From assembly GCA_017643925.1 (NCBI GenBank), contig JAEPML010000003.1, positions 1 to 64,000 on the forward strand: a stretch of DNA of 64,000 nt, given 5' to 3'. The notes beneath the pieces were generated by a model, which saw nothing but the letters and a program-made list of their open reading frames with translations, was not told where the DNA came from and searched no databases. Below, in pieces: positions 1 through 64,000 of the stretch; within the stretch, counting starts at the first letter, position 1, and each line of letters starts with the position of its first letter. Origin of the DNA: Roseibium sp. (lineage in GTDB: Bacteria > Pseudomonadota > Alphaproteobacteria > Rhizobiales > Stappiaceae). Position numbers and translations under genes: made by a program.

Positions 1-1
1 A

Positions 2-1030
2 GAGGTTTTTTTGGACGCAGTGCGTACAGCCGAACCCTTCGCAAGACAGGGTGCTATCGTTACATTCGGCATCACACCGACCGCGCCCAACACTGGCTAT
101 GGCTATATCAAGGTTGACGAAGGGGACGGCCTGGTACGTTCAGTCGAATCCTTCGTTGAAAAGCCCGATCTGACCAGTGCTGAGTCTTTTCTGGCGGATG
201 GCAGTTATGTTTGGAACGCCGGTATTTTCCTCTATGCTGCACACACCATGATCGAGGCCTTCAAGGTCCATCAGAAGGCGCTTTACGACGACGTTCTTGC
301 AGTGATTGAGAGCCGGCATACCGATCACGACTTCATCCGGTTCGACGAAAATCGTTTCGAGCTTCTGGTCAACATCTCTATCGACTACGCCATCATGGAA
401 AATGCCGGCAATGTGGTTTGCGTTCCGATTTCTCCCGGCTGGAACGATCTCGGCTCCTGGTCGGCCATCTGGACCGTGACCGACAAGGACGAAAACGGCA
501 ACTCGAGCACGGGGGACACCCGGTTTCTCGACAGTAGAAACTGCCTCGCCTACGCGGATCGCGGCCTGTTGTCGGTCGTCGGGCTGGAGGACGTCTTGGT
601 GATTACCACGACGGACAGCGTACTCGTTGCCCACAAAGACAAGGCCCAGAAGGTCAAGAATGTCGTGGAACAACTTAAAGTCGAGGGCCGCGACGAGGTT
701 ATTCGACATCCTCGTGCCTACAAGCCATGGGGCTATACTGAACGCATCAATGCTGGAGACCGTTTTGCGGTGCAGTCCATGATGATCAAACCTGGTAATC
801 GCCTCGGGCTGCAAACCCATCTGCACCGGGCCAAGCACTGGATTGTGGTGTCAGGAACCGTCGAGATCACTATCAATGGAGAAGTCTGCCTGCTTACGGA
901 AAATCAGTCGGCTTACGTACCACTTGGAGCTCAACACTCTCTGCACAACCCAGGCAAGCTCCCCGTCAGGATGATTGAAGTGCAATCGGGAACCTATCTG
1001 TTCGAAGACGACATCGTACCGCGTCAATAG
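2..1030 (+). CDS. manC: Mannose-1-phosphate guanylyltransferase / mannose-6-phosphate isomerase, 5' end outside window
   Basis: Bifunctional ManC/AlgA/CpsB-type enzyme that makes GDP-mannose for polysaccharides. The reading frame is open to the left window edge, so the nucleotidyltransferase N-terminus is missing. Visible are the sugar-binding stretch GYGYIK, FVEKP, the WNAGIF motif and NDLGSW, followed by the C-terminal cupin (type II isomerase) from about PWGYTERI onwards. The cupin metal motif reads QTHLHRAKHW, where the family usually has E in place of K. The protein stops at EDDIVPRQ, several residues earlier than the usual EDDIVR...GR tail, so the 3' end may be altered. An IS3 element lies about 520 bp downstream. 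It could supply GDP-mannose to the exopolysaccharide locus further right. Confidence 0.85.
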   Translation, partial: EVFLDAVRTAEPFARQGAIVTFGITPTAPNTGYGYIKVDEGDGLVRSVESFVEKPDLTSAESFLADGSYVWNAGIFLYAAHTMIEAFKVHQKALYDDVLAVIESRHTDHDFIRFDENRFELLVNISIDYAIMENAGNVVCVPISPGWNDLGSWSAIWTVTDKDENGNSSTGDTRFLDSRNCLAYADRGLLSVVGLEDVLVITTTDSVLVAHKDKAQKVKNVVEQLKVEGRDEVIRHPRAYKPWGYTERINAGDRFAVQSMMIKPGNRLGLQTHLHRAKHWIVVSGTVEITINGEVCLLTENQSAYVPLGAQHSLHNPGKLPVRMIEVQSGTYLFEDDIVPRQ

Positions 1031-1548
1031 TTCATAGTATGTACTCTTTAGCCCGATTTCTCGGTGAACCATTCTCAGAGTATTCTTTGGCTGGAAAGAA
1101 GGACAAACGATTTCGGAGTTTTGCTGGCAACCCGGCATCAGCCTGGCGACCTAAGTAAATTGGGAATTTTTGAACGGTGCCGTGTTCGACTTCTTACACT
1201 CAGCTGCCCGCAACGCATCCATCTGCAACGGCCCAGTGCCCACGAAAGTGCACAAAACGGCAAGAGTTCAACTAGTATACCACCATGGGGCCCTTGCGTT
1301 TTCCTGTTGAATTTCAAAGGGAACACCTGGGTCGACATTAATCTGTTTGTCGCCAAGAGTTCTAATAGTCATCGGACTCTTGCAGGCAAGGGTATAAGTT
1401 TCTGGCCAATCAATGCTGTCGATATCAGCAGTGCAACCCTGAAAAAAATCGAATGGAAAGTACTGTTTTAGGTTTTCAGCTTCCCATGGCAAGCCTACAG
1501 CTGCACTTCGGGCTATATCTCCAACTTGTTCGGTTTTTCGGTTGCCGA
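1031..1548. other. Gene-poor stretch between manC and the IS3 element
   Basis: No convincing complete gene. On the minus strand an open frame (stop at 1268) runs leftward from inside the IS3 left end. Its part outside the IS, 1268-1548, contains protein-like sequence such as VGLPWEAENL and NVDPGVPFEI. This could be the 3' remnant of a gene cut by the IS, but I do not recognise a family and chance openness is possible. Confidence 0.3.
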
Positions 1549-1604
1549 TGATCCTCCCCCTTTGAAGTGGTCCATCGTTATGTTTAGAAAAACGGAGGAT
1601 CAAA

Positions 1605-1883
1605 ATGGCTACGAAACGTCACAAGCCAGAAGAAATTGTCTCGAAGTTGCGGCAGGTTGAAGTCCTTGTCGGCCAAGGCATGCCGCGTATTGATGCCATT
1701 CGGCAGGTTCGTATTACGGAACAGACGTATTACCGCTGGCGAAAGCAGTATGGTGGGATGGGAACCGACCAACTGAAAGAACTCAAACGCCTTCAGAAGG
1801 AAAATGAACGTTTGCGAAAGGTAGTGTCTGACCTGACCCTGGACAAGTTGATCTTGTCGGAGGCCGCAAAGGGAAACTTCTGA
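1605..1883 (+). CDS. IS3-family transposase OrfA
   Basis: A 92-residue protein with the N-terminal helix-turn-helix of IS3 OrfA (KPEEIVSKLRQVEVL, then EQTYYRWRKQYGG) followed by a leucine-zipper-like helix (LKELKRLQKENERLRK). OrfA binds the IS ends and, after a -1 ribosomal frameshift, is normally fused to OrfB to make the active transposase. The likely slippage region is the AAAGGGAAAC tract near 1868-1877, just before the OrfA stop. The AUG is preceded by an ACGGAGG ribosome-binding site. Confidence 0.9.
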   Translation: MATKRHKPEEIVSKLRQVEVLVGQGMPRIDAIRQVRITEQTYYRWRKQYGGMGTDQLKELKRLQKENERLRKVVSDLTLDKLILSEAAKGNF

Positions 1884-2731
1884 GCCCCGCCCGTCGTCGA
1901 GCCTGCATCAATTATATTCGTCAGCATCTCGGCGTGTCAGAGCGCCGAACCTGTCGTGTTCTGGGTCAGCACCGGTCCACGCAGAGGAAACGTCCAGCAG
2001 GGCGTGCTGACGAAGAACGTCTTGTGTCGGATATGGTCGCACTCGCCCGTGAGTATGGCCGTTACGGTTACAGGCGTATCGCAGCTCTGCTCAGAGATGC
2101 GGGTTGGCATGTGAATGACAAGCGCGTTGAACGACTTTGGCGACGAGAGGGGCTGAAAGTGCCAATGAAACAACCGAAGAGAGGGAGGCTCTGGCTGAAC
2201 GACGGATCATGTGTCCGGTTGCGACCAGAGTATCCCAATCATGTCTGGAGCTATGACTTCGTGCACTGCCGAACCAATGAAGGAAAAGCATTCAGGACGC
2301 TGAACATCCTGGACGAGTATTCCCGAGAGTGCCTGGCAATTCGGGTGAAGCGAAAGCTGAATTCCACCGACGTGATTGATGTGCTGACGGATCTCTTCAT
2401 CCTTCGAGGTGTTCCAGCCTACATCAGATCTGACAACGGGCCGGAGTTCATTGCTCAGGCAGTCAGGGACTGGATCAACGCTGTGGGTGCAAAGACCGCA
2501 TACATAGAACCTGGGTCGCCATGGGAGAACGGATACTGCGAGAGCTTCAACGCCCGCCTCCGAGATGAGCTACTCAATGGAGAAATCTTCTACAGCTTGA
2601 AGGAAGCACAAATCCTGATTGAACAATGGAGGAAACATTATAATACCAAGCGCCCACACAGCGCCTTGGGCCACCGACCACCGGCACCAGAAACCATCGT
2701 CCGGATGGACCAAAGCCCAGTCATGCACTAA
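1874..2731 (+). CDS. IS3-family transposase OrfB (rve/DDE integrase)
   Basis: Catalytic half of the transposase, in the -1 frame relative to OrfA. The frame is open from 1874, giving LLSPARRRAC at the start, so expression by frameshift from OrfA is more likely than an independent start (the first plausible internal start is 1934). An HTH_21-like region (YGRYGYRRIAALLRDAGW) precedes the integrase core. The DDE residues sit in WSYDFVHCRT, RSDNGPEFIA and ENGYCESFNARLRDE. The end RPHSALGHRPPAPE is typical of the family. No internal stop is visible, so the element may be active. Confidence 0.9.
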   Translation, partial: KLLSPARRRACINYIRQHLGVSERRTCRVLGQHRSTQRKRPAGRADEERLVSDMVALAREYGRYGYRRIAALLRDAGWHVNDKRVERLWRREGLKVPMKQPKRGRLWLNDGSCVRLRPEYPNHVWSYDFVHCRTNEGKAFRTLNILDEYSRECLAIRVKRKLNSTDVIDVLTDLFILRGVPAYIRSDNGPEFIAQAVRDWINAVGAKTAYIEPGSPWENGYCESFNARLRDELLNGEIFYSLKEAQILIEQWRKHYNTKRPHSALGHRPPAPETIVRMDQSPVMH

Positions 2732-2772
2732 CAATCAAAACGGACCACTCAGGTGGGGCTGATCAGGGTGTT

Positions 2773-2961
2773 TTGTTCAATATCAGTGCGATTTTTTATT
2801 GGGTAGTTGCCGCGGTATTTCTTCTGCTGATCATTGCCGAACTAGCAGCAAACAAAAGACTAAATTTCTTGCGGGCCGGCAGTGCTGTATTTCTTTCTGC
2901 CCTTTGGCCTGCAACATCAGCCGCTGTACAGGCCCTACTCGTTAAACAGAAAAATTCTTAG
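2773..2961 (+). CDS. Small hypothetical membrane protein, possibly truncated
   Basis: A 62-residue ORF with a hydrophobic N-terminal helix (IFYWVVAAVFLLLIIAELA) and a second weakly hydrophobic stretch. It begins with TTG only 8 bp after the right end of the IS3 element and no ribosome-binding site is obvious, so the original N-terminus may have been removed by the insertion. No family recognised. Codon use is AT-richer than in the backbone genes, like the rest of this island. Confidence 0.4.
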   Translation: MFNISAIFYWVVAAVFLLLIIAELAANKRLNFLRAGSAVFLSALWPATSAAVQALLVKQKNS

Positions 2962-2996
2962 CTTTTGTTTCTATGCGCTTTGAACGGAGCGAAGAC

Positions 2997-3305
2997 ATGA
3001 GTGGCTTAAAATTTCTTGGTTCTTTTCAGTCTGCCTTTAAGGAGCTGGTGATGCGGTCAGACAAACTGCATGGCCGACACATTACCTTTGCCTACAACAA
3101 TAATAGTCGCGGTGAGAATGATTGGAGTGTCCGGGTGGTGCGTTCCTACAAGCGCAATCGACTTCACATGTTCGAAGGACAGATTGAACCGGATGGAGTT
3201 CGTTTTATTTTTCGCGCCGACAAAGTCAATTACCTGCACGACCACCAAACAGGCGCTGTGCATGAGCACAAGGACGCACAGAGGTGGCTTGCCTCCCGAA
3301 TTTAG
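2997..3305 (+). CDS. Hypothetical protein
   Basis: A 102-residue protein starting MSGLKFLGSF. This start is preferred because a GGAG lies 7 bases upstream; an upstream in-frame ATG at 2973 would add eight residues. The protein is rich in charged and aromatic residues with a patch RVVRSYKRNRLHMFEGQIEPDGVRF that suggests a small beta-rich fold. No signal peptide, no membrane helix and no family recognised. It follows the small membrane ORF by 35 bp and may be co-transcribed with it. Confidence 0.5.
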   Translation: MSGLKFLGSFQSAFKELVMRSDKLHGRHITFAYNNNSRGENDWSVRVVRSYKRNRLHMFEGQIEPDGVRFIFRADKVNYLHDHQTGAVHEHKDAQRWLASRI

Positions 3306-3407
3306 CATCGAGGCTTAACGACACCTACTTTTTCAGTTCAGCAATACCACAAGAGAAGCTTCACATGCCGAACAGTGCGAAGCCTCCAATGTATTTGTAC
3401 TTTTATC

Positions 3408-3823
3408 CTACCTCACACAACGAGCGCCCCTGACATAGTGCCGCCCGGAGAATTTCGGCCAGGCACAGGCATGACCGGCCTTGACCAGCTCTATTCCGAT
3501 ATCTAGATTGTTGACGAAACACTGAGCGACAAACCGGTCGTAGATCTTTTTCGTGAGCGACCATCGCAAGGTGTGCCGCCACCAACAACGCGACACGTCA
3601 CCAGCTGCCCCATGACAGGAGGTTTGGTAAAGTTGGTCGCCTCACGGTAACCGCGCTGACCGCGTTCAGACGTATCGACACCACACAAACGGATTTGCAC
3701 GAGAGGACGGCTCAGTTGAAACGTGTCATCGTCTATGACGCGGTTTACTGGACTGGTGATATCAGCCGCTTGAACGGGAAGCGCCACCAGCGCGGCCAAA
3801 AGAAAAGCAAATAGTCTGGACAA
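3408..3823 (-). pseudogene. Thermonuclease-family (SNase-like) protein, frameshifted
   Basis: Secreted Staphylococcal-nuclease-like protein broken by one frameshift. The first frame gives a signal peptide (MSRLFAFLLAALVALPVQA), the nuclease motifs VIDDDTFQL and IRLCGVDTSERGQRGYREA, and GGGTPCDGRSRK. The continuation lies in another frame (KIYDRFVAQCFV, then GHACAWPKFSG). The break falls at a run of five T (3547-3551 on the plus strand), where one extra base would restore a single ORF, so a recent mutation or a sequencing error are both possible. The family usually has G rather than the middle D in VIDGDTF. Confidence 0.75.
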
Positions 3824-4143
3824 TTCCCTACTCCATCAGATTGGCGTTACCGAGCACACGAGCCTGTCTCGGTGCTTCATGCCCTAGATGGAGACAACGC
3901 GTATCCGCGACTTGACGATCTTTGCCAAAATTCTTTCATTTACCGCCAAAAAGGCGCAGTTCATTTAGAACGAGCCGTTTGCTGAGAGCCAAACAAACAA
4001 ATGCGGAAGTAGAGACCAAATCAAAAGACCGGAACCCCCAACTAGGACCGCGACTGCAAAAAGAACTGATATCTTGTGCCCTTTATCAATCTCGTTCAAA
4101 GGCCAATCTCCAAAATTCACAAATCAAAACCACAACCTACAGG
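3824..4143. other. Non-coding stretch
   Basis: No supported gene. The sequence is AT-rich and has only short chance ORFs on the plus strand. It ends at the candidate small-RNA promoter described next. Confidence 0.4.
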
Positions 4144-4260
4144 TATAATATGGTTGTATTTTCTAGCAATGATCAAAATGCTAGCTAACGTAGCGTTTTC
4201 AGAGCAATTTGAGCTGCCCCGTGAGCTTTTGTACCGGAATAGCTCACGGGGCTATTTTTT
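4144..4260 (+). ncRNA. Candidate small RNA with promoter-like -10 and own terminator
   Basis: A perfect TATAAT lies at 4144-4149 and a strong intrinsic terminator ends near 4260, but no ORF connects them. A transcript starting near 4156 would be about 100 nt. It would contain a hairpin (CTAGCA 4163-4168 with TGCTAG 4179-4184) and the terminator stem. No convincing -35 box is visible at 16-18 bp. The only upstream forward gene ends at 3305, so the terminator has no obvious client. Family unknown. Confidence 0.35.
4216..4260 (+). terminator. Strong intrinsic terminator
   Basis: A 12-bp perfect stem (4216-4227 pairing with 4241-4252, GCCCCGTGAGCT/AGCTCACGGGGC), a 13-nt loop and then a run of T (TATTTTTT). 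The orientation suits a plus-strand transcript. Confidence 0.85.
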
Positions 4261-4368
4261 AGAAATTCAATCAACTTCACTTTGCATGTTAAGTTCTTGT
4301 AGATAATTAACAATCGTTAACACAAAAGCTCAGCCAATTTGATAAACAACTAAAAAAGGACTGTGCGA

Positions 4369-4506
4369 ATGTTTACTCTTGGCTTGCTTGTTGCTGCCTT
4401 CCTATTTCTGGGATTACCGGCACTTCTGTTTGTAACGGCGGTTATTGCTCGTGCAGTACTGGCCCGCGATGCATCAGCCGAGGGACGAGCAATGTTCCGT
4501 CAATGA
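4369..4506 (+). CDS. 45-residue hydrophobic small protein
   Basis: The short ORF starts MFTLGLLVAAFLFLGLPAL, has one predicted membrane helix (about residues 3-30) and ends with a hydrophilic tail EGRAMFRQ. A good ribosome-binding site (AAAGGA, 8 bases before ATG) supports translation. It lies about 110 bp after the strong terminator and is not obviously part of an operon. No family recognised; single-pass small proteins of this kind often act on membrane complexes, but no role can be assigned here. Confidence 0.45.
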   Translation: MFTLGLLVAAFLFLGLPALLFVTAVIARAVLARDASAEGRAMFRQ

Positions 4507-4524
4507 GAGCTGGATTAGCGATCT

Positions 4525-4851
4525 TTAATATCGCAAATACGTTTTCAGCAAAATTGGTTGTGAGCCGTCAATTTGATACTCCCTCACTTCACATGCGCGC
4601 GCACCACAGAAGAAGTGATTGTTAAACTCCCAAGGGCAGCTAAAACGCCCAAATTCAACGACTAGATTGTCAGCTGAATTCAGCGAAAAGGCTTGATCTG
4701 CCCCCTGAAGTTGACTGCCAGCTTTGCAGTTTTGAACGACTTCCGAAATGATATTTGACTTGATCGTTTCGATATTGGCACTGTTGTTCTGTGAATGCGC
4801 CTCAATGCTTAAGACACAAAGTGAGATTGCAATAGCAATTTGCTGTTTCAT
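4525..4851 (-). CDS. Hypothetical secreted protein
   Basis: A 108-residue protein with a plausible signal peptide (MKQQIAIAISLCVLSIEAHS). The mature part has four cysteines (EVVQNCKAG, GRFSCPWEF, HFFCGARACEV) that could form two disulfides, consistent with a periplasmic location. AGAAGG lies upstream of the ATG. No recognised family. It converges with the 45-residue ORF, their stop codons being about 20 bp apart. Confidence 0.5.
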   Translation of the reverse strand: MKQQIAIAISLCVLSIEAHSQNNSANIETIKSNIISEVVQNCKAGSQLQGADQAFSLNSADNLVVEFGRFSCPWEFNNHFFCGARACEVREYQIDGSQPILLKTYLRY

Positions 4852-5031
4852 AGCGTCAGCCTTCTAACCTAAATCGCTTCTGCGCATTGAGGCCCTTCGA
4901 CCCGTGAAGAGTTCACCGAGCGGCTGACCTGATGACAGGTGAACGTCCGATTAACTTGAGTTGCCGCTTTTCGATTTGGCACCTCAAGTGACCACTTGTT
5001 TAAATGGACACTTAAGGGCCCTCAACGAGTA

Positions 5032-5202
5032 AGCGAAGAAAGCAGCGGCAGGTCAACTGCCAAAGCCTATACACTTATCAAAACCGCCAAACTCAACGGC
5101 ATCGAGCCGAAAGCCTGGCTGACCTGGTTTCTGGAAAAAATCGCCGACCTCAAGATCAATCGCAACAACGACCTAATGCGCTCTGTTACGCTGCAGAAGT
5201 AG
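5032..5202 (+). pseudogene. IS66-family transposase, C-terminal remnant
   Basis: Only the last part of an IS66 TnpC is present: TAKAYTLIKTAKLNGIEPKA, then WLTWFLEKIADLKINRND-like sequence, which matches the IS66 C-terminal domain (usual pattern YSLIGTAKLNG...P..YL..VL..I..HP.NRI.ELLPW). Everything upstream, including the DDE core, is missing, so this is an inactive fragment. Confidence 0.75.
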
Positions 5203-5271
5203 CGTAACAGAGCGCTCCTTGATGGGCATCGTTGCTCGAACGATTTTCGAGTTTATAGCGCTCGTGATTGC

Positions 5272-5844
5272 TTGGAACTTACGGCAAAGGTCTGGCGGTA
5301 TTACACAGCACTTGATGCCGACTTGCGTCAGAGGCTGAAGGAACTAGCTTCGGAGCAACGGCGGTGCGGCTATCGTCGGCTGCACATCCCGCTGAAGCGT
5401 GAAGGCATTGAGGTCAATTGGAAGAAGGTCTACCGGATCTACCGGGAAGAGCGTCTCACGGTGCGCAAGCGTGTTGGCCGGAAACGAGCCCTGGGAACGC
5501 GAGCACCGATGGCTGTGCCACAAGCCGCCGGTCAAAGCTGGTCTCTCGACTTTGTCTCCGACGCACTGATTGATGGTTGCCGGTTTCTGATCCTGTGTGT
5601 CATTGTCGACTTCAGCCGGGAATGTCTGGCAACTGTCGTCGACAACTCGATCTCCGGAACCAGGGTCGCGCGGGCGTTAGACGGGATGGCAGAGCAACGG
5701 GGCGGCTATCCTTTGATGGTGGTCAGCGACAACTGTGCCGAACTAACGTCAAACGCCATGCTCATATGGCAACAGGACCGCGGCGTGGAATGGCACTACA
5801 TCGCTCCAGGTAAACCGATGCAGAACGGTTTTGTTGAGAGCTTC
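5272..5844 (+). pseudogene. IS3-family transposase OrfB, N-terminal piece split by an IS110-family element
   Basis: Begins inside OrfB (an OrfA partner and the left IS end are missing) and runs through RRCGYRRLHIPLKREG, the first Asp in WSLDFVSD, the second in VVSDNCAELTSN, to the catalytic Glu in NGFVESF. At 5844/5845 homology stops abruptly. The continuation NGRLRDECLKEHLF resumes at 7192 in the same frame. Removing 5845-7191 restores the canonical VESFNGRLRDE, so the IS110-type insertion split this gene cleanly. SDNCAE departs from the usual SDNGTE. Confidence 0.85.
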
Positions 5845-5850
5845 ATGTAT

Positions 5851-5862
5851 AGACGGCCCCGC
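5851..5862 (+). repeat. Subterminal inverted repeat of IS1111-type element, left copy
   Basis: AGACGGCCCCGC, 6 bp in from the element end. It is identical to the reverse complement of 7172-7183. Confidence 0.85.
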
Positions 5863-6107
5863 GGGCGCAAGTGTTTTGAACGTGATCTTCATCGGCGGGT
5901 GCGTTCATGTATTCGGCCTGTTCGTGCAGCCGATACATGGCTGCTGGCCCTGATGGTGTCCGCGGATCGAGGCCTCATCAACGGGACGCGCTTCGGCGCG
6001 CTTAAAGCTCTGCGGGCTTTCTCGATCCTCAGCTCTGCCGATTTTCCATCACGTTGTCATCGCACTTGTGCCATCTCTTCAGGTTTCTGTTAGTTCGATT
6101 TGTAAGG
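5862..6107 (-). ncRNA. Candidate bridge RNA of the IS1111-type element
   Basis: Non-coding end downstream of the transposase. Read on the minus strand it first gives AGAGCTT (6011-6005), then a 5-bp CGCGC/GCGCG hairpin with a CGAA loop (6000-5987), then GCGTCCCGTTGA (5989-5978). The first matches the left target flank GAGAGCTTC. The second is nearly complementary to the right flank TCAATGGACGC. Further on, a longer hairpin (5939-5906, CATGTAT/ATACATG arms) contains TTCATGTAT, identical to the left element junction at 5842-5850. The order target loop then donor loop is that expected for IS110 bridge RNAs. Ends of the RNA are not determined. Confidence 0.5.
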
Positions 6108-7121
6108 TTACGCGTTCCGGAACACCTCCCCGGTAGAGAGCATCGCCCAAATGGCCCGGGCGAGCTTGTTTGCGACCGCGACGGCAACAACCATAGGCCG
6201 ACGACGTTCTAACAAGGCCTCGATCCATGGACCAACTACGCGAGAACGGGCTTTTGGATATCGCACCACGGTTCGAGCCCCTAAGACCAACAAATGGTGG
6301 AGATACCGATCACCTTGTTTGGTAATGCCGCCGAGCCTGTGCTTGCCACCTGATGAGTTTTGGCGTGGTGTCAGGCCAAGCCAGGCAGCGAACTCGCGTC
6401 CTGATTTGAAGGCGGACGGATCCGGGATAGTGGCGGCAAACGCAGTCGCGGTAATCGGCCCTATCCCAGGTATGGTCGCAAGCAAGCGGCAGATCACATT
6501 GGTCTTATGAATCTCAGCCAGTCGGGCATCGATCCCATCGATCTGCTGGTTCAACGCGTCCAATTGGCCGATCAGTGCATCCAAGGCAAAGCACGCATCA
6601 TCAGGTAGATCCTGTCGTATCTCGTCCAGCTTCGCGATGAGCACATCTACCCGGTGTCGGCCCTGCGCAACAATAACACCATACTCGGCCAAGTGCGCCC
6701 GAAACGCACACGCCGCCATTGTTCGCTGCCGAACCAAAAGGCCTCGGGCTCTATGCAGCATTAAAAACGCCTGATCCTCTCGAGATTTGATCGGGACAAA
6801 GCGCATGTTGGGACGGGTTACTGCTTCACAAATTGCAGCCGCATCAGTGGCATCATTCTTCGCACCGCGCCGCACGAAGGGTTTGACATAGCCTGGAGGG
6901 ATGAGGCGCACGTCGTGGCCAATCTCTAATAACTGTCGGGCCCAGTTGTGGGCAGTAGCACAAGCCTCGATGCCGATCAGGCAGGGTGGCAAAGCCTTGA
7001 AAAACGGCAAAAGCTCTCGGCGCGTTAGCCTCTTACTCTCAATCGCTCTGCCAGATGCATCAGTAACATGGACGTGAAACACGTTCTTGGCCAGATCAAG
7101 GCCCACGGTGGATGGGATCAT
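6108..7121 (-). CDS. IS110-family transposase (IS1111 subgroup)
   Basis: A 337-residue DEDD recombinase, starting MIPSTVGLDLAK; this start is chosen because AGAGGAG lies upstream, while longer in-frame starts would lie in the interrupted IS3 gene. The N-terminal RuvC-like domain has the first Asp in VGLDLAKNVF, Glu in IGIEACATAH and the Asp pair in GAKNDATDAAAI. The C-terminal transposase_20 domain has IPGIGPITATAFAA, then SGREFAAWLGLTPRQ and the serine-containing SSGGKHRLGGITKQGD. No frameshift is visible, so the protein looks functional. It acts with the element's RNA to choose donor and target. Confidence 0.95.
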   Translation of the reverse strand: MIPSTVGLDLAKNVFHVHVTDASGRAIESKRLTRRELLPFFKALPPCLIGIEACATAHNWARQLLEIGHDVRLIPPGYVKPFVRRGAKNDATDAAAICEAVTRPNMRFVPIKSREDQAFLMLHRARGLLVRQRTMAACAFRAHLAEYGVIVAQGRHRVDVLIAKLDEIRQDLPDDACFALDALIGQLDALNQQIDGIDARLAEIHKTNVICRLLATIPGIGPITATAFAATIPDPSAFKSGREFAAWLGLTPRQNSSGGKHRLGGITKQGDRYLHHLLVLGARTVVRYPKARSRVVGPWIEALLERRRPMVVAVAVANKLARAIWAMLSTGEVFRNA

Positions 7122-7171
7122 TGGGGATGCTCCTCTTACAAACAGGACCAGCATACGGCCCCTTCTCGGGA

Positions 7172-7183
7172 GCGGGGCCGTCT
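7172..7183 (-). repeat. Subterminal inverted repeat of IS1111-type element, right copy
   Basis: GCGGGGCCGTCT on the plus strand, the exact reverse complement of 5851-5862, 8 bp from the right junction. Confidence 0.85.
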
Positions 7184-7191
7184 TCCCCATC

Positions 7192-7383
7192 AATGGACGC
7201 TTGAGAGACGAATGTCTCAAAGAACACCTGTTCCGCAGCTTTCGTCACGCCCGGGACATCATCAAAGACTGGAGGAACGATTACAATCTGAACAGACCAC
7301 ATACGAGCCTTAACCGGATCACCCCATACGAATTTGCAACCCAGTCCAACAAAGACCACACCGTGAACAGAACTAACCCATAA
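7192..7383 (+). pseudogene. IS3-family transposase OrfB, C-terminal piece
   Basis: Continuation of the OrfB interrupted at 5844: NGRLRDECLKEHLFRSFRHA, then DWRNDYNLNRPHTSLN and a normal IS3 C-terminus. It is in frame with the first piece once the IS110-type element is removed. Confidence 0.85.
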
Positions 7384-7396
7384 ATGAGGAAAGTCA

Positions 7397-7409
7397 GGGG
7401 AGCAGGTCA
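7397..7409 (+). repeat. Right terminal repeat of the interrupted IS3 element
   Basis: GGGGAGCAGGTCA, whose reverse complement TGACCTGCTCCCC is the typical end of IS407-group IS3 elements. No matching left end is found upstream of 5272, so the element is truncated on the left. Confidence 0.65.
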
Positions 7410-7479
7410 ATAACCCTAGAGCGTTTCAGATTTCTCCAATCTAAAAGCCAATTATTTGGAGTTGGTTTAAGAGGCGGGT

Positions 7480-7775
7480 ATTGAGCGCTCCAAGGGAAGT
7501 GCCGGCGACAGCTACAACAGTGCGCTCGCCGAAGCGATGAACTGTCTTTGCAAGGCCGTGGTCTTTCGTCGGCATGGGCCGTGGCGAATCTTCGCAATCG
7601 TCAAAAAACAATATACTCAAGTGGATCAACTGTTCAATGATCAGCACTTGCTGGTACTCAAAGGAAACGACCCTTGTGCGTAGGCGGATCAACAATACCA
7701 CTATACGTTTGTTCAAACAGCCGAAGTGGCATCACTTAAATCAAACAGCCTACGGCAAACCCGGGACGGTTCACA
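7480..7775 (+). pseudogene. IS3-family transposase remnant (C-terminal end)
   Basis: A decayed fragment of a different IS3 OrfB: GSAGDSYNSALAEAMNCLCK, then VFRRHGPWRIF and DQLFNDQHLL, matching the usual GSVGDSYDNALAE...GPWR. An in-frame stop follows NDPCA, but recognisable family sequence continues beyond it (LKSNSLRQTRDGS). The upstream catalytic domain is missing. Confidence 0.7.
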
Positions 7776-7933
7776 AATTTCCCGACAAATAGGTGCGCTA
7801 GACAATAGCACTCCAACTGCCCACACAGTTAGAGCGCTACCCGTCGCCCGCACATGAGATAATCTTTACGACGGACAAAAAAGAGCATGCACAATCAATC
7901 GAATCGAACCACTTGGCAGGGCAACTCACTAGG

Positions 7934-8762
7934 TCATGTTGAAACAGTCTCGTAGCCGCGGATCACAGCGGCCAAATTCAGGAATGCGGCGAAGGACGCA
8001 TTGGCCTTGGAGTAGCGCGTGGTGATTCGACGGAACTGTTTGACCTTGTAGAACATCCGCTCAATAAAGTTCCGGTCTTTGTTAACCCGGAAGTCGCAAG
8101 ATATTGTGCCTCTTCGGTTTGAGCTCGTTGGAATGACAAGTCCGATGCCAGCCATCAGAAGGCTTTGGCGCGCGACATCGCCAAAGCACCCCATATCCAC
8201 GAGAAAAAGGCACGGCCTTCCAACAGGCTTATCTAGAAGCCTGGAAGCAGTGCTATAGTCTGGTGTCTCGCTGTCTGTCAGGGCAAAGCTGAGAGAGCGT
8301 TCCTGACCGTCTGTTCAGACGTGGATTTTCGTCGCAACGCCGCTGCGTGATCGAACCAAAGCCTCCTTTAGGTCCTATGGCCTGACTATGGCCACGGACC
8401 ATGGTGCTATCGATCATGTGTTGCCAGTCATCGGTGAGCCCAACTCCACCAGCGTTTTCAGCAGCCCATCCCAATGCCTTGTCCTGCTTAGCGGCGGAAC
8501 CGGACATAGACCGAGTTCCAATTTCAGTAACGCTCATGCATGTCCCGCCGAGGGCAGCCAACTCGTAGAACATGGAACATTCGGTTCAAATATCGAAGGC
8601 TATCTTGTGCCGGACGGACTCTCGACCTCGCTCTGAAGGAAGCAATACTTCGATCAATTCCTATTCTGTATCTGTCAAATCGCCATGTGCCAAGCCTGCC
8701 TCCTAAAAGACAGTCTTGAACCACTACTCGGCTAATTTGGGAATCCACTTTGTCAACAGATC
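7934..8762 (-). pseudogene. IS5-family (IS427-like) transposase, multiply frameshifted
   Basis: Pieces of one transposase are spread over several frames. N-terminal RYLNRMFHVLRVGCPRRDMHERY (8524-8778 frame) resembles the usual [22 protein letters not shown]. The middle part WQHMIDSTMVRGHSQAIG contains the first catalytic Asp. The C-terminal part NRRGTISCDFRVNKDRNFIERMFYKVKQFRRI matches the RNLIERFFNKLKQFRR box. The outer end near 8739-8762 (GGATCTGTTGACAAAGTGG on the minus strand) looks like an IS5-type terminus. Not functional. Confidence 0.75.
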
Positions 8763-9065
8763 CTAGGTCACGTCGCACCGATCACAATGCTGTTTTCTCG
8801 TTCTGTCAACTTCAAGATAGAAGCTCACAAATCCAACTATTCCCTTGAGCATAAGCAATAATTGAAGCTACAAGAAGATGCTCTCTACGCCTTCAAATTT
8901 CTTCTTTATATCGCACGTAAAGCTACAAAGGTCGATCCAAACGATCAGATCAACTCAGGTACTTGATTCGTAACTTCTCGTTAAATGGCATTTTCTAATC
9001 TGACTAATTTTGACCACAATTCTATTTCCGTTTCCCTTTTAATAGGCACTTAAGAAACTCGCACC
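8763..9065. other. Non-coding stretch upstream of the Hsp70-like gene
   Basis: AT-rich sequence without a supported gene. It marks the boundary between the IS island and GC-rich backbone DNA, and presumably holds the promoter of the following gene; no clear -35/-10 pair was identified. Confidence 0.4.
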
Positions 9066-10358
9066 ATGCGTCAGACAATCGGACTGGATTTCGGCGCTTC
9101 AAACACCGTGGCCGTGACCGCAAGAGGTACTGATGGCACCGTACCGGTGTCCTTCACGGACAGAGATGACACCTTTACCTCTCTGCCCACCGTCCTGAGC
9201 TTCCTTGACCGGGGTGCAGCGAGGGCGCTGAATGCAGAGGTCGGGCCCTGGGCGATCCGTCAGTTTCTGGAGAGCCTCGGGGACGTCCGTTTCATCCAGT
9301 CGCTGAAGACCTTCGCGGCCAGCCGCGCCTTCAAGGGCACGGGCGTGTTCGGCGTCCGCTTCGAATTCGAAGACCTGATGGCCACTTTCCTGTCGCTTGC
9401 ATTCGACCGCGCCGGAGGCACATTCGATCCAGCTTCAACACGGCTTGTGGTCGGCCGTCCGGTCGAATTCGCCGGGCACAATCCTGACGAAGACCTTGCC
9501 ATGACGCGGTACCGCCAGGCGTTCAGGAAGGTTGGTTTTGAAGATATCCTCTTTGTCATGGAACCGGTCGGCGCAGCGTTCTCCTTCGCGCAGTCCCTGG
9601 ACAAGGATACCACCATCCTGGTGGCCGATCTCGGCGGTGGCACCACCGACTATTCCCTGATGCGCTTCGAGACACAGGCCGGGCACCTGTCGGCCACGCC
9701 GCTTGGACGCGGCGGCATCGGCATTGCCGGCGACACGTTCGATTACCGCATCATCGACAAGGTCGTGCTGCCGAAACTTGGCAAGGGTTCCCTCTACGAG
9801 AGCATGGGCAAGGAGCTGGAGGTTCCGCCGAACTTGTTCTCAAATTTTGCACGCTGGCACATGCTGTCGATCTTCAAGACGTCCGACGACTTCAAGGAAA
9901 TGCAAAAACTGCTGCGCTACTGCCTGGAGCCGCAGAAGATCGAGACCTTCATCGAGCTGGTCGAGGAAGACCAGGGCTACCCGCTCTACAAGTCCGTCTC
10001 CGAGACAAAGGCTCTGCTGTCATCCGAAGACGAAGCCGAACTGGTGTTCACGCCGCTCGGGAACGACTTCAAGGCAAGCGTGACCCGCGCTGACTTTGAA
10101 AGCTGGATTGCGTCAGATCTTGCAAAGATGGACCAGGCACTCGACGCCACATTCAAGAGAGCCGGCATTTCGGAAAACGAGATCGACCGTGTCTTCATGA
10201 CCGGTGGCACTTCCTTCGTCCCTGCCGTTCGTCGTCAGTTCGCCAACCGCTTCGGACAGGAGCGCATTTCCGGCGGCAACGAACTCACCTCGGTCGCCAA
10301 CGGACTTGCCCTCATCGGTGCACGGGAAGATGCAAGCGACTGGGCTGTGGCGGCTTGA
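9066..10358 (+). CDS. YegD-like Hsp70-family protein
   Basis: A 430-residue actin-fold ATPase related to DnaK but lacking the substrate-binding and lid domains, as in E. coli YegD. Phosphate loops are GLDFGASNTVAV near the start and VADLGGGTTDYSLM around residue 190; the adenosine motif is FMTGGTSFVPAV near residue 378. No signal peptide, so cytoplasmic. The client and physiological role of YegD proteins are not established. It stands alone, transcribed away from the IS island, and converges with the DUF1905 gene. Confidence 0.85.
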   Translation: MRQTIGLDFGASNTVAVTARGTDGTVPVSFTDRDDTFTSLPTVLSFLDRGAARALNAEVGPWAIRQFLESLGDVRFIQSLKTFAASRAFKGTGVFGVRFEFEDLMATFLSLAFDRAGGTFDPASTRLVVGRPVEFAGHNPDEDLAMTRYRQAFRKVGFEDILFVMEPVGAAFSFAQSLDKDTTILVADLGGGTTDYSLMRFETQAGHLSATPLGRGGIGIAGDTFDYRIIDKVVLPKLGKGSLYESMGKELEVPPNLFSNFARWHMLSIFKTSDDFKEMQKLLRYCLEPQKIETFIELVEEDQGYPLYKSVSETKALLSSEDEAELVFTPLGNDFKASVTRADFESWIASDLAKMDQALDATFKRAGISENEIDRVFMTGGTSFVPAVRRQFANRFGQERISGGNELTSVANGLALIGAREDASDWAVAA

Positions 10359-10367
10359 TAAGCCCGT

Positions 10368-10682
10368 TCACATCCCTGGCGGCGTCAAGACCGTCAATCT
10401 GACCTCGGCCTGATCACCGGCTGCTATTTTCTCCGTTTTGCGCACTGCCGCCTTGACCGGCAGCAGGAAAGATTCCGACGTCTTGTCTGGCCAAATGGTC
10501 GTCGACCATTCCGATGTTCCAATCCGCGCCCTTACCTTGATCATTCCCCAGGCACGACCTTTCTTTGAGCCAGTGTAGAACCGGATCTGATCGGCGCAGT
10601 CCGCCGGCAGGGTTATGAAGGTCCAGCCACCCGGTCCCGGAGACAGCCACAGCTCTCCGGCAAATTTCAACTGGTCAAGCAT
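10368..10682 (-). CDS. DUF1905 domain protein
   Basis: A 104-residue protein covering one DUF1905 domain: ELWLSPGPGGWTFITLPADC, GRAWGMIKVRARIG, SIWPDK-type motif (TIWPDKTSESFLLPVKAAVRK) and AGDQAEVRLTV. The domain is a small beta-barrel of unknown function found alone or fused to YdeI-type domains. It lies 34 bp behind galE on the same strand and may be co-transcribed with it. The 3' end comes within 10 bp of the convergent YegD gene. Confidence 0.8.
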   Translation of the reverse strand: MLDQLKFAGELWLSPGPGGWTFITLPADCADQIRFYTGSKKGRAWGMIKVRARIGTSEWSTTIWPDKTSESFLLPVKAAVRKTEKIAAGDQAEVRLTVLTPPGM

Positions 10683-10716
10683 TCGCCAATATCAATCTGG
10701 ACGTTAAATTTCGGAC

Positions 10717-11757
10717 CTAATCGTTCGAGTCGGATTCTGCCGCGTAGCCGAGCGGGTTCTTGCGCACCCAATGCCAGGTATCCGAGCACATGTCACCCAG
10801 GTTGCGATCCGCTGTCCAGGCAAGCAATTCCTCGGCCTTTTGGGTGTCGGCATAACATTCCGCGACATCACCAGAGCGCCGCTCGACAACTTCGTAAGGC
10901 ACTGGCTGGTTGGAGCCCCTCTCGAAAGCCTTGACCATTTCCAGAACACTGTAGCCGTTTCCGGTTCCAAGATTAACGGAGAAGGAATTGCTCGATGACG
11001 GCAGTTTCGCCAGTTTCTCATAGGCCTGGAGATGTCCCTCGACCAGGTCGACAACGTGGATGTAGTCGCGCACACCCGTGCCGTCACGCGTGGGATAGTC
11101 GTCCCCAAAGACATTCAGCCGCTCTCTTCGGCCCGTCGCGACCTGCGCAATGAACGGCATGAGATTGTTGGGCACTCCAAGCGGATCCTCACCGATCAGG
11201 CCGCTGCTATGCGCGCCAACCGGGTTGAAATATCGCAGGATACCGACCCGCCATTCAGAATTGCTTGCCGCCAGGTCTCTCAGCATATCCTCGACAAAGA
11301 GCTTTGTGCGACCATAGGGATTGACCGGATTCAGGGAATGCTCTTCAGTCAATGGCAGGGATTTCGGCTCTCCATAAACGGTCGCCGAAGAGGAAAAAAT
11401 CAGCTTTCTGACCCCGGTCGCGTCCATGGCACTCAACAGGCGGTGTGTGCCGATGACGTTGTTGTCGTAATAGGCCAGAGGGTCCTGGGACGACTCACCA
11501 ACGGCCTTCAGGCCGGCGAAGTGGATGACGCCTTCACAGGCGTGCCGTTTCATGACCGTTTCGAGCGTCGACTGGTCCCTGATATCTCCCTGCTCGATCT
11601 TCAGGGATCGGCCTGTAATCTGTTCGACCCGCTTCAGGGATTCCGGGTTCGAGTTGCTGAAATTATCAAAAACGACGACGTCCAGACCACTTTCCAAAAA
11701 AGACACGCAACAATGGGACCCGATGTAACCGGCCCCTCCGGTAATCAAAATCGACAT
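10717..11757 (-). CDS. galE: UDP-glucose 4-epimerase
   Basis: A 346-residue short-chain dehydrogenase/reductase interconverting UDP-glucose and UDP-galactose. NAD-binding TGGAGYIGSH is near the N-terminus, followed by DNFSNSNP, the catalytic region FSSSATVYGEP (Ser/Thr) and the YGRTK tyrosine-lysine pair. FNPVGAHSSGLIGEDP, NNLMPFI and DGTGVRDYIHV are canonical GalE stretches. The start at 11757 (MSILITGG) is preferred over an upstream in-frame start that would add 12 poorly conserved residues. It probably supplies UDP-galactose for the exopolysaccharide or LPS. Confidence 0.95.
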   Translation of the reverse strand: MSILITGGAGYIGSHCCVSFLESGLDVVVFDNFSNSNPESLKRVEQITGRSLKIEQGDIRDQSTLETVMKRHACEGVIHFAGLKAVGESSQDPLAYYDNNVIGTHRLLSAMDATGVRKLIFSSSATVYGEPKSLPLTEEHSLNPVNPYGRTKLFVEDMLRDLAASNSEWRVGILRYFNPVGAHSSGLIGEDPLGVPNNLMPFIAQVATGRRERLNVFGDDYPTRDGTGVRDYIHVVDLVEGHLQAYEKLAKLPSSSNSFSVNLGTGNGYSVLEMVKAFERGSNQPVPYEVVERRSGDVAECYADTQKAEELLAWTADRNLGDMCSDTWHWVRKNPLGYAAESDSND

Positions 11758-12085
11758 TTCACAAACTTCCGTCTTTTGGGCGTCCGGCAGCAATTCTGCA
11801 GCGAGTGTTTTTCAGCTTTGGGTTCATGTTTGAATCAATCGCATTTGTCAAACCGGATGGCCTTTGAAAACCGCCATATCTGATTTCAGCGGCAGGCCTT
11901 TGAACCGTAGGCGGCATCGGCTCTTTTGCAAAACACGGCTGCAGCGCCAGAAAGGCGCCTGCCTATCCGGTTGACTTCCGCGATCCATTTTTCTGAAATT
12001 GAGGCAACGCCCGCCAAGATCCATGAAAACCGGGCAAAGAGGAACATACAGGACGACTGTTACCCTCTGTTGATCAGGAAACCGA
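11758..12085. promoter_or_regulatory. Divergent intergenic region galE / SpoIIE phosphatase
   Basis: 328 bp between two divergently read genes, so it should hold both promoters. No operator or riboswitch motif was recognised. The short ORFs in it are not supported. Confidence 0.4.
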
Positions 12086-13645
12086 ATGCCCCAGAATACA
12101 CGCCGTGTCGACCGATTCTGGCTCAGCCTCATTGAGCGACCATTCGTCTTCCTGGTTCTCGTGCTGCTCGGCCTTGCCATGTTGCCCGTTGCTGTCTGGC
12201 TGGATCTGCGGGCAATATCCGACGTCTCGCTGAAGTCACAGGCGATCGATCTTGATCAGGCCATCAGCAAGATCAGGACCTACTACGCGCAGAATGTCGT
12301 CTCACGGGTTCTGAATGCCCCTGGTGACGTCTCTCCAACACATGAATATCACGAGACGCCGGGAGGTATTCCAATTCCGGCAACGCTGTCCATCGAACTG
12401 GGTGAAGTGATCGGCGGAGAGGCACGCAATCTCGAATACCGTTTCGTCTCTGACCTTCCCTTTCAAGGACGGGCTTCTCATGACCTGTCCGCATTCGAAA
12501 CTTCGGCCCTCACCGAGTTTCGCGAGAGCCGGGATCCGGAAGATGTAGCCATCGGCTACGAGGGATCGATCTTCGACCGCAAGATCCAGATCGCTTCCCC
12601 GGTGGTCCTTGGCGAGGCATGCGTTGCTTGCCACAATTCGCATCCGGAAAGCCTGAAGCAGAACTGGACGGCGGGTGACATCAAGGGCATTCAGGCCATC
12701 ACGATCAGCCAGCCAATCGCCGCCAATCTCTGGTCCTTCAAGTTCCTGCTGCTTTATTTTGCAGGCGCCGGCCTGATCGGGGCGGCCGTCACAGGGCTGC
12801 AATGGCATCAGGCCACCCGCTTTCACAAGATGAACCTCACGCTTGAAGCCGCAAATGGCCAGATAGCCAGTCTCAACGAGCAGCTCACGTCAGAAAACCT
12901 GCGCCTGGGCGCTGAAATCGAAGTCGCCAGACAGATCCAGATGATGGTGCTGCCGACGAAGGACGAACTCGGTGGTATTCACCAGCTGGAAATTGCAGCG
13001 TTCATGGAGCCCGCTGACGAGGTGGGCGGCGACTACTACGACGTTCTCCAGCTGGATGGCAGGGTCAAGATCGGTATCGGCGACGTGACGGGACACGGGC
13101 TCGAAAGCGGCGTGCTGATGCTGATGGTGCAGTCCGTTGCAGTTGCGCTTCAGGAGCAGGGCCTGTCAAACCCCCGCCAGTTCCTGGTCACGCTGAACAG
13201 CGCCATCTGCCGGAACATCAAGCGCACCCGGACCGACAAGCACCTGACCCTGTCGTTTCTGGATTTCGAGCATGACAAGTTGACCTTGTCCGGTCAGCAC
13301 GAGGAACTCATCATCCTCAGACGCGACGGAGGATGCGAAATCGTCGACACGGTCGATCTCGGATTCCCGATCGGCCTCGACGAGGACATTGAACCTTTCA
13401 TCGAAATGAAGGTCCTGCCCTTTGAGGCAGGCGATCTCATCATCCTCTATACCGACGGTGTCACCGAGGCGGAAAGTCCGGCGGGCCAGCTGTTCGGGAT
13501 GGACCGTCTGGTGGACAGCGCTCTCCGTCACCAGACACCCAATGCAGCGCGCGTTCTTGAAGGTATTCTTGCGGATCTGAAGGCTCATATCGGTACACAG
13601 ACGGTTCATGACGACATCACGTTGCTCGTGGTCCGTCATACGTGA
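12086..13645 (+). CDS. Membrane SpoIIE/RsbU-type PP2C phosphatase with haem-c-type sensor domain
   Basis: A 519-residue protein. One membrane helix (about 18-38), a periplasmic domain with a CVACH c-haem motif near residue 180 (Tll0287/DUF3365-like), a second helix (about 214-235), a coiled coil (about 245-285, NLTLEAANGQIASLNEQLTS) and a C-terminal SpoIIE phosphatase. The phosphatase metal motifs are ADEVGGDYYDV, IGIGDVTGHG and the end VHDDITLLVVR. Such proteins normally dephosphorylate an anti-anti-sigma factor, linking a redox or gas signal sensed by the haem to a stress response. No STAS or anti-sigma partner is adjacent. AGGA precedes the ATG. Confidence 0.9.
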   Translation: MPQNTRRVDRFWLSLIERPFVFLVLVLLGLAMLPVAVWLDLRAISDVSLKSQAIDLDQAISKIRTYYAQNVVSRVLNAPGDVSPTHEYHETPGGIPIPATLSIELGEVIGGEARNLEYRFVSDLPFQGRASHDLSAFETSALTEFRESRDPEDVAIGYEGSIFDRKIQIASPVVLGEACVACHNSHPESLKQNWTAGDIKGIQAITISQPIAANLWSFKFLLLYFAGAGLIGAAVTGLQWHQATRFHKMNLTLEAANGQIASLNEQLTSENLRLGAEIEVARQIQMMVLPTKDELGGIHQLEIAAFMEPADEVGGDYYDVLQLDGRVKIGIGDVTGHGLESGVLMLMVQSVAVALQEQGLSNPRQFLVTLNSAICRNIKRTRTDKHLTLSFLDFEHDKLTLSGQHEELIILRRDGGCEIVDTVDLGFPIGLDEDIEPFIEMKVLPFEAGDLIILYTDGVTEAESPAGQLFGMDRLVDSALRHQTPNAARVLEGILADLKAHIGTQTVHDDITLLVVRHT

Positions 13646-13689
13646 CATGCATTGCCGGACGCCGTTTCCAGCGCCCGGTAAGGCTCAGC

Positions 13690-15090
13690 TTAGCCGAGCG
13701 CCCTTTTAAGAACCGGCACGCGCTTCACGATCAGATAGTCCAACGCCAGAACCGTCAGCAGCGTGATCCCGACCAATGGGAATGCCAGCGAGACAAACAG
13801 CATCAGGATCATGGCTCCGCGCCAATGCGGCAGGTCTTCGGGGGTCTTGGGAGCGAAGATGCGCAATGTCGACCCCTTGGGACGGCGCAGCCACCACATC
13901 ACCAGACCGCTTACACACAGGAACATCACCGACAGACAGAACACGGTGTTAAGCACGATGTTCCAGAGCCCCATATCGCCTTCATGGAAGGCAATACCGA
14001 CGGCCATTCCCTTTGCAGCCAGCGAGTAATCCGCAAAACCGACATCGGCCAGGATCTTGCCGGTGTACTGGTCAAGATGGACCGTGCGGTCAATCATCGG
14101 ATTTTCCGAGTCGTTGCTCATGGAATCCTGATTGAGCGTCCATACGCCTGTTTCCCCCCGTGGAAAACTGACGCGAAAACGGCCGCCATAGCCGATCGCC
14201 TTGCCGAACGCGACGACACTGTCCAGGTTGACCGGCGTTCCCTCCGGAATCGCATCCAAACCGGCTCCCGACCCGGATGCCGGCATCGGTGTCTGCTCCA
14301 GGCCCCAGGGTACGTCCTTGATCGCACCGTGGTTCATGGATGCATGCGTCTCGTCCGACAAGGGAACATTGGACCATTTCTCAGCCGGAAAAGTGCTCCA
14401 GGCCTGAACGAACTTCTCACCCCAGATGCCGGCCCATGCCAGACCCGTGACCAGGAACAGCAGGAGCAGTACGGATGCATAGGCTCCGATCACCTTGTGC
14501 AGGTTTTTCCAAAGCTCCCGGCCGCGCGCCTTCACATCCGGCACGAAACTTGACCCACTGCCGGACCGCGGCCACCAGAGATAGAGCCCGGTGACGATCA
14601 GCACGATGCCCAATCCAGCCGCCACTTCAATCAGGCGGTCTCCGATCGTTCCGATCAAAAGCGTGCCGTGAATGTCGTTGAAGAGATCGTACCAACCGTC
14701 GCGCCGGATCCAGCTGTCGATGGCGGTGCCCGTGTAGGGATCGATCGCGACCATGTGGTTTGTGCCCGCGTCATCGACACGAAAGACATTTGCACCATTG
14801 GCGCTCTTGGCACCAATCCACTCGACCAGTTTTGCCTCCTTGCCAAAGGCGGCAAGGGCAGCTTCCGATTGTGCTGCCAGAGCCACTGGATCGGCAGACG
14901 CCGCCACCGTTATGCTTTCGCCGTCTCGACCATCGAACACGGCAATATACATCATGCCGAGACCGGTCACGGCCAGCATGATCAGGAAGGGAATGACATA
15001 AAGACCGGCGTAGAAATGCCAGCGCCAGGCCGCAAGATAGAAACGGCTATGGGTGAACGCAGACGGTGCGCCCTGAGTTGAGTTGCTCAT
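13690..15090 (-). CDS. PepSY-associated membrane protein (PiuB-like)
   Basis: A 466-residue inner-membrane protein with four to five helices: FYAGLYVIPFLIMLAVTGLG, the EVAAGLGIVLIVTGLYLWWPR segment, a middle YASVLLLLFLVTGLAWAG and C-terminal VFCLSVMFLCVSGLVMWWLRRP. PepSY-like regions lie between (VAIDPYTG and VHLDQYTGKIL). Relatives accompany TonB siderophore or metal uptake and are thought to reduce or help move iron or copper. The start at 15090 has a GAGG upstream; a longer in-frame start at 15123 is less likely. The DUF2946 gene lies upstream on the same strand. Confidence 0.85.
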   Translation of the reverse strand: MSNSTQGAPSAFTHSRFYLAAWRWHFYAGLYVIPFLIMLAVTGLGMMYIAVFDGRDGESITVAASADPVALAAQSEAALAAFGKEAKLVEWIGAKSANGANVFRVDDAGTNHMVAIDPYTGTAIDSWIRRDGWYDLFNDIHGTLLIGTIGDRLIEVAAGLGIVLIVTGLYLWWPRSGSGSSFVPDVKARGRELWKNLHKVIGAYASVLLLLFLVTGLAWAGIWGEKFVQAWSTFPAEKWSNVPLSDETHASMNHGAIKDVPWGLEQTPMPASGSGAGLDAIPEGTPVNLDSVVAFGKAIGYGGRFRVSFPRGETGVWTLNQDSMSNDSENPMIDRTVHLDQYTGKILADVGFADYSLAAKGMAVGIAFHEGDMGLWNIVLNTVFCLSVMFLCVSGLVMWWLRRPKGSTLRIFAPKTPEDLPHWRGAMILMLFVSLAFPLVGITLLTVLALDYLIVKRVPVLKRALG

Positions 15091-15168
15091 GGATAAACCT
15101 CGCTTCTGCTCCGCCCGGCTCAACCGGAAACAGACGGAGACATGACTGAATTTCTTGTTTTCAGGGAG

Positions 15169-15588
15169 TTAAGCGAGGAACGGCGGTGCGCGGGCGCCCG
15201 GTTTCTGCCTGTATCTTGCAGGCAGGGAGAAAACGATTGAGACCGGCCAGTTACCGGCATCCTGAAGGTCCGGGACAGGGAGCACATCCGCCGGGGCAGA
15301 TGCTTCGAACAGTTTGAAATTGCCGAAGAGACAGTGATTGTTGCCGGTTTGGTCATCCGGCTGTCCAGCCGGGTCAGGAACTTCCTGGCCGTTTTCGTCG
15401 AGGGTGAGAATTCGCAGGCCGTCGGCGGTACACAGCGTGACCGTGAACCAGCCTTCCTGTGTCTGCGCGGGCATGAAGCCCTGCGGCAGAAGCGAAACAA
15501 GCAGAAGCGGCAACAGCAGCGTGATCGCCACTGCCCGCTGCAGCTTGTGTTTTGTCCGATGGATCGAGATCACCGGCCTGAGCCCCAC
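15169..15588 (-). CDS. DUF2946 family protein
   Basis: A 139-residue protein with an N-terminal hydrophobic segment (VAITLLLPLLLVSLLPQGFMPA), then TLCTADGLRILTLDENG and HCLFGNF, ending ARAPPFLA; these features are typical of DUF2946, a family found beside PepSY proteins and metal-uptake genes. The start is uncertain: GTG at 15588, GTG at 15573 and a later GTG are all in frame. A GGGG tract lies just upstream. Probably in an operon with the PepSY gene (78-bp gap). Function unknown; metal handling is suggested by context and the conserved Cys/His. Confidence 0.7.
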   Translation of the reverse strand: MGLRPVISIHRTKHKLQRAVAITLLLPLLLVSLLPQGFMPAQTQEGWFTVTLCTADGLRILTLDENGQEVPDPAGQPDDQTGNNHCLFGNFKLFEASAPADVLPVPDLQDAGNWPVSIVFSLPARYRQKPGARAPPFLA

Positions 15589-15591
15589 CCC

Positions 15592-15603
15592 ATATACGTA
15601 TAT
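15592..15603. promoter_or_regulatory. Perfect 12-bp palindrome before the DUF2946 gene
   Basis: ATATACGTATAT lies immediately upstream of the first possible start codon of the DUF2946-PepSY operon. It stands out as an AT-rich dyad in GC-rich DNA and could be an operator of a metal-responsive repressor. The regulator is unknown. Confidence 0.35.
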
Positions 15604-15949
15604 TCACCTAGCCGGTTTTGCCATGGCTGTAAATCCGTTTAATTCGAATGACCTGAAGAAACAACCCAGCCTTGTACCGGTTGGTGGCGTTTAATGGGCA
15701 AGGCGTGTCGGAATGTCGCTTGATCCTCCCAGCCCCCTCCCCTAATGTGCGCCAACCCGACGGCGTCCTCTTGAGGGACTGAAAGCGATTCTGGATGCGG
15801 TTGACCCAACCCGGGAACCAACGCCGGAGCTGTCCAAGGCATTTGCCGGAACCCAGACTTCATTATGGGCTTCCTGCGCATGTTTGCTTTCATCTTCCAA
15901 AACGCCGATGTCATTCACCGCCGCAAGGCGATTGTCATTGGAGAGATCA
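15604..15949. promoter_or_regulatory. Divergent intergenic region before the cobalamin operon
   Basis: 346 bp between the DUF2946 gene and the first gene of the cob operon; it must contain the operon promoter. I looked for a cobalamin riboswitch. A stretch near 15690-15740 is vaguely reminiscent (GTTTAATGGGCAAGG), but the conserved CCCCCGCAACTG, GCCACTG and B12-box elements are absent, so none is called. Confidence 0.4.
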
Positions 15950-16186
15950 ATGTTCACCCGCGCAACCCTTTCCGGGCTTTTCACGCTTAGTCTGAGCTCA
16001 ACCTCGTTTGCTCACGGCGGGCATCTGGGCGAACTTGCGGGCCATTCGCACTGGATCGGCGTCGCGGCGCTTGCAGGCGCTGCTCTGGTCGCCGGCCTCG
16101 TTGCGGCAAAGGGCAAGAAGAAGGAAGACAGCGACGAAGCCGAGATAGACGGCAAGGACGAGGACACAGCTGGCGAAACCGCCTGA
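15950..16186 (+). CDS. DUF6732 family small membrane protein
   Basis: A 78-residue protein: signal/transmembrane segment (LSGLFTLSLSSTSFAH), then the His/Gly motif HGGHLGELAGHSHWIGVAAL followed by a second hydrophobic helix and a Lys/Asp/Glu tail. The five histidines next to the membrane segments suggest metal binding. The start at 15950 has GGAGAG upstream. It sits 25 bp before cobH, so it is probably the first gene of the cob operon; a role in cobalt supply would fit but is unproven. Confidence 0.65.
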   Translation: MFTRATLSGLFTLSLSSTSFAHGGHLGELAGHSHWIGVAALAGAALVAGLVAAKGKKKEDSDEAEIDGKDEDTAGETA

Positions 16187-16211
16187 TACGCCGACCGAGC
16201 TGGACCTGACC

Positions 16212-16868
16212 GTGAGTTCCGATATTTCTCCTTGCTACGACTACGAAAAGGACCCAGGTGCCATTTACCGCCAGTCCTTTGCCATTGTTCGCAAAGAAGC
16301 CAACCTTTCCGTTTTGCCGGACGATCTCCACCCGGTCGCCGTTCGCCTGATCCATGCCTGCGGCATGACCGACCTGCCGAATGATATTGCCTTTTCGAAA
16401 GACGTCGTGACCGCAGCCCACAAGGCTTTCGAAAACGGAGCGCCTGTTCTGTGTGACGTCGAGATGGTCTCACATGGCATCATTCGCTCGCGCCTTCCCG
16501 AGGCAAGCCGCGTGATCTGCACGCTGAACGATCCGTCTGTGCCTGCGCTTGCAGCCGAGCTTGGAACGACACGCTCGGCTGCAGCCGTGGAACTGTGGCG
16601 GGAACAACTCGAGGGAGCCGTTGTCGCGATCGGCAATGCACCTACCGCCCTCTTTCATCTTCTTGACCTGATTGGATCAGATGGCCCTAAGCCGGCCGTG
16701 ATCCTTGGCTTCCCGGTCGGTTTCGTCGGCGCGGCTGAATCGAAGGAAGCGCTCGTTGCGAACCCGTTTGGAATTCCGTATCTCGCCGTATCGGGACGCC
16801 GTGGCGGATCCGCGATGGCGGCGGCAGCGGTCAATGCACTGGCGGCCGGACTGCCGGAAGACATCTGA
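16212..16868 (+). CDS. cobH: Precorrin-8X methylmutase
   Basis: A 218-residue enzyme moving the C11 methyl group to C12 to give hydrogenobyrinic acid. The catalytic His is in RLIHACGM (His48). GAPVLCDVEMVSHGI, IGNAPTALFHLL and GFPVGFVGAAESKE are family signatures. GTG start at 16212. Second gene of the forward cob operon; the stop is one base before the next ORF. Confidence 0.95.
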   Translation: MSSDISPCYDYEKDPGAIYRQSFAIVRKEANLSVLPDDLHPVAVRLIHACGMTDLPNDIAFSKDVVTAAHKAFENGAPVLCDVEMVSHGIIRSRLPEASRVICTLNDPSVPALAAELGTTRSAAAVELWREQLEGAVVAIGNAPTALFHLLDLIGSDGPKPAVILGFPVGFVGAAESKEALVANPFGIPYLAVSGRRGGSAMAAAAVNALAAGLPEDI

Positions 16869-16869
16869 A

Positions 16870-17118
16870 ATGACCGATCGCACACCCAAGAAGGGACTGA
16901 AGTCCGTCGGAGGCAAAGCTCCCATGCGCTCTCGCGGGTTCCTGTCACAGCCCGGAGGCCCTGTCTCCAAGCCGGAAGACCGTGACGCGTCCACACAGAA
17001 TCCTGAGCAACACCACAAATCACGCGGCGCCCGGCAAGTGTCCGTTTCGAGGGACCGTCAGCCCGAAGACCTGGCGACCCCGGCACCAATCAAACCCTAC
17101 ATACTGGACGACAAATGA
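16870..17118 (+). CDS. Small coupled ORF between cobH and cobL, hypothetical
   Basis: An 82-residue ORF starting MTDRTPKKGLKSVGG, one base after the cobH stop, and ending in an ATGA overlap with the cobL start. Such spacing on both sides supports translation as part of the operon. The product is basic, rich in Pro, Ser, Arg and Lys (PGGPVSKPEDRD), lacks hydrophobic segments and looks disordered. No family recognised. It could be an assembly or scaffold peptide for the pathway, or a coupling device. Confidence 0.6.
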   Translation: MTDRTPKKGLKSVGGKAPMRSRGFLSQPGGPVSKPEDRDASTQNPEQHHKSRGARQVSVSRDRQPEDLATPAPIKPYILDDK

Positions 17119-18314
17119 CTTCCCCCTGGCTCACATTGATCGGTCTTGGCGAAGATGGCGTATTGGCACCCGGTGGCCAGACTGCCCTCGCCGAAGCGGA
17201 CATCGTCTTTGGCGGTGCCCGTCACCTGGATCTCGCCGGTGAGATCAAGGCAGAAAAACGTACTTGGCCAAGCCCCTTTGCTTCGGTTTTTGACGACCTT
17301 AGGCAACTAAGCGGTAAGAAGGTCTCGGTTCTGGCGACCGGTGACCCGATGTGGTTCGGCATCGGCTCTTCACTGTTGAAGCATTTCGACGCCGACGAAC
17401 TGACAATCCTGCCGTCCCAGTCCGCGTTTCAACTGGCTGCGGCGCGCATGGGTTGGGCATTGCAGGACACGGAGTGCCTCTCCGTCCATGGCCGCTCGGT
17501 CAATCTCCTGCGCTCAGCGCTTTACCCCGGAGCCCGCATCCTGCTGCTGACGAGCAATGCAACAACGCCCTCGGATGTGGCGGATCTCCTCGCCGACGAA
17601 GGCTTTGGCAAGACGTCGATGACGGTACTCGAGCATCTCGGCGGCAGCAAGGAGCGCCGGGTTTCCGGCTCGGCGGAGGACTGGCGTCAGGATGTCGCGA
17701 ATTTTCACACGCTGGCGCTGGAAGTGACCGCCGAGCCAGGAACCCGTTTTCGGGCCCGCATTCCAGGCCTTCCCGATGACGCCTTCCGACACGACGGCAA
17801 GATGACCAAGCAGGACGTGCGCGCGATCACGCTCGCAGAGCTGAAGCCGCATCCAGGTGCACTTTTGTGGGATGTGGGCGCCGGGTGCGGATCGATCGCG
17901 ATCGAGTGGTTGCGCGCGGCCGACCGGACACAGGCAATCGGGTTGGAGCCCAACCCGGAAAGGCGCCAGTTTGCGGCGGAAAATGCTATATCCCTCGGCG
18001 TTCCGCATTTGCAGCTGATCGATGCGCTGGCACCGGACGGCCTGGAAGGCCTTGCGCAGCCCGACGCGATTTTCATCGGTGGTGGTCTTACCGCTCCCGG
18101 CATCGTCAAGACATGTCTGGACGCGTTGCCCGCCGGTGGTCGGCTGGTTGCCAATGCGGTCACGCTGGAAAGCGAGGCGGTCCTGCTTGCGACCTACCAG
18201 GCGCTCGGCGGCACGTTGAAGAAAGTCTCTGTTCATCGCGCCAGCGCGGTTGGCGGACTGACAGGCTGGCGTCCCCTGATGCCTGTGACACAGTGGAGTT
18301 TCACGAAAGCATGA
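17115..18314 (+). CDS. cobL: Precorrin-6Y C5,15-methyltransferase (decarboxylating)
   Basis: A 399-residue fusion of CbiE (about 1-200) and CbiT (about 215-399). CbiE part: LTLIGLGEDG, FGGARHLDL and VLATGDPMWFGIG. CbiT part: the SAM motif WDVGAGCGSIAIEW and GLEPNPER. It methylates C5 and C15 and decarboxylates the C12 acetate. It overlaps the previous small ORF (ATGA) and cobI (ATGA), indicating tight translational coupling. Confidence 0.95.
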   Translation: MTSPWLTLIGLGEDGVLAPGGQTALAEADIVFGGARHLDLAGEIKAEKRTWPSPFASVFDDLRQLSGKKVSVLATGDPMWFGIGSSLLKHFDADELTILPSQSAFQLAAARMGWALQDTECLSVHGRSVNLLRSALYPGARILLLTSNATTPSDVADLLADEGFGKTSMTVLEHLGGSKERRVSGSAEDWRQDVANFHTLALEVTAEPGTRFRARIPGLPDDAFRHDGKMTKQDVRAITLAELKPHPGALLWDVGAGCGSIAIEWLRAADRTQAIGLEPNPERRQFAAENAISLGVPHLQLIDALAPDGLEGLAQPDAIFIGGGLTAPGIVKTCLDALPAGGRLVANAVTLESEAVLLATYQALGGTLKKVSVHRASAVGGLTGWRPLMPVTQWSFTKA

Positions 18315-19036
18315 GCGGAATTCTCTACGGTGTCGGTCTGGGTCCCGGAGACCCGGAACTGATGACGCTGAAGGCCCACCGGCTGATTTCAAATGCACGG
18401 GTTATCGCCTATCCAGCGCCTGATTCCGGCGAAAGCTTTGCGCGTTCGATAGCCGCCGCCGCCATTCCCGCCGACGCGATCGAAATTCCGATCATCGTTC
18501 CGATGCGGGTGGACCGGTTTCCGGCCAAGGAAATCTACGACAAGGCTGCGGAGGAAATTGCCAGCGTCCTTGAGAGCGGCCAGGACGTGGTGACCCTGTG
18601 CGAGGGGGACCCGTTCTTCTACGGCTCCTTCATGTATCTGTTTGAGCGCCTGACCGACCGCTTTCGGATCGAGGTCGTGCCAGGCGTCACGTCCCTCACG
18701 GCATGCGCTGCCCAGCTGGAACGGCCGCTGACCTCGCGCAACGATGTCATGACCGTCATTCCCGGGCCGCTCCCGGATGCCGATATTCGCCAGAAAGTCG
18801 AACAGGCTCAGGTCGTTGCGATCATGAAGGTCGGACGGCACCTTGGTCGTCTTCGAAACCTGCTGAACGAGATGGGGCTGCTTGAGAAAGCCGGATATGT
18901 GGAACGTGCGAGCCTGCCGGAACAAAAGGTCCATCGCCTTGTTGACGTCGAGGCGGAAAAAGCCCCCTATTTTTCAATGATCCTCATCTACAAGGGAGAT
19001 GAAGCGTGGAAGCTTCCCCCATCCTACTCGTCCTGA
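18311..19036 (+). CDS. cobI: Precorrin-2 C20-methyltransferase
   Basis: A 241-residue tetrapyrrole methylase. The N-terminal loop is YGVGLGPGDPELMTLKA and the SAM-binding loop TLCEGDPFFYGSFMYL. VPGVTSLTACAAQ and the C-terminal YFSMILIYKG fit CobI/CbiL. It methylates C20 of precorrin-2. The start codon overlaps the cobL stop (ATGA), and its own 3' end overlaps the next gene by 31 bp. Confidence 0.95.
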   Translation: MSGILYGVGLGPGDPELMTLKAHRLISNARVIAYPAPDSGESFARSIAAAAIPADAIEIPIIVPMRVDRFPAKEIYDKAAEEIASVLESGQDVVTLCEGDPFFYGSFMYLFERLTDRFRIEVVPGVTSLTACAAQLERPLTSRNDVMTVIPGPLPDADIRQKVEQAQVVAIMKVGRHLGRLRNLLNEMGLLEKAGYVERASLPEQKVHRLVDVEAEKAPYFSMILIYKGDEAWKLPPSYSS

Positions 19037-20904
19037 ACCAGGCCGGGCTCGATACAGCACAGGATGTTGCCCGTCGTTTTTCGACAGCGCGCATTCACGG
19101 ACTGGCGGGCCGCGTGCCGACGGCCGATACACAATTCAACGAGACGATCGAGCATATCCGCATGCTGTTCAAGGCAGGCCATCCGATCGTTGGTTTCTGT
19201 GCCAGCGGCATCCTGATCCGCGCGCTGGCGCCGATCCTCAATGACAAGCGCGACGAGCCACCAGTTATCGCCATATCCGAAGACGGCTCCAGCATCGTGC
19301 CGCTTCTGGGGGGACACCGTGGCGCCAACGAACTGGCCCGCATCCTGGCAAAAGCTCTAAGTGGCCATGCAGCCATCACAACGGCTGGCGATACCAAGCT
19401 GGGTGTTGCCCTGGATGTGCCTCCCAAGGGCTGGCGTCTAGCCAATCCGGAAGATGCCAAGCCGGTCATGGCAGAGCTGCTTTCGGGTGCAACCGTCCGG
19501 GTCGAGGGCCCCGCGGACTGGCTTGCCGATACCAAGCTGAAACGCGCCGACGACGCGGCGATCTCCCTGATCGCCACCGAGCGGCACCTCGAAGGCAGCC
19601 CGACAGACCTTGTCTACCATCCGTTGCGCTATGCCGTCGGTGTCGGCTGTGCACGTGGCTGCAGCGCAGAAGAACTGATCGAGCTTGTGGAGACGCACCT
19701 GGCGGAAGCCGATATCGCCAATGGGGCCGTTGCCTGTGTCACAACAATCGACCTGAAGGCAGACGAAGCGGCGGTGAATGCGCTCGCTGCACATCTGGAC
19801 GTTCCCTTGAGGGTCTATTCCGTCGAAGAATTGCAGCGCGAAACCCCCAGGCTCAAAAACCCCTCCAATGTCGTCTATGACGAAGTCGGGGTTCACGGTG
19901 TCTCTGAAGGCGCGGCGCTGGCCGCTGCCGGAGCCTTTGGCAGCCTCGTGGTTGAAAAGCAGAAAACCGAAAACGCAACCTGTGCCATTGCCCGCACCCC
20001 GCAGTTCATTGATGCCGACACGACAGGCCGCGCACGTGGGCACCTGTCCGTCGTCGGCATCGGCCCGGGCAAGGATGACTGGCGCACACCGGAAGCCAGC
20101 CGGCTGATCGCGGAAGCCACAGACGTCGTCGGCTATTCGCTCTACCTCGACATTGTCGAGAAACACATCGAGGGCAAGACCCATCACAATTTCCCGCTCG
20201 GCGCCGAGGAAGACAGGGTCCGCTTTGCCCTTGAAGAAGCCGGGAAAGGCAAGAATGTCGCCCTGATTTCCTCCGGCGATGCCGGTATCTATGCGATGGG
20301 CACACTGGTTTACGAACTCCTGCACCGAGACGAGGAATTTGGTGGAGTGTCCGATGCTGCCAAACGTGTCAGCGTGACAAATGCACCCGGCATCTCCGCC
20401 CTTCAGGCCTGTTCGGCACGCATCGGTGCTCCGCTTGGCCACGACTTTTGTGCCATCTCCCTGTCGGACCTGCTGACCCCGTGGGAAGTCATCGAGAAGC
20501 GTCTCCATGCAGCCGCCGAAGGCGACTTCGTGATCGCCTTCTACAATCCTGTTTCCAAGCGCCGCCGCACGCAGCTGGCAACAGCCAAGGACATCCTTCT
20601 GGAGCATCGCTCAGCCGCGACGCCAGTTGTGCTCGGCGTCAATCTCGGGCGTCCTGAAGAGACCTTGCGGGTCACCACACTGGAAGCGCTGAGCGTCGAT
20701 GATGTCGATATGCTCACGACCGTGCTGGTGGGGTCGTCCAACTCCCGGACCGTTATGCGCGGTGACGGCAAACCGTTCGTTTACACACCGCGCGGCTATG
20801 CCAAGCGCATCGACGCCCCGAAACCGGACGCCGATGCGACCCAGGACAATGAACCAACCACCGATCCGCAACCGGACGAACAGATCTCGGAAGACAACGC
20901 ATGA
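19006..20904 (+). CDS. CbiG-CobJ fusion: cobalt-precorrin-5A hydrolase-like / precorrin-3B C17-methyltransferase
   Basis: A 632-residue protein. Residues about 1-335 are CbiG-like (GFCASGILIRALAPIL, LLGGHRGANELAR, then the CobE-like domain VGVGCARGCSAEELIE). Residues about 344-600 are CobJ/CbiH (LSVVGIGPGKDDWRTPEA, SSGDAGIYAMG, PGISALQACSARIGAPLGHDF, FYNPVSKRR). The tail (about 600-632) is Asp/Pro-rich. CobJ methylates C17 during ring contraction. CbiG belongs to the oxygen-independent route, where it opens the delta-lactone. GTG start with GGGAG upstream. No cobG is seen in the window. Confidence 0.9.
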   Translation: MEASPILLVLNQAGLDTAQDVARRFSTARIHGLAGRVPTADTQFNETIEHIRMLFKAGHPIVGFCASGILIRALAPILNDKRDEPPVIAISEDGSSIVPLLGGHRGANELARILAKALSGHAAITTAGDTKLGVALDVPPKGWRLANPEDAKPVMAELLSGATVRVEGPADWLADTKLKRADDAAISLIATERHLEGSPTDLVYHPLRYAVGVGCARGCSAEELIELVETHLAEADIANGAVACVTTIDLKADEAAVNALAAHLDVPLRVYSVEELQRETPRLKNPSNVVYDEVGVHGVSEGAALAAAGAFGSLVVEKQKTENATCAIARTPQFIDADTTGRARGHLSVVGIGPGKDDWRTPEASRLIAEATDVVGYSLYLDIVEKHIEGKTHHNFPLGAEEDRVRFALEEAGKGKNVALISSGDAGIYAMGTLVYELLHRDEEFGGVSDAAKRVSVTNAPGISALQACSARIGAPLGHDFCAISLSDLLTPWEVIEKRLHAAAEGDFVIAFYNPVSKRRRTQLATAKDILLEHRSAATPVVLGVNLGRPEETLRVTTLEALSVDDVDMLTTVLVGSSNSRTVMRGDGKPFVYTPRGYAKRIDAPKPDADATQDNEPTTDPQPDEQISEDNA

Positions 20905-21674
20905 CCGTTCATTTCATCGGCGCCGGACCCGGCGATCCAGACCTCATTACCGTGCGGGGACTGAAACTGATCCAGTCCTGTCCGGTTTGCCTCTATGCCG
21001 GATCGCTGGTTCCCGAGCAGATCGTGGAGGCTGCGCCCGAAAACGCGAGGGTCATCGATACGGCGCCGATGACGCTCGACGAGATCATCGAGGAAATCAA
21101 GGCAGCCCACGAAAAGGGGCTGAATGTCGCGCGTGTCCATTCTGGCGATCCGTCCATTTATGGCGCGACAGCGGAACAGATGCGCCGGCTGGACGCACTC
21201 GGGATCGACTATGATGTCACCCCCGGCGTACCTGCCTTTGCCGCGGCGGCGGCTGCCCTGAAAACCGAACTCACCATTCCGGAAGTCGCCCAGACCGTGA
21301 TCGTGACCCGGACGGCGATGCAGTCATCGGCCATGCCGAACAACGAGGATCTGGACACGCTTGGCAAAAGCGGCGCAACGCTCGCCATTCACCTGTCGAT
21401 CCGCAACTTGCGTGAAATCGAGCGTCAGCTGACGCCGCATTACGGTGCGGATTGTCCGGTGATCATCGCCTATCGCGTCGGCTGGCCGGATGAAGATTTC
21501 ATTCACGCGACCTTGTCGACCATGGCGGAGAAGGTCCGCAAGTCGAAAATCACGCGCACGGCACTCGTTTTTGTCGGTCATGCCCTGAAAGCGGGCCAGG
21601 ATTTTCGCGACAGCGCGCTTTACGACGCCGACCATGTCCACGTGCTCAGGCCGAAGAAGAAAAAGGCCTCCTAG
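20901..21674 (+). CDS. cobM: Precorrin-4 C11-methyltransferase
   Basis: A 257-residue tetrapyrrole methylase: FIGAGPGDPDLITVRG, YAGSLVPEQI, VHSGDPSIYGATAEQM, VTPGVPAFAAAAA and VTRTAMQSSAMP match CobM/CbiF. It methylates C11 of precorrin-4. The start overlaps the cbiG-cobJ stop (ATGA). Ends with a Lys-rich tail and is the last gene of the forward operon; the convergent radical SAM gene follows. Confidence 0.95.
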   Translation: MTVHFIGAGPGDPDLITVRGLKLIQSCPVCLYAGSLVPEQIVEAAPENARVIDTAPMTLDEIIEEIKAAHEKGLNVARVHSGDPSIYGATAEQMRRLDALGIDYDVTPGVPAFAAAAAALKTELTIPEVAQTVIVTRTAMQSSAMPNNEDLDTLGKSGATLAIHLSIRNLREIERQLTPHYGADCPVIIAYRVGWPDEDFIHATLSTMAEKVRKSKITRTALVFVGHALKAGQDFRDSALYDADHVHVLRPKKKKAS

Positions 21675-21731
21675 GCGCGTTGCCTTGCCAATTCCGGTGC
21701 GGGGCGTTTCCTGCGCCGGTCCAGAGCCTCT

Positions 21732-23174
21732 TCATGCTCGCGGCTTTCGCCCCAGAACGCGGCGGTCGCGGAATAGAAACCCGAAGACTTCGTGAAACCA
21801 GACCCTTTTGCCCATCTGGTAGTACCATTTGTGCGCATGTTTCAGTTTCGGGTCTTTCATGGCCATGAGACGCCACAGGGCGCGTGGCCGTGACTGCACG
21901 ACAAACTCGATAAATTTCACCCACAGGAACACACGCCATGGCGGCACATGCCTGGTCGCCAGGACCTGGTGCTTGTAATCCCACTTGCTCTGATCGCGCT
22001 GGATCACCCGCCTGTGGCGGATTGCCGGGAAAAGCGGCGTCCAGCGGTGCGGGGTGACGTAGAGCGATTGAATCTGGTCCGGGTCATAAGTCAGCAGCAG
22101 CTTTAGAACGCGCCAATAGTCCCGGTCTCGTTCTTCCTCGAAACCAACCACCCAGGTCGCCATGGAGAGCATTCCATGCTGGCGCATCAACCGGATCGCC
22201 TCGCGATCCTTGCTGGTTGATCCGCCTTTCCGGATCTTTGCAAGAACCGCTTCATCGGTGTGCTCCATGCCCATCAGGAAGCGTTCGACGCCGGCTTTCT
22301 TGTAGAGATGAAGATGATCCCGATCCCGCACGATATCGTCCGCGCGGGTGGAACCGACCAGGGTCACGTCAACGTTTTCCGCGATCAGCGCTTCGAGAAA
22401 TCGGCGCCACATTTTCGCAGACGAGGTCGGGTTCTCATCGGCGAAGTTGAACACTTCGACGCCGTGTTCCCGGTGCAGCCAGGCCAGCTCACGCGCAAAT
22501 TTTTCGGGGTTGCGATGCCGCCAGCGGGTCCAGAACCCACGCTGGCCGCAATAGGTGCAGGGATGCGGACAGCCACGCGAGAACTGCACCACCACCGCCT
22601 GCTTGCCACCCCAATAGGAGTAACGCGTCAGATCCACCAGTTCCCAGGCGACACGGTAAGCATCCAGGTCGCGGATCATCTGCTGCGGCGACGTCGAGAC
22701 GATGCGGTCTCCATCACGAAAGACAAGTCCGTTGACGCGGTTCAAGCCCGCACCGCTCTCGAGCGCTCTCACCAATTGGCGGCAGGTCTCCTCACCTTCG
22801 CCGCGCACGAGCACGTCGAATTGTGGTTCTTGCTCCAGGATCTCGCGCCAATGATAGGTCGGAAAGACACCGCCATAGATGACTGTGAGGTCCGGCTGGT
22901 TGCCTCTCGCCCGGCGGGCAATTTCGCAAACGGTCGGATGAGCCGAAGTGGATCCGGAATGGCCGATCAAGAGCAGATCGCAGCCGCTGCCTGCGACCCT
23001 CGCCGCGATCGCCTCCAGAGACATCGGGCCAAATTCGGCATCCAGCAATTCGACCTCATGCCCGTCATCGATCAGGGGTCCTGCAATGGACAACAAGCCA
23101 AGTGGTGGCAGGTGGTCGTCAGGGATCCGGCTGCCTATGGCCGTATGCGGCGGATTTACGATCAGGATTTTCAT
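21732..23174 (-). CDS. B12-binding radical SAM protein, BchE-like
   Basis: A 480-residue protein with an N-terminal B12-binding (Rossmann) region (about 1-140: ILIVNPPHTAIGSRIP, LLLIGHSGSTSAHP, YGGVFPTYHW) and a radical SAM domain with the cluster motif CPHPCTYCGQ near residue 200, followed by GFWTRWRHR and ENPTSS. The resemblance is to proteins annotated as anaerobic Mg-protoporphyrin ester cyclases (BchE-like), but no photosynthesis gene is visible and the true substrate is unknown. It is embedded among cob genes, consistent with use of cobalamin. Start 23174 (MKILIVN) is preferred; 23216 would add 14 residues. Confidence 0.8.
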   Translation of the reverse strand: MKILIVNPPHTAIGSRIPDDHLPPLGLLSIAGPLIDDGHEVELLDAEFGPMSLEAIAARVAGSGCDLLLIGHSGSTSAHPTVCEIARRARGNQPDLTVIYGGVFPTYHWREILEQEPQFDVLVRGEGEETCRQLVRALESGAGLNRVNGLVFRDGDRIVSTSPQQMIRDLDAYRVAWELVDLTRYSYWGGKQAVVVQFSRGCPHPCTYCGQRGFWTRWRHRNPEKFARELAWLHREHGVEVFNFADENPTSSAKMWRRFLEALIAENVDVTLVGSTRADDIVRDRDHLHLYKKAGVERFLMGMEHTDEAVLAKIRKGGSTSKDREAIRLMRQHGMLSMATWVVGFEEERDRDYWRVLKLLLTYDPDQIQSLYVTPHRWTPLFPAIRHRRVIQRDQSKWDYKHQVLATRHVPPWRVFLWVKFIEFVVQSRPRALWRLMAMKDPKLKHAHKWYYQMGKRVWFHEVFGFLFRDRRVLGRKPRA

Positions 23175-23344
23175 CTGGCGTCCGTCTTGCTGCTTGAGGT
23201 CCGCAAACAAGCGCACGGAGATGTGCAGAAGCTTCCGGGCAAACCGCGAAAGCTTCGGCTTTAACTTCCGGGATTTTGTGCAGGTCCGGCTCGGGGGAAG
23301 ATTATGCGGTTACCGGCGTGGTTGCGATGGCAACGAATGGAGGA

Positions 23345-23944
23345 TCACCAACCGCATTTTTTCCGAACGGCGTCATGCAGCTCCGCCAAGCCATCAACAT
23401 CAAAAAGCAGGTCGAACTCTATCTCGTTCCGGTCTTTCATCGAGACCTGGAGATCACCGCCTTTTCTGGAGTTGTAGAGCAAAGAGTTTGCAAAACCCGG
23501 ATATTTGATCATCACCAGATTGGCGTTGCCGACAGATGGTTCCAGGTGATCCAGATAAGTTTCATACTCATCGGCAAAGCCCCCGACCGGTGTGACAGGC
23601 ATCTTTTGTTCCATATCATCCCGCAATTGGTACCGGGCGTCCTGATCGACCAGAAGCTTGAATCGATCTTCGTCGGGCAGAACAAGGAACGACACGCTGA
23701 AGAAGTCCTTTTCCATGCAATAGTAGACCAGAGAAACACTTTGTTTCTCGCTGTCTGCAGTGCTGCCCAACGCGCTTAGAACAATCACGTTGTCATGCTT
23801 TATCGATTGGGAAATGCGAAGGGTCCAGTTTTCGCTTTTTCTGAACTCGGTCCTGGGCGCGACGAAAATCTGAGGGGCGATGATTTTGGCCGAGGCAGCG
23901 AAAGCCGACAGAAGGATCAAGACGCCAACAACAAAAAGTCTCAT
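23345..23944 (-). CDS. Hypothetical periplasmic protein
   Basis: A 199-residue protein with a clear signal peptide (MRLFVVGVLILLSAFAASA). The mature part has no recognised domain; it contains YYCMEKDFFSVSFLVLPDED and a C-terminal FDLLFDVDGLAELHDAVRKKC, so two cysteines could pair. An AGGGGAT lies before the ATG at 23944. It lies 21 bp after cobB on the same strand. Context gives no function. Confidence 0.6.
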   Translation of the reverse strand: MRLFVVGVLILLSAFAASAKIIAPQIFVAPRTEFRKSENWTLRISQSIKHDNVIVLSALGSTADSEKQSVSLVYYCMEKDFFSVSFLVLPDEDRFKLLVDQDARYQLRDDMEQKMPVTPVGGFADEYETYLDHLEPSVGNANLVMIKYPGFANSLLYNSRKGGDLQVSMKDRNEIEFDLLFDVDGLAELHDAVRKKCGW

Positions 23945-23965
23945 GACATCCCCTGTCCGCAACCA

Positions 23966-25288
23966 CTACGCAGCGCAGGATATCACATGTGCAAAAGACC
24001 CGAGCACTGCTCCCCGGCGCAAGCCCATCTCCGCCAGCTGATTGCCCTCGGCATCTTTTGCTTCAAACAACCGGTCTGCCTGACCTTCCGACACAATGGA
24101 AGCGTAGTGGAACTCGTGTGCCGAGAGCGGCTCATCCCAGGGCAGACCGCCAAGCGGCTGTACCATCCTGTAACCAAGGTGCCGCTTGCGCGCCTGGAAA
24201 GAAGTTTCCAGCGGCAGCAGGCCAAGCATCTCGTGACGATGGCCTTCGGCATCTGTCAGGCCCGTTCCAAGGGTCATGTAGCCCCCGCATTCGCCGTAGA
24301 TCAGTGTGCCGGAACCCGCAGCCTGCTTCATTGCGGTCCTGAAGGTCCCGGCTTTCGACAGCCGGTCGGCATGCAGCTCGGGATAACCACCAGGTAGATA
24401 AACGGCGTTGGCGTCAGGGTCCGGCCGTTCGTCGGCGAGCGGGGAGAAAAAGGACAGCTCGGCTCCCTGCGCGTACCAGTGGTTCAGAAGATGGGGATAG
24501 GAAAAGGCAAAGGCCAGATCCCTGGCGACAGCGATACGCTGCCCCAGGGGAGACGGCAGCTGCGCAGGGGTCTCGCTCGAAGTATTCAGACCTGATGCCA
24601 ATCCTTGCAGGCTCGCCAGATCAATGTGGCGTTCACACAGATCTGCCGCTTGCTGCAGAAATGCCTCCAGGTCCCGGTGTTCCCCTGCCTGGACCAGGCC
24701 AAGATGCCGCTCCGGCAGCACTAGCTCACTAGCGCGCGGCAATGCACCGAGTACCGTCACCCCAACTGGCTCCAGCGCAGCGCGCAGCATCTTCTCATGA
24801 CGGTGACCTCCCACCCGGTTCAAGACGACACCCTTGAGCGCGATGTCCTTCCTGTAGGAGCTGAAACCGTGAACCAGCGCCGCGACAGACTGGGCCTGTT
24901 TCGCACAGTCGACAACGAGCACCACTGGCAAGTTCAACATGGCGGCAAGATCAGCCACGGACCCCCGCCCGTTGGCGGCGCCGTCAAACAGTCCCATGGC
25001 ACCTTCAAGGATGAGAAAGTCCTGTTCGCTTGTCTGTGCCGCCGCAAGTGCCCGCACCGTACAGGAGCGCATTGCCCACGCGTCCAGATTGATACATGGT
25101 GCTCCGCTTGCAGCTTCATGAAATTTGGGATCGATGTAATCCGGGCCGGACTTGGCAGAGACAACGTGCGTCCCCGCCCGTTTCAAGGCACGCAACAGAC
25201 CAAGAGTGAGTGTCGTCTTGCCCGCACCCGAGGAGGGCGCGGCAATGACCAGGCCCCTCGGTGCCTCGTGCAAGACGTTATCCGGCAT
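23966..25288 (-). CDS. cobB: Hydrogenobyrinic/cobyrinic acid a,c-diamide synthase
   Basis: A 440-residue CobB/CbiA-type glutamine amidotransferase. The N-terminal ATP-binding domain has the P-loop APSSGAGKTTLTLG and SGPDYIDPKFH. The C-terminal GATase domain has LPGGYPELHAD and the nucleophile Cys in IYGECGGYMTLG. It amidates the a and c acetate side chains. Overlaps cobA by 11 bp, so the two are translationally coupled. Confidence 0.95.
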   Translation of the reverse strand: MPDNVLHEAPRGLVIAAPSSGAGKTTLTLGLLRALKRAGTHVVSAKSGPDYIDPKFHEAASGAPCINLDAWAMRSCTVRALAAAQTSEQDFLILEGAMGLFDGAANGRGSVADLAAMLNLPVVLVVDCAKQAQSVAALVHGFSSYRKDIALKGVVLNRVGGHRHEKMLRAALEPVGVTVLGALPRASELVLPERHLGLVQAGEHRDLEAFLQQAADLCERHIDLASLQGLASGLNTSSETPAQLPSPLGQRIAVARDLAFAFSYPHLLNHWYAQGAELSFFSPLADERPDPDANAVYLPGGYPELHADRLSKAGTFRTAMKQAAGSGTLIYGECGGYMTLGTGLTDAEGHRHEMLGLLPLETSFQARKRHLGYRMVQPLGGLPWDEPLSAHEFHYASIVSEGQADRLFEAKDAEGNQLAEMGLRRGAVLGSFAHVISCAA

Positions 25289-26147
25289 CTGCCGAACGGT
25301 TCTTTTGACCGAGACCGAGCGGATCCGACGTCAGTGCCTTGCCCGAGAGCGCGCCGAGCCAGTCAAGACCGTCTCGCAAACGCACCACTTCGCCGACACA
25401 GACAATTGCCGGCGGCTTGATTTCCGCATTCCGGGCGTCTTCCCAACACTTGCCAAGCGTCGTTTCCAGGACCTGTTGCCCGGCCAAGGACGCATTGCAC
25501 ACGATGCCCACAGGCTCGTCCACAGACCGTCCACCGGATATGAGTTTGCCGGCTATCGTTTCCAGGTGCTTCATCGCCATATACATGACAATGACTGGAG
25601 AACCCTTGGCGATCCCGTCCCAGTTGACAGCATCGGGTGTCAATCCGGTCTGATCATGACCGGTCAGGAAGGTCACGGCCTGATTGCAATCCCGGTGTGT
25701 TGCCGGAATGCCGGCATAGGCCAGACCACCAATCCCCGCCGTGATACCCGGAATGATCCGGAAGGGCACACCCGCCTCCACGAGGCCAAGCGCTTCTTCG
25801 CCGCCCCTGCCAAAGACAAACGGATCGCCTCCCTTGAGCCTCAGCACACGTTTGCCCGCGCGGGCATATTCAATCAGTTTGAGCGTGATGTCGCGCTGTT
25901 TCGGGCTTGGTTTGCCGCCGCGTTTTCCAGCATAATCCGTTATGGCGCCGGGCTTGATCCAGTCCAGGATGCTCTTGTCGACGAGAGCGTCATAGACCAC
26001 GACATCCGCCTGCCGAAGGCCGTTGACCGCGTGCAGGGTCAACAGACCCGGATCACCGGGACCTGCGCCCGCAAGCCACACCCAGCCGGGCTCGAAATCC
26101 GGCAGGCTATCGGGCATTGTGCTGTCCAGACTGATCCTGTTCATCAT
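25278..26147 (-). CDS. cobA: Uroporphyrinogen-III C-methyltransferase
   Basis: A 289-residue SUMT making precorrin-2, the entry step to cobalamin. Signatures: VWLAGAGPGDPGLLTLHA, VVYDALVDKSIL, LRLKGGDPFVFGRGGEEA, PGITAGIGGLAYAGIPATHR and ATTLGKC-like LETTLGKCW. There is no CysG N-terminal dehydrogenase/ferrochelatase domain, so it is dedicated to methylation. Transcribed away from cbiD across a 117-bp shared promoter region (26148-26264). Confidence 0.95.
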   Translation of the reverse strand: MMNRISLDSTMPDSLPDFEPGWVWLAGAGPGDPGLLTLHAVNGLRQADVVVYDALVDKSILDWIKPGAITDYAGKRGGKPSPKQRDITLKLIEYARAGKRVLRLKGGDPFVFGRGGEEALGLVEAGVPFRIIPGITAGIGGLAYAGIPATHRDCNQAVTFLTGHDQTGLTPDAVNWDGIAKGSPVIVMYMAMKHLETIAGKLISGGRSVDEPVGIVCNASLAGQQVLETTLGKCWEDARNAEIKPPAIVCVGEVVRLRDGLDWLGALSGKALTSDPLGLGQKNRSADAG

Positions 26148-26264
26148 TCCTGTTTACCCGGCCAGATTGGCAGCGCCAAGCGATTCCACGATGGAAAACG
26201 ACACGAATACGACATTTTGCCGGACAGGCGCGCAATGCGACAAAACATCCGCTATAGAGGTCTG

Positions 26265-27359
26265 ATGTCGAAGGCTGAGCCAAAAGAACTGCGTCGGGGA
26301 TGGACCACGGGTGCCTGCGCAACCGCGGCCGCCAAGGCAGCCTATACCGCTCTTGTTTCCGGCACCTTTCCCGATCCTGTGGAAATAACACTTCCCAAGG
26401 GCGGCACAGCCGATTTTATCCTGACGCGGCACAGCCTGTCCGGCACAACAGCCAGTGCCGGAATCACCAAGGATGCCGGAGACGACCCGGACGTGACCCA
26501 TGGAGCGCTGGTCACATCCCGCCTGCGCCTGTTGCCGGCAGGTTCGGGAGTCCATTTTAAGGCGGGTGACGGTGTCGGAACGGTCACCCGGCCCGGCTTG
26601 CCGATCCCGCCCGGCGAACCTGCCATCAACCCGGTTCCAAGGCAAATGATGCAAGCGGCCATCAACGAGGTGGCCACCCTGCATGGTTCCCCCGGCGACG
26701 TCGAGATTGAAGTCAGCATCGAGAACGGCGCGGAGCTCGCGTTAAAAACCATGAATCCACGTCTCGGCATTGTCGGAGGCCTGTCGGTACTGGGCACAAC
26801 CGGGATCGTCCGCCCCTTTTCCTGCGCATCCTGGATCGCGTCGATCCACCGCGGGGTCGACGTTGCCCGTGCAGCCGGTTTGACCCATGTCGTCGGAGCA
26901 ACCGGTTCGACTTCGGAAGATGCGGTGCGGACCCGATACGAGCTCGACGAAGCGGCCTTTCTCGACATGGGTGATTTTGCCGGCGGCCTGCTGAAATACC
27001 TGCGCAACCACCCGGTCGAGAGGCTGACACTGGCCGGAGGTTTTGCGAAATTTTCCAAGCTCGCCCAGGGCGCTCTCGATCTGCACTCGGCAAGAAGCTC
27101 TGTCGACTTTGCCTTTCTGCAGGACCTGTTGAGAGAGGCAGACGCTCCCAGTCCCCTTGTAGAAGCTTCAGGGTCAGCCAACACGGCCAAGGAAGTGCTT
27201 GATGGCGCGCTCGCGGCCGGGGTCGACCTGGCAAATCCGCTCGCGCATCGAACACAGACTGCCGTCCGGGCCATCCTACGCGATGCACCTGTCAACATCG
27301 AAATCCTGATTACGGACCGGCAAGGCGCCATTCTTGGGGAATGTGGCTTTGACGGATAG
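26265..27359 (+). CDS. cbiD: Cobalt-precorrin-5B C1-methyltransferase
   Basis: A 364-residue CbiD: LRRGWTTGACATAAAKAAY, VTRPGLPIPPGEPAINPVPR, EVSIENGAELALKTMNPRLGIVGG and GTTGIVRPFSCASWI. It methylates C1 in the oxygen-independent pathway, replacing CobF of the aerobic route. AGAGG precedes the ATG. The cobK frame overlaps the 3' end. Confidence 0.95.
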   Translation: MSKAEPKELRRGWTTGACATAAAKAAYTALVSGTFPDPVEITLPKGGTADFILTRHSLSGTTASAGITKDAGDDPDVTHGALVTSRLRLLPAGSGVHFKAGDGVGTVTRPGLPIPPGEPAINPVPRQMMQAAINEVATLHGSPGDVEIEVSIENGAELALKTMNPRLGIVGGLSVLGTTGIVRPFSCASWIASIHRGVDVARAAGLTHVVGATGSTSEDAVRTRYELDEAAFLDMGDFAGGLLKYLRNHPVERLTLAGGFAKFSKLAQGALDLHSARSSVDFAFLQDLLREADAPSPLVEASGSANTAKEVLDGALAAGVDLANPLAHRTQTAVRAILRDAPVNIEILITDRQGAILGECGFDG

Positions 27360-28104
27360 AAGCGCTCATATCCTGCTGCTGGCCGGAACATTCGAGGCAC
27401 GGAACCTGGCGAAAGAATTGCCTAAGGCGTTTCCAGCGTGTCGGATTACGGCCTCCTTTGCCGGAGCGGTCAAGGATCTTCCCGATCTCGGTGTTCCGAC
27501 ACGGACAGGCGGGTTCGGCGGTACGGAGGGACTGGTCCGTTTCTGCCGCGACGAAGGCGTCACGCTCATCATCGACGCCACACACCCCTTTGCCGCGCAA
27601 ATGAGCCGACAGGCGGCAGAAGTCAACGAAGCAGTTGGCATCTCCATCTTGCGGCTCGACAGGCCTGCATGGGAACCGGTGGCGGCAGACACCTGGATCC
27701 GAGTGCCATTATTTGACTTGGCAGTTCAGGCGTTGCCCGAGGGTGCCAGTGCGTTTCTGGCCGTTGGAAGAAAGGAAATCGGTCGTTTCACGTCCCGCAG
27801 TGACCTTCGCGCCGTCGTACGCATGATCGAACCGCCGGAGCACGACCTGCCCCGGCAATGGGACCTGATCCTGGCGCGGCCCCCGCGAACTGCGGCAGAA
27901 GAAATCGCACTCTTCAGGGAAAAAGACATCTCACATGTGGTGACCAAGAACAGTGGCGGCAAACGTGCCTTTGCAAAGATCGAGGCGGCCCGGCAGCTTG
28001 GTCTTCAAGTGATCATGATTGATCGACCTGAACTGCCAGCCTGCCGAACAGCCGACAGCGTCGAAGCTGTTCTGGAACAGGTATCGCAAATGCTGGGAAG
28101 GTGA
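27334..28104 (+). CDS. cobK: Precorrin-6A reductase
   Basis: A 256-residue (or slightly shorter) NADPH-dependent enzyme reducing precorrin-6A: ILLLAGTFEARNLAKELP, TRTGGFGGTEGLVRF, IIDATHPFAAQMSRQA and VVTKNSGGKRAFAKIEAA. The start is ambiguous: TTG 27334, GTG 27343 and TTG 27349 are all in frame and overlap the cbiD 3' end; GGGG lies just upstream of 27343. Forms an operon with cbiD. Confidence 0.9.
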   Translation: MGNVALTDRSAHILLLAGTFEARNLAKELPKAFPACRITASFAGAVKDLPDLGVPTRTGGFGGTEGLVRFCRDEGVTLIIDATHPFAAQMSRQAAEVNEAVGISILRLDRPAWEPVAADTWIRVPLFDLAVQALPEGASAFLAVGRKEIGRFTSRSDLRAVVRMIEPPEHDLPRQWDLILARPPRTAAEEIALFREKDISHVVTKNSGGKRAFAKIEAARQLGLQVIMIDRPELPACRTADSVEAVLEQVSQMLGR

Positions 28105-28118
28105 GAGGCTGGGCGGTC

Positions 28119-28895
28119 TCAGGACGTCTGAGCACGTTTCAATTTGCGCACTGCCAGGAAGAACCTGGGAATCCCGACCACATAGCGCTGAAACAATCGG
28201 CGGGGTTCCTGGAGAAAACGGAACAACCATTCCAGGCCAACGGCCTGAACGGCCTTTGGTGCGCGCACGACGTTTCCGGACATGAAATCAAACAAGGCAC
28301 CGACGCCGACAGCAATCGTTGCATTCAGTTTGGCCCTGTTTTCCATGATGAATTTTTCCTGGCGCGGATTGCCCATGGCAACCAGCAACAGGTCCGGCCT
28401 GGCGGCACTCACCTGAGCGCAGACCTCGGCACAATCCTCCACATCGAAATACCCGTTCCGGACACCAACGACCTCGTGTGCCGGATAGGTCTTTTCGATA
28501 TGTGCCTTTGCAAGCTGAACCTGCTCTTCCTTTGCGCCGAGCAGGTAGATCCGCAAAGGCGTTCCGATCTCGGCAAGAATATGAGGGATGAGATCCGTTC
28601 CGTTCAGGTTGGCCGGAAAGCTTTCACCATGGAGGTATTTGCTCGCAAGCGCCATTCCGACACCGTCGTTCAGCAGCGTCATCCTGTTCAGCGTTTCAAG
28701 ATAGTCGGGATCATCAAGCGCGGTCATCACCGTGTGCGCGTTGCAGATAGCGATGCTCAGCCGGCTCCGAGAAAGAACAGCCGAACGCAAGTACTGGACA
28801 GCTTCGGGCAAGCCGAGCTTCTTGATACTCAAGGGCCCAATTTCGATTGTGGCTTCCCCAATCGCCTCGGCCGATATTACGTCCTGCACAAGCAT
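28119..28895 (-). CDS. WecG/TagA/CpsF-family glycosyltransferase (GT26)
   Basis: A 258-residue transferase, GumM-like. Core: AICNAHTVMTALDDP, LLNDGVGMALASKYLHG, NLNGTDLIPHIL, YLLGAKEEQVQLAKAHIEKTYP and MGNPRQEKFIMENR, ending with VGALFDFMSG and EWLFRFLQEPRRLFQRY. Adds a sugar (GlcA, ManNAcA or Glc in known members) to a lipid-linked intermediate. First gene of the exopolysaccharide block, convergent with cobK. The start region lacks a good ribosome-binding site, so a downstream start is possible. Confidence 0.9.
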   Translation of the reverse strand: MLVQDVISAEAIGEATIEIGPLSIKKLGLPEAVQYLRSAVLSRSRLSIAICNAHTVMTALDDPDYLETLNRMTLLNDGVGMALASKYLHGESFPANLNGTDLIPHILAEIGTPLRIYLLGAKEEQVQLAKAHIEKTYPAHEVVGVRNGYFDVEDCAEVCAQVSAARPDLLLVAMGNPRQEKFIMENRAKLNATIAVGVGALFDFMSGNVVRAPKAVQAVGLEWLFRFLQEPRRLFQRYVVGIPRFFLAVRKLKRAQTS

Positions 28896-29097
28896 TTGCT
28901 AAGTCGCATCCAAACCTGATAATTCGCGCGTGCACTAAAGATAGGCAGCCTTTGATTTTCGGATAGTTAAATTTGTTTCATGTTCCAAGGCGTTGTTATT
29001 TCAGTGTAAATGCACTGCTCGCTCGAACGATAAAATTGCCATGTTCGAAGTAAGGATCTGTTTACTCTGAAATGCGGGCTGGCCATTCTGAGTTGGA

Positions 29098-30168
29098 TCA
29101 GGAGCGCTCTGCGGTATTGCGGCCTTTGCGCCGAGCTTCAAACGCCTGTTTTGCATTCAGGGCTGCGACGGCACCTTTTCCAAGGACCGAATTTCCGCGG
29201 AGAAGCCCGTGCATGCTGACGGGTTTGGCACCAAACTGTGCCTTGAATTTCTCATCTCCAACCGTGAAGTCGAAGATCGTGCCACCACCTTCCATGAAGC
29301 GGCGGTAGATTTCATCGTAAAGGATATAGCCGGGAGAAAACTTGCCGTAGCCGTCATAGTCACAGCCAATAAGCAGGTAATAGAAAGTCTGTTTGAAAAC
29401 CAGCCCCAGAACCACGCCAACCAGATTGCCATCGAGTTCCAGCGCATGGATCTCCGAGAACTGCTGATCCTCTTCGGAGATCGATGCATAAAACTTCCTG
29501 AATTCAGCTTCCTGCAACAGATCGGATTCAAAACGACCTTCACGGATACGCGCAATGAATTCAATCGCGTTGTCGATCTCCGCGGACGAATGGAGCCTTC
29601 GCAACTGCCCCTCGCCGGCCTTGTAAAAACTCCGCTTCTTACGGTCGAGCGTTTTCGAGAAGCTGGGGCGCAGTGACTCCCTGCGCCATTGGGCATGGTC
29701 GGTGTAAGCATCAGTGGCATGACCTGAAAACTCATGGTGCTGCCAGTTGCCCGCAAACAGGGAGCTCACCACGGGCAGATGATCGTGCCGAACCTTGCTG
29801 ACCCTCAGGACATCATGCGCGGGGAGTTCTGTGGTCAGCCTCGCGCCTAACCCCAAGAGCGTGTCCCGATCGGTCGCAAGCGTCGGGCACAGCGTTGGAA
29901 CAGAATAGTCTGTTACGCCAAAATCCGGCATTTCAAGGAGACGCAGACCAAATTTTCGTCTGCAAACAAGCGGAATGACCAAACGGAGCACACCATCCTC
30001 ATCCCGCCCGGTGACGGTTAGAAAGTCTGCTTTTTCGGGACCAAGAAGACAGGCCTGCATGGCTTTGAGCCAAACAGGATGCTGGAAAGCCGTCGATCCG
30101 GACCTTTGATAAAGGTCCCAGTATTCCGAGCCTCTATAATCAAATGAAGAAACAACGCTCAGGTGCAT
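29098..30168 (-). CDS. FemAB/GNAT-like acetyltransferase of the polysaccharide locus
   Basis: A 356-residue BioF2-like double-GNAT protein: AFQHPVWLKAMQACL near the N-terminus, SFSKTLDRKKRSFYKAGEGQ in the middle and FSPGYILYDEIYRRFMEGGG, DFTVGDEKFKAQFGAKP near the end, the typical end of the CelD/FemAB type in EPS clusters. Likely acylates a sugar or amino-sugar precursor in the cytoplasm. Start 30168 (MHLSVVSSFD) fits the family better than the GTG at 30246, which would add 26 residues. A 202-bp gap separates it from the GT26 gene. Confidence 0.75.
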   Translation of the reverse strand: MHLSVVSSFDYRGSEYWDLYQRSGSTAFQHPVWLKAMQACLLGPEKADFLTVTGRDEDGVLRLVIPLVCRRKFGLRLLEMPDFGVTDYSVPTLCPTLATDRDTLLGLGARLTTELPAHDVLRVSKVRHDHLPVVSSLFAGNWQHHEFSGHATDAYTDHAQWRRESLRPSFSKTLDRKKRSFYKAGEGQLRRLHSSAEIDNAIEFIARIREGRFESDLLQEAEFRKFYASISEEDQQFSEIHALELDGNLVGVVLGLVFKQTFYYLLIGCDYDGYGKFSPGYILYDEIYRRFMEGGGTIFDFTVGDEKFKAQFGAKPVSMHGLLRGNSVLGKGAVAALNAKQAFEARRKGRNTAERS

Positions 30169-30362
30169 ATCGCGCGAAAATCCCGTTTTCCGATGCACTT
30201 TCCAACTGCCACGAAACCGAGGTTGAGCTTCAATGGCAAATGCCACTATCCGGTAAAGATCTCATGCAAACTTTGAACCACCCCTTTCTTGCGCTCGCAT
30301 GGCCCGCGAACCGCCCGCCGCCCGTGAGCAAGGGGCCAGAAGCAGAATAGCAGAATTTGAGG

Positions 30363-32045
30363 CTACTTCTGACGAACAGAGGCGAAGTACCCGCGGAAAG
30401 CCGGACTTCTCAGCAAGCGGGCCGCAAGCGCAATCAGCAGTCCGACACCGAAGCCGAAGAATGCCCCACCCAGGAGCCCGCCGAGAAGCAGCGTCTTTTT
30501 CCCCGGTCCATCTGCCTTGAGCGGAGGCTCCGCCCTGCCGAGAACACGCACATTGGTGATGGAATTGTTGAATTCCTCATTGGACTGACGCGTGCTCTTC
30601 AGGACCGCTTCATAGATGCCTCTGGCTGTCTGGGCCTGCAGTTCCAGATTGTCCAGGGTTGCCTGATTGGGGGAATTGCTGAGCTTCAAGGCCTTTTGTG
30701 CGGTCAACTCCTTTGCAATCTCGCTCTGCGCCTTTTCGGCCTGGGACAATTCGGTCTGGGCGATGGAAGATATTCTCTTCAGTTCCTGGGTAATCTCGTT
30801 GCGCAACCCGGCCAGGGAAGCCTCGGCTGCGGACAGGGACGGATGACGGGTTCCCAGCTGGCTTCTGAGGCGTCCCAGCTCTGAGGAAGCTGTCGCATAT
30901 TGACGGCGAAGCTGCACAAGCGACGCCGACGACACTTCCGTATCGCTTACGCCTGCAACGGCTGATTCAAGACTGAGGCGCTGCGCGGCGTCCACCTTCG
31001 CCCTCGCTTCGATGGTCTTTTGCTCGGCCTGGACAAGTGCCGTGTTGAGCGCGGCCAACCTGTCGTCGGAGATCAGGACGCCACCTGCGGTGACAAGGTC
31101 ATTCTTGGCACGATAGTCCTCGACGGCCTTTTCGGCTGCAAAGGCCTTGTCCCGCAGCACTTCGAGGCGATTGTCCAGATTTTCCGAGAAATTGGTGTAG
31201 CTGTCCGTCGCACTTGTGTTCTCGTATTCCAGAAAGGAGTCCACAACGGCATTGGCAATATCGGCGGATTTCTGAGGCTCGGTCGTCGTCACAGTCAGCG
31301 AGACGATATAGGAGTCACCCAACCTGTTGGTGTGAACCGACTGGCGCAACGTTGCAGCCGCGACATGCGCGCTTTCAGGTCCACCTGTCCCCCTGAATTC
31401 GGAATCCTCATAAAGGGCAAGTTTCTGGACCGCATCGCGCAGCACCACGTTGGATGTCAGGATTTCGATCTGGCTGTTGACCAGCGCACTCGCCGTTTGG
31501 CTATTCGCTGGGTTCTGGTTCTGGCCATCCCAGACGATCGAGAGTTTGGACGGATCGAAATAGAGACTGGTATGGGAAGAGTATTTCGGGGTCACGAGTG
31601 AGGTCGCAACACCGCCCAGAGCCATTCCACCAATGACCATCAGCAAGATGAGCCACCGGAATTCATAGACGGCTCTTACCAGCGTACGGATATCGAGAAA
31701 GGGTTGCTCATTCCGCCCGGCGCCCGATGCGGAACCTGACCTGCTCGGCAAAATCCTGATGGCGCGTTCGCCTTGCGCGCGCTCACGCCCGGTCCCGCCG
31801 CGCTCGTGTCTCAGCCGATACAGCCCACCGATGGCGTTGCGCGATTCCTCGGCATATTCAGGGCCGAATTCGCGTTTGTCATATTTGCGTTCACCGGGCT
31901 GTTCGTCAGGAAACGTGTCTTCGTACCAGTCGGAATCTTGGGTTTCGTCCGGCCAGCCGTCGTCATCCGGTTCCCAGGAACCGTCATATCTTCGACCACG
32001 GCCGTCCCAGTCCGTGTCTTCCCAATCTTCCTTGTAGCGGCCCAT
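30363..32045 (-). CDS. Wzz/GumC-type polysaccharide chain-length protein with acidic N-terminal extension
   Basis: A 560-residue polysaccharide copolymerase. TM1 at about 132-152 (WLILLMVIGGMALGGVATSL), a large periplasmic coiled coil, and TM2 at about 515-545 preceded by the Pro/Gly motif AEPPLKADGPGKKTLLLGGL. It lacks a C-terminal BY-kinase domain. The first 115-130 residues are unusual: Asp/Trp/Tyr-rich and disordered (DDDGWPDETQDSDWYED), placed in the cytoplasm. Acts with Wzx and Wzy in the inner membrane to set chain length and link to export. The Wza-type outer-membrane channel is not in the window. Confidence 0.85.
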   Translation of the reverse strand: MGRYKEDWEDTDWDGRGRRYDGSWEPDDDGWPDETQDSDWYEDTFPDEQPGERKYDKREFGPEYAEESRNAIGGLYRLRHERGGTGRERAQGERAIRILPSRSGSASGAGRNEQPFLDIRTLVRAVYEFRWLILLMVIGGMALGGVATSLVTPKYSSHTSLYFDPSKLSIVWDGQNQNPANSQTASALVNSQIEILTSNVVLRDAVQKLALYEDSEFRGTGGPESAHVAAATLRQSVHTNRLGDSYIVSLTVTTTEPQKSADIANAVVDSFLEYENTSATDSYTNFSENLDNRLEVLRDKAFAAEKAVEDYRAKNDLVTAGGVLISDDRLAALNTALVQAEQKTIEARAKVDAAQRLSLESAVAGVSDTEVSSASLVQLRRQYATASSELGRLRSQLGTRHPSLSAAEASLAGLRNEITQELKRISSIAQTELSQAEKAQSEIAKELTAQKALKLSNSPNQATLDNLELQAQTARGIYEAVLKSTRQSNEEFNNSITNVRVLGRAEPPLKADGPGKKTLLLGGLLGGAFFGFGVGLLIALAARLLRSPAFRGYFASVRQK

Positions 32046-32106
32046 ATGCGCCTTAATTACCTTGAATCGCGATGCGGTTTGTCTCTAACAAACTGCAAAA
32101 TCATAG

Positions 32107-33183
32107 TTAATTTATGGTTGAACAGGACAGATCGCTACTTACAAATTTTTCATGAAGGATAGCCTTGAGCTGAGCACGGTCGCCTTTTTCGGTGGGCTGA
32201 ATGTTGTTGCCCTCCTCTTCCGGCCACCAGTCTCCCGCCGCCCAGTAGGTCCAGCCGAACCACTGTTCCGGTGACTGGTCCATGAGGGAAACCATTGCCT
32301 CGAGACCCGCCATGCAGGCTTCGTTTTTCGAACCGCCGAATTCTCCCAGAAGCGCCCTTGCATTTTGCTCTTTGAGCCACTCGGTGACACCCTTGAGGCC
32401 GGCCAGGGCAATATGGGCATTCGGGCAGGTTTCATGCGTCCCGGACAGGTCGTCGTCCAGGTACTGATGAACCTCGTAAATGAAGTTGTCGGCGGGATCG
32501 ACCACATTGGCCATGACCTTCGAGTTGTTGCCACCCGGAAGATCCTCCAGCCAGCTCGATGCACCACTCCAGTGGGTCCCAGGAACGAGGATCATGTTTT
32601 TTGCGCCGGCCGCGCGGATGCCCGAAATCGCACTGTTGGCAGCAACCAGCCAGTCCTCGGCCGGAATGTCATAAGGTTCATTCATCAGGCCCAAGAGAAT
32701 GTCTTCGTCATTGGCAAATTCCAGTGAAAGCCTGATCCAGAAATCAGTGAAATCCCGAGCGGTCACCGCGTCGGTCATCATGCGATTGCCGTCGTAGTAT
32801 CCGAAATTGTGCGGGTCCAGAATGACCTTCATGCCATGGGACCGGATCAGCTCGACTTCCTGTTTCAGGCGCGCCAGTTCCGCATCGCTCAAGGCGGCTC
32901 CGAGAACCGGCTGCAGCCGCTCCCACCGGAAAGGCAAGCGGACGATTGTCATGCCCTTCTTCGCGAAATAGGCGACAGTCTCTTCGGATGGATAGATATA
33001 GTTGGTGCCGTAGACACCGTGTTTGTCGCCATATTCGGCGCCGGACAGGTTGATCCCGCGATAACAGACGCCCTTTGCCGATGCGCCGGACGCAAGCGCA
33101 AAAAACGAGCTCGCGGCAACCACGAAGGCCACAAGGAACACACGCCAGACCCTTCGGTCCAGGTTCAAATCCTGGGAATTCAT
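32107..33183 (-). CDS. Glycoside hydrolase family 5 (cellulase-type) secreted enzyme
   Basis: A 358-residue protein with an N-terminal hydrophobic export signal (VFLVAFVVAASSFFALASGASA) and a GH5 TIM barrel: YRGINLSGAEYG, TIVRLPFRWERLQP, VILDPHNFGYY, acid/base Glu in LLGLMNEPYDIP, FIYEVHQYLDDD, nucleophile Glu in ALLGEFGGSKNEAC, and WFGWTYWAAGDWW. Likely cleaves beta-1,4 linkages in the polymer made by this locus, for trimming or clearance. Start 33183 has AGGAG 11 bases upstream; GTG 33195 is the alternative. 14 bp after the acyltransferase gene. Confidence 0.9.
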   Translation of the reverse strand: MNSQDLNLDRRVWRVFLVAFVVAASSFFALASGASAKGVCYRGINLSGAEYGDKHGVYGTNYIYPSEETVAYFAKKGMTIVRLPFRWERLQPVLGAALSDAELARLKQEVELIRSHGMKVILDPHNFGYYDGNRMMTDAVTARDFTDFWIRLSLEFANDEDILLGLMNEPYDIPAEDWLVAANSAISGIRAAGAKNMILVPGTHWSGASSWLEDLPGGNNSKVMANVVDPADNFIYEVHQYLDDDLSGTHETCPNAHIALAGLKGVTEWLKEQNARALLGEFGGSKNEACMAGLEAMVSLMDQSPEQWFGWTYWAAGDWWPEEEGNNIQPTEKGDRAQLKAILHEKFVSSDLSCSTIN

Positions 33184-33197
33184 TATCCGGATCACTC

Positions 33198-34256
33198 CTA
33201 GTTGGGCGCCACGGCGCGTGCCGTGGTTGGGCCAGACCTTCTTCTTCTTGCGAGGAAACTCGCGACGGGCTTTTCAAACACCCAGTAGGACACTATCGCC
33301 ACAAAAACGGAAGCAATGAGACAGACGCTCAAAAACACCGGGCCGCTGTTCAGCCATTCGAACGGCTGGAAGCGATAGAAGATCCTGACGGCGACCAGCG
33401 TAAAGACATGAGTGAGGTAAAGGCTGTAGGAAGCGTCACCCAACAGGTGCAGGAAGCGAAATTCCCGCACCTTGCTGAAATCCAGCGACACGAGCCCATA
33501 GATGATGACAGCAGCGGGCAGGCCCGCGCTCAGCAACCTTGGCAGTTCCGGGGACAGCATGTCGCCCAAAACAAGGCCCAGGAATGCCAACGGCACCAGG
33601 ACCAATGCGATTGGCATGGGCATGGTCCTCTTGTCGAGATAGAGCTTGGCGATGACGACACCAGCGAGAAACTCAAACACAATCGCATTGCCGTAGAACC
33701 GCGCCAACACACCATCGAGGGGCCCGAAACTCGTAGCCACGTAGATTGCACCGAAGACGACCGCCAGAGCCGCAATGCGAACCCGTTCCGGCAGCAGGAG
33801 CAGACTTCCGAAAATGAGGTAGAAATACATCTCGAAATTCAGCGTCCATCCCGGGATGATCACCGGCGTGATCAATTGTTCCGACCCACTGGCCGGGTTG
33901 ATCCAGGGAATGAAGAACAGGGAGGCCACGAGGTGCTGAACGTCGAACCTTGTTGAATTCAGATAGCTCGGCAAGGCAAAGGCGACGGCTGCCGCCAGCA
34001 GGGTCAGCGCCCAGTAGAGCGGCACAATGCGCTCAATCCTTCGCTTGTAAAAGGTGACTGGCCCCATGTTCCGGTTTGCGGTGGTCAGCCACATCACGAA
34101 GCCGCTGAGCACAAAGAACAGGTCCACGCCTGTCTCACCAAACCGGAACCCTGAAAAAACAGTGTCCGGATCCAAGCGCTCCAGCTGTATGACGCTGTGG
34201 AAGTAGACCACCAGCAACGCGGCAATCGCCCTTGTGTATTGGAGCTGTACCAGCAT
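33198..34256 (-). CDS. Acyltransferase family 3 membrane protein
   Basis: A 352-residue OafA/ExoZ/GumF-like enzyme with about ten membrane helices. Signatures: QYTRAIAALLVVYFHS, the GVDLFFVLSGFVMW motif, KRRIERIVPLYW, PGWTLNFEMYFYL and SYSLYLTHVFTLV. Adds acetyl or another acyl group to a lipid-linked or growing glycan. Its ATG directly follows the stop of the Wzy-like gene. Confidence 0.9.
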   Translation of the reverse strand: MLVQLQYTRAIAALLVVYFHSVIQLERLDPDTVFSGFRFGETGVDLFFVLSGFVMWLTTANRNMGPVTFYKRRIERIVPLYWALTLLAAAVAFALPSYLNSTRFDVQHLVASLFFIPWINPASGSEQLITPVIIPGWTLNFEMYFYLIFGSLLLLPERVRIAALAVVFGAIYVATSFGPLDGVLARFYGNAIVFEFLAGVVIAKLYLDKRTMPMPIALVLVPLAFLGLVLGDMLSPELPRLLSAGLPAAVIIYGLVSLDFSKVREFRFLHLLGDASYSLYLTHVFTLVAVRIFYRFQPFEWLNSGPVFLSVCLIASVFVAIVSYWVFEKPVASFLARRRRSGPTTARAVAPN

Positions 34257-35498
34257 CTAACCTTGAACCTTGTTTGCAGCGGCAAAACTTCGGGCTCCGA
34301 AGCCCAGCGAACCGCGCTCGCGTTCCGAAAACTTCATGTGACCTGCCAGCAGCCACAGAAGAGCGGCGATCTTGATGGAGAAAATCGCGGTGCCGCCGAT
34401 CATCATGTTCATGAAGATAAAGATGCACAGGGCATGGGCGAACCGCCGCTGCTCGGCTGTTTCATAGGCGGGAAAACAGGACACGAACAGCCAGAGCAGA
34501 AGGAAGCTGAATATCGTGCCGATGACAATGACATAGATATAGCCGCTGTCACCAAGGCTCGGCGCCAGATCAGCTGCGAATCCGAGCTGCGCAAGCAGGT
34601 CCATGTCCTTGAACATTTCCATCGTCAGGACCACGCGACCGGGAATGTTGTCCCCTACCGCATTGGGCATGATCACGTAGATCATGAACCCCATGAACAG
34701 GAAAATCGGCAGGTAAAGGAAACACAGGATCCGGGGCAGATACGGGAAAACGAAGTAGCCGATCAGGGCAATCCCACCGAACAGAAGCATCGTGCGGGTA
34801 TCGTTCGTCACGAGGATCAGGACAATCGTGAACAGGCAGAACCATTTCTGGAAGCGCGTGAACCGACCCCAGAGGGTCATCAGGTAAACCATCATCACGC
34901 CGCAGAAATTGGCCAGCGAAACCTGTTCCAGGAACAGCGACGAGGACCGGTGGTTGATGATGCCGAAGCTGAACCGCCCCTCGAAACCGAGCGCGTTTCG
35001 GAAGAGTTTGGAATCGACCACCTCGAACAGTTCCACGCCGCGCGTATTGTAGAAATACATCGCAGGATAAAAGAAGTCCGCATAGAAGTCGGTGAAGAAA
35101 ATCTCCACGCACAGCACGCCGAAAACCAGGCCACTTGTCAGAAGAAACAGGTACTTGATCGTTTTCCGGTTGGTCCAGGTTCCGAGCGTGACAAAGCAGA
35201 AAATGATCAGGATGTTCCGGAAATAATCCAGGACGATATGCCCGTTGATGGCCGAGACATAGACGGCCAGAACCAGAGTTGCGACCAGATAGGCAAGCGG
35301 CACCAGATCCTGTTCGTAAAGACCCTTGCCGATGATCAGCATCAGCGCCAGGGCGAGCACTGCCATTTCGGATGCGGCGACCGCATTAAACCCGAGATCG
35401 ACGACATGGGCATTTATGACCGCAAGAACAGCATTGTAGAACGTTGCCGCCAGAACGACGAAAACGATCGACATGCTTTTCCTGTCAGAATGTTCCAT
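34257..35498 (-). CDS. Wzy-like polysaccharide polymerase (multi-spanning)
   Basis: A 413-residue protein with about ten to twelve predicted membrane helices and no enzyme motif, as usual for Wzy/GumE polymerases. The long periplasmic loop in the middle (DFYADFFYPAMYFYNTRGVELF and following) and the conserved Arg/His-containing stretch RFSFGIINHRSSSLFLEQVS suit a polymerase. The start at 35498 has GAGAGA upstream; 35525 would add nine residues. Assigned from topology and neighbours (Wzz, Wzx, acyltransferase, GTs), so moderately sure. Confidence 0.75.
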   Translation of the reverse strand: MEHSDRKSMSIVFVVLAATFYNAVLAVINAHVVDLGFNAVAASEMAVLALALMLIIGKGLYEQDLVPLAYLVATLVLAVYVSAINGHIVLDYFRNILIIFCFVTLGTWTNRKTIKYLFLLTSGLVFGVLCVEIFFTDFYADFFYPAMYFYNTRGVELFEVVDSKLFRNALGFEGRFSFGIINHRSSSLFLEQVSLANFCGVMMVYLMTLWGRFTRFQKWFCLFTIVLILVTNDTRTMLLFGGIALIGYFVFPYLPRILCFLYLPIFLFMGFMIYVIMPNAVGDNIPGRVVLTMEMFKDMDLLAQLGFAADLAPSLGDSGYIYVIVIGTIFSFLLLWLFVSCFPAYETAEQRRFAHALCIFIFMNMMIGGTAIFSIKIAALLWLLAGHMKFSERERGSLGFGARSFAAANKVQG

Positions 35499-35671
35499 TA
35501 CGTGTCTCTCTGACCTGGGCTCCATTTGACCCGGCCGGTCAGGTTTCCTTCAATTGATGCGCTCAGCACCGGCAATTCGCCTGGTTCACATACGGTCCGC
35601 AATTGTAAAATAGGCAGGTTATCAGAAGCTTTCCTTGGTCAGCGGCGGAACCCTGCACCACCAGCCTCGCG

Positions 35672-36829
35672 CTAAATGTCCAATGCCTCCCGGTAGAGGG
35701 TGTCATACTGACGGATTGTCGTCTGCCAACTGTGCTGCCGGGCAGACGCGATCGCGTCCATACGCATTGCCGGTCTGGCTTCAAGCTCGGACCAGGCCTG
35801 CAACAACGTGTCTGCAGCGCCCTTCGGATCGGTGAAGTCCGTCAGGTGAACCAACTCGTGTTTCCTTGCGAGGCCCTGAAAGGCGACATTCGGTTCGACC
35901 ACCGGTATCAGGCCGGCACTCAGACCCTCGATCATGGCGATGCCAAAACCCTCATATTCAGAGGCACTTGCAAAGAAACTGCAGGTCGACAGAACGTCGC
36001 GCACCTTCTCGTCCGGGATCCGTGCATGAACCGTTGCGCCCTCTTGCAGACCGCGTGCCGCGATCAATCCTTCCAGATCCTCGACGCTCAGGTCTGATGG
36101 CCCACCGATGATTTCCAGGCACCACTCTGCATCCGATGACCTGAGCTTCTGCAACACGTCCAGCAGTCTTTCCAGGCGCTTGTTTTTGGAAAAACGCCCG
36201 ATCGTGACAATCCGCTTGCGCGGCTCGACTGCGGCAGCCCCCTCGAATTTTTCCAGGTTGACGCCGTTCTCGATCAAGCGAACGCGGGATGGGGCAATAG
36301 AGCGAAACATCTCAAGGTCATTGTCGGAGCAGCAGGCGATGGCCCGGTATTGCGAGGCCGACAGCCTTGTCACTCCGTTCAGCCAGAGTTTCTTCACGCC
36401 CTGAAAGGCATCGGTGTGAAAGAAGCCGCCATGGGTCGTCGCCACCAGGCGCCTTCGATGAAAGGGCCGCGTCCAGGCGAGAGCATCGAAGAAGAAATCA
36501 ATTGCGTGGACATGCACGAGATCCGCATCGCGTATCTTCGCAAACACGCCGGGGGCGACCGGATAACGTGTGCTGCCGCGATACGGAATACGCAGCACTT
36601 CGACACCGTCAACGGTATCCTTGGCAGGCAGGGTTTCATCCGGTTGAATGAAAAGGCGGTCCAGCGTCACCACCTTGAGCGAGCCAAAGCGGCCCTTTTG
36701 ATGAGAAACGAGTTGCCTGACGAAGTCTTCCAGCCCACCCACCATCGGCGTGTACTGACGGACAACGTGCACGAGCGATACGTTTTCGAAATCCTGCGCC
36801 ACCAGCGGCCCTTTCGCGTGAACGTTCAC
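35672..36829 (-). CDS. GT4 glycosyltransferase (GumH-like)
   Basis: A 385-residue GT-B enzyme: HVVRQYTPMVGGLEDFVRQL near the N-terminus, DADLVHVHAIDFFFD, RLIENGVNLEKF, TIGRFSKNKRLERLLD and the ASEYEGFGIAMIEGLSAGLIP box with the EX7E glutamates. Resembles alpha-mannosyltransferases of the GumH type, which would use GDP-mannose from ManC. GTG start overlapping the deacetylase stop (GTGA). Followed by a 173-bp gap before the Wzy-like gene. Confidence 0.85.
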   Translation of the reverse strand: MNVHAKGPLVAQDFENVSLVHVVRQYTPMVGGLEDFVRQLVSHQKGRFGSLKVVTLDRLFIQPDETLPAKDTVDGVEVLRIPYRGSTRYPVAPGVFAKIRDADLVHVHAIDFFFDALAWTRPFHRRRLVATTHGGFFHTDAFQGVKKLWLNGVTRLSASQYRAIACCSDNDLEMFRSIAPSRVRLIENGVNLEKFEGAAAVEPRKRIVTIGRFSKNKRLERLLDVLQKLRSSDAEWCLEIIGGPSDLSVEDLEGLIAARGLQEGATVHARIPDEKVRDVLSTCSFFASASEYEGFGIAMIEGLSAGLIPVVEPNVAFQGLARKHELVHLTDFTDPKGAADTLLQAWSELEARPAMRMDAIASARQHSWQTTIRQYDTLYREALDI

Positions 36830-38022
36830 TGTTCCAAAGCAACGTTTGCAATGGGTGCGCCACCGCGGGTGGCCATCGCCCGGTAGAACCCGTTCACACC
36901 GCAGATGGCGTGAGACAGTCCGTCATCGGGATATTCCGCATCCTGCCTCGGCAACAGAAACAGGTCATCACCATGCGCGGAAAACAGGCATCCCGGATCC
37001 GTGGTGACCGCCGTCCGGAATCCCAGATCACGAACGATGTCGGCTTCCCGGCGCCCCGTCAGGGACGGGCGTCCGTAAGGAAAGGCAAAATGTGGGACCT
37101 TTCTTCCAAGCCGCTCCTCGAGGAAGTGCTTGTTGTCGCCAATGTCCTGCCGGACCTCGTCATCCGACAACAGGCGTAGCGCGCGATGGGTTGTGGTATG
37201 CGCACCAATTTCGATCAGGGGATTCCCGTCAGCCTCAATCATCCCCTCTTCGTCGATGAAGTCACGCTCGACAAGGTCAGGGAGCGCAATCCGGTTGTCC
37301 CGGAACACGCCTTCCAGCTGTTCGGCCCGTGCGAAGTCATCCCACACCCACGAGAGCAGATGCTGGAACGTCGCGAGCTTACCCGTGTAATCGGCGCATT
37401 CGAAACGTGTGTCCAGGGGTGCAAATTCAAACCCGTCACTCTGGAGAACAAGCTCACGAAGTCCGAGCCACCACGCATTCAAAGAGCGTGTGATCACTTG
37501 GGTTGGCACATAGATGGTCGCCGGGGCCTGGTATTTTTCCATGACCGGCAGAGCCAGGTCGATATTGGACCTGTAGCCATCGTCGAATGTCAAAACGGCA
37601 AAGGGCCTGGCGTCGGGGTCTGACAATCTGCGGACTGCCTCGGACAGGTCGACAATGTCGCGACCGCTTGCCTTAAGGCGCCTCAAAACTGCTTCAAAGT
37701 CTTCTATCCGGGTGCCCTGGCCCAGCTTCTCCTCAGGGGCACGGGTGAACTCGTGGAACATCAGGATAACACCCCTGCCGCCATAGTAGCGCCCGACGAG
37801 TCCAGCGAGGCCACTGCGAGACAGGAACTTCAGTCCGGCGGTCTTGATGCCGCGCTTCAATCTGGCCTTGGCCGTTACCTGCAATGCGGCGACAGGCCAG
37901 TCAGATGTGTTTGCCTGCATGTTTTCCTGCATATTCCCGTCAGGTCCCACTGCGTGGCCGATGGCGGCGTCACCGCGTTTGCTGGCCGATTGTTCCCGGA
38001 GCACCGGTTTCCCGGTTGTCAC
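36826..38022 (-). CDS. Polysaccharide deacetylase family protein
   Basis: A carbohydrate esterase 4 (NodB-like) protein, 398 residues if the GTG at 38022 is used. ILMFHEFTRAPEE, the metal-binding Asp pair in AVLTFDDGYRSN, EIGAHTTTHRAL (His pair) and HFAFPYGRPS are visible. The region about 160-240 carries an insert (WWLGLRELVLQSDGF) found in EPS-cluster deacetylases. No signal peptide is obvious, so a cytoplasmic or membrane-associated role on a lipid-linked intermediate is likely. The N-terminus is uncertain: ATGs at 37932 and just downstream are also possible. Confidence 0.8.
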   Translation of the reverse strand: MTTGKPVLREQSASKRGDAAIGHAVGPDGNMQENMQANTSDWPVAALQVTAKARLKRGIKTAGLKFLSRSGLAGLVGRYYGGRGVILMFHEFTRAPEEKLGQGTRIEDFEAVLRRLKASGRDIVDLSEAVRRLSDPDARPFAVLTFDDGYRSNIDLALPVMEKYQAPATIYVPTQVITRSLNAWWLGLRELVLQSDGFEFAPLDTRFECADYTGKLATFQHLLSWVWDDFARAEQLEGVFRDNRIALPDLVERDFIDEEGMIEADGNPLIEIGAHTTTHRALRLLSDDEVRQDIGDNKHFLEERLGRKVPHFAFPYGRPSLTGRREADIVRDLGFRTAVTTDPGCLFSAHGDDLFLLPRQDAEYPDDGLSHAICGVNGFYRAMATRGGAPIANVALEQ

Positions 38023-38241
38023 AATTGTCTAAGGTCCGCGCCGTTAAAAAAGTGAGAACTCAGCGGGCGGTTAACTGCGAACCGACGGCTGTTTCGAGTG
38101 TTGATGCTCCAAAGGTAAACAGCCTCGAAACACTACACTGTTTTTATGGCGATGAAGACTTACACTTATGTAAGGAATTCCTGACAATTCTGCCGATACG
38201 CCTGTTTCTTGCCGCAGCAAAACCGGAAGACGTCGAACGCA

Positions 38242-39450
38242 ATGCGAATTTTGATGCCCTGTGCCGCTTTCCCGCCCTTCATTGACGGTGGCGGTCCCAT
38301 ATCGGCGTTGCTTCTCGCCACCTTGCTGAAAGACGAGGGACACGAGGTGCGCGTGGTGCATGTTTCGGACGAGGAAAAGTTCGAGGTCTACAAGGGTATT
38401 CCAGTCCACAGAATTGAAACTCTGAACCTCTATTGGAACTACTATGAACCCCGGCCGAAATGGCAGAAAATTGCATGGCATCTGCTGGAGAACGGCAACC
38501 CGCGTGCCTATCGGGTCATGCAGCGGGAAATCCGCGATTTCAATCCGGATATCGTCCTGACGGACAGCATCGAGAACATCAACGTCACGACGTGGGCCGC
38601 GGCAAAATCACAGGGTGTTCCGGTCGCGCATACCATTCGCAGCGCTTTCCTGTTGACCTGGAAGGGTGTGCTGCAAAAAGGGGGTAAACCTCTGGATCGA
38701 CCCACTTTCTCCGACCGCGTCACCTCGATGGGCAAAAGATTTTTCTCTCGTTATGTCGACGTTGCTATCGGAGAATCCAACGACATCATTCAGCGTCATC
38801 TCGCAGCAGGCTATTTCCCCAACGCTGTGCCGATGCGCATTCCCGGTGCCATACCTGAACGTGTTGCGAAGGGAAGCCGAACCTACCCGGCGGACCGCGC
38901 CTTCCGGATCGGTTTCATCGGTGTTCACACTGCCTTCAAGGGCATCGACGTTCTCGGCAAGGCCGCTGACCTGTTCCCGGAAGAGAGCCCTGTCGAGTTC
39001 TGGATTGCAGGAACGGGCCGTGACGAATTTGCAGAAAAGGCCAGAGCGCTTTTTCCGCAAGACCGGACGAAGTTCCTGGGCTGGACCAAGCCGGAAGAGT
39101 TCTTCCCCCAGATCGACCTGTTGGCCTTTCCAACCGTGGGTCGGGAGGCGTTCGGGCGTGTGGCAGTAGAAGCCTTTGCCCACAGCGTGCCGGTAGTGGG
39201 GTCCGACCTCGGCGGGATCTCGGAGACGGTCGTGCCGGAGACAAACGGGCTTCTTGTGCCGCCAAACGACGCGAAAAAGCTGATGGATGCGCTCCACAGG
39301 ATCGCCGCCGACCCCACTTACTACACGTCCCTTTCCCAGGGCGCATTCGACTCTGCCGAGGATTATCTTGCCCCGACTATAGCTGCCACCTACACCAGAA
39401 CCCTTTTGGAGGCGGTGGAGAAACACAACACACCCGCCGAGGCCGCATGA
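38242..39450 (+). CDS. GT4 glycosyltransferase
   Basis: A 402-residue GT-B enzyme: ILMPCAAFPPFIDGGGPISALLLA, DIVLTDSIENIN, IGFIGVHTAFKGIDVLGKA and REAFGRVAVEAFAHSVPVVGSDLGGISE with the two conserved glutamates. Start 38242 (MRILMPC) is preferred over 38209. Divergent from the deacetylase gene across about 220 bp (38023-38241), which should hold both promoters. Followed by the flippase gene. Confidence 0.85.
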   Translation: MRILMPCAAFPPFIDGGGPISALLLATLLKDEGHEVRVVHVSDEEKFEVYKGIPVHRIETLNLYWNYYEPRPKWQKIAWHLLENGNPRAYRVMQREIRDFNPDIVLTDSIENINVTTWAAAKSQGVPVAHTIRSAFLLTWKGVLQKGGKPLDRPTFSDRVTSMGKRFFSRYVDVAIGESNDIIQRHLAAGYFPNAVPMRIPGAIPERVAKGSRTYPADRAFRIGFIGVHTAFKGIDVLGKAADLFPEESPVEFWIAGTGRDEFAEKARALFPQDRTKFLGWTKPEEFFPQIDLLAFPTVGREAFGRVAVEAFAHSVPVVGSDLGGISETVVPETNGLLVPPNDAKKLMDALHRIAADPTYYTSLSQGAFDSAEDYLAPTIAATYTRTLLEAVEKHNTPAEAA

Positions 39451-39588
39451 TACCCATGCCTGGATCAAACGCTTGAGTGTGGCGTGTCTTCCAGCCTACT
39501 TCGGCATCAAATCTTAAGGTATTGAGCCTTATAAGACCCGACGAGAATAAAAATGCGATGGGCCCTTCAGCGCGGCCCGAGGTAAAAC

Positions 39589-41091
39589 ATGCATTCTTTG
39601 ATCAGTGCCAGCCTGTTTGTATCGGCATCCGGTATCTTGTCCCTCATCGCCGGCTTCGTAAGCTCGGTCGTGATCGCCCGTCTGCTTGGTGCCGAGGGCA
39701 CAGGTCTCACCGCGCTCGCACTCTGGGTCGCGATCACGGGAGCGATCGTGGCTGCGAGGGGAATACCCGCGATCATCCTGAGATACATCTCCCGGCAAAA
39801 GGACACCAAGGCCGCCCAGAACGGCCTCGTCAAAATCTATTTCTACAAATACATGTGGCCGGTACTGCTCGTCAGCGCCCTGTTTCTTTTCTACGGCATC
39901 TACGTCTACACAACGGTTGATACCAACAGCGCCTTTGTCTGGATCATCGCAGGGGCCACTTGCATAGCCTATGCTCAAGGCCACTTTGTTCTTGCGGCAG
40001 AGCATGGACTTGGGCAATTCGCAAGAGCTGCAAAAAAGACCGCACTCGGGTCGGTCCTTCAAATTCCGGTCACGCTGGCCGGGGCGTTTTTCTTCGGCCC
40101 TGCCGGTGCAATGCTCGGATATCTCGCACGGCACATGCCACAGGCATTCGGCCTGAAGCAATTCAAGGCTCCGGTTGAGACACAGAGCGTTGAAATCAGT
40201 GACCAGATGGTCCGATACGGCAATAGCAACTGGATCTCCATCATTCTGGACAGCCTGATCAAGACCCGAGTGGAATTGGTCTTCATTGGAATGTTCTTCA
40301 CGGTTGTCGATGTCGGGTATTTCGCCGCCGCAGTGACCTTTTCCAGCCTGATCCTGCAGCTGTCATTTTACATGGCTGCCGGTCTCACTCCGGGTTTCGG
40401 CAAGCTCTATGATGACAAGGCTACAGAACAACTCAAGATTTCCTATGACCGTTCTCTGAGGTGGCTCAGCCTTCTGCTCCTCCCGGTGAGTTTTGGAGGA
40501 GCGGTCATCATGTCGGAACTCATTCCCTTTGCTTTTGGAGCCGAGTTTTTGCCGGCGGTTCCGATCGCCTTCATCCTGGTTTTCTTTTCCCTGCCGCAGG
40601 CCCTTTATTCGGTCACGCTTTCGGCCATGCTTGCCTTTGAGAATGACAGACGTCTTCTGTTCATGAACAGTGTCGCTGCTGCGAGCCTCATCATCCTCAA
40701 TCTCGTGTTCACGCCGATGTACGGTGGCATTGGTGCCGCGATGATCAGGGGGTTGGTTGGCCTTGCGATTTTCGCCTGGCTCGCGATGTATTGCTATCGC
40801 AGGCTCGGCCTTGCCATCGATCTCGGCGCCCAGTTCCGTATCCTGATTTCCGGACTGGCCTGCGCAGCGACTGCCTGGTTCATTCTCCAGCAGATCGGCG
40901 GGCTTGCCGGACTGGTAATCGCCATTCCCTCAGCTGCGATCGTCTATGTCGCGCTTTTGCGCCTTACCCGTTCGATCCCCGAAACAGATCTGAAAATCAT
41001 ACAAAACGCCTTTGAAAACCATGTGCCTGCGCGCTTCAAGCCGATCCTGAAGCCGGCGCTGTCCGTTCTGGGGGCGGGGTCCACGAGTTGA
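39589..41091 (+). CDS. Wzx-type polysaccharide flippase
   Basis: A 500-residue protein with about 12-14 membrane helices: SASGILSLIAGFVSSVVIARLLGAEGTG at the start is the classical polysaccharide-transporter N-terminus. RYGNSNWISIILDSLIKTRVELVFIG and the C-terminal FTPMYGGIGAAMIRGL repeat follow. Moves the lipid-linked repeat unit to the periplasmic face for polymerisation. GAGG lies before the ATG. Confidence 0.9.
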   Translation: MHSLISASLFVSASGILSLIAGFVSSVVIARLLGAEGTGLTALALWVAITGAIVAARGIPAIILRYISRQKDTKAAQNGLVKIYFYKYMWPVLLVSALFLFYGIYVYTTVDTNSAFVWIIAGATCIAYAQGHFVLAAEHGLGQFARAAKKTALGSVLQIPVTLAGAFFFGPAGAMLGYLARHMPQAFGLKQFKAPVETQSVEISDQMVRYGNSNWISIILDSLIKTRVELVFIGMFFTVVDVGYFAAAVTFSSLILQLSFYMAAGLTPGFGKLYDDKATEQLKISYDRSLRWLSLLLLPVSFGGAVIMSELIPFAFGAEFLPAVPIAFILVFFSLPQALYSVTLSAMLAFENDRRLLFMNSVAAASLIILNLVFTPMYGGIGAAMIRGLVGLAIFAWLAMYCYRRLGLAIDLGAQFRILISGLACAATAWFILQQIGGLAGLVIAIPSAAIVYVALLRLTRSIPETDLKIIQNAFENHVPARFKPILKPALSVLGAGSTS

Positions 41092-41216
41092 GTTCAACAA
41101 TTCGCCTCGCCGAAGTGAGCGCCCGTTAAGAAAAATGTGGTAGCTGAACTCTGGTTTGCCGGGACACGATCAACAGGCCGGCCATGAAGTAGTAGAAACG
41201 CAGTTGAGGAGTATCG

Positions 41217-43013
41217 ATGTCGGACCTTGTCAGATATCCGTTCTTCCATGACGGGATAGCCCAGATACTGGCATGTCCGGCGGGTGTGGCACGCGATACG
41301 GGCGTTCTGCTTTGCCGTCCGTGGGGCCATGACGAGGTCTGCAGCCGCAAGTTCTACAAGATTCTGGCCGATGCCATCGCTGAAGCAGGTTTTCCAACCC
41401 TTCGCTTCGACTATCCGAGCACGGTGGATTCCATCGACCCAGATACCGATCACGGTCTCGACACCTGGATGGATGCTGCCGACAAAAGCGCTGACCTTCT
41501 GAGAAAGCTCGGCTGCAAACGCATTGTTGTCTTCGGACTGGCATTCGGGACCGTGATTGCCCATCACCTTGTCCGGACGCGCAAGGATCTGTCTGGCGCG
41601 ATTTTCGCAGCCCCGCTCGCCAGCGGCCGCAGGTTCATCCGCGAGACGAAGCTCAGCGAGAAACTGCTCTACGAAACCGAGCAGATCCCCTTGACCCGCA
41701 TGGACGCGGACCAGACTTCGATCCTGGGCAACGTCATGCCGCCTCGTGTTGCAACGGACCTGTCCAAATTCAAGCTGGATTGTCCGGACAACTTGAATGA
41801 GATGCCTGTGCTTTGTCTTGCCCGGGAGAACATCAAGGGCGACCAGGATTTCGTTTCTCTGCTTTCCTCGCAATGTTCAAACGCGACGGTTTCGGACTTT
41901 CCGGAATTTGCGGACCTGACGGTTGAGGTTCTGACCTCAAAGGTTCCCTATAAGATGGTCGGCACCGTTGTGGACTGGATGCGTGAAACGCAGGAACCGA
42001 CGTCCAGCGCTGCTGTCAAAATCGATCTGGCCAACCTCAAGCCAACCGCCGTATCAGATACATACCGGGAAACTGCCAGCTACCTTGATGTCGCCGACAA
42101 GAGGCTGATGATCGTCGCCACGGAACCGCCTGCCGGTACCGATGTTGGTGCGGTCTTCATCTTTGGCAATACCGGGGGGTACGACCATCATGGTGGCCTG
42201 GCACGCAACAGCGTTCATGCCGCACGTACACTGGCAGAACACGGGGTTGCCTCGATCCGCTTCGACAGCGTCAACACGGGCGACAGCTACCCGGATCTCC
42301 CGGTCGGGCAGGAGGTGCTCTACACACCCGTCTCAATCGAAGACTTCCAGCACATGGTCGATTTTGCGAGCGAGAAGTGGCCGGGTCCCATCACCCTTGT
42401 CGGACGCTGCAGCAGTGCCTATGCCGCCTTCCATACAGCCGCGGATGACTCCAGGGTTCGGCAACTGGTGCTCGTCAATCAGCTGAAATTCATCTGGGAC
42501 AAGGATGTTCCCAACGAACTGAAAAACATGATGTACCGGTCGGGTGGCGAATACAAGAAACGCCTTTCCGACCCGAAGATCATCAAGCGGCTGCTCAAGG
42601 GTGACATCGACATTCCGGCGGCCTCAAAGGGCGTGGCACGCCTGGCCGTCAGAAAGGCAACCGAGAAAACCTCGCAATATCTTCCGCAGCTGACGAAATT
42701 CGGCCGCATGAAACTGGAAGCGCTGGACATGTTCCAAACGCTGCTGACGCGAAACGTGCCGATCCACTTCCTGTGCAGTCTGGGTGACGGGAGCATCGAG
42801 GAACTTGAGGCTCATTTCGGCTCGGATCTGAGCGGCCTCTCAGGTCTCACCAACGTGACCTACACAACGATCGAGCACGCCGATCACCGGCTGACACCCG
42901 ATCATGCGCGCGCAGCCTTCATCGAAACCCTCGTGAGGGCAGCAGAAGCCTCGTCAGAGTTTTCCGAAAGTTCGCTCCACGTGAACCAGCCCGAGCTCGC
43001 CTCAACCGGCTGA
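41217..43013 (+). CDS. Tandem alpha/beta-hydrolase protein with atypical nucleophile elbows
   Basis: A 598-residue protein with two alpha/beta-hydrolase units (about 1-260 and 290-585), each resembling the hydrolases found beside exopolysaccharide/exosortase loci: VLLCRPWGHDEVCSRKFYKIL in the first, VFIFGNTGGYDHHGGLARNSVHAARTLAEHGVASIRFD in the second. The elbow usually GxSxG reads GLAFG in unit 1 (no Ser) and GRCSS in unit 2 (Cys at the nucleophile position). A C-terminal His is present (EHADHRLTPDHA). It may modify acyl groups or bind substrate. GAGGAG precedes the ATG. The 3' end overlaps the convergent GH2 gene by 12 bp. Confidence 0.7.
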   Translation: MSDLVRYPFFHDGIAQILACPAGVARDTGVLLCRPWGHDEVCSRKFYKILADAIAEAGFPTLRFDYPSTVDSIDPDTDHGLDTWMDAADKSADLLRKLGCKRIVVFGLAFGTVIAHHLVRTRKDLSGAIFAAPLASGRRFIRETKLSEKLLYETEQIPLTRMDADQTSILGNVMPPRVATDLSKFKLDCPDNLNEMPVLCLARENIKGDQDFVSLLSSQCSNATVSDFPEFADLTVEVLTSKVPYKMVGTVVDWMRETQEPTSSAAVKIDLANLKPTAVSDTYRETASYLDVADKRLMIVATEPPAGTDVGAVFIFGNTGGYDHHGGLARNSVHAARTLAEHGVASIRFDSVNTGDSYPDLPVGQEVLYTPVSIEDFQHMVDFASEKWPGPITLVGRCSSAYAAFHTAADDSRVRQLVLVNQLKFIWDKDVPNELKNMMYRSGGEYKKRLSDPKIIKRLLKGDIDIPAASKGVARLAVRKATEKTSQYLPQLTKFGRMKLEALDMFQTLLTRNVPIHFLCSLGDGSIEELEAHFGSDLSGLSGLTNVTYTTIEHADHRLTPDHARAAFIETLVRAAEASSEFSESSLHVNQPELASTG

Positions 43014-45446
43014 GAAACTATCCCGGTTCAATGCTGATATTCTGCAGGACGGCGACATGTCACTTGCAGACATGTCCCGCGGAAGCAGCCTGAGCCGCTT
43101 GGCAACGCCGGGTGCAAGATGGAACCAGTTCTCCGACGGCCTGTGGGTCTCACAGGAAATACTGACGAACCGCAGCAAGCGGTCGGTTTCCAAGGAGAGG
43201 AACCAGTTGCCATGGTCATCCCGTTCCAGACCAGCCTCGACATCGGCAGCAACTTTCGACGCGTCAAATCCGAGCGGAAAATGGAAGGCGTCCGCCAGCA
43301 AGTCTCCGGAATTGGTGTCGGTCATCCGAAGGAGCGTGACATCGTGCGAAGGCGGTCCGAAGCGATAGGCGTAGGTCACGTCGAAAAACGCGCCAATCAG
43401 ATCAACAGCGTTCAGTTCAACCGCTTGATGGGGCATCAGCAACAATTCGAGCTGACCCGAAACAACGGACGTGCGGCCCTCGCGAAGACACTGCAGCTGG
43501 AGTGAAACAGCTTTTTCTTCCGGCCGGTCATTGATGACATGAACAGCTAGTCCGTTGGTACCTTCATAAGTCAAGCAAACCTGCACGGGTCGAAAGGCCC
43601 GCTTCAGCGCGTGATATGCCGGCTTGGGTTCGCCCGAGGCGTCCAGCAGCCCCCAGCCTGCCCCCATCGCGAGATCCTGGAAAGTCCAGACAAGCGCCCC
43701 CTGGCAAGACGAGGCTTTTCTGCGCCATTCGGCGAAGGTCTGCTCCATCACGTCGGCGGTGACCGCGCGACCAAGGTCGAGGTAGCGGTCCGGATCGCCG
43801 TATCGCAGCTCAGCGGGGTCGACGCCATAAAGGGACTTCAGATAGTGGTCGCGGACATCTTCAAAGTCCCATCCGGCTCCCCTGTCCCGAGGCACGCGCG
43901 CTTTCCAGCGCGGATCGTGACCAGGCTTCACGGGAAGTTCCCGATCCAGGCTGCGCTGTTCGGGAATATTGGAAAAGGCGAGGCATTCGCCTGCAAAACG
44001 CACATCGGCGCGGCGCGCGTCTTCCAGCGGCCTCTGGTAGGCGCCGACGCCGTAATAGTGCGCAATGCCTTCATTGGGCGAAAAGGGAAGGACGCCTTCC
44101 ATTGGTGAATTTGCTGCAAAGGGAACATCCGGACGATGTTCGTTGGCTAGCGCTGGCAGGATCTCCTCGCACAAGGGCCCTTTCCACCGGCTTTCCGGCA
44201 GGCCCATCATCGCACCCTGCTGGTAGATTTCGCTGCCCCCACACAGAATGGCAAGCGAGGGACATCCTTGCGTTTCCTGAAGTTGGTCGAAGATCTCGGC
44301 CCGAACTTCATCCATGAACGCTTCGTCCTTGACCGGATAGTCGTAGTTGGCAAACATCATGTCCTGCCAGACAAGCAGTCCGAGCTCGTCGCAGAGCTCG
44401 TAAAAGGCACGGCTTTCATAGAGCATGGTGCCACCTATCCGCAGCATGTTCATGCCAGCCGACCGGGCAGCTTCCAGCTGAGGGCGATAGGTTTCCCGAT
44501 CACCGGACAGGTTCAGCAAATCAGCGTTTGTCCAGACTGCTCCACGGCAGAAGACGGCAATGCCGTTGACCTTCAGACCGAACCCCTTGCCGTCTTCTCC
44601 CCGATCTATCTCAAGGCGCCGGAATCCGGTCCGCCCAAGCGAGAGCGTTTGCCCTTCGATTTCCAGGTCAACGTCATAAAGAACCGGTTCACCGTGCGTG
44701 TGTGGCATCCAGGGCGTCACACCTGCCGGGCGCAGCACACCTGTCCAGGAACCATCTTCCTGTTCAGCCATCTGGATCGAAGCCCCAGCGCATTTCAACG
44801 TCGGCGGCACGGTGGTGTTCTCAAGCTTCAAAGAGACCGAAAGCGTCGCGCTGCCATCAGGGGCAAGGTCGGATTGAACATGTTTTGAAATCACGCATGG
44901 CAGTCCCGCCTGTTCGAGACGCAACGGCCTGTAGGGACCAACGGCATGGATTTCCGGGCACCAGCCGGGCATGTGTCCCAAAAGTGTTGTGCGCACCAGG
45001 CGCAGGCCCTGGGACGTCGCCAGTTGAGGCTTCCAGCGGGCTCTCGGTCCCTTGGCGCTGAGATGTGGTTCGAGCGCGCGGAAACAGATCTGGAGCTTGT
45101 TGCGGTCCACCAGGTCCACCGGGAGCCGGTGTTTGCGAAACATGTTCCGGCTTTCCAGAACCTTTTCGTCGTTGAGGTAGATCTCGGCAATCGTGGCCAG
45201 GCCCTCAAGGCAAAGCCGATAAGGTCCGGGTTTCGCATCAAACCAGGTCTCGTACCACACGTCTTTGCCGTGCAGCGGAACCGGTGCGCCCGAGTCAAAC
45301 CGGCCTGCTGCTGCCAGCGCGCCGGCAACGGTGCCCGGGACGTTGGCCGGTATAAAATCCCATTGATGTCCGGTTGGAAGCGACGAGCCGAACGCATCCG
45401 GCTCGGTCAAGGAAAGCGTCCACTCCACCGCAGAGAGGTCGACCAT
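43002..45446 (-). CDS. Glycoside hydrolase family 2 beta-mannosidase-like protein
   Basis: An 814-residue protein: jelly-roll sugar-binding domain (PANVPGTVAGALAAAGRFD, GKDVWYETWFD), Ig-like domain, then a TIM barrel with RIGGTMLYESRAFYELCDELGLLVWQDMMFANYDYP, acid/base Glu in LCGGSEIYQQG and putative nucleophile Glu in RFAGECLAFS. No signal peptide, so it acts in the cytoplasm or works on an intermediate there. It starts immediately after the DUF1839 stop and is the last gene of the carrier-protein cassette. Confidence 0.85.
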   Translation of the reverse strand: MVDLSAVEWTLSLTEPDAFGSSLPTGHQWDFIPANVPGTVAGALAAAGRFDSGAPVPLHGKDVWYETWFDAKPGPYRLCLEGLATIAEIYLNDEKVLESRNMFRKHRLPVDLVDRNKLQICFRALEPHLSAKGPRARWKPQLATSQGLRLVRTTLLGHMPGWCPEIHAVGPYRPLRLEQAGLPCVISKHVQSDLAPDGSATLSVSLKLENTTVPPTLKCAGASIQMAEQEDGSWTGVLRPAGVTPWMPHTHGEPVLYDVDLEIEGQTLSLGRTGFRRLEIDRGEDGKGFGLKVNGIAVFCRGAVWTNADLLNLSGDRETYRPQLEAARSAGMNMLRIGGTMLYESRAFYELCDELGLLVWQDMMFANYDYPVKDEAFMDEVRAEIFDQLQETQGCPSLAILCGGSEIYQQGAMMGLPESRWKGPLCEEILPALANEHRPDVPFAANSPMEGVLPFSPNEGIAHYYGVGAYQRPLEDARRADVRFAGECLAFSNIPEQRSLDRELPVKPGHDPRWKARVPRDRGAGWDFEDVRDHYLKSLYGVDPAELRYGDPDRYLDLGRAVTADVMEQTFAEWRRKASSCQGALVWTFQDLAMGAGWGLLDASGEPKPAYHALKRAFRPVQVCLTYEGTNGLAVHVINDRPEEKAVSLQLQCLREGRTSVVSGQLELLLMPHQAVELNAVDLIGAFFDVTYAYRFGPPSHDVTLLRMTDTNSGDLLADAFHFPLGFDASKVAADVEAGLERDDHGNWFLSLETDRLLRFVSISCETHRPSENWFHLAPGVAKRLRLLPRDMSASDMSPSCRISALNRDSFSAG

Positions 45447-46469
45447 TTACGCCCCGACGGCGTTGGCGACAGGCGTCAGCTGCGGCTCGCAGGCACCGTA
45501 CCGCTCATCCAGCATCCGCATCATGCTGTCCCATGAATTGGCCGCAGGCTGCAAGCCTTCTTCCAATCCCTGGAATTTCTTGCGCATGACCGCACGGGCC
45601 AATTTGAACTGAACCATCTTGCACGTGGAAGAGATGGTTCTCGCCTCGCTCGCACACTCAGCCAGGTCTGTCCGGGTGTGAGCAGCCAGCCAGTCGAGAT
45701 AGGACGCGAACAGCTCAAAATTTGCACCGAGCTGGCGCAAGGTGTTGAACGCATAGAGGTGAAAGAAGCCGAACTCCCGTTCACTTACCATTTCGACCTG
45801 ACCCGGGAATTGCCTCGCGAAGGCGGCCACGGGGTTCGCATCGGGACGGCGCAGAAGATGGCTCTTCAGAAGCTGTTCCGATGTTTCGACAATCTTCTCC
45901 AGCGACGGTGTTTCTTCCGGTCGCTTTACAAATTCCGCGTAGGGCAAGAACGCCGTTGGCTTTGCGTGCTCACCACGCTGAAACACGCCGTCGAAATCAT
46001 CGCCTTCCAGGCGGTGCAGTCCCAGACCATGGAAATACTCCATCACCCGGTTGTCAAAATCGATGCGGTTGATCGCGATGGTAGTCTTGCCGTTGGCTTC
46101 CCGATACCCGATCCCATGAGTGTCCGGCAGGAAGTAGCTGTCGACCTCGACCAGCGACAGGCGCCCGCGCTCGATCTGGGTCTGAACATGTGTTTCAACC
46201 CGGTCGTAGATCGCAAGCTCCGTGACCTTCAGTCCGTAGAGGGCTTCAAGATCTTCGAGCGGCACCTTGAAAAAGGTGAACTGATCGCCCTCGAAGTCCT
46301 GCGTCACCGAATAGGCCAGGCAGGCCTCCGGCGGCACGCCAAGGGACGGCAGGACCTCGATCCAGACATCGAGATAACAATTGGTTTCCGGCCAGTCGCG
46401 ATCCTGGGCATGCAGCGGGCTACGTATATAGTCCGCTGCGTGCAGATGCGGAAAAACGGCTTCGTTCAT
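45447..46469 (-). CDS. DUF1839 family protein
   Basis: A 340-residue protein belonging to DUF1839: ETNCYLDVWIEVLPSLGVPPEACLAYSVTQDFEGDQFTFFK, VDSYFLPDTHG, REFGFFHLYAFNTLRQLGANFEL. From memory, the family tends to occur beside small carrier proteins charged with amino acids by seryl-tRNA-synthetase-like ligases. Conserved Cys and His residues in the N-terminal part (NCYLDVW, DTHGIGY) suggest a transferase acting on a thioester, but this is speculation. Located between the acyl-CoA dehydrogenase and GH2 genes, spaced 15 bp from the former and directly adjacent to the latter. Confidence 0.8.
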   Translation of the reverse strand: MNEAVFPHLHAADYIRSPLHAQDRDWPETNCYLDVWIEVLPSLGVPPEACLAYSVTQDFEGDQFTFFKVPLEDLEALYGLKVTELAIYDRVETHVQTQIERGRLSLVEVDSYFLPDTHGIGYREANGKTTIAINRIDFDNRVMEYFHGLGLHRLEGDDFDGVFQRGEHAKPTAFLPYAEFVKRPEETPSLEKIVETSEQLLKSHLLRRPDANPVAAFARQFPGQVEMVSEREFGFFHLYAFNTLRQLGANFELFASYLDWLAAHTRTDLAECASEARTISSTCKMVQFKLARAVMRKKFQGLEEGLQPAANSWDSMMRMLDERYGACEPQLTPVANAVGA

Positions 46470-46484
46470 GGAGCGCTCGTTCCC

Positions 46485-47666
46485 TTACCCCAACAGGCTT
46501 GTGTCTTGCTTGTTGACCAACAGCATCGTCGACGTATTGCCGAGAATGCGGTCGTTGGAAATCATCAGCTGTGCCGAATGTGCATCACGCAGATGGCGAC
46601 CGAGGCTGAACGGCGTGCCGTTCTTGTAACCTGCAATCCCGCAAATCAGCATGCAGTGATTGATGATCGTCAGGATCGTCTGCGAGGTACCGATCTTCAC
46701 GTTGTTCATGGCAACGGAGAAGCTCATGGCGTTCAACGCATCGCTGTCGCCCTTGCAGGCCGCGAATTGCTTCAAACCGGCAACCACGTTGGCCTTCACC
46801 AGCTGAAGCAGGCTCGAGGCCTCGGCCAGACGCAGCGCACCTGGAGGAACCTGGCCGGGAGACTTGCGCGCAGCACCCTTGACGAAGCTCTGCGCCCGCG
46901 CGACTGCATCGGCCGCGATGCCGTACCAGAGCGCACCCCACAACAGGTGCGATACCGCCAGCATCGACTGGGCCGCAATCTCGGCGAAGGGGCGTGGCAG
47001 GATCTGCTCAGCCGGTGCTTCTGCCTTGAAGATGTAGCCATCCGAGCACGTGCCACGCATGCCGAGCGTGTCCCACACACTGGTCTGTTCAAGCGTGTAC
47101 TGGTCCTTCAGGAAAACTGTCGCAACCTGGTCCGAATGGGCCGCATCGGGATGACGACGCGACGTGACCATGATGGCGTCGGCATGGGCTCCATAGGAGA
47201 TGACCGTCGCATCCTTCGTCAGGCGCGCAGTGTCCCCATCGACTTCGATCGCACAAATGGAATTGCGCAGATTGCCGCCGATGCCAGCTTCACTGGTCGC
47301 GGACGCAATCAGCAGCTGTTCGGCGCAGATCCGCGTCTGGAATGCCTCGTGCCACGCACTGTCGACCGCGTAGTCCGCCAGGCTGGCAATCTGGATCTGG
47401 TGCATGGCATAGGTCATCGCCGTCGCGGCGCAGGCCTGCCCCAAAATCGCACAAATGTCCGCGACTTCGGTGAGGTTTGAACCTTCTCCGCCAAATTCAG
47501 GGCGGATCATGACCCCCATGAGCCGTTCCGCCTTGAGTGCCTCCATCCCTTCGGACGGGAAGCGACCTTCAACATCGACCTTATCGGCAAATTCAGCGGC
47601 GACCTTGGCAGCCCGCTTCGCGCGGTCGGTCAAGGACATTGCAACGATCTTGCTGGCTGCGGTCAT
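46485..47666 (-). CDS. Acyl-CoA dehydrogenase family protein (likely carrier-protein substrate)
   Basis: A 393-residue flavoprotein of the acyl-CoA dehydrogenase fold: FGGEGSNLTEVADICAILGQACAATAMTYAMHQIQ, SATSEAGIGGNLRNS and SVWDTLGMRGTCSDGYIF. The C-terminal domain has IINHCMLICGIAGYKNGTPFSLGRHLRDAHSAQLMISND, where the usual catalytic-base loop of fatty-acid enzymes is not evident. Three base pairs separate it from the carrier protein gene, so the substrate is more likely an acyl or aminoacyl group on that carrier than a CoA ester. Confidence 0.85.
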   Translation of the reverse strand: MTAASKIVAMSLTDRAKRAAKVAAEFADKVDVEGRFPSEGMEALKAERLMGVMIRPEFGGEGSNLTEVADICAILGQACAATAMTYAMHQIQIASLADYAVDSAWHEAFQTRICAEQLLIASATSEAGIGGNLRNSICAIEVDGDTARLTKDATVISYGAHADAIMVTSRRHPDAAHSDQVATVFLKDQYTLEQTSVWDTLGMRGTCSDGYIFKAEAPAEQILPRPFAEIAAQSMLAVSHLLWGALWYGIAADAVARAQSFVKGAARKSPGQVPPGALRLAEASSLLQLVKANVVAGLKQFAACKGDSDALNAMSFSVAMNNVKIGTSQTILTIINHCMLICGIAGYKNGTPFSLGRHLRDAHSAQLMISNDRILGNTSTMLLVNKQDTSLLG

Positions 47667-47669
47667 GGA

Positions 47670-47918
47670 TCAAGCCGCCTGATCTTTGAGGATTTCGTCC
47701 AGAGCCGTTTCAATTTCGACGACGGACGAAAACGACTTGCGGTTCAGAAGGTGCTCGGGAAATTCAACGTCAAACTCTTCTTCCAGTGCCAGCATCACCT
47801 GAACTGACGCAAAGGAAGACAAACCCGCATCATAGAGATCGGCACTGTCGACAATGTTTTCGACGGAAACAGGCAAGTTACCGTGTTTCGACAAAATAGA
47901 ACGAATGGTCTGTTTCAT
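47670..47918 (-). CDS. Acyl carrier protein homologue, aminoacyl-carrier-protein type
   Basis: An 82-residue carrier protein. The phosphopantetheine Ser lies in DLYDAGLSSFASVQVML (Ser35), followed by EEEFDVEFPEHLLNRKSFSSV. The GLSSFASV and NRKSF pattern resembles the small carrier proteins that receive glycine or alanine from amino acid:[carrier protein] ligases in Agrobacterium and Bradyrhizobium, rather than the fatty-acid AcpP (DSLD). Start 47918 has AAGGA upstream; GTG 47933 is a weaker alternative. First gene of the minus-strand cassette. No ligase is visible in the window. Confidence 0.85.
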   Translation of the reverse strand: MKQTIRSILSKHGNLPVSVENIVDSADLYDAGLSSFASVQVMLALEEEFDVEFPEHLLNRKSFSSVVEIETALDEILKDQAA

Positions 47919-48128
47919 GATTATCCTTGCCACTTAAACTGACCTTGCGCAGGTCAAGCCTCCACTTCGGGGAGCTATCTAGCAACAAAAAGAATAAACT
48001 GCGCTTAAGGCGCATGGTAAAAAATTACGAAACAAAACAGATTAAATACAGTTAAAATGACTTAACATTTTCCTCAACTATACTGAGGCCTCAAATATTT
48101 TACTTGAACTCACGACGGTGAACTCTGC
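47919..48128. promoter_or_regulatory. AT-rich intergenic region before the carrier-protein cassette
   Basis: About 200 bp, clearly AT-richer than its surroundings, between the cytochrome b561 stop and the carrier-protein start. It must contain the cassette promoter on the minus strand. No specific operator identified. Confidence 0.4.
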
Positions 48129-48659
48129 TCACATCATGCGTTGCAGTACACCGTCCTTGCGGATGAAACCGTGAAAGAGCGCAGCACCGATGTGCAGCAG
48201 CACCGCAAGCGTGAACAGGATCCCGAGAACCTCGTGAACCGTGAACAGTTGTTCGGACAGGGCGCGGTCCTTTGAGACAATTGCAGGCATCGTAAACAGA
48301 CCGAAAACCGTGATCTTGGCCGGATAGGCAGAAGTGGCCACCCAGCCGATAAAAGGGTTCACAAGCAAGAAGGCATAGATGAAGACATGCGTCACCTTCG
48401 CCGATGTCCTCTGCCACATGGGAATATCGGCCGGAAGGGGAGCAGGCTTGTGGGTCAGCCTGTAGGCAAGACGGATGACAGTCAAAATCATCAAGACGAC
48501 GCCAACGGAGCGATGGTAGTCGAACAGCTGGTTCTGCAGCTGACCGCCATCGATGCGGATCATGATCAAACCGGCGGGCACCATGGTCAGTACCATGATG
48601 GCTGTCAGCCAATGTATGGCGCGCGCCACCAGGCTGTAGCGTCCCTCAACGTTGGCCAT
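48129..48659 (-). CDS. Cytochrome b561 family protein
   Basis: A 176-residue membrane protein with four helices and the haem-binding histidines in LVARAIHWLTAIMVLTMVPAG, LFDYHRSVGVVLMIL, ITKVTHVFIYAFLL-like TSAKVTHVFIYAFLLVNPFIGW and FTVHEVLGILFTLAVLLHIGAALFH. It moves electrons from quinol in the inner membrane; prokaryotic members oxidise ubiquinol or scavenge superoxide. Start 48659 (MANVEG) has GGAGAGGG upstream. Monocistronic in appearance. Confidence 0.9.
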   Translation of the reverse strand: MANVEGRYSLVARAIHWLTAIMVLTMVPAGLIMIRIDGGQLQNQLFDYHRSVGVVLMILTVIRLAYRLTHKPAPLPADIPMWQRTSAKVTHVFIYAFLLVNPFIGWVATSAYPAKITVFGLFTMPAIVSKDRALSEQLFTVHEVLGILFTLAVLLHIGAALFHGFIRKDGVLQRMM

Positions 48660-48731
48660 GTTGCCCTCTCCTCTCCCTATCAACTTGTCATCGTAGGTAG
48701 CGGAGCTGTCAAATTCAACAAGGGTCTGAGG

Positions 48732-49544
48732 TCAGTCAGCACTGCTCTGTGGAGGGAATGCCACAAAATCGATGTGCCCGACTTTCATCCTGAGTCTGCC
48801 GTGCGATATCAGGCTCGACCGATCCTGCCACCAGTCTTCGAGCTTTGACATTTCCAGGCCAAGTTCCTTGCCAACGCGCTGCCATCCACCCAGAAACTCG
48901 ATCAGGAAATCCCGCTTGCCTGCATCTATTTCCCAATCGGATGTATCCGAGAGGACCTGATATCCCGCCTGTGCGAACAATTCAATCGCCCTTTGCGCAG
49001 CATCAGGTCCCAGCGAAAGCCCAAAGCCCTTGTCAGTTTTCTGATGTCGGTTCAAACCGTTTCGAAGTTCTGTGTCCAGCATGTGCGAAGGTTCGAATTC
49101 TGCCCGGCCATCATAGCTCAAGGCGCCCAGGAACGGTTTCCCCGATTGCACCACTTTCTTCACGAGACGCTGCAGAAAACTCTCCGAAACCAGATCAAGA
49201 AAGGCCGAGGTCGTAACCGCGGACACGTCCTGGAAATTCAGTGTTTCGAGGTCAGCCGCGAGGTCGACTTGTTGGATCGAGAGCGTGAAATTTCCTGTTC
49301 CATACCTTCGGGCCACTGCGACCTTCAAGAGATCGCGATCGTAATCTGTCAGATGCCATTCGACCGGTGTCTTGAAACGCCTCGCGAGGGCCGAGACCGT
49401 CGATCCCGCGCCGCTCGCGAGATCCAGAATGCGGATATTCTCCGCCGGGAGCAGTTTCAGAAACTGGTCTTCAACAGATTTGCTTCGGGCTGCCAGATCC
49501 AGCGGTTCCCGCAGCGCAAGCCAGTGCGATGAAAATCCGCTCAT
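48732..49544 (-). CDS. Class I SAM-dependent methyltransferase of the pterin-synthase-like operon
   Basis: A 270-residue enzyme. Motif I is ILDLASGAGSTVSALA, followed by WHLTDYDRDLLKVA and VTTSAFLDLVSE. Substrate unknown. The ATG overlaps the GT4 stop (ATGA-type overlap at 49541-49544), so it is coupled to the glycosyltransferase, suggesting both act on the same small molecule or glycan. Ends SHGRLRMKVGHIDFVAFPP. Last gene of a four-gene minus-strand operon. Confidence 0.85.
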   Translation of the reverse strand: MSGFSSHWLALREPLDLAARSKSVEDQFLKLLPAENIRILDLASGAGSTVSALARRFKTPVEWHLTDYDRDLLKVAVARRYGTGNFTLSIQQVDLAADLETLNFQDVSAVTTSAFLDLVSESFLQRLVKKVVQSGKPFLGALSYDGRAEFEPSHMLDTELRNGLNRHQKTDKGFGLSLGPDAAQRAIELFAQAGYQVLSDTSDWEIDAGKRDFLIEFLGGWQRVGKELGLEMSKLEDWWQDRSSLISHGRLRMKVGHIDFVAFPPQSSAD

Positions 49545-50593
49545 GCGGCCACCTTTCTCAAAAACCGGTCAAACTGGCTGCTGGCATCTGCCCAGCTCGG
49601 AAGATCACGCGCTGCCTTCCTGGCTGCGTCTGACAGAATGGCTCGTCTTTCGGGATCGGTGATCAGCAGGTCAAGCGCATCGCGCAAGGCGGCAAAGTTT
49701 TCTGTCTCGCAATATATGGACGCACGCTCCGGAAGTGTGTTTTTCACTGCACCGCCGCCACTGCCGATGACAGGCAGGCCATAGGCAATGGCCTCGGTGA
49801 ACGCCATCCCGTAGCCCTCGTAGCGGCTCGCAAGCACAAAAATGTCCGCCGCCCGATAATATGCCGTCAGGTCCTGCGCGGGCACCGCGCCGTGGAAGGT
49901 TATCCGTTTCTCCAGTCCGAGCCGGACCGCCTGCTCTTGCAGGGCGGCGAGGCAGTCCGGATCGGCCTGAAGCCCGCCAACCAGGTCCAGCTGCCAATTG
50001 TGATGCAACAGGTCTCCCAGTGCCTTGAACAGCAAGTCGTAGCCTTTTCTCGGTACGACCGTTCCCACACTCAACAAACGCACCTTTTCAGTTGATGCGC
50101 GCACGATCGGCTCCGGAATATCGGTTCCCGGTAGGATGACTGCGATCCGATCCGCTTCAACACCGAACAGGTCCTGGACCTGCAGTGCTGTTGCGGGACT
50201 GGTCACGATCACCTGGCCTGCATGTTTCAGAACCTCGTTTTCGGATTGCTTCAAACGGTCTGCCTGCTCCGCGGATAATCCGTTTTCCCGACACAGCGGA
50301 TGATGCACAAGCGCAATCAGCCGAAGCCTTTTGGCAAGCGCGCTTGCCGCCTCCGGCATGACGCCAAAGGCCAAGCCGTCGACGATCACTCTCGCGCCTT
50401 CGGGAAGGTCCACCAGTTTTTGGCCGGCATCGGCCAGCACCTCAGCACTTGGGAAAGGAAACCCCTCGCCCAGCGGCAGCAGTTTCACCTGCCATCCCAG
50501 ATCCCGCAGCCCCGCGATCACCCTGCGGTCATATGCGTAGCCACCGGTCGGGGTATCGATGTCTCCCGGATAGGCGAAATAAAGCTCCTGCAT
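49541..50593 (-). CDS. GT4 glycosyltransferase of the pterin-synthase-like operon
   Basis: A 350-residue GT-B enzyme: FAYPGDIDTPTGGYAYDRRVIAGL, ALVHHPLCRENGLS, LLSVGTVVPRKGYDLLFKAL and the ASRYEGYGMAFTEAIAYGLPVIGSGGG box with conserved Glu residues. It lies 12 bp after the pterin-synthase-like gene and overlaps the methyltransferase gene. Acceptor unknown; a small metabolite made by the operon is as likely as a polysaccharide. Confidence 0.85.
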   Translation of the reverse strand: MQELYFAYPGDIDTPTGGYAYDRRVIAGLRDLGWQVKLLPLGEGFPFPSAEVLADAGQKLVDLPEGARVIVDGLAFGVMPEAASALAKRLRLIALVHHPLCRENGLSAEQADRLKQSENEVLKHAGQVIVTSPATALQVQDLFGVEADRIAVILPGTDIPEPIVRASTEKVRLLSVGTVVPRKGYDLLFKALGDLLHHNWQLDLVGGLQADPDCLAALQEQAVRLGLEKRITFHGAVPAQDLTAYYRAADIFVLASRYEGYGMAFTEAIAYGLPVIGSGGGAVKNTLPERASIYCETENFAALRDALDLLITDPERRAILSDAARKAARDLPSWADASSQFDRFLRKVAA

Positions 50594-50605
50594 GTGCTGT
50601 CCGGA

Positions 50606-51004
50606 TCAGATCTTTGCTTCGTACCAGGCGCGGGCTACGTGGGATTCGGAGATTGTCACGCGGATCGCTCCAATCTGGTCACCCGGGCGGCCCAGGCGAT
50701 TTTCCCGCGCGGCTCGCGCAAGATGGTCATGGACGTGCTTGGTCAGGAATTCCGTCGTGGTGTTGACCCCGGCAAATTCAGGCACGTCGTCCAGGTTCTT
50801 GTAATTGAGTGGCTCCAGAACTTCCTTCAGAGCCTCATGGGCCCGCCCGATGTCGATTACCACGCCATTTTCATCAAGGTTTTCCGCCAGGAAAGCCGCG
50901 TCGATAACGAAAGTTGCCCCATGGAGGGCCTGGGCGGGACCGAAGAGCTCACCCTTGAAGGAGTGAGCAATCATGACATGGTCTCGAACTTCAACTGCAA
51001 ACAT
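50606..51004 (-). CDS. 6-pyruvoyl-tetrahydropterin/6-carboxytetrahydropterin synthase-like protein with degenerate active site
   Basis: A 132-residue T-fold protein of the PTPS/QueD family. Zinc ligand positions: His14 (IAHSF) and His28 (LHGATF) are kept, but the second His of the usual HGHNY is Ala30, and the catalytic Cys four residues before His28 is Ala24. LNYKNLDDVPEF, NTTTEFL and the end ESHVARAWYE match the family. So either the chemistry differs, with the His of ESHVARA perhaps taking part, or the protein only binds pterin. Start 51004 (MFAVEVRD) is the conserved one. It sits between the dehydrogenase (48 bp) and GT4 (12 bp) genes. Confidence 0.8.
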   Translation of the reverse strand: MFAVEVRDHVMIAHSFKGELFGPAQALHGATFVIDAAFLAENLDENGVVIDIGRAHEALKEVLEPLNYKNLDDVPEFAGVNTTTEFLTKHVHDHLARAARENRLGRPGDQIGAIRVTISESHVARAWYEAKI

Positions 51005-51052
51005 TTCTATGGTCCTGAAAATCAATCTCAAAACAGGTTGAGCATGGAAGGA

Positions 51053-52066
51053 TTAGCTTGTGCACTCGTCATAAACGACCAGTGCCGCGAGCACATCTGA
51101 AGACTTGTTCAACAAATCGGGAAGGCGATCGGGCAGTCTTTCAAAGGGCACCCGGTCGCTGATCAGCGCATCCAGCCTGTCATCCGACAAGAGAGACAGC
51201 GCTGTTTCCAACCGGCGTCGATAGGACCAGCGCGATCGCCGCTCGACCGGTATCGACCCGACCTGACTGGATTTCAATGCCAGGCGCCGGCAATGAAAGT
51301 CCGCGCCCAGCGGGATGGCGACATCATTGGCTCCATACCAACTCAGTTCCACGATCGTCGTTTCATCGGCGGCACATGCAAGCGCGGTCGCCAGTCCACC
51401 CGCGCTCGCGCTGGTATGGAACACGAGATCCTGGTTCTCCGGAGCGCTCCCGGGCGGTGAAAACTCCAGCCCGAGCGAGATCGCGATTTCCGCGCGCGCT
51501 TCGTTCGTATCCACCAATGTGACCCTCGTTCCGGGCAGTTGAGCGAGCAGATGGGCGGTCAAAATACCGAGAACTCCCGCGCCAACCACGCAGATGTGAT
51601 CCCCAGGTGATGGTTTTCCGTCCCATATAGCATTGAGCGCGGTTTCCATGTTGGCGGCCAACACGGCCCGGTCCGGCGGGACATTGTCAGGAAGCGGCAC
51701 ACAGGAAGGACTTGGGAGAGTAAAAACGTTTTGGTGCGGATAGAGCGAAAAGACGGTACGGCCGAGAAGCGCGGGATCGCCGGCCACCACTTTGCCAACG
51801 TTGGAATAGCCGTATTTCACCGGATGCGGAAACTCACCGTCCTGATTGGGCGCGCGCATGCGCTGCCACTCGCTTCTGGGAACTTCACCCCGGAAAACAA
51901 GGCCTTCCGTACCGCGACTGATACCGCTAAAGAGGCTCTGGATTTTCACTTCGCCAGGTTGTGGCGCGAGACAGTCTACAGGTTTGAGACCGCATTGCAG
52001 CGGGCCGGTGTACCACAAGGCCTGCGGCACCCGTGTTCCGTTTTGCCTGTCCGGCTCGCTCCGCAT
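51053..52066 (-). CDS. Medium-chain dehydrogenase/reductase, zinc-ligand-poor
   Basis: A 337-residue MDR-superfamily enzyme. The Rossmann motif is ICVVGAGVLGILTAHLLAQ followed by VTLVDTNEARAEIA. The catalytic-zinc Cys expected in the GroES-like domain is absent: the stretch reads SLFSGISRGTEGLVFRGEVP, as in BchC-like and other atypical members; YGYSNVGKVV and MSLYPHQNVF-like FSLYPHQNVF follow. Starts TTG 52075, GTG 52069 and ATG 52066 are in frame, with GGAG upstream. First gene of the operon; may reduce a keto group on a pterin-like intermediate (inference). Confidence 0.8.
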   Translation of the reverse strand: MRSEPDRQNGTRVPQALWYTGPLQCGLKPVDCLAPQPGEVKIQSLFSGISRGTEGLVFRGEVPRSEWQRMRAPNQDGEFPHPVKYGYSNVGKVVAGDPALLGRTVFSLYPHQNVFTLPSPSCVPLPDNVPPDRAVLAANMETALNAIWDGKPSPGDHICVVGAGVLGILTAHLLAQLPGTRVTLVDTNEARAEIAISLGLEFSPPGSAPENQDLVFHTSASAGGLATALACAADETTIVELSWYGANDVAIPLGADFHCRRLALKSSQVGSIPVERRSRWSYRRRLETALSLLSDDRLDALISDRVPFERLPDRLPDLLNKSSDVLAALVVYDECTS

Positions 52067-52163
52067 CACATTCAAACTCCGACCACTTCGACTGACTTGT
52101 CAATTTTAGGACATTTTGACATGCGCACTATCGCTACGATTGCTTCGATTGGAAGTCACAAAA

Positions 52164-53987
52164 ATGTTTCAAGCCTTTGACATGACCATTTCAGGGAAAA
52201 AAGCATTCAGAATGACGATACGCCGCATCATTTTCGCTTCCTTGCTGCTTGTGAGTTTTGTCGGTCTGGCCGCGCTGATGACCGTTACCCTGTCTCCGGG
52301 CGGTTACTCCTCCCTGGACGTATTCATTCTCGTCTGTTTCATGGTGACCCTGCCATGGACAATCATCGGCTTCTGGAATGCGGTCATCGGGCTCTTGGTG
52401 ATGCGCCTGGCACGGGATCCTGTTCAAACTGTCTGTCCCATCACACCCGGTGATGCCGGCAAACCGCTCAAGAGCTCAACCGCGCTTTTGTCTTGCGTCA
52501 AGGACGAGGACGCAGCAGCCCTTGAAGTCAATCTCAGCACGATGGTCTCGCACCTGATCCGTTCGGGAGAAGCAAGCCATTTCACGCTTTATGTTCTCAG
52601 CGACACGACCTTGGACGAGGTCGCGCTGCAGGAACAGGAAATGTTCGAACGCCTGACCGAGCGGTTTGCCGGTCAATTCGACATCAAGTACCGCCGCCGC
52701 TCCAAGAATACAGGCTACAAGGCCGGCAACGTCGAGGACTTCTGCGACCGATGGGGCGCCGGACACGACTTCGCGCTGGTTCTGGATGCCGACAGCTACA
52801 TGTCCGCGGATGCTATCCTGGGCCTTGTCCGCCGCATGGAAGAAAACCCGAAGCTCGGTATCCTGCAAAGCCTCGTGGTCGGCCTGCCGACCGACAGTGC
52901 CTTTGCCCGGATCTTCCAGTTCGGCATGCGACTGGGCATGCGCTCCTACACGATTGGCAGCGCCTGGTGGCAAGGCGATTGCGGTCCCTATTGGGGACAT
53001 AACGCGGTCCTCAGGCTGAAGCCGTTCATGGAACACTGCCGTCTTCCCGTCTTGCCTGGAAAGGGGCCGTTGTCCGGCACCATTTTGTCCCACGATCAGG
53101 TGGAAGCGGCGCTGATGCGCCGTGCGGGCTACGATGTGCGGGTCCTGCCACTGGAAACCGGCAGCTACGAAGCCAACCCGCCCCATTTGCTGGAGTTCAT
53201 CCGCCGGGACCTGCGCTGGTGCCAGGGCAACCTGCAATATCGTCGCCTGTTGGCGATGCCCGGCCTGAAGCCGGTCAGCCGTGCGCAGCTGTTCCTGGCC
53301 ATCCTGATGTTCCTCGGCTCGCCCGCCTGGATCGGATTCATGACTGGCGCCGCTGTTCTTGGAATGACGACCGATTATGCCCCCTACAGGGCTGACACGG
53401 GCGCCGTCCTGTTCTTCACCGTTCTGACAATGGTGTTTGCACCCAAGCTCGCAACGGTAGTTGACGTCCTGGCGAGGCCAGATTTGCGCCGGGCCTTCGG
53501 CGGACCTGTCCGGGTTGTTCTGAGTGTCGGTCTGGAAATTCTCTATTCGGCAATGCTGGCGCCGATCATGGCTGTGTCACACACGCTCTTCATGGCCGGG
53601 CTCGCATTCGGAAAGACCATTGGATGGGGCGCACAGGCCCGCGGAGTTCAACGCCTGCCGCTGGCGCTGACCATGAGCAAACTCTGGCCGCAGACCCTGT
53701 TTGGCCTTCTTGGGCTTGCCTGGTTGTCCGGTCAGTCCCTGTCGCTCGTCTGGCCGGTAATTCCGGTTGCGGTCGGTCCGCTTCTGGCGGTGCTGATTGC
53801 AGTGTCGACATCGACGGGCACACTCGGCAGACTGGCAATGCGAACGACGCTCTGGCGCATACCGGAAGAGACACGACCACCGGAAGATCTTGCAGATCTG
53901 CACCTGCCGGCCCTGTCGAAAGGACGCACGCCGGATGCAGACAGCGCATCTATCGGGCAGGGCGATCCGAAACCAGCGGAAGCCTGA
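52164..53987 (+). CDS. OpgH/MdoH-like glucan glucosyltransferase
   Basis: A 607-residue GT2 membrane enzyme: two N-terminal helices, then KDEDAAALEVNL, KNTGYKAGNVEDFCDR, the DAD metal motif (VLDADSYMSADA), WWQGDCGPYWGHNAVLR, SHDQVEAALMRRAGY and RRDLRWCQGNLQYRRL, followed by about five C-terminal helices. This order is that of OpgH, which makes beta-1,2-linked periplasmic glucan backbones from UDP-glucose. No opgG is adjacent. Start 52164 has GGAAG upstream; longer starts are possible. Divergent from the pterin-like operon by about 100 bp. Confidence 0.85.
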   Translation: MFQAFDMTISGKKAFRMTIRRIIFASLLLVSFVGLAALMTVTLSPGGYSSLDVFILVCFMVTLPWTIIGFWNAVIGLLVMRLARDPVQTVCPITPGDAGKPLKSSTALLSCVKDEDAAALEVNLSTMVSHLIRSGEASHFTLYVLSDTTLDEVALQEQEMFERLTERFAGQFDIKYRRRSKNTGYKAGNVEDFCDRWGAGHDFALVLDADSYMSADAILGLVRRMEENPKLGILQSLVVGLPTDSAFARIFQFGMRLGMRSYTIGSAWWQGDCGPYWGHNAVLRLKPFMEHCRLPVLPGKGPLSGTILSHDQVEAALMRRAGYDVRVLPLETGSYEANPPHLLEFIRRDLRWCQGNLQYRRLLAMPGLKPVSRAQLFLAILMFLGSPAWIGFMTGAAVLGMTTDYAPYRADTGAVLFFTVLTMVFAPKLATVVDVLARPDLRRAFGGPVRVVLSVGLEILYSAMLAPIMAVSHTLFMAGLAFGKTIGWGAQARGVQRLPLALTMSKLWPQTLFGLLGLAWLSGQSLSLVWPVIPVAVGPLLAVLIAVSTSTGTLGRLAMRTTLWRIPEETRPPEDLADLHLPALSKGRTPDADSASIGQGDPKPAEA

Positions 53988-53992
53988 ATCAG

Positions 53993-54020
53993 AAAAAGAC
54001 CGGTCACCACCGGTCTTTTT
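53993..54020. terminator. Bidirectional intrinsic terminator
   Basis: Twelve-bp perfect stem AAAAAGACCGGT/ACCGGTCTTTTT with a CACC loop. T-runs on both strands serve the convergent opgH-like and ptsN genes. Confidence 0.9.
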
Positions 54021-54037
54021 TTCTGGATACGAACCGA

Positions 54038-54505
54038 TTAAGCAGCGTTGGAAGACGCGATCGGCTGTGTCAAAAGCTCGAAGATTTCTTTTTTGTCGGC
54101 CGTGCCGCGCAGGCCTTGCGTAACGGCATTGTCGCGCAATTGGCGCGCGATCCGTGCCAGGGCCTTCAAGTGGTCGGCACCGGCACTCTCCGGAGCCAGC
54201 AGCAGAAACACCAGATCCACCGGCTGATCATCAAGGGAATCGAAATCGACCGGGCTTTCGAGTTTTGCAAACAGGCCGACAAGACGATCCAGACGTGTCA
54301 GCTTGCCATGCGGAATCGCGATACCGTGGCCAACGCCAGTTGAACCAAGGCGCTCGCGCTGCAAAAGCGTGTCAAAAATTTCCCGTTCGGAAAGGCCCGT
54401 AAGCTCCGCAGCCTTTGCGGAGAGTTCCTGAATAGCCTGTTTCTTGCTCTTGACTTTCAGCCCGGCAATTACCGCATCGTTGCTCAGAAGATCACTGAGA
54501 TCCAT
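54038..54505 (-). CDS. ptsN: Nitrogen-PTS EIIA component
   Basis: A 155-residue EIIANtr. The phosphorylated His is in GIAIPHGK; LQRERLGSTGVGHG and VFLLLAPESAGADHLKALARI are typical. It receives phosphate from NPr and regulates potassium transport, the stringent response and carbon/nitrogen balance. Located after hpf in the classical rpoN-hpf-ptsN order; transcription is shared or sequential on the minus strand. Confidence 0.95.
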   Translation of the reverse strand: MDLSDLLSNDAVIAGLKVKSKKQAIQELSAKAAELTGLSEREIFDTLLQRERLGSTGVGHGIAIPHGKLTRLDRLVGLFAKLESPVDFDSLDDQPVDLVFLLLAPESAGADHLKALARIARQLRDNAVTQGLRGTADKKEIFELLTQPIASSNAA

Positions 54506-54566
54506 AAGTTCGCCTACAAGTTTCGGATGCCGGCTCCCAGCGAGGAGCCGGCCCCGTTAGTGTATT

Positions 54567-55154
54567 TTATTCGGCAGCCTCACTGGCCACCAATGCGGGA
54601 TCTATCCACCCAATATTGCCATCCTGCCGGCGATAAACAACGTTGACACCGCCATTTGCCGCATTTTTGAACATGACGACCGGGGCTTCGGTCAGATCCA
54701 GCTCCATAACCGCCATGCCAACGGTCATGGTTTTGACTTTCGCCGACGTCTCGGCAATGACGAGCGGATTGAAATCCGCCGGCACTTCCTCATCCTCATC
54801 AGGAGAGGCGAGCACGTAAGCTGCTGCTTCCAGCGCATCCCGGCCGTTGCCGTTATGGCTGTGATGATCCTTCAACTTGCGCTTATAGCGCCGCAACCTT
54901 TTTTCGATCTTGTCAGCAGCCTGATCAAAACTGTTGCGCGGGTCCTGATCTTGCGCAGACACCTGAAGCACAATGCCGGTGTCAAGGTGCAGGCTGCACT
55001 CGGACTTGAAGCCCGTGCCCTCCCTACTCATCGTAACGTGGCCGGTGAAGCCGCCTGTAAAATATTTTGACAGGGCATCTTCGATTCGGTCTGTGATGTG
55101 CTCGCGCATTGCATCGCCGACATCAACATTCTTACCCGAAATCCGCAAAGCCAT
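54567..55154 (-). CDS. hpf: Long-form ribosome hibernation promoting factor
   Basis: A 195-residue protein: N-terminal HPF/RaiA domain (RISGKNVDVGDAMREHITDRI, then DKIEKRLRRYKRKLKDHH), a flexible linker, and the C-terminal dimerisation domain (TVGMAVMELDLTEAPVVMFKNA, VVYRRQDGNIGWIDP). It inactivates ribosomes as 100S dimers in stationary phase. Start 55154 (MALRISG) has GAGGT upstream. The 290-bp region upstream (55155-55446) holds its own promoter. Confidence 0.95.
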   Translation of the reverse strand: MALRISGKNVDVGDAMREHITDRIEDALSKYFTGGFTGHVTMSREGTGFKSECSLHLDTGIVLQVSAQDQDPRNSFDQAADKIEKRLRRYKRKLKDHHSHNGNGRDALEAAAYVLASPDEDEEVPADFNPLVIAETSAKVKTMTVGMAVMELDLTEAPVVMFKNAANGGVNVVYRRQDGNIGWIDPALVASEAAE

Positions 55155-55446
55155 GGGGACCTCTTTTTCTTCTATTGACCGATAGGTCACCAGCGTTGCC
55201 GCCGGTGTTGAAACGCGAGACGCTTCAAGCTTACAGAATGGACCAGTAAGCGCCGAAGCGCCATCCCCTCATTACGCCATGAGGGCGGTGCTATAATTGC
55301 GGTAACGCAAAGAGTCAATTGAATATCAGGTTTCCTGACATTCCTTTGAAAACTCCCGCGTAAAATCAACGCTTTGTTTCAGTGGAAATCTCGGCCTTTT
55401 GCGAAAATCGGCAGGCCTTGCCGCACCCAAAGACCAGCCGCGACAT

Positions 55447-57003
55447 CTAAATGCGCGCGTTTTTCTCCCGGCGGCGCTGGACTGAAGAACCTATTTTCAT
55501 CGCTTCGCGGTACTTCGCGACCGTCCTGCGTGCGATATCGATGCCGTCATCCTTCAGAACCTTGACAATCGTGTCATCCGACAGGATGGCCTTGGGCTCC
55601 TCGGCATCAATCATCTGCTTGATCCGATGGCGAACGGCCTCTGCGGAATGGGCGTCACCGCCGACAGTCGCCGAAATGGCCGAGGAGAAGAAGTATTTCA
55701 GTTCATAGATACCACGCGGGGTCGCCATGTACTTGTTGGATGTCACCCGGCTGACGGTTGATTCATGCATGGAGATGGCATCGGCGACGGTCTTCAGGTT
55801 GAGGGGACGCAGATGTTCGATACCGTAGGTCAGGAACCCGTCCTGCTGGCGCACGATCTCCGTTGAAACCTTCAGGATTGTCTTGGCGCGCTGGTCCAGG
55901 CTCTTTGCCAGCCAGTTTGCCGTCTGGAGCGATTCGGTGAGGTATTCCTTCTCCGTTTCGTTCCGGGCCGTCTTGATCACCTTTGCATAGTAGGTCTGGT
56001 TGACCAGCACCTTGGGCAACGTGTCCGAATTCAGCTCGACGGTCCATGTGCCGTCATTGGCAGGACGCACGAAAACGTCCGGAACCACCGGTTGCACGAG
56101 CGATGCGCCGTACACACTGCCGGGTTTCGGGTCCAGGGCCCGGATCTCCGAGATCATCTCGATCAGGTCTTCGTCATCGACGCGGCACAGGCGCTTGAGC
56201 GCGGCAAGATCTCTCTTTGCCAGCAACTCGATGTTTTCAATGAGGGCTTCCATGGCAGGATCAAAGCGGTTTTTCTCGATCAGCTGCAGTTTGAGGCACT
56301 CGGCCAGGTCGCGCGCAAACACGCCAGCCGGTTCAAAGGTCTGCAGAACACCGAGGACGCGTTCGATCCTGTCGAGGTCCACGCCCAGCGTTTCCGCGAC
56401 CTCTCCAAGGTCCTGGTAAAGATAACCGTTCTCGTCCAGCGAATTGATGAGATGACCGCCGATCAGCTTGTCGGTCTCTTCGCTCAAGGCCAGTTGCATC
56501 TGGTCTTCTAGGGTCGTGACCAGAGACGCCTCCTCGGCAACGAAAGCTTCCAGATTATAGTCCTCGGAAGCCGCGCTGCTGGTGGCGTTCTTGTAGCTGT
56601 CTCCGCCTTTCAGCAGCGCTGGATCAGGAGACACCGGGACACCGGGCTCATCCGGGAAAACGTTGCCCAGATCCGTGTCCATGCGCGATGCAATCGCCTC
56701 GGACCCGGTTTCCAGATCGCTTTGCATCCAGTCGCCCGAATCCGGTTCGTCTCCGGAGGAAGATGCGTTCTGCGACAGATCGACTTGTTCGCCGTTGGCA
56801 CTCCCGTCGGCTTCATTGGTCGTGACCGCGCCTTCGGTCTCCCCAGCGCCCTTTTCAAGGAGGGGATTCTTCTCCAGCTCAGCCTCAACATAGGCAACGA
56901 GATCGAGATTGGACATCTGCAACAGCTTGATCGCCTGCATGAGCTGCGGCGTCATGATCAGCGACTGGCTCTGTCGCATCTCCAGCTTTGTTGAAATGGC
57001 CAT
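55447..57003 (-). CDS. rpoN: RNA polymerase sigma-54 factor
   Basis: A 518-residue sigma-54. Region I is Gln/Leu-rich (LEMRQSQSLIMTPQLMQAIKLLQMSNLDL), region II acidic (about 60-130), and region III holds the core-binding domain, the HTH (VADAISMHESTVSRVTSNKYM) and the RpoN box ARRTVAKYRE near the C-terminus. It directs nitrogen, carbon and motility genes with AAA+ activators. The gene order lptB-rpoN-hpf-ptsN is the usual one in alphaproteobacteria. Confidence 0.97.
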   Translation of the reverse strand: MAISTKLEMRQSQSLIMTPQLMQAIKLLQMSNLDLVAYVEAELEKNPLLEKGAGETEGAVTTNEADGSANGEQVDLSQNASSSGDEPDSGDWMQSDLETGSEAIASRMDTDLGNVFPDEPGVPVSPDPALLKGGDSYKNATSSAASEDYNLEAFVAEEASLVTTLEDQMQLALSEETDKLIGGHLINSLDENGYLYQDLGEVAETLGVDLDRIERVLGVLQTFEPAGVFARDLAECLKLQLIEKNRFDPAMEALIENIELLAKRDLAALKRLCRVDDEDLIEMISEIRALDPKPGSVYGASLVQPVVPDVFVRPANDGTWTVELNSDTLPKVLVNQTYYAKVIKTARNETEKEYLTESLQTANWLAKSLDQRAKTILKVSTEIVRQQDGFLTYGIEHLRPLNLKTVADAISMHESTVSRVTSNKYMATPRGIYELKYFFSSAISATVGGDAHSAEAVRHRIKQMIDAEEPKAILSDDTIVKVLKDDGIDIARRTVAKYREAMKIGSSVQRRREKNARI

Positions 57004-57091
57004 GTAATTCCCGGGCGCCCGTTATGTCGTTTTGGTCTGCTTTTTGCTTAAGGCTACAGACACACTCTATAACTTAGCTGAACGCCTGTCA

Positions 57092-57889
57092 TCAAAGCGT
57101 AAATTGTTCACCCAGATAAAGTCGGCGAACGTCCGGATTGGTGACAATTTCCTGGGGGAGGCCTTCGGTGAGCACTTCACCCGCGGCAATGATATAGGCC
57201 CGGTCGATCAGACCGAGCGTCTCGCGCACATTGTGATCGGTAATCAGAACACCGATCCCGCGCTGCGTGAGGTGACGCACCAGCTGCTGGATGTCACCGA
57301 CGGCAATCGGATCAATACCGGCAAACGGTTCGTCAAGAAGCATGAAGGACGGCCGGCTGGCCAGCGCCCGGGCAATCTCAACGCGCCGGCGCTCACCACC
57401 CGACAGCGCGATGCTCGGAGACTTGCGCAAATGGGTGAGACCGAATTCGGCAAGCAGGGAATCGAGATCCTCGCGCCGTTTCTGACGATTGGGTTCGATC
57501 ACTTCCAGGACGGCACGAATGTTTTCCTCAACCGTCAGCCCACGAAAAATCGAGGCCTCCTGCGGAAGGTAACCGATCCCAAGTCGCGCACGCCGGTACA
57601 TGGGCATGCGGGTGATGTTGAAGCCTTCCAGCGAGATCTGGCCCTGGTCGGGGCGGATCAGGCCGGTAATCATGTAAAACGTGGTTGTCTTGCCGGCACC
57701 GTTCGGCCCCAGCAAGCCAACAGCCTCGCCCGGCTTGACATAGAGGCTGACATATTTGACGACCTGTCGGCGGCCATATGTCTTGCCGATCCCCTCCACG
57801 ACAAGTGCCTGCGACAAGTCCTGATCCTGGCCGGTCGTTTCCGGCGCAGTACCCTGGTGCAGGTTATATTCAGAGGAGCTTATCTTCAC
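57092..57889 (-). CDS. lptB: LPS transport ATPase LptB
   Basis: A 265-residue ABC ATPase: Walker [11 protein letters not shown]-loop [17 protein letters not shown], signature [15 protein letters not shown], Walker [15 protein letters not shown]-loop [10 protein letters not shown]. Energises LptBFG extraction of LPS from the inner membrane. The N-terminus is uncertain: the frame is open to TTG 57964, which would add 25 residues but lacks a ribosome-binding site; GTG 57889 has GGACG upstream. Follows lptA. Confidence 0.95.
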
Positions 57890-57971
57890 CGATGCTACGT
57901 CCGTCCGATCCTTGAGCAGCTTCACATAAGGTCTGAAAGGACCACTGTCGAGTGGCCCGGTCAAACTAACT

Positions 57972-58547
57972 TTAGTCGCTGTTCACGCTGTTGGGTAGGA
58001 TGCGAACCTTGACGCGCCCGCTGCCGCCTGTGTTCGAGTCACCGGCCACCTGGCCCTTCACGGCCGTAAGATTGGCCTGGCCGGTTTTCAGGTTCACGAT
58101 GAGCTTGTTGCCGACCACCACATTGGGGCCCTGGCTCAGAACAACTTCCCGCCCGGTCATGACCATGACTTCGCGGGCCATGTCGAAGCTTGCGGCATCG
58201 CCCTTGGCGGTCTGATCCTTTGAGGCGATGTAGACACCACCGGCAGCCTCCAGACGGGAGATACGCTGCTGCACGGCGTTGCCGGATGTCGCGCTGCCGC
58301 TACCGGCATAAAAGACCTTCAGCCGCTGCGTCTTGAGGCTGGTTTCACCCTGAATGACGACCACATCACCGACAAAGGTGGCGGTGCTGTTGCCGTCCTC
58401 AACACGCAATTCGCTTGCCTCGATCTCGATCGGCTCGCCGTCGTTGGACCCGAAGCCGGCAAAAGCATCGGAGAAAGTCTGGGCCTGGGCCGCATTCATC
58501 GACAACACAGCCGCCGTTGCGATCAACAGGCGTTTGAAGAATGCCAT
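57972..58547 (-). CDS. lptA: Periplasmic LPS bridge protein LptA
   Basis: A 191-residue protein with a signal peptide ([22 protein letters not shown]) and an OstA/LptA beta-jellyroll: [73 protein letters not shown]. Carries LPS across the periplasm. ATG 58547 follows the lptC stop by a few bases, with AAGGA inside lptC. Confidence 0.9.
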
Positions 58548-58550
58548 CAC

Positions 58551-59201
58551 TTATTGTCCTTCCGATGCCGGATTGAGCGTCATCTTGATCCCGTCCGTGA
58601 ACCGCACAAGACCCTTGTTCTGATCATAGGAGATTCTGCCCGCTTGAACACGGCCCTGGTCCGACCGAATTTGAATTGGGGTGGAGGTCGACAGGGCGCC
58701 ATTGTTGAGATCAATCGAAACCTCGGTCAGGTCAACCTTGTAGCCCTCGCTCCAGTCGAGCTGGATCCCGTCATAGAGCCTCAGGGTCTCCTGCGCGTTG
58801 TTATATGTGCCCTTGAGTGCAACGATCTCTGCGCTTTCATCCTGGCCCAGGACAATGTCAGCCCGGATGGTTTCGAGATCGATGATCCTCGGGTCACTCA
58901 ACCGCTGGATTGCCCTGCGCGCGGTCACCTTGTAGGACCTGTCGCCATCATGGCCGGAAAGTTCCGGATGGTCCATGACAAGACCTTCACTGGTGAGCAT
59001 CAGGTTGGCAGCGCCGAAACTGCCAAGAATGTTGAACATCACGACAGCACCGATCATCCCCGCCAGGATCAGAAATCCGATCGCGGGAAAAACCCAGCGC
59101 AACAGGCGCACGACCAGGCTGTGCCTGCGAGCTGCCCGTTGCGCCTTGTTGTAGTGCCGCCTGACGGACGCACCGCCCATGGGTTCACTGATGCTCAACA
59201 A
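58551..59201 (-). CDS. lptC: LPS export protein LptC
   Basis: A 216-residue protein with one N-terminal membrane helix (LLRWVFPAIGFLILAGMIGAVVMF) and a periplasmic LptC-type domain (KVTARRAIQRLSDPRIIDLETIRADIVL). It accepts LPS from LptBFG and passes it to LptA. Probable TTG start (59201 or 59198) after GAGGAG; ATG 59180 is the alternative. Confidence 0.85.
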   Translation of the reverse strand: MLSISEPMGGASVRRHYNKAQRAARRHSLVVRLLRWVFPAIGFLILAGMIGAVVMFNILGSFGAANLMLTSEGLVMDHPELSGHDGDRSYKVTARRAIQRLSDPRIIDLETIRADIVLGQDESAEIVALKGTYNNAQETLRLYDGIQLDWSEGYKVDLTEVSIDLNNGALSTSTPIQIRSDQGRVQAGRISYDQNKGLVRFTDGIKMTLNPASEGQ

Positions 59202-59253
59202 GGTCTCCTCTTGTACGCAAAGCCGGTTTCACTATCCGGCTCGTCTGCCTCAA

Positions 59254-59874
59254 CTACGAGTGCGCGAAGATATCGTTTTCTTCCCAGCCTTTGAGATCAA
59301 GTTCCGCGCGGGTCGGCAGAAATTCAAAACAGGCCTTTGCAATATGCGTGCGTTCTTCCCGGTCGAGCATGAACTCAAGCTTTTCCTTCAACGCATGCAG
59401 ATAAAGTACGTCCGACGCCGCGTAAGACAACTGGGCGTCCGAAAGCGTTTCCGCCGCCCAGTCCGAGCTCTGCTGCTGCTTGGACAATTCAACACCCAAC
59501 AATTCGCGCGTTATATCCTTAAGGCCATGCCGATCCGTATAGGTTCGAACGAGCTTCGACGCGATTTTCGTGCACCAGACAGGCTGGACTTCGATGTTCA
59601 GATAGTGGCGAAGCACTGCAACATCAAACCGGGCGAAGTGGAAAATTTTGGGTTTTGACACATCGGTCATCAAGGCCGCGAGGTTCGGTGCTTCTGTCTG
59701 GCCCCGTGCAATCTGGACCACATCGGCGGATCCATCGCCCGGTGACAGCTGCACCACACACAACCGGTCCCGGTGCGGGTTCAGCCCGAGCGTCTCTGAA
59801 TCAACCGCCACGGCATTGGCCGTCTCGTAGGCTTTCAGATCCGGCAGGTCGCCCTTGTGGTAACGGATGGTCAT
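59254..59874 (-). CDS. Ribonuclease D-like 3'-5' exonuclease
   Basis: A 206-residue DEDDy exonuclease without the HRDC domains of full RNase D. Exo I has AVAVDSETLGLN, Exo II KIFHFARFDVAVL, Exo III QLSYAASDVLYL with the Tyr. The family in alphaproteobacteria trims RNA 3' ends, and a free-standing exonuclease upstream of lptC is usual. Start 59874 (MTIRYHKGD) is the conserved one; 59940 would add 22 residues. Confidence 0.9.
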   Translation of the reverse strand: MTIRYHKGDLPDLKAYETANAVAVDSETLGLNPHRDRLCVVQLSPGDGSADVVQIARGQTEAPNLAALMTDVSKPKIFHFARFDVAVLRHYLNIEVQPVWCTKIASKLVRTYTDRHGLKDITRELLGVELSKQQQSSDWAAETLSDAQLSYAASDVLYLHALKEKLEFMLDREERTHIAKACFEFLPTRAELDLKGWEENDIFAHS

Positions 59875-59999
59875 GGGGTGCGGTCTCCTGTTGCCGTCCG
59901 GCTCGGTGCTGTTTGTGAAATCCTCCGTCAGGTAAATCATGCCTGCCGTCGAGGCAAGCTTTTACCGTCGGCCGGCCAGGTGGAAATGCACCGGGATTG

Positions 60000-60458
60000 T
60001 CACTTCTTGACCCTGAATGCCTCGTGGCAGGTCTTGCAGGTGCCGGCCACCTTGCCGAAGGCCCCGGCAACAGCTTGCTTGTCAGCCCCCTGATCGGCGA
60101 GCGCCTTCATGTCCAGGGCATAGGCCTGAAGCTCGTCGGAAATTGCTGCGAACCGGGTCCAGTCGGTCCAGATGGCTGGACTGGCTTCCGTCGGTTTCTG
60201 CAGACTTCCTTCGGGGAACAGCTCGGTCAAGGCGTCACCTGCATACCCCGCGATTGCCTCACCCGCCTTGGCGACCAGGGCCGGATCAACATCAGGGCTC
60301 GTCTTGAGCATCTGGCCGACGGCTTTCATGTTCTTGCCGATCGCCGACATGGCATCCATGCGTTCCTTGACGATCCCGGTCGCACCACCATGGGCAAAGG
60401 CTGCACCTGTTGCCAGCAAACCGGCGAACGCGATCAAAGTCATCTGTCTGGTCGACAT
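60000..60458 (-). CDS. Cytochrome c' (c-prime) family protein
   Basis: A 152-residue periplasmic four-helix cytochrome. Signal peptide MSTRQMTLIAFAGLLATGAAFA, then IVKERMDAMSAIGKNMKAVGQM and IWTDWTRFAA, ending GTCKTCHEAFRVKK with the C-terminal CKTCH haem site. Binds NO or CO and protects against nitrosative stress in other bacteria. 24 bp behind the CueR-like gene; may share its transcript. Confidence 0.9.
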   Translation of the reverse strand: MSTRQMTLIAFAGLLATGAAFAHGGATGIVKERMDAMSAIGKNMKAVGQMLKTSPDVDPALVAKAGEAIAGYAGDALTELFPEGSLQKPTEASPAIWTDWTRFAAISDELQAYALDMKALADQGADKQAVAGAFGKVAGTCKTCHEAFRVKK

Positions 60459-60482
60459 TCGTCATCGTTCCTTTCAAAAAAT

Positions 60483-60878
60483 CTATCGATCCGCTTCGCC
60501 CGCCAGGTCATCAATGATCGGACAGGTCGGGCGGTCATCGCCGTGACACGCATCGGAGAGCGTCGTCAGCACCTTCTTGAGCGATTGCAGTTCGGAAATT
60601 TTCCGGTCGACTTCACGGATCTTCGACTGGGTTATGGCCTTGACGTCGGCGCTGGCCCGGTCGCCGTCCTCATAGAGCGACAAGAGTTCACGACATTCTT
60701 CAATGGAAAAGCCGAGGCTTCGGGACCGTTGCAGGAACTTCAATCGCTGCAGATCGGTCTCAGAGAAATCGCGATACCCGTTGTCGCTGCGCAGAGGGCG
60801 GACAAGTCCGATGTCCTCGTAGTACCGGATCGTCTTGACCGGCAGTTGGCTCTGTTCGGAGGCTGTCCCGATATTCAT
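60483..60878 (-). CDS. MerR-family copper-responsive regulator (CueR/HmrR-like)
   Basis: A 131-residue MerR protein: HTH NIGTASEQSQLPVKTIRYYEDIGLVRP, coiled coil with REVDRKISELQSLKKVLTTL, and the C-terminal metal loop CHGDDRPTCPII, matching the two-Cys loop of Cu(I) sensors. Start 60878 (MNIGTAS) has GGAAACGG upstream; 60899 would add seven residues. Controlled by its own operator, described below. No copA is seen nearby. Confidence 0.85.
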   Translation of the reverse strand: MNIGTASEQSQLPVKTIRYYEDIGLVRPLRSDNGYRDFSETDLQRLKFLQRSRSLGFSIEECRELLSLYEDGDRASADVKAITQSKIREVDRKISELQSLKKVLTTLSDACHGDDRPTCPIIDDLAGEADR

Positions 60879-60962
60879 ACCGTTTCCAAGCAGTTTCATT
60901 TATTGTGGTCACGGCGAAATGGGGTGACCAATTTCACGGACAGGCTTTGCCTGAGCCCGCCC

Positions 60963-60994
60963 CTTTTAAAGCTTCCAGTCACTGGAAGGTCAAG
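60963..60994 (-). promoter_or_regulatory. MerR/CueR-type operator-promoter
   Basis: On the minus strand TTGACC (60993-60988) is followed 19 bp later by TAAAAG (60968-60963). The long spacer contains the dyad CTTCCAGT-c-ACTGGAAG (60972-60988). A 19-bp spacer with a central dyad is the hallmark of MerR-activated promoters. It points at the regulator gene, about 85 bp downstream, implying autoregulation. Confidence 0.75.
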
Positions 60995-61301
60995 AGCGGA
61001 GGTTGAAATGGGGTGTCTGGCCTTCCCTTCAAACAACCTGACCCACGTGATGTGAGGCCTGAAACTTGTCCAATTGAGGACTTCGCGACATAGGCGGCTT
61101 GATCCTGCAGGGCAAAACACTTTTGCCTCAAAGCCAACCTACCCGTCCCCGGTTGACCGGGCGACAATCCGATCTTCTCTTAAGTTGCTAATATTATTGA
61201 TTTTTTTCAAACGCACCGCGAGACTTGATTGTCACGGCGCCCTCAACTGATTTTCAAACCGTACGCGAGGTTACGATCCGCCCTTGTACTCGCCCGACAA
61301 T
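60995..61301. other. Non-coding stretch before lldD
   Basis: No supported gene. A 14-codon ORF at 61008-61052 has GGAGG upstream and could be a leader peptide, but its short length prevents a call. Confidence 0.35.
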
Positions 61302-61324
61302 ATTGGTAAGAAAATATTACCAAT
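61302..61324. promoter_or_regulatory. Inverted repeat before lldD, probable operator
   Basis: ATTGGTAA (61302-61309) and TTACCAAT (61317-61324) form perfect 8-bp arms around a 7-bp spacer, about 40 bp before the lldD start. TTGGT...ACCAA dyads are typical of GntR/FadR-type lactate regulators (LldR); no regulator gene is adjacent. Confidence 0.6.
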
Positions 61325-61363
61325 TTGAATTTGACCTCTTCGGGACCGACAAAGGGCTTTCTC

Positions 61364-62521
61364 ATGGGACTGAACGACTGCCACAATTTCCAGGACTTTC
61401 GAAAGCTGGCGAAACGCCGGCTGCCCGGCCCGATCTTTCACTATATTGACGGGGCCGCGGACGACGAGATCACCTACCGGCGCAATACGAGCGCCTATGA
61501 CGATGTCGACCTGGTCCCCAATGTGCTGGCCGGTGTTGAAGAGGTCGACATGAGTGTCGAGGTCATGGGTCAGAAGCTGGACATGCCGATCTACTGCGCC
61601 CCGACCGCCCTTCAGCGCCTGTTCCATCATGATGGTGAACGGGCGGTTGCGCGCGCAGCCACGAAATACGGCACCATGTTCGGCGTGTCCTCCCTGGCAA
61701 CGGTCACCGTCGAGGAAATCGCCGAAATCGCCAATACGCCGAAGATGTTCCAGTTCTATTTTCACAAGGATCGCGGCCTGAATGACGCCCTTCTGGAGCG
61801 GGCCCGGGCGGCGAACTTCGAAGTCATGGCGTTGACCGTCGACACGATCACCGGCGGAAACCGGGAAAGAGACCTGCGCACAGGCTTCACCTCCCCACCG
61901 AAGCTGACCCTTGAATCCATGCTCAGCTTTGCGACCCATCCGATGTGGGCCTGGAATTTTTTCACGAAGCCGAAATTCGACATGCCGCATCTGTCCGGTT
62001 ACGTCAGCGAAGGCACCAATGTGGCGGTGTCGGTCGGCAACTACTTCTCCACCATGCTCGACCAGTCGATGAACTGGAAGGATGCCGAGGAGCTCTGCGC
62101 CAAGTGGAATGGCCAGTTCGCCCTGAAAGGCATCATGAGCGTCGAAGACGCCAAGCGCGCAGTCGATATCGGATGTACCGGGATCATGGTGTCCAACCAT
62201 GGCGGCCGGCAGCTGGACGGGTCCCGCAGCCCGTTCGACCAGCTGGCTGAAATCGTTGACGCGGTCGGCGACAAGATCGACGTGATCTGCGAGGGCGGCA
62301 TCCAGCGCGGCACGCACGTGCTCAAGGCCCTGTCCGTCGGGGCAAAGGCCTGTTCAGGTGGCCGCCTCTACCTCTACGCCCTGGCCGCGGCCGGTCAGGC
62401 GGGTGTCGAACGGGCGCTCGGCAATCTCAGGACCGAGATCGAACGCGACATGAAACTGATGGGCATCACCAGTCTCGATCAGCTGAGCCGTGACAATCTG
62501 CGCTTCCGCAATCCGCTCTGA
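61364..62521 (+). CDS. lldD: L-lactate dehydrogenase (FMN, quinone-dependent)
   Basis: A 385-residue alpha-hydroxy-acid oxidase: FHYIDGAADDEIT, MPIYCAPTALQRLFHHDGE, MFQFYFHKDRG, ALTVDTITGGNRERDLR, the active-site MVSNHGGRQLDGSRSP (His/Arg) and ICEGGIQRGTHVLKAL. Oxidises L-lactate to pyruvate at the membrane. Start 61364 (MGLNDC) has AAGGG upstream. Forms a lactate-use pair with dld, 43 bp downstream. Confidence 0.95.
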   Translation: MGLNDCHNFQDFRKLAKRRLPGPIFHYIDGAADDEITYRRNTSAYDDVDLVPNVLAGVEEVDMSVEVMGQKLDMPIYCAPTALQRLFHHDGERAVARAATKYGTMFGVSSLATVTVEEIAEIANTPKMFQFYFHKDRGLNDALLERARAANFEVMALTVDTITGGNRERDLRTGFTSPPKLTLESMLSFATHPMWAWNFFTKPKFDMPHLSGYVSEGTNVAVSVGNYFSTMLDQSMNWKDAEELCAKWNGQFALKGIMSVEDAKRAVDIGCTGIMVSNHGGRQLDGSRSPFDQLAEIVDAVGDKIDVICEGGIQRGTHVLKALSVGAKACSGGRLYLYALAAAGQAGVERALGNLRTEIERDMKLMGITSLDQLSRDNLRFRNPL

Positions 62522-62564
62522 ACATGCTTGGATGCAGCAAAGGCACAAGGAACGATAGAGCCAC

Positions 62565-64000
62565 ATGCAGGATCTGACCCCCAATGCCACGCCTGAGCAA
62601 CTGGTTGCCGCCTTCAAGGCAATCGTTGGCGGGCGCCACGTCATTACCAATGCAAAGTCGATGGAGCGGTTTTGCAAGGGCTTCCGATCCGGAGAAGGCA
62701 AGGCGCTCGCGGTGGTGCGACCCGGAACGCTGCTTGAACAGTGGCGGATCCTGAAAGCCTGTGTGGCTGCCGACAAGATCGTCATCTTCCAGGCCGCCAA
62801 TACCGGCCTGACGGAAGGCTCCACGCCGAAGGGGGAATATGACCGGGACGCGGTCGTGGTCAGCACCACACGCATGGACGCAATCCAGGTCTTGAAGAAC
62901 GGGGAACAGATCGTCAGCTTTCCCGGTGCCACCCTGTTTGCGCTTGAGAAACTGATGGAACCGCTCGACCGTCAGCCGCATTCGGAGATCGGCTCGTCCT
63001 GCATCGGTGCGTCGATCGTCGGCGGTGTCTGCAACAATTCCGGCGGCGCCCTGATCGAGCGTGGCCCATCCTATACCGAACTCGCGCTCTATGCCCGGAT
63101 CAGCGAGGACGGCAGGCTGGAACTGGTCAACCACCTGGGCATTGATCTGGGAAGCGACCCGGAAACGGTGCTCACCCGCCTTGAAACCGGTGACTACACT
63201 CCGGAAGATGTCGAGGACACCAACCGCAAGGCCTCGGATACCGATTATCACCGCAAGGTGCGCGAGATCGACGAGCCGAGCCCGGCGCGCTTCAATGCGG
63301 ACAAGCGCCGCCTGTATGAAGCTGCCGGCTGCGCCGGAAAGCTCGCGGTCTTTGCCGTGCGCCTTGATACCTATCCGAAATCCAGGGAAAGCCAGGTCTT
63401 CTATATCGGCACCAACGACACCGCGGTCCTGACCCGGTTGCGCCGGCATGTTCTCGCGCATTTCGAAACCCTGCCGGTGTCGGGTGAATATATGCACTCC
63501 GAGATCTACGACATTTCAAAAACCTACGGCAAGGACACGCTGGTTCTGATCGACAAGCTCGGGACGGACTGGCTGCCCAAAATCTTCGCCCTGAAGGGTT
63601 GGGTCGATGCGCGCTGCTCCAAGATCCCCTTCCTCCCGGGACACCTGACCGACCGGACCATGCAGATCCTGAATCGCCTGTGGCCCAACGTCCTTCCCAG
63701 GCGTATGGAAGACTTTCGGGAGAAATACGAACATCACCTCATCCTGAAGATGCGCGATGACGGTGTGGCTGAAGCGGAAGCGTTCCTGAAGGACTTTTTT
63801 GAAAAGGAAGCCGGAGACTGGTTCGCCTGTACGCCGCGTGAGGGCAAGATTGCCGGGCTTCACCGGTTTGCCGCCGCTGGCGCTGCCGTGCGCTATCACG
63901 CCGTCCATTCAAACGAGGTGGAGGATATTCTCGCCCTCGACATCGCTCTGCGCCGGGACGACCGTGACTGGTTTGAAACGCTGCCTGAAGACGTTGAGGA
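62565..64000 (+). CDS. dld: D-lactate dehydrogenase (FAD, quinone-dependent), 3' end outside window
   Basis: An open frame from ATG 62565 to the window edge, 478 codons. The FAD-binding domain has KGFRSGEGKALAVVRPGTL, FQAANTGLTEGSTPKG and GSSCIGASIVGGVCNNSGG, closely matching E. coli Dld (571 residues). The membrane-binding and cap parts are partly included. Oxidises D-lactate to pyruvate, feeding electrons to quinone. The stop codon and about 90 residues should follow beyond the window. Confidence 0.95.
   Translation, partial: MQDLTPNATPEQLVAAFKAIVGGRHVITNAKSMERFCKGFRSGEGKALAVVRPGTLLEQWRILKACVAADKIVIFQAANTGLTEGSTPKGEYDRDAVVVSTTRMDAIQVLKNGEQIVSFPGATLFALEKLMEPLDRQPHSEIGSSCIGASIVGGVCNNSGGALIERGPSYTELALYARISEDGRLELVNHLGIDLGSDPETVLTRLETGDYTPEDVEDTNRKASDTDYHRKVREIDEPSPARFNADKRRLYEAAGCAGKLAVFAVRLDTYPKSRESQVFYIGTNDTAVLTRLRRHVLAHFETLPVSGEYMHSEIYDISKTYGKDTLVLIDKLGTDWLPKIFALKGWVDARCSKIPFLPGHLTDRTMQILNRLWPNVLPRRMEDFREKYEHHLILKMRDDGVAEAEAFLKDFFEKEAGDWFACTPREGKIAGLHRFAAAGAAVRYHAVHSNEVEDILALDIALRRDDRDWFETLPEDVE

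Follow-up and report, generated by a model that had tools for sequence, protein, structure and literature searches.

Predicted guide RNA of an IS1111-type insertion sequence and its match to Glu-Ser-Phe|Asn-Gly codons of IS3-type transposase genes

Introduction

Guide RNAs termed seekRNAs have been shown for four insertion sequences of the IS1111 group (ISEc11, ISPa11, ISKpn4 and ISPst6) and for ISEc21 (PMC11187229). In a second report, covariance models yielded bridge RNA predictions for 93.0% of IS1111 elements, and six elements of the IS110 and IS1111 groups were inspected by hand (PMC11208160). The element described here lies in the window, by which is meant the whole 64,000-nucleotide stretch of DNA that was analysed, and is with a probability of roughly 95% of this same kind, namely an IS1111-group insertion sequence whose 3′ non-coding region makes a bispecific guide RNA that directs insertion.

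As described in PMC11187229, the four IS1111 elements share with the present one a DEDD transposase with an SG motif, subterminal inverted repeats, a long downstream non-coding region, guides that overlap in the target and natural redirection by guide change. They also share its guide order, with the top-strand match 5′ of the bottom-strand match, which is the order given in the original prediction for this locus. The present element differs from them in its target, which is the IS3 transposase codons Glu-Ser-Phe|Asn-Gly, in being known from sequence alone, and in that agreement between its 3′ donor guide and the element ends is observed as well. ISEc21 likewise targets IS3-family transposase codons, but in another part of the gene, for and around the second D of DDE; it belongs to the IS110 group, with an upstream non-coding region and reversed guide order (PMC11187229). 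The bridge RNA of IS621 (IS110 group), as described in PMC11208160, is like this one a two-loop bispecific RNA with its target loop 5′ of its donor loop and with the core included in all pairings, whereas it is found in the left end of the element and has an 11-bp target unrelated to IS3. A literature search on this target, or on bridge RNAs that make use of codon wobble, with ISfinder and most subscription journals outside its reach, gave nothing nearer among the matches listed. As far as we have seen, then, the IS1111 bridge RNA is a known kind, and what is new is this element, its target and the wobble pattern described below.

The element and the gene that it interrupts

Insertion of the IS1111-type element splits an IS3-type transposase gene. 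The parts of the locus are:

5846–7192, minus strand: whole IS1111-type element, 1347 bp, ends set by comparing the flanks of relatives
7172–7183, minus strand: left subterminal inverted repeat AGACGGCCCCGC, a 12-bp perfect inverted repeat with 5851–5862
5851–5862, minus strand: right subterminal inverted repeat GCGGGGCCGTCT, a 12-bp perfect repeat with 7172–7183
6111–7121, minus strand: DEDD transposase/recombinase, 337 aa (NCBIfam transpos_IS110, 348.9 bits; Pfam DEDD_Tnp_IS110 and Transposase_20)
5272–5845, plus strand: interrupted IS3-type transposase gene, 5′ part, ending ...FVESF (NCBIfam transpos_IS3)
7193–7383, plus strand: interrupted IS3-type gene, 3′ part, (N)GRLRDECL... (ORF and flank translation)

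The ends are given with a 7-nt left and a 3-nt right extension; the core TG(A) is common to element and target, which leaves the exact cut ambiguous by about 3 nt. The flanks are GAGAGCTTC and AATGGACGC, and the gene is broken at the codons E-S-F|N-G. Counted by eye, 35 residues separate the second D of an SDN motif from this E, and because that spacing gives DD(35)E we take the Glu at the break to be the catalytic Glu of DD35E in the IS3 transposase. No target duplication is apparent from the two flanks, which, translated apart, keep a single IS3 reading frame with the core counted once. The 5′ part (query 5272–5856) scores 133.4 bits for transpos_IS3, under the whole-protein cut-off of 160. 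A putative, unbroken IS3-type orfB-like ORF elsewhere in the window (1934–2731) carries the same site at 2540–2553, which departs from the searched pattern by a single mismatch (guide position −4).

Membership of the IS1111 group is indicated by a DEDD catalytic domain followed by a C-terminal Transposase_20 domain with the G(L)-P----S(T)G motif (candidate D-E-D-D stretches and GL-P----SG in this protein), by subterminal inverted repeats whose 12 bp fall within the range of 7–17 bp given in PMC11208160, and by the guide order noted above. It is further indicated by the position of the RNA, which matches at 5898–6040 within a long non-coding region (5846–6107) downstream of tnp. The IS110 group (IS621-like) usually, with exceptions, has its RNA upstream of tnp. 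Likeness of the transposase to the IS621 transposase structure 8wt6 is distant only (E 9.2e-08 over residues 212–334). At the junction RE|LE, inspection by eye gives no more than a weak TTGCGC-17-CATGAT, and no junction promoter is claimed.

A predicted, conserved RNA downstream of the transposase

Relatives that align with the element comprise 14 loci at at least 79% (three in part only) and 17 at 65–70%. The window was aligned with 22 relatives, and the fold obtained for these 23 sequences consists of a 5′ hairpin together with target and donor loops; the covariance model R1 was built from this alignment. The predicted RNA and its helices are:

5898–6040, minus strand: predicted bridge/seekRNA, predicted extent 143 nt (R1, 176.9 bits; fold conservation)
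6030–6040, minus strand: 5′ hairpin (helix 1, two-sided changes in 4/4 pairs)
5964–6028, minus strand: target loop, closed by GGAUCGAG/CUCGAUCC (helix 2, two-sided changes in 8/8 pairs)
5988–6001, minus strand: inner hairpin GCGC..GCGC between the target guides (helix 5, 99.7% of cells paired, two-sided changes in 3/4 pairs)
5915–5949, minus strand: donor-loop hairpin (two-sided changes in 2/4 pairs of helix 7 and 6/6 pairs of helix 8)

A covariance-model check of this segment had been proposed with the original prediction, and the model built here does match it, on the minus strand and at 176.9 bits against 7.9 for the next match in the window. This match is partly by construction, because the window is one of the 23 training sequences. 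In the genome that carries the element R1 has a single match at E 0.001, again at 5898–6040. Loci left out of training are more telling as to generality: R1 detects the RNA at 90 out of 93 distant loci (roughly 48–58% protein identity, taken from the then 125 loci with near relatives left out), the weakest at E 9.9e-06, and has no match in the remaining three (L004, L108 and L123). At one further locus, L082, there are two weaker R1 matches on one contig, at 1114 and 2516, and no ends were found; the RNA there is possibly broken or duplicated.

The fold is also conserved beyond the training set. Over 100 distinct rows, in an alignment that leans to the model, two-sided changes occur in 27 of 33 pairs; none of 500 shuffles reaches the observed value on any of five measures, and sliding the structure along gives no score above 0.066, the observed one being 0.419. 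In a MAFFT alignment of 52 sequences made without structure, 20 of 24 pairs show compensatory changes. Within the model, helix 4 is weak, with pairing in 60.2% of its cells. The conserved hairpin on the donor side is GGCC/GCAGCC..GGCUGC/GGCC. A different second hairpin had been put forward in the original prediction, CAUGUAU with AUACAUG, and the minimum-energy fold of the window alone (z −3.12; one of 200 shuffles folds as well) does pair the 3′ donor guide with CAUGUAU, but the complement is intact in just 6 of the 23 aligned sequences, the window included, and this helix was rejected. A helix proposed by RNAalifold (32–34/62–64), which pairs the two guides with each other, was omitted from the model because it lies in guide bases. 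No family in Rfam 15 reached its gathering threshold; five weak matches to eukaryotic and archaeal families (E 0.61–6.1) were taken as chance.

Guides at this locus

Four guide segments are predicted within the two loops:

6003–6011, minus strand: top-strand target guide AGAGCUUUA, reads Glu-Ser-Phe codons (guide/target covariation at positions 0–8; 27 sites tabulated)
5979–5985, minus strand: bottom-strand target guide CCCGUUG, reads Asn-Gly codons (covariation at −5 to 0, +1 nearly invariant; 25–27 sites)
5951–5956, minus strand: 5′ donor guide CCAUCA, complementary to left-end TGATGG (complementarity in this sequence)
5905–5912, minus strand: 3′ donor guide AUACAUGA, right end ATACA plus core TGA (identity to the right end)

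In this copy CCCGUUG has one mismatch (−5) and one G-U pair (−2), and there are two G-U pairs in total between the guides and the site. Both target segments of the original prediction, AGAGCTT (6005–6011) and GCGTCCCGTTGA (5978–5989), are present on the minus strand, with the hairpin GCGC..GCGC between them as had been described. That the RNA carries both target and donor guides is borne out in so far as the bridge RNA reading is supported, but the 5′ donor guide CCAUCA had been missed, as had two further pairs (U-G and A-T) at the 3′ end of the top-strand guide. The supposed match to the left junction, TTCATGTAT near 5906 on the plus strand, does exist as the complement of AUACAUGAA in the RNA (right end plus core), but is really the 3′ donor guide. 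Similarly, there is a guide where pairing with the right flank had been placed, but the bulged form of that pairing, GCGUCC(C)GUUGA, is rejected, since across the 62 guide sets the signal at −6 to −8 does not rise above background; the inner hairpin accounts for the GCG of GCGTCCCGTTGA, which forms part of its arm, so that a bulge is not needed.

Taken on its own, the fit at the window locus is only suggestive as a sign of guiding, for 29 of 4,000 random window sites, searched with the same freedom, pair with the RNA at least as well.

Guides follow targets across relatives

Alignment input was 100 of 126 sources (the window and 125 loci), those left out being mostly near-identical or incomplete. 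The alignment had 103 rows; in 89 of them both ends could be placed and the guides were usable, and these gave 62 distinct guide sets. Element ends were set by means of the inverted repeats and of [GA]ATG at the left end, independently of the guides.

Over the 62 guide sets, at non-core positions only, the pairings of guides with their own sites sum to 608, against a best value of 421 in 20,000 permutations. The own target is the best or tied best for 39 of the 62 (44 by a second score), and the site of some other element fits better for 23 (18 by the second score). Pairing of the top-strand guide extends over right-flank positions 0 to +8, with background from 9, and the bottom-strand guide tells own from other targets at −5 to 0, with background from −6 outward; its position +1 is G nearly everywhere and does not discriminate. 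Because each element's own core served to choose the register of the first three positions, these three are inflated for own pairs. When permutation was confined to groups with the same end sequence (five groups, 30 of the 62 rows), none of 20,000 permutations reached the observed total. This result is driven mainly by a group of 17 rows, the four small groups (3–4 rows each) not being significant alone (840 to 6,666 of 20,000 permutations reach the observed value).

These data bear on the possibility that the site is picked by protein-DNA recognition by the transposase, that the conserved RNA does something else, such as regulation, and that the flank matches are coincidence or shared descent. 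The window match alone, as good as that of few but not vanishingly few random sites, is compatible with such a view, as are the 27 sites of the group with the guides described here, which are not independent because guides and target are shared by descent. However, guides change together with targets over the 62 guide sets, also inside the 17-row group, and in a second group with sites in IS256-type genes, described below, a guide base follows a third codon base in nine of ten rows. Recognition by protein alone is on this evidence highly improbable.

The donor guides could be compared with the ends in the same rows. Among 12 distinct 5-nt combinations of 3′ donor guide and right end, nine are identical; of the remaining three, one shows a single-base difference, one has lost a terminal base (L049) and one stems from a misplaced boundary (L024). 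Combinations of the 5′ donor guide and left end, as listed, show an exact fit of CCATCA here, but GCAUUA with left-end GCATCA in the largest other group. In Phenylobacterium, five copies of one element have ccgctnn|tggcgca in common, in which the guides pair gct and tggcgca; the fit is not perfect, the cc at −7 and −6 being shared but unpaired and −1/−2 mostly mismatched. In a group with ends TGATGCT or TGATGCC..ACACA (e.g., L079, L083 and L098), several elements are inserted in palindromic repeats like ATGTCCGCTnT|TGGCGCAAAGCGGACAT.

Such a clade, with dozens of natural guide/target pairs readable straight from genomes, allows the IS1111 group to be studied for guide length, tolerance of wobble and donor pairing ahead of any assay.

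Proposed mechanism

In the mechanism that we favour, the 3′ non-coding region would make a bispecific guide RNA (a bridge RNA or long seekRNA) that binds the DEDD recombinase. The donor loop would hold the circle junction ATACA|TGATGG through AUACAUGA and CCAUCA, and strand exchange by the recombinase at the core would integrate the circle between the codons for Phe and Asn, shortly after the presumed catalytic Glu of the IS3 transposase. The anatomy of the element, the conserved fold, the covariation of guide and target, the agreement between 3′ donor guide and right end and the site specificity are read from compared sequences. Transcription, RNP assembly, the circle intermediate and strand exchange are proposed by analogy with the systems in PMC11187229 and PMC11208160. 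Counted against the mechanism are the mismatch at −5 and the two G-U pairs of this copy, the 23 or 18 of 62 guide sets that fit another site better, the misfits in Phenylobacterium, the three of 93 loci with no RNA, the single copy and the lack of an Rfam family.

This copy may be active at present. It could instead be a fossil of the same mechanism, no longer able to move. The element is present once in its own genome, a 130-contig draft; the IS3 match of the host gene begins at profile position 131 of 369, so that the host gene may itself be incomplete; and a relative, L057, 96% identical over the matching part, matches only from residue 85. The transposase frame is nevertheless open over 337 aa, and its motifs, both subterminal inverted repeats and the RNA helices are intact, which makes loss of mobility rather unlikely, if a serious prospect.

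Codons at the target site

Thirty loci with the guides of this copy were examined, and a right flank was obtained from 27 (L042, with a damaged right end, is not included). In 25 of the 27, window included, the right flank ends in the Glu-Ser-Phe (ESF) codons of an IS3-type transposase gene; the same loops are thus not found among unrelated flanks, and relatives with different loops have correspondingly different flanks, as the bridge RNA reading of the original prediction had implied. Of the two exceptions, one (L067) is IS3 out of frame and the other (L059) is not IS3. The IS3-type proteins of the window match 25 of 27 left flanks and 20 of 21 right flanks (window not counted), the pattern behind the latter figure having missed some right ends that flank translation found. 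At L064 the left flank is non-IS3 and there is no right flank.

The possibility was considered that the flanks are conserved only through the IS3 protein motif, in which case they would be shared by every element that lands in an IS3 gene, and nothing would be gained from the guides. ESF is indeed a strongly conserved motif, and it is encoded by 25 of the 27 right flanks, but the codon position of insertion is the same in all 25 copies and other guide sets follow sites outside IS3 genes. Moreover, L059 (2422–3780), which has no IS3 match in either flank, still pairs with the guides, with seven Watson-Crick and two G-U pairs of nine for one guide and 6/7 for the other, and to judge from its sequence would be a natural off-target. 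There is very little to commend an explanation by the protein motif alone.

A further matter is how the guides meet synonymous codons. Codon positions 1 and 2 are Watson-Crick paired in at least 24 of the 27 sites (25 with a left flank). Pairing at third positions, in a table in which L067, one base short, is out of register, is as follows:

Glu3 (27 sites): 17 Watson-Crick, 10 G-U
Ser3 (27 sites): 25 Watson-Crick, 2 mismatches
Phe3 (27 sites): 3 Watson-Crick, 24 G-U
Asn3 (25 sites with left flank): 14 Watson-Crick, 11 G-U
Gly3 (25 sites with left flank): 4 Watson-Crick, 21 mismatches

The guide bases at Glu3 and Asn3 simply suit the commoner codon. The U at Phe3 alone goes against it, for 24 of the 27 sites carry the Phe codon for which a guide C would pair better. 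We offer, tentatively and with somewhat more doubt than belief, that the guides resemble a degenerate primer, being adjusted to codons for the active site of a competing transposase, with codon positions 1 and 2 held by Watson-Crick pairs and the U at Phe3 taking both synonymous codons by G-U pairing. If true, this would mean that RNA-guided elements parasitise sites which their competitor cannot mutate. More generally, RNA-guided elements that address catalytic codons of other transposases make the evolution of guides against protein-constrained DNA testable. No enrichment of empty target sites was found in the genome of this element: there was no exact match, and one-mismatch sites numbered 18 against 16 for a reversed-pattern control.

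A clade with ends TGATGGC..ATACA (L091, L092, L095, L097, L102, L103, L105, L107, L118 and L119) is inserted at ...LLEQND|EW... of IS256-type transposase genes. The motif precedes the junction in eight of nine translated loci (L092 is not among these, and L119 is without a clear frame), and two flanks that were scanned score 154 and 162 bits for transpos_IS256. The third codon base that the guide follows in this clade is that of Asn (AAC/AAT) or, once, Ser (AGC), and two of these rows are near-identical. Its guide too has U at position 1, here over the third position of Asp; C is found at that guide position in 56 of 59 rows of other groups. A quick tree separates the IS3-site and IS256-site groups; independent origins of the guide U in the two are not claimed, as a single clade is compatible with the result of an AU test (p 0.39).

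A more distant relative on a Bosea vaviloviae plasmid (L137) has an RNA 85.8% identical over 132 nt, and a transposase only 56.5% identical. Its bottom-strand guide is the same and its top-strand guide differs at position 0 only; by eye its site is IS3-like, ESF|NG, with the Ser codon TCC.
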